9,141 nt of DNA from Nitrososphaera sp. (GTDB lineage: Archaea > Thermoproteota > Nitrososphaeria > Nitrososphaerales > Nitrososphaeraceae). Under the pieces are notes generated by a model. The model saw nothing but the letters and a program-made list of their open reading frames with translations, made no database searches and had not been told where the DNA came from. Position numbers and translations under genes: made by a program. The first letter of the stretch is position 1, and each line of letters begins with the position of its first letter. The stretch lies in assembly GCA_022545875.1 (NCBI GenBank), contig JAKEIF010000267.1:1-9141 (forward strand), written 5' to 3'. Positions 1 to 9,141 of this stretch are shown piece after piece.

Positions 1-390
1 AGCGGGCGCTTCGTGGTTGCCTCGCATCAGAATGACAGATTCAGGATATGTGCACTTGAGCTGACAAACAGTGTGCAGTACTCCAACTGAATTGCTGCCT
101 CTATCAATATAATCGCCGAGGAATACTATTTTGTTTTTCTCATCCGCCACAAACGTCTCATACTCGACTTCTCGAAGCATCTGGTCCAGGCATGCGAAGT
201 CGCCATGGATATCGCTGATAATGACAAGATTTTTTAATTCCGAGATTTCAGATAGCCCTCCGGATACTTTCCCGCCGGCAATTGAGGCTTCTTTCCTTTG
301 CTTTGCCATTGCTGCTATTGCACAATCAATAGCTGAGGCAAATTCTGGGACGGTGGGATTTGACCACTTTTGCAAAGGATCTGACACCAT
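1..390 (-). CDS. PPP-family Ser/Thr protein phosphatase, partial (C-terminus outside window)
   Basis: Read on the minus strand, an open frame runs from ATG at 390 to the window edge without a stop, giving 130 residues. It carries the first three metal-binding motifs of the PPP (PP1/PP2A/PP2B-like) metallophosphatases: SDIHGD (D60, H62), GDYIDRG (D93) and RGNHE (N125, H126). These bind the two catalytic metals and the phosphate, so the protein should dephosphorylate phospho-Ser/Thr proteins in the cytosol; some relatives hydrolyse dinucleotide polyphosphates instead. The first 50 residues are a Ser/Ala-rich segment ahead of the catalytic core. The start is chosen because an in-frame TAA lies at 412-414 and a TATA-like box sits about 24 nt upstream of this ATG; a TTG at 405 is the only alternative. 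There is no Shine-Dalgarno site, which fits a leaderless transcript. It is divergent from the ATP-grasp gene. The family is clear; the substrate is unknown. Confidence 0.88.
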   Translation of the reverse strand, partial: MVSDPLQKWSNPTVPEFASAIDCAIAAMAKQRKEASIAGGKVSGGLSEISELKNLVIISDIHGDFACLDQMLREVEYETFVADEKNKIVFLGDYIDRGSNSVGVLHTVCQLKCTYPESVILMRGNHEAPA

Positions 391-410
391 TTTATCCGTG
401 GACAAGGCGA

Positions 411-418
411 GTTAAATT
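411..418 (-). promoter_or_regulatory. TATA-like box of the phosphatase gene
   Basis: On the minus strand the sequence AATTTAAC is centred about 24 nt upstream of the ATG at 390. That is the spacing expected for an archaeal TATA box when transcription starts at the start codon. It is supported only by composition and position. Confidence 0.45.
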
Positions 419-464
419 CTTTGAAATGTAAATGATGTTTCCAGAGAATAGTACCATTAAGGCA

Positions 465-470
465 GATAAA
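465..470 (+). promoter_or_regulatory. Possible TATA-like box of the ATP-grasp gene
   Basis: GATAAA is centred about 25 nt upstream of the ATG at 493 and no Shine-Dalgarno sequence precedes that ATG, which fits a leaderless archaeal promoter. The match to a TATA box is weak. Confidence 0.35.
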
Positions 471-492
471 CCACAAGTATCGAAATCTTCAG

Positions 493-1557
493 ATGAAGGC
501 AAGTGTCCTGGTAACAGCAGCGGGGAGCATAGTCGCTCAAGGGATAGTAAAGTCGCTGAGGCTAGCCAGCAAGTCCGGCAGGTCATCCTATACCATCATT
601 TCTGCAGATATGAGCCCAATGGCAGCAGGTCTTTATCGAGGCGACTCCGGAATAATACTCCCTTCATCCTCCTCGCCTGGCTACGTCAATATGATAATTG
701 CAGCGTGCCGCAAGATGGACATAGAGGCCGTTTTTTGTGGCTCCGATGATGAATTAATGGTCTTAGCAGAGGCCCAAAAGAGGATTGAGCAAGAAACAGG
801 AGCAAGGGTGATGGTCGGTAACATGGGGGCATTGACCATTGCCCGAGATAAGTGGAACACCTTTGAATTTTGTACGGCAAACAAGCTACCGTGCGCGCCG
901 TCCTGTCTACCAGAGAATAGCGATATGTTCATTCGCGAGCACGGCTTTCCAGTTGTTGTGAAACCAAGGGAAGGTTATGGGTCGGTCCATATGTACGTGG
1001 CAAAGGATCAAAGCGAACTCGAATATGCTCTTTCTGCAATAACCAAAGTTGGATGGCGCCCCATAGTGCAAAAGTTCATTGCAGGTGACCAAGAATTTAC
1101 GTCGGGAATTACAATCGACAAAGATGCAAGATACGTCATGTCCTCCATCTCCATGCGCAAGATGATAAAGCATGGTCAAACCTACAAAGCCTTCATTGAC
1201 AATTATCAAGATATACGCAAGGAGGCTGAAGTGGTGGGCCTGAAACTTGGCACACCAGGCGCAATTAATGTCCAGGCAAAAGTTGATCCTGACAGCGGGG
1301 AGGCACAGATTTTCGAAATAAATCCTCGCTTTTCGGCTACATGTCCCATGAGAGCTGTTGCAGGAGTAAACGAACCTGACATTGTTTTTCGCAATGCGTT
1401 GCGCGGAGAAGAGATCAAAGTCCCCTCTTATGACAGACTCTACTGCGCCAGGTACTTGAATGAGGTCTATGTCCCACTTGATGTTTATGAAAAAGTTGTT
1501 GCACATCCTGAAGCAACTATAAAAGATACCGGTTCTTTTTGCCCAGACTATTTCTAA
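493..1557 (+). CDS. ATP-grasp family ligase, PylC/carbamoyl-phosphate-synthase-like
   Basis: The 354-residue protein has the usual three-part ATP-grasp plan. An N-terminal Rossmann-like pre-ATP-grasp domain starts with VLVTAAGSIVAQGIVKSLR (residues 5-23) and includes the acidic GSDDEL stretch near 83-88. The ATP-binding subdomain has PVVVKPREGYGS (153-164), with K157 and the glycine-rich loop for the phosphates. The C-terminal catalytic part has FEINPRFSATCPM (274-286), where E275 and N277 are the expected magnesium ligands. Such enzymes activate a carboxylate as an acyl phosphate and join it to an amine or thiol. The closest-looking families are the standalone CarB-like/PylC-like ligases, which often modify small molecules or glycans; the substrate cannot be read from sequence. 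It is cytosolic, with no signal peptide. Its stop lies four bases from the stop of the convergent PelG-like gene. It could act with the nearby deacetylase and BshC-like gene, but it is not in their operon. Confidence 0.85.
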   Translation: MKASVLVTAAGSIVAQGIVKSLRLASKSGRSSYTIISADMSPMAAGLYRGDSGIILPSSSSPGYVNMIIAACRKMDIEAVFCGSDDELMVLAEAQKRIEQETGARVMVGNMGALTIARDKWNTFEFCTANKLPCAPSCLPENSDMFIREHGFPVVVKPREGYGSVHMYVAKDQSELEYALSAITKVGWRPIVQKFIAGDQEFTSGITIDKDARYVMSSISMRKMIKHGQTYKAFIDNYQDIRKEAEVVGLKLGTPGAINVQAKVDPDSGEAQIFEINPRFSATCPMRAVAGVNEPDIVFRNALRGEEIKVPSYDRLYCARYLNEVYVPLDVYEKVVAHPEATIKDTGSFCPDYF

Positions 1558-1561
1558 TCTG

Positions 1562-3217
1562 CTATATGTAGCGGGAAAAGAGCCGGCTGCCCGCTTCTCT
1601 TATCGTCGGTATCATTACGATAGAAGATGCGCAGGCAGAGACTATCGCTCCAGCCAGATATGCAAGTACGAGATTTTCAAAACCGTAGCTTGCCGCAAAG
1701 ATCCCGCCGACAACTACGATCGCAGCTGATGCGAAGGCTATGATAGCAAGTTCCTTCGCCCTTCCAAGGAACATCATGTATAGACTATTCGCGCCAAATA
1801 CGGATAGGAATACGCCTCCCGTCGAGGCAAACAGCAAGATCCTCGTACTTGCTTCTGTCCCTCCAAGGGCATCCATTACATTAGGACCAAGTAAATTAAT
1901 CACTACGGCGACAACTGCTGATGCCAGAATCGATGAGAGCAGGATTCTTCGGTAGCTATGCTGCAAGAAAAGATCTATCTTGCGCTTTTCCAAGACTTTC
2001 ATATTGAGGGCCCGGTTATGGACAAGGATGTAGATCGGAGAAGCCATCACATACTGTATGATAATGGCAGGCAGGATGACCATTAACGCGAGATCGGCAC
2101 CGATGTGGTAAACAGAGTTGAAGGATATCGGCAGGACGGTTCCGCCAGTAGTCACGGTCGTAACGGGATTAAAGACCCAAGAAAGAATGCGGTCTGAAAA
2201 GAGGAGGACAAAGTAAGCGGTGCCATAGACAAAGTATGGTATGCACTCCCATAGCTGTATTCCGAATCGAGATGCAATGGTATTATCATTTACGGTTAGT
2301 GGACTGTAAAAGTGAGGCGCGCCTCGGGCCACGATCGAAGTTGAACTCTGGCCCATTATCTTGTAGTGATGGTAGACCGCAAAGCCCGATAGAACAGCAA
2401 ACGCAGCTCCCAAGGCAGCAAAGTATCTAGTAGTCATGTCTGGGACTTCAGATGCCATTAGAAAGAAAACTAGGATAAGTGCCGCAAATGCTCCGGCATA
2501 GGCAACAGTAAGGTGAACCAACTTCTTTAGTACATACATGATTACAAAGCTCAGCCTGTGCAAAGCCACTGTCACGGCGCTTATGGCAGCGACTGTAGCC
2601 AGCTCAAATGAGATGCCTGCTCTGTCAGAAAGGAGATAGATGCCTGCGACGGCGGCGAGCAGAATTACGCCTGCCAGTGCATAGTTTCTCTTGATGCTCC
2701 TCTTTACCTCGCCGATGTTTGTCTGGGAATAGTAAAATGAAAAAAGCCGTTGAAAGTTCTGTAGAAGCCCCTCCGTTATGGCCAATCCGAGAAAAACTCC
2801 GCCGAGAAACATGGTCGTGATATCGGCAGGAAGTCCCCAGGCCATCCACAATGAAACTCCTGTCACAAAGAGTACAACCAGCGCCCCAAGCCACGGAAAA
2901 ACCATGCTGAGGCCTTCCGCGATACGCCTCCCCCTGCCTGGTACCGGAACTGCGATAGATGTCTCCTTATCCTTGTCGTCGTATGCATCGACGAAATCAT
3001 AGACATACTCAGCCAGATGATGCATGCTGCTAAACCCATTCCTCCTGACCAAATTTTCGTCGTAGCCCAAGATTTCCAGAAATACCAAGACATCGGCCAT
3101 ATTGTTCACGCTCTGCTGGATCTCTGCTATTGATCTTGCCGTCTTGGCGCCAAATTGTCTTGCTTCCCTAGAAAGTGCAGGGGTTAGAGAGGACAAATTA
3201 GGCCGTCTCTCCTGCAC
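1562..3217 (-). CDS. pelG: PelG-like 12-TM polysaccharide flippase/channel (MOP superfamily)
   Basis: A 551-residue membrane protein. I count about 12 hydrophobic segments, roughly at residues 107-128, 134-155, 179-196, 202-222, 228-254, 264-282, 321-347, 370-398, 424-443, 458-484, 488-509 and 514-536, which fits the MOP (flippase) superfamily. The segment IPYFVYGTAYFVLLFSDRIL (326-345) resembles the PYLxYGxxYFxxxFxDRxxxW signature I associate with PelG, the inner-membrane protein that works with the glycosyltransferase PelF in Pel exopolysaccharide export. It is longer than bacterial PelG (about 456 aa) because of a soluble N-terminal region of about 105 residues. The start is GTG at 3217, overlapping the epimerase stop by 20 bases; no convincing Shine-Dalgarno site precedes it, so a later start is possible. 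It is the last gene of the operon, after pelF-like and the epimerase, which supports export of an amino-sugar polymer. Another polysaccharide flippase of the same superfamily is the main alternative. Confidence 0.72.
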   Translation of the reverse strand: MQERRPNLSSLTPALSREARQFGAKTARSIAEIQQSVNNMADVLVFLEILGYDENLVRRNGFSSMHHLAEYVYDFVDAYDDKDKETSIAVPVPGRGRRIAEGLSMVFPWLGALVVLFVTGVSLWMAWGLPADITTMFLGGVFLGLAITEGLLQNFQRLFSFYYSQTNIGEVKRSIKRNYALAGVILLAAVAGIYLLSDRAGISFELATVAAISAVTVALHRLSFVIMYVLKKLVHLTVAYAGAFAALILVFFLMASEVPDMTTRYFAALGAAFAVLSGFAVYHHYKIMGQSSTSIVARGAPHFYSPLTVNDNTIASRFGIQLWECIPYFVYGTAYFVLLFSDRILSWVFNPVTTVTTGGTVLPISFNSVYHIGADLALMVILPAIIIQYVMASPIYILVHNRALNMKVLEKRKIDLFLQHSYRRILLSSILASAVVAVVINLLGPNVMDALGGTEASTRILLFASTGGVFLSVFGANSLYMMFLGRAKELAIIAFASAAIVVVGGIFAASYGFENLVLAYLAGAIVSACASSIVMIPTIREAGSRLFSRYI

Positions 3218-4172
3218 TTATTCGGGCGACTTGGGGCTTATTCAGCGATTGAATGACCTCAACTAGACCTTGTTGCATGACTATCTTGGGGCTATACCCC
3301 AGTGACGCCTTTATCCTGTCGATCGACGCAAGTCCGAGTTTCATGTCACCTGCCCTTGCCGGTGCAAAGTTATTCTCCAAGTCTGAGGAGCCGACAAGAT
3401 TCTTTATGATTTTGGACAGCTCCATTATGCTTGTTGCTTTTCCAGATGCCACGTTAAATGACTCACCTACAGCGACTTGCGATTCCATAGCCAGCATATT
3501 TGCTTGCACAATATCTTGGACGTGAACGAAATCCCTGACCTGTTCGCCGTCGCCAAAGATCGTGGGTTTTTCTCCGTCTAGAATCTTGTTTGCAAAAACT
3601 GTGATCACGCCGCTGTAATCGCTGTAGCGCTGGCGTTTCCCATAGACATTGAAGTAGCGAAGGGCAACTGTCTCAAGGCCATAGCTGTGATGATACGCAT
3701 GCAAATAGTCCTCCACAGACAACTTTGATGCTCCGTAAGGTGAATTCGGCCTGCATACCATGTCCTCGACTGCCCTTCCCTCAATTATCCCATAGACCGC
3801 CGCGGATGACGCAAAGACTAGCCTCTTGACTCCGGCCTTTACGCAGTAATTGAGAATGTTGAGAGTCATGTTGACATTGACATCGTGTACGAGGATAGGA
3901 TGGCTTACGGATTTAGGCACGCTTGCAATAGCAGCTTCATGGAATACTATGTCGATGTTGATTCCCCGGAGCAACGAATCAACTTCCCTTGCGTCTCCAA
4001 GGATTGTATGCACTAGACCGCTTTCCTTGTGTTTAGAAAGATTATCCAGCGAGCCCGTGCTCAGGTTGTCAACGATAAACGTTTCAATCCCCCGTGCCAC
4101 CAATTCGTCAACGATGTGGCTTCCGATGAACCCGGCGCCTCCCGTCACGAGAACTTTTGATATATTTCTCAT
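3198..4172 (-). CDS. NAD-dependent UDP-hexose(NAc) 4-epimerase (extended SDR)
   Basis: A 324-residue extended short-chain dehydrogenase of the GalE/WbpP type. It shows the NAD-binding glycine motif TGGAGFIG (10-17), the acidic residue D35 that binds the adenosine ribose, the catalytic S122/S123 region, YxxxK at Y146 and K150, and the substrate-side RYFNVYG (172-178). The length is normal. In the C-terminal RAGDMKLGLASI stretch, G280 aligns by my reading with the gatekeeper that is Ser306 in WbpP and Tyr299 in E. coli GalE. A small residue there lets N-acetylated sugars fit, so UDP-GlcNAc/UDP-GalNAc interconversion is likely (inference from recalled alignments). It starts with ATG in an ATGA overlap with the PelF-like stop, with GGAG eight bases upstream as ribosome-binding site. 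Its place between PelF- and PelG-like genes fits supply of UDP-GalNAc, the role PelX plays for bacterial Pel. A 4,6-dehydratase is less likely because the C-terminal signature is epimerase-like. Confidence 0.88.
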   Translation of the reverse strand: MRNISKVLVTGGAGFIGSHIVDELVARGIETFIVDNLSTGSLDNLSKHKESGLVHTILGDAREVDSLLRGINIDIVFHEAAIASVPKSVSHPILVHDVNVNMTLNILNYCVKAGVKRLVFASSAAVYGIIEGRAVEDMVCRPNSPYGASKLSVEDYLHAYHHSYGLETVALRYFNVYGKRQRYSDYSGVITVFANKILDGEKPTIFGDGEQVRDFVHVQDIVQANMLAMESQVAVGESFNVASGKATSIMELSKIIKNLVGSSDLENNFAPARAGDMKLGLASIDRIKASLGYSPKIVMQQGLVEVIQSLNKPQVARISAGETA

Positions 4173-5656
4173 TTCCTCATCTCCTGGCCTACAGCCAACT
4201 GCAACCCCTTGCGCGAGGAGAGCATCTCGTACTGCTCCGCATACTGCCGAAGCGAACTTTCAAGCGTGAATCGCTCGTGCACTTTACGAAGGGCGAGAGC
4301 ACCCAAATCCTTTCGCAATTTTTCATCGGCCAGCAGTTTAACAATCGCACCAGAGAGCTCCTGCGGATGGCTGCTTCTAACTAGGAGGCCGCATCCATCC
4401 AGTGCCTCCCGAATCCCGCCGACGTCGGTAGCCACGATTCCCTTGCCGCATGCCATAGCCTCAATGATGGCAAACGGAAACCCTTCGGTGATGCTGCTAA
4501 TTACTACGACGTCAGCTGCATTGTACGCAATTTCAGGGTCCTTGACCTTTCCCATGAATCGAATATTGTCTCCCAGCCCGAGTGACTTTACCAAGTTTGT
4601 GCAGCGAAGAGAATAGTCCAGATCTGTTGAAGCGCCATAAATGAGGCATTGGACATCTCGATACGTTCTCTTGACATAGTTTATTGACTGTATAAGGTTC
4701 ACAATGTCTTTGAACACATCAACTCTCCCAATGCAGACGACGGTAGGCCGCGAATCTCTATCCACATCAAGAGGTCTGAACTTATTCGTGTCTACACCGT
4801 TGTAGATCACTCTGATCTTCGATCTTTCGACTCCCAAGCTTTCCTCCCATTTTGCATTTGCATAGCAGACTGGGGCTATGACGTCTGCCATGAAATACAC
4901 GGTGCGGACAACATTCGAGGAAAACATTTTCCAAAAGATATTTGATGGTTCGTCGCGAAGATATGCATTATAGTACAGCAATAGTTCGCGAAAAGCCACC
5001 CCATGTTCTGTTATGAGTATCGGGCAACCATACTCCATCTTCGCAGAAATGGCTACCATTGCAGGCAGCCACGCAAGCGAACAATGGACAATATCCACTT
5101 CAGGCACCCTCAGGGATAGAATCTGCATATTGCGCTGAATTATCTGAAATGCGGTCAGCGCTTCTTTGAGCGTCATCTCGCGATAAAGCGGGTCTTGCTC
5201 AAGAAGTGAAATAAATGTCTTCCAAGATTGAATGTGCTCTAGACATTTCTTTGAGTCATGTTCCCTTAGGAACTTGTGTAATGCGAAAATTATTTCCGCC
5301 AGCTTTTTTGGCTCGCATTCGTTGGAAAAGATTTCTGAGAGGAATTGGCGGAACATTGGCATGAATGCGGTCCGTATTACTCTGTCGTTGGTGCGCCTCA
5401 GCTTGTCTGCTAGATGTTTGCCCTTCTCTTCATAATATTCTTCGTATCTGTTCGATCCAAAGAGCGGGACATCTATGACGTCTGTTACATTTGGCGGTAC
5501 AGAAAACTTGCCGTTGGCATTCGGATTGGACAGAAAGTTGATTATCATAAAATCATAGTCAGTCATGCTGTCAACTAGGACTTTCTCCCACGAGTAGACC
5601 CCGCCAGACATTATGTTGGGGTAGCTATCCCAGTTAACTAGCAATACTTTTTTCAT
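4169..5656 (-). CDS. pelF: PelF-like GT4 glycosyltransferase
   Basis: A 495-residue GT-B glycosyltransferase of family GT4 with features of PelF. The N-terminal domain begins with a beta strand and GGVYSW (18-23), as in the DUF3492 domain of PelF. It also carries ITEHGVAFRELLLYYN (215-230), like the TEHGIYxRE signature of that domain. The C-terminal nucleotide-sugar domain has NGVD (286-289), GRVDVFKD (310-317), YGASTDLDYSLRC (340-352) and the EX7E motif EGFPFAIIE (E391 and E399), expected for a retaining GT4 enzyme. PelF is a cytosolic enzyme that polymerises UDP-GalNAc/GlcNAc and docks on the PelG membrane complex. The ATG at 5656 has GGAGGGAG (minus strand, 5672-5665) eight bases upstream; it overlaps the preceding TPR-like gene by 23 bases and the following epimerase by four. 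A generic GT4 enzyme is the alternative, but the N-terminal motifs favour PelF. The polymer or glycan product is not known. Confidence 0.86.
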   Translation of the reverse strand: MKKVLLVNWDSYPNIMSGGVYSWEKVLVDSMTDYDFMIINFLSNPNANGKFSVPPNVTDVIDVPLFGSNRYEEYYEEKGKHLADKLRRTNDRVIRTAFMPMFRQFLSEIFSNECEPKKLAEIIFALHKFLREHDSKKCLEHIQSWKTFISLLEQDPLYREMTLKEALTAFQIIQRNMQILSLRVPEVDIVHCSLAWLPAMVAISAKMEYGCPILITEHGVAFRELLLYYNAYLRDEPSNIFWKMFSSNVVRTVYFMADVIAPVCYANAKWEESLGVERSKIRVIYNGVDTNKFRPLDVDRDSRPTVVCIGRVDVFKDIVNLIQSINYVKRTYRDVQCLIYGASTDLDYSLRCTNLVKSLGLGDNIRFMGKVKDPEIAYNAADVVVISSITEGFPFAIIEAMACGKGIVATDVGGIREALDGCGLLVRSSHPQELSGAIVKLLADEKLRKDLGALALRKVHERFTLESSLRQYAEQYEMLSSRKGLQLAVGQEMRK

Positions 5657-6269
5657 TTAGTTTGCTCCCTCCACTTGAGTCAATTGACCTCATTACATAG
5701 CCAGGGTCGAATGCGTCGCCACTTTGAACCGATAACTTTCTGTGCGATTCTATGAGCCTGTCTATCTGCTCGGCAAGACCTTGTGGCAGCCGCACTTGTT
5801 TACCGTTTGAGACGAGCAATTCCGCCACAGGCGTTCCCTCTTCTGCTTTAGAAATAGAAGGCCGTGCAAATGGATTTGTCCTGGATGCAAGGGCGAAATA
5901 TCTGCCGCGCACGGCGTCCGCCTCTTTGTAATCTCCGGCAAGAGTGAAATTTTCCGCCGCTTCTTGCATGGACCACATCGCCTCCCTAATCGATTCCGAC
6001 ATCGCAACGTCAGAGTTCTCAATGTAAATCTTGGCAGCCAACGAGTGTAGGGTACGCGCTTGAGCTGTGGCGCCCAATTTCGCCAGACAATTTGCCGCGC
6101 AGGTGCAGCTAAGGGCAGCCCGTACCAGATTTCGGCCCAGGCATTGCGAGGCATCTTCAACGTAGTTGGATGCCGCCGTGACAAAATCACCCTCATCTTC
6201 TGCCTTGACCGCGCTGAACCATAGATTAGACTCGTCTGTAAGTCTCTGTAACCACGTTTTTACCTGCAT
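5634..6269 (-). CDS. TPR/SNAP-like helical repeat protein, first gene of the Pel-like operon
   Basis: I do not recognise a named family. From ATG 6269 the protein has 211 residues. Residues about 14-125 form repeated amphipathic helix pairs rich in Ala, with TPR-like patterns such as AEDEGDFVTAASNYVEDA (23-40), a Cys/Ala-rich helix at 49-64 and FTLAGDYKEADAVRGRYFAL (108-127). The C-terminal 85 residues are polar and probably flexible, with one likely helix near 163-178. There is no signal peptide or membrane segment, so it is probably a cytosolic scaffold. It leads the operon and overlaps the PelF-like gene, which makes a role like the TPR protein PelE possible (inference from context). The frame also contains an ATG at 6329 (231 residues), but a TATA-like TTAAAAATTA lies about 28 nt upstream of ATG 6269 and would fall inside the longer version, so the shorter start is preferred. 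The gene is likely real because of its tight coupling; the function is open. Confidence 0.75.
   Translation of the reverse strand: MQVKTWLQRLTDESNLWFSAVKAEDEGDFVTAASNYVEDASQCLGRNLVRAALSCTCAANCLAKLGATAQARTLHSLAAKIYIENSDVAMSESIREAMWSMQEAAENFTLAGDYKEADAVRGRYFALASRTNPFARPSISKAEEGTPVAELLVSNGKQVRLPQGLAEQIDRLIESHRKLSVQSGDAFDPGYVMRSIDSSGGSKLNEKSIAS
5665..5672 (-). promoter_or_regulatory. Strong Shine-Dalgarno site before the PelF-like gene
   Basis: The minus strand reads GGAGGGAG, eight bases before the ATG at 5656, inside the 3' end of the TPR-like gene. It fixes the PelF-like start and contrasts with the leaderless first genes of this window. Confidence 0.75.
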
Positions 6270-6292
6270 GTTCCATCCAAGCCTTCTATGCG

Positions 6293-6302
6293 TAATTTTT
6301 AA
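6293..6302 (-). promoter_or_regulatory. TATA-like box of the Pel-like operon
   Basis: On the minus strand TTAAAAATTA is centred about 28 nt upstream of ATG 6269. It is the best TATA match in the window and would drive the whole four-gene operon, with transcription starting at or within a few bases of the ATG. It also argues against the longer start at 6329. Confidence 0.6.
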
Positions 6303-6395
6303 GCCAATAGCAATATTGTAAGCTGACATTCATTCGCACACATAGGAATTTCAGGATTCTTATGTTTGCATCAGCTAGAGAAAATTTAGTTCAGC

Positions 6396-6405
6396 AATAA
6401 ATAAA
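6396..6405 (+). promoter_or_regulatory. TATA-like box of the deacetylase/BshC-like operon
   Basis: AATAAATAAA is centred about 25 nt upstream of the GTG at 6426, and no Shine-Dalgarno site precedes that GTG, so a leaderless transcript is likely. Between box and start lies a small inverted repeat, AACTC (6404-6408) and GAGTT (6415-6419) with a six-base gap, which could be an operator but may be chance. Confidence 0.55.
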
Positions 6406-6425
6406 CTCGCTGAAGAGTTGCAATC

Positions 6426-7130
6426 GTGAATATTCTAGCGATCGGAGCTCATCCAGACGACATCGAGCTTGGCTGTGGGGGCTTACTTATCAAGGCGGCA
6501 AGACAGGGCCAGGACGTCTTTATGTATACCCTTACCAGGGGCGCGGCATCCGGCGACCCAGAGCAGAGGACAAACGAGCTTGTACAATCGGCCAAGTTCA
6601 TAGGAGCCAAGGCGCTATGGATAGACAACTTTGAAGATACCAAGCTGAACGCAAGTAACAGCGAGCTAATCAATCACATTGAATTTTTTATCAACAAGGC
6701 GGATCCCGACGTAATAGTGACGCATTCTCTTGGCGATGTTCACCACGATCATCGGGCTGTAGCTTCGTCTACTATTGAAGCGGGCAGATTTATACCGAAC
6801 ATCATGTCGTACGAAATTCCACTTACAAAGGACTTCAAGCCCCAAGTTTTTTACGATATATCCGATGTAGTCGATGACAAGGTAGAGCTTATCAAAATAT
6901 TCTGGTCGCAACAAAGTAAGCTTTACCTGAAGGCGAACGCGATTAAGGGCCTTGCAGAATATAGGGCTCTGCAGAGCAGACTGAACACTTCGATCAACTA
7001 CGTGGAGGCGTTTGAGGTAATGAAGCTCTGCTTTGGCAAAGAATTCAAGCTTTGGAAGGTTCCAAATGATCGCATACCCAAGATCACATCGGCACCGACT
7101 CGGCCCAAGGAGATTATCGAGCTAATTTAA
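6426..7130 (+). CDS. PIG-L/LmbE family zinc-dependent deacetylase, BshB-like
   Basis: A 234-residue protein, the usual length for PIG-L/LmbE deacetylases. The N-terminal AIGAHPDDIELGCGG (6-19 region) gives zinc ligands H9 and D12 and the catalytic base D11. The second motif GDVHHDHRAV (103-112) gives the third zinc ligand, H109. The C-terminal KANAIKGLAEYRALQSRL pattern (169-185) matches the conserved end of the family fold. These enzymes remove the N-acetyl group from GlcNAc-containing molecules, as in GlcNAc-PI, GlcNAc-malate in bacillithiol synthesis (BshB) or mycothiol precursors. The start is GTG at 6426, immediately ahead of the HPDD motif as is normal, with a TATA-like box at the leaderless distance. 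It ends three bases before the earliest possible start of the BshC-like gene, so the two are co-transcribed; this points to an amino-sugar substrate whose freed amine is then acylated. The exact substrate is not determinable. Confidence 0.9.
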   Translation: MNILAIGAHPDDIELGCGGLLIKAARQGQDVFMYTLTRGAASGDPEQRTNELVQSAKFIGAKALWIDNFEDTKLNASNSELINHIEFFINKADPDVIVTHSLGDVHHDHRAVASSTIEAGRFIPNIMSYEIPLTKDFKPQVFYDISDVVDDKVELIKIFWSQQSKLYLKANAIKGLAEYRALQSRLNTSINYVEAFEVMKLCFGKEFKLWKVPNDRIPKITSAPTRPKEIIELI

Positions 7131-7134
7131 GGAG
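7131..7134 (+). promoter_or_regulatory. Ribosome-binding site deciding the BshC-like start
   Basis: GGAG follows the TAA of the deacetylase directly and lies five bases before GTG 7140. It overlaps the GTG at 7134, so that first GTG is an unlikely start. ATG 7149 would have a spacing of 14, which is long. Confidence 0.55.
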
Positions 7135-7139
7135 TGGTC

Positions 7140-8795
7140 GTGCAAAGCATGTCAGGCTCAACTGCAGTAATTAACCAAGCTCCTCAGATAAGGACACTCT
7201 TGTCGGCATTTGACAAGCTAGCCGACCCTTCTGTTTCTGATTTTACTTCGTCTATTCCTGAAAGATTTGAGGAAGCTGCGTTGCATGTATCCTCCCAAAA
7301 TTTGCTAGTCAGCGACTTTGTTCTTCGCAATAGAATGATGATGAAGCCCATGATAGAAAAATTCCATGGCAATGCGGGAACACTCACTGCTTCTGTCCAA
7401 GAGTCCATCCAGCTATTGGACGATCCAACGACCAAGATTGTCGTTTCTACGCATCAGCCCAACCTCTTTGCCTACGGAGGGGTCTTCAAGAAAATTGTCA
7501 TGCTTGAAAACATTAGGAACCTCTCTGCGCCTGTCGGCCATAGCAAGATCATAAACCTATTCTTGATAGTTGATCATGATTTCGTCGACGAAACATGGAT
7601 GCGCGTTGCACAGCTGCCAAGTATCAACCACTCGTCAGGCATCATGGAGCTTCGAGCGCCCATCACCGATTCTAAGAGATGGCTAATGGTCTGCAACGTC
7701 CCACTGCCCAGCAAGGGTCTGGTCAATAATTGGAAGCATCAAGTCAAGTCATGGATCAGAAACTGCTCAGAGTCGCAACCTCAAATAAGAAACAAGTCAA
7801 ATGCGCACTTTGAAGAATTTTGGCAGCAAATAGTTGAAACGTCTTATTCTAGGGCTAGATCGTATTCTGAACTCAATTCATTCATTACCTCGAATCTGGT
7901 GAACCATGCCTGGGGATACAGCACCCTTTTTGTGAGACTTTCAGATTTGGCACAAGTATTTGAGAACGGTTTTACATTTTTGCTATCCAACTTTGGTCTT
8001 TACTCCGACGCATTGCGCGGAATTGAGCAAAAGTTGATGAGCAGAGGCATCGATACTGGGGTGAGCTCCTCGGCTTATCAAAATGCCCCTGTATGGATTC
8101 ATTGCTCATGCGGGAGTAAGGCTTCAGCCAAGCTTTTGAGAGACGAAACGACCGCGAATCTAGCCGGCACGTGTACATCATGCAAGAAATACCTCGAGCT
8201 GAGCTTGGGGAAACAAGACGACCTCGATATCTCTAAAGTTGTCAAAGACCTGAGCCCGCGAGCTATTCCAATTCCCCTTTTGCTTTCAAGGGACTTGGGA
8301 ATTAGTTGCTATGCATCTGGTACTGGAGGCATAGGTTACTTGCTTGACGGCAGCGTAGTGGCCAAAAAGATGTCGCTAAATTTTCCGTATATCGCAATTT
8401 GGAGCTCAAAGGACAAATACCTAGGAATAGGACAGCTTCCAGCCTCATCCGATGAGTATCCCAGGGATGAAGATATCGACAACCAATTGAAAACTTTACA
8501 GAAACGGTCTGAAATTTGCCGTGAAAAGATGGGACCTCTGCTGGCGATCAGGCGCAAATGCATTGCGAAATCAAGCTCCCTCCACGAAGTTCTATCCGAA
8601 ATTTTCTCACTCAAGGAAGAGCAGCGCCACATCCACCAGCAGATCAACTTTCTGTCCAGAGCGCGCAACATCGAAAACCTAGCCCCGTGTTTCATTGATT
8701 ACGTAGCTAACTTTGGCATGAAAGAGACGGAGCGGCTATGGACAGAACACCTTGCCCACGATGGGCGCCTAGCAGCTCCTGTTATTTTCCGGTGA
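7140..8795 (+). CDS. BshC-like (bacillithiol cysteine-adding) ligase with zinc-ribbon insert
   Basis: About 551 residues from GTG 7140, close to bacterial BshC (about 540). Numbering from that start, it matches the BshC layout. KIVVSTHQPNLFAYGGVFKK (99-118) corresponds to the GQQPGLxxGPLYxxYK segment, INLFLIVDHDF (138-148) to the FWxAxEDHDF segment, SPRAIPIPLLLSRDLGISCY (372-391) to the SPNxxLRPxxQDxxLPT segment, and ASGTGGIGYLL (392-402) to the GGPGExxYW segment. A C-terminal helical region (about 447-513) resembles the BshC coiled coil. BshC joins cysteine to the free amine of glucosaminyl-malate; here the co-transcribed deacetylase would make such an amine. An unusual CxC...CxxC cluster (C322, C324, C345, C348) looks like a zinc ribbon inserted before the SPN-like segment; I do not recall it in bacterial BshC. 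Several motif residues differ from bacterial enzymes (STHQPN, GTGGIGYL), so substrate or amino acid may differ. Family confidence is good, function moderate. Confidence 0.8.
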   Translation: MQSMSGSTAVINQAPQIRTLLSAFDKLADPSVSDFTSSIPERFEEAALHVSSQNLLVSDFVLRNRMMMKPMIEKFHGNAGTLTASVQESIQLLDDPTTKIVVSTHQPNLFAYGGVFKKIVMLENIRNLSAPVGHSKIINLFLIVDHDFVDETWMRVAQLPSINHSSGIMELRAPITDSKRWLMVCNVPLPSKGLVNNWKHQVKSWIRNCSESQPQIRNKSNAHFEEFWQQIVETSYSRARSYSELNSFITSNLVNHAWGYSTLFVRLSDLAQVFENGFTFLLSNFGLYSDALRGIEQKLMSRGIDTGVSSSAYQNAPVWIHCSCGSKASAKLLRDETTANLAGTCTSCKKYLELSLGKQDDLDISKVVKDLSPRAIPIPLLLSRDLGISCYASGTGGIGYLLDGSVVAKKMSLNFPYIAIWSSKDKYLGIGQLPASSDEYPRDEDIDNQLKTLQKRSEICREKMGPLLAIRRKCIAKSSSLHEVLSEIFSLKEEQRHIHQQINFLSRARNIENLAPCFIDYVANFGMKETERLWTEHLAHDGRLAAPVIFR

Positions 8796-8880
8796 CTGAG
8801 CCTAGAAATCTTCTATTGTCATGTTGGGTTAGAAAGTACGTTTAGCATTAAAAGCGATACAATTCGAATTTCTGTAGAAA
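8796..8880. other. Intergenic region upstream of the winged-helix gene with a palindromic cluster
   Basis: This 85-base gap holds a possible TATA-like ATTAAAAG (8847-8854), about 30 nt before TTG 8881, and the palindromes described separately. No clear terminator hairpin or long T-run follows the BshC-like stop; the nearest T-rich stretch is near 8811-8818. Confidence 0.5.
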
Positions 8881-8882
8881 TT
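8861..8882. promoter_or_regulatory. Palindromic cluster, possible operator of the winged-helix gene
   Basis: Two perfect symmetries overlap: AATTCGAATT (8861-8870), a ten-base palindrome, and AATTTC-TGTA-GAAATT (8867-8882), an inverted repeat with six-base arms. They lie directly at the 5' end of the winged-helix coding frame, where an autoregulator would bind. AT-rich palindromes arise by chance, so this is a suggestion. Confidence 0.4.
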
Positions 8883-9141
8883 GCCTTTAAATGCAGCTGG
8901 GTGGAGCAATCGTGGATGGCTAGAGATAATAGAATTCATTTTGGTAATGTGCGAAAATGGGGCCAGAAAAACCCACGTAATGTACAGATGCAATCTCAAC
9001 TCAAAACAGATTAATCAATACCTCGAGTTTCTCCTTGAGAGCGGCATGCTCGAAATGATTCAAGAGCGGCCAACTTCAAAGCGGTTCATGTACAGGACAA
9101 CGGATCTCGGAAAAAAGTTCATTTCTCATTACAAGCAGCTG
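8881..9141 (+). CDS. Archaeal winged-helix transcription regulator, partial (C-terminus outside window)
   Basis: An open frame runs from an in-frame TAG at 8875-8877 to the window end, 87 codons from TTG 8881. It reads as a winged-helix domain of the type abundant in Thaumarchaeota (HTH_45-like). The first helix is NRGWLEIIEFILVMCENGAR (10-29), followed by KTHVMYRCNLNSKQINQYLE (30-49), containing the turn and recognition helix, a third helix FLLESGMLEMI, and a wing RFMYRTTDLGKKF (68-80). It should bind DNA as a local regulator. The start is doubtful: the frame has no ATG or GTG before the first helix, and TTG 8881 is the only ordinary start codon upstream of it. An ATG at 8916 with a TTTAAA box (8886-8891) at leaderless spacing lies in another frame. 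An unusual start or a frameshift near the 5' end are both possible. Its targets are unknown; the adjacent Pel-like and BshC-like operons are candidates. Confidence 0.72.
   Translation, partial: MPLNAAGWSNRGWLEIIEFILVMCENGARKTHVMYRCNLNSKQINQYLEFLLESGMLEMIQERPTSKRFMYRTTDLGKKFISHYKQL

What the first reader, a model, noticed from the sequence alone, without database searches (positions are those of the whole stretch)
6426..8795. BshB-like/BshC-like pair without BshA: possible new amino-sugar aminoacylation pathway
The two genes correspond to the last two steps of bacillithiol synthesis (deacetylate an amino sugar, then couple cysteine to its amine). No BshA-type GlcNAc-malate synthase is visible; the only glycosyltransferase nearby is PelF-like. 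The pair may make a bacillithiol-like thiol from another precursor, or may deacetylate and aminoacylate a glycan or glycolipid.
Basis: partly seen in the sequence, partly recalled or inferred. Interest (0 to 1): 0.72.

Follow-up and report, generated by a model that had tools for sequence, protein, structure and literature searches.

The report
Archaeal sugar-aminoacylating gene pair without BshA
Soil ammonia-oxidizing archaea carry a two-gene set related to the last two steps of making the protective thiol bacillithiol, with no recognizable gene for the first step, and the set is predicted to hang an amino acid on a sugar of the cell's outer coat instead.

The parts
1..405 (-). calcineurin-like phosphoesterase, cut by the window start
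   Evidence: PF00149 47.4 bits; a homolog lies beside the ATP-grasp gene in L010, L012, L040, L045
493..1557 (+). ATP-grasp ligase, PRK12767 type
   Evidence: NF009402 293.4 bits, cut-off 218; nearest solved structure 2pn1, 76.3 bits; in 33 of 70 family genomes, all 33 among the 37 with the BshC-like gene
1562..3217 (-). PelG-like membrane protein, predicted exporter
   Evidence: no Pfam hit for the window copy at E<=10; homolog in L012 31.8 bits to PF16933 (cut-off 29), L010 19.6, L016 6.2
3198..4172 (-). NAD-dependent sugar epimerase/dehydratase
   Evidence: PF01370 217.7 bits; GalE model 217.5 bits, below its cut-off 262.3
4169..5656 (-). PelF-like GT4 glycosyltransferase
   Evidence: NF038011 136.5 bits, cut-off 100; BshA model only 85.7 of 273.7
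5634..6329 (-). helical-repeat protein, weakly SNAP-like
   Evidence: relatives in L010 and L012 reach E 8.6e-5 and 5.2e-5 to PF14938, under its cut-off; the window copy only E 0.16
6330..6425 (.). 96-base gap between the two divergent gene groups, possible shared promoter region
   Evidence: read from sequence; no promoter scan run
6426..7130 (+). PIG-L (LmbE-like) predicted deacetylase
7134..8795 (+). BshC-fold protein of the HQPN clade, predicted amino acid ligase; likely start 7140
8881..9141 (+). winged-helix protein of the Sso10a family, cut by the window end
   Evidence: PF14947 55.4 bits, NF053610 68.7 bits, cut-off 60, both on 8911-9141

Best explanation
The pair encodes a PIG-L-family protein and a BshC-fold protein that likely act one after the other: the first is predicted to remove the acetyl group from an N-acetylated sugar, and the second is predicted to use ATP to attach an amino acid to the freed amine, on a surface-glycan precursor rather than on GlcNAc-malate. 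Shown: the PIG-L family and its intact metal site, the BshC-like fold of the model, the HQPN motif, no BshA over the curated score, the separate clade, the closeness to PIG-L, and glycan genes around the pair. Inferred: the order of reactions, the substrate, ATP use, and action in the cytoplasm before export by the PelG-like protein. The amino acid is not predicted. The co-inherited ATP-grasp enzyme would either extend the attached amino acid by a second amide or make the acyl unit that is attached.
Against: No reaction is shown. The PIG-L model is as close to BshB as to B. cereus BC1534, with chitobiose deacetylases at about 25, so its fold does not exclude a BshB substrate. The window protein is under the PF10079 cut-off. 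The ATP-grasp gene is missing from L016, L022 and L026, and L027 ends at the BshC-like gene; none was flagged in L055-L057, so it is not needed everywhere. L025 has no PIG-L in 8 kb downstream (its upstream side is cut). L056 is short and shows no glycosyltransferase. PelF is in only 7 of 70 family genomes, so the Pel-like module is not the general partner. The zinc-ribbon cysteines are mostly shared with BSH-type archaeal BshC. The clade split joins long branches and is midpoint-rooted.
Confidence: 0.5

Rival explanations
1. A bacillithiol-like low-molecular-weight thiol with another aglycone in place of malate: a different glycosyltransferase makes GlcNAc-X, PIG-L deacetylates it and the BshC-like protein adds cysteine.
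Against: The pair lies among polysaccharide-type genes and is patchy within the family. PMC7554672 (passages) reports ergothioneine genes egtB and egtD in ammonia-oxidizing archaea, another thiol. The ATP-grasp partner has no counterpart in the bacillithiol pathway (recalled).
Confidence: 0.22
2. Ordinary bacillithiol, with a BshA too diverged to pass the curated model.
For: GT4 proteins with moderate scores to the BshA model exist in carriers: 90.4 bits in the window's genome, 139.7 in G093, 158.8 in G331; the cut-off is 273.7.
Against: The same model finds BshA at 393-419 bits in 13 of 15 f74 genomes. Residues shared by f74 BshC and Bacillus BshC are changed in the window clade. In the complete genome G109 the best BshA hit is the PelF-like gene itself.
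Confidence: 0.05
3. The BshC-like protein activates or transfers an amino acid to something other than an amino sugar, for example a peptide made with the ATP-grasp enzyme, and PIG-L hydrolyses another N-acyl bond.
Against: In the distant archaea the pair persists without a flagged ATP-grasp gene, and PIG-L is the more constant partner.
Confidence: 0.18

Closest known systems
Bacillithiol synthesis, BshB + BshC (B. subtilis 6p2t/6ull and 4wbd)
   Different: No BshA over cut-off; below the BshB and BshC equivalog models; HQP for GQQ, I for R, G for the E of GPGE; glycan-locus setting; ATP-grasp partner
Archaeal bshA-bshB-bshC loci of family f74
   Same: PIG-L near a BshC-fold gene in 9 of 12 fetched loci; zinc-ribbon-like cysteines C324, C347, C350 shared
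   Different: BshA beside them, 13 of 15 genomes over cut-off; 16-18% identity to the window protein; separate clade
Class I lysyl-tRNA synthetase (1irx)
   Different: Aligned only up to chain residue 318 of 507; the window protein continues with a long helical hairpin, as BshC does
Pel exopolysaccharide system (PelF, PelG)
   Same: PelF over cut-off; PelG over cut-off in one relative, L012; epimerase beside them
   Different: Window PelG copy has no Pfam hit; no PelA, PelD or PelE among the window proteins scanned; PIG-L and BshC-like genes are not part of known pel operons (recalled)

Membership tests
Bacillithiol pathway | BshA (TIGR03999) over its cut-off in the genome | tested here: not met
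   best 90.4 of 273.7 bits in a 72% complete genome; 0 of 200 class genomes; 0 of 7
Bacillithiol pathway | BshB equivalog (TIGR04001 / TIGR04000) | tested here: not met
   96 of 182.5 and 44.7 of 195.25 bits; note that the PIG-L of an f74 BSH-type locus also fails, 71.7 of 182.5, so this row alone is weak
Bacillithiol pathway | BshC equivalog (TIGR03998, cut-off 265.8) | tested here: not met
   window protein: no hit at E<=0.01; L028 22.4, L057 32.3 bits; an f74 BshC also fails with 61 bits, so this row alone is weak
Bacillithiol pathway | BshC fold | tested here: met
Bacillithiol pathway | GQQ, TR and GPGE residues of BshC | tested here: not met
   window clade HQP 51 of 51, I380 46 of 51, G399 51 of 51; f74 Q, R, E 9 of 9; Bacillus letters, where the GQQ stretch itself aligns with only 0.8 bits
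Bacillithiol pathway | Bacillithiol made | not testable with these tools
   needs thiol profiling
PIG-L / LmbE-like deacetylases | PF02585 over cut-off and metal ligands | tested here: met
   89.2 of 28.2 bits; H9, D11, D12, H106, H109 invariant in 15 of 15
PF10079 BshC Rossmann-like domain | score over cut-off 27 | tested here: not met
   window 21.6 bits; clade relatives G100, G093, G070, G395 and, with neighbouring stretches, G402 pass
Class I aminoacyl-tRNA synthetase (LysRS-I) | anticodon-binding C-terminal part | tested here: inconclusive
   the alignment ends at residue 318 of 507 of 1irx
Pel polysaccharide system | PelF | tested here: met
   136.5 bits, cut-off 100
Pel polysaccharide system | PelG | tested here: inconclusive
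   window copy no hit at E<=10; homologs 31.8, 19.6 and 6.2 bits, cut-off 29
Pel polysaccharide system | PelA, PelD, PelE | tested here: inconclusive
   none among the window proteins scanned; the rest of the genome was not searched for them

The most novel reading that the evidence does not exclude
A tRNA-independent archaeal pathway in which an enzyme of the BshC superfamily, with an aminoacyl-tRNA-synthetase fold, charges deacetylated amino sugars with an amino acid and an ATP-grasp ligase builds on it, giving aminoacylated or peptidylated surface glycans in ammonia-oxidizing archaea, Bathyarchaeota and Methanomethylicus. Bacillithiol-type BshC would then be one branch of a wider sugar-aminoacylating superfamily.
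Probability: 0.4. Interest if true: 0.8.

Novelty: new variant of a known kind. Interest (0 to 1): 0.6.

Why it matters
It would take BshC chemistry beyond small redox thiols to the cell coat, suggest a function for a family with 845 database proteins at E<=0.001, and offer a testable chemistry for the poorly known surface of soil ammonia oxidizers. Nitrosocosmicus is reported to lack an S-layer and to have a possible amino-sugar glycocalyx (PMC11559005, abstract and passages). It also warns that a PIG-L plus BshC hit in an archaeon need not mean bacillithiol; the review PMC7278568 takes archaeal BshA and BshC homologs as a hint of bacillithiol (passages). The f74 loci, in contrast, do look like real archaeal bacillithiol loci.

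Tried and rejected
Sequence search of the BshC-like protein in the PDB found nothing at E<=1, and its 47-row profile found only four weak hits at E 0.37 or worse, mostly coiled coils; the model's fold was needed. A link to WbqC-like proteins, recalled from the HQPN motif, had no Pfam support, and the paper search for WbqC listed no title on point. Ordinary bacillithiol was set aside on BshA and the changed residues. A plasmid-borne form: no match in 72,556 plasmid records with the G331 protein. Bacterial members of the HQPN clade: none seen among named hits, but only 120 of 845 and 120 of 453 hits were listed and few carry names, so bacteria are not excluded. The zinc-ribbon cysteines first looked clade-specific, but f74 BshC has C324, C347 and C350 too and a displaced fourth cysteine in 9 of 9 (alignment), so they say nothing about substrate. 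Paper searches that could have shown a prior description listed none by title or abstract start; only parts of four papers with hits were looked at, subscription papers and preprints are not held. The terms PIG-L, deacetylase, Pel, exopolysaccharide, BshC and ATP-grasp do not occur in the held main text of PMC12448741. PMC12022489 was opened for Pel terms and gave only two passages of its reference list.

Full report
What is there. The window lies in a draft archaeal genome (1.7 Mb, 72% complete); the 30 loci with a relative of the BshC-like gene come from records titled Nitrososphaera, Nitrososphaeraceae, Nitrososphaerales, Nitrosocosmicus, Nitrosopolaris and, in three cases, Nitrosopumilus or Nitrosopumilales. 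PIG-L at 6426-7130 and the BshC-like ORF at 7134-8795 are adjacent on the + strand. Divergent from them run a weakly SNAP-like gene, a PelF-like glycosyltransferase, an epimerase and a PelG-like membrane protein; beyond these lie an ATP-grasp gene (+) and a calcineurin-like phosphoesterase cut by the window start.

BshA. The window genome's best BshA score is 90.4 bits against a cut-off of 273.7; being 72% complete, it cannot settle the matter alone. Among 200 genomes of the class none passes; the best is 163.1 bits. The BshC-like profile hits 16 of 200; one (G065) is a 51-residue match at E 2.2e-4, leaving 15 carriers, all of the window's family. In the complete genome G109 the best BshA hit is the PelF-like gene itself. 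As a control, a search with a distant archaeal BshC-like protein led to 15 genomes of family f74. In the 12 f74 stretches fetched, a GT4 lies near BshC in 11 and PIG-L in 9; BshA scores 393-419 bits in 13 of the 15 f74 genomes. The method therefore sees archaeal BshA where it exists.

Two clades. Nine f74 BshC proteins are 16-18% identical to the window protein. A tree of 51 window-type and 9 f74-type sequences separates them with 100/100 support; the program warns of long branches there, and the root is a midpoint. Positions that are at least 90% uniform within each clade but differ between them include H107/Q, H148/Y, I378/D, I380/R, Y393/H, G399/E and W423/Y (I380 in 46 of 51). B. subtilis BshC shows GQQ, TR and GPGE in the alignment, as f74 does; the GPGE stretch aligns with 14.9 bits, the GQQ stretch with only 0.8. 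B. subtilis has EDHD near the place of H148, in a register which that alignment leaves open, so H148 is not claimed as diagnostic against bacteria.

Neighbours. In the 30 loci, PIG-L lies within 3 kb of the BshC-like gene in 23; six of the seven misses end within 1.73 kb downstream of it, and L025 has none in 8 kb downstream, its upstream side being cut. The ATP-grasp gene of the window's type is in 26 of 30; L016, L022 and L026 lack it in the stretch held and L027 ends at the BshC-like gene. Type A (window, L010, L011, L012, L016, L040, L045) has PIG-L directly upstream and the Pel-like module divergent. The common type-B order is an ATP-grasp gene, a PHP hydrolase, BshC-like, a second ATP-grasp gene of the window's type, PIG-L convergent and, where the contig reaches, an NDP-sugar dehydrogenase. 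G109 has one locus of type A and a second, rearranged one. In three distant genomes (G331, G395, G402) PIG-L overlaps or abuts the BshC-like gene; two of these loci hold glycosyltransferase homologs, the third (L056, 6.5 kb) shows none, only a DegT-like aminotransferase recognised by eye.

Co-inheritance. In 70 genomes of the family the BshC-like gene is in 37, the ATP-grasp gene in 33, all within those 37, and PelF in 7, all within the 37. Of 37 genomes at least 90% complete and at most 5% contaminated, 22 have both and 15 neither. The four carriers without ATP-grasp are 69-87% complete. The Fisher value (6.7e-16) ignores shared ancestry and overstates the significance.

Literature seen. PMC7278568 (passages): bacillithiol not detected in archaea; 39 InterPro hits each for BshA and BshC, mostly Asgard. 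PMC7554672 (passages): ergothioneine genes in ammonia-oxidizing archaea. PMC11559005 (abstract and passages): Nitrosocosmicus lacks an S-layer and may have an amino-sugar glycocalyx. None of the passages seen mentions the pair.

Verdict. Observation confirmed; interpretation partly supported. It is a new variant of a known enzyme pair with an unproven but testable glycan role. Confidence in the glycan reading is 0.5; the thiol rival keeps 0.22.

Noticed in passing
L070-L076, L078-L081 (family f74, same phylum): Likely genuine archaeal bacillithiol loci: BshA over cut-off in 13 of 15 f74 genomes, beside a BshC-type gene and often PIG-L, with DinB-like ORFs recognised by eye nearby.
   Followed up: partly
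L009 770-2187 (G000:C236): A second PIG-L gene, followed by a PIG-L-like ORF that lacks the HPDD motif, beside an APS-kinase-like ORF and alkaline-phosphatase-like ORFs (the last two recognised by eye).
   Followed up: no
6426-7130 and 7134-8795: In five type-A loci PIG-L averages 90% identity while its neighbour, the BshC-like protein, averages 54%.
   Followed up: partly
L022 3539-8612: The BshC-like gene lies between a UDP-sulfoquinovose synthase (591 bits, cut-off 575) and a PgaC-like glycosyltransferase (139 bits, under its cut-off).
   Followed up: no
L016 8070-9616 and 5098-6524: The BshC-like gene and the PelF-like gene each lie in two ORFs in this assembly, and no ATP-grasp ORF was found between the phosphoesterase and the PelG-like gene; decay or assembly error not told apart.
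   Followed up: no
1-405: Calcineurin-like phosphoesterase, kept beside the ATP-grasp gene in type-A loci L010, L012, L040 and L045.
   Followed up: no
L014, L030, L035: Record titles say Nitrosopumilales or Nitrosopumilus, but L030 and L035 group with Nitrosocosmicus-titled loci in the BshC-like tree and L014 is nearly the twin of the Nitrosopolaris locus L029 in gene order; the titles may be misassigned.
   Followed up: no
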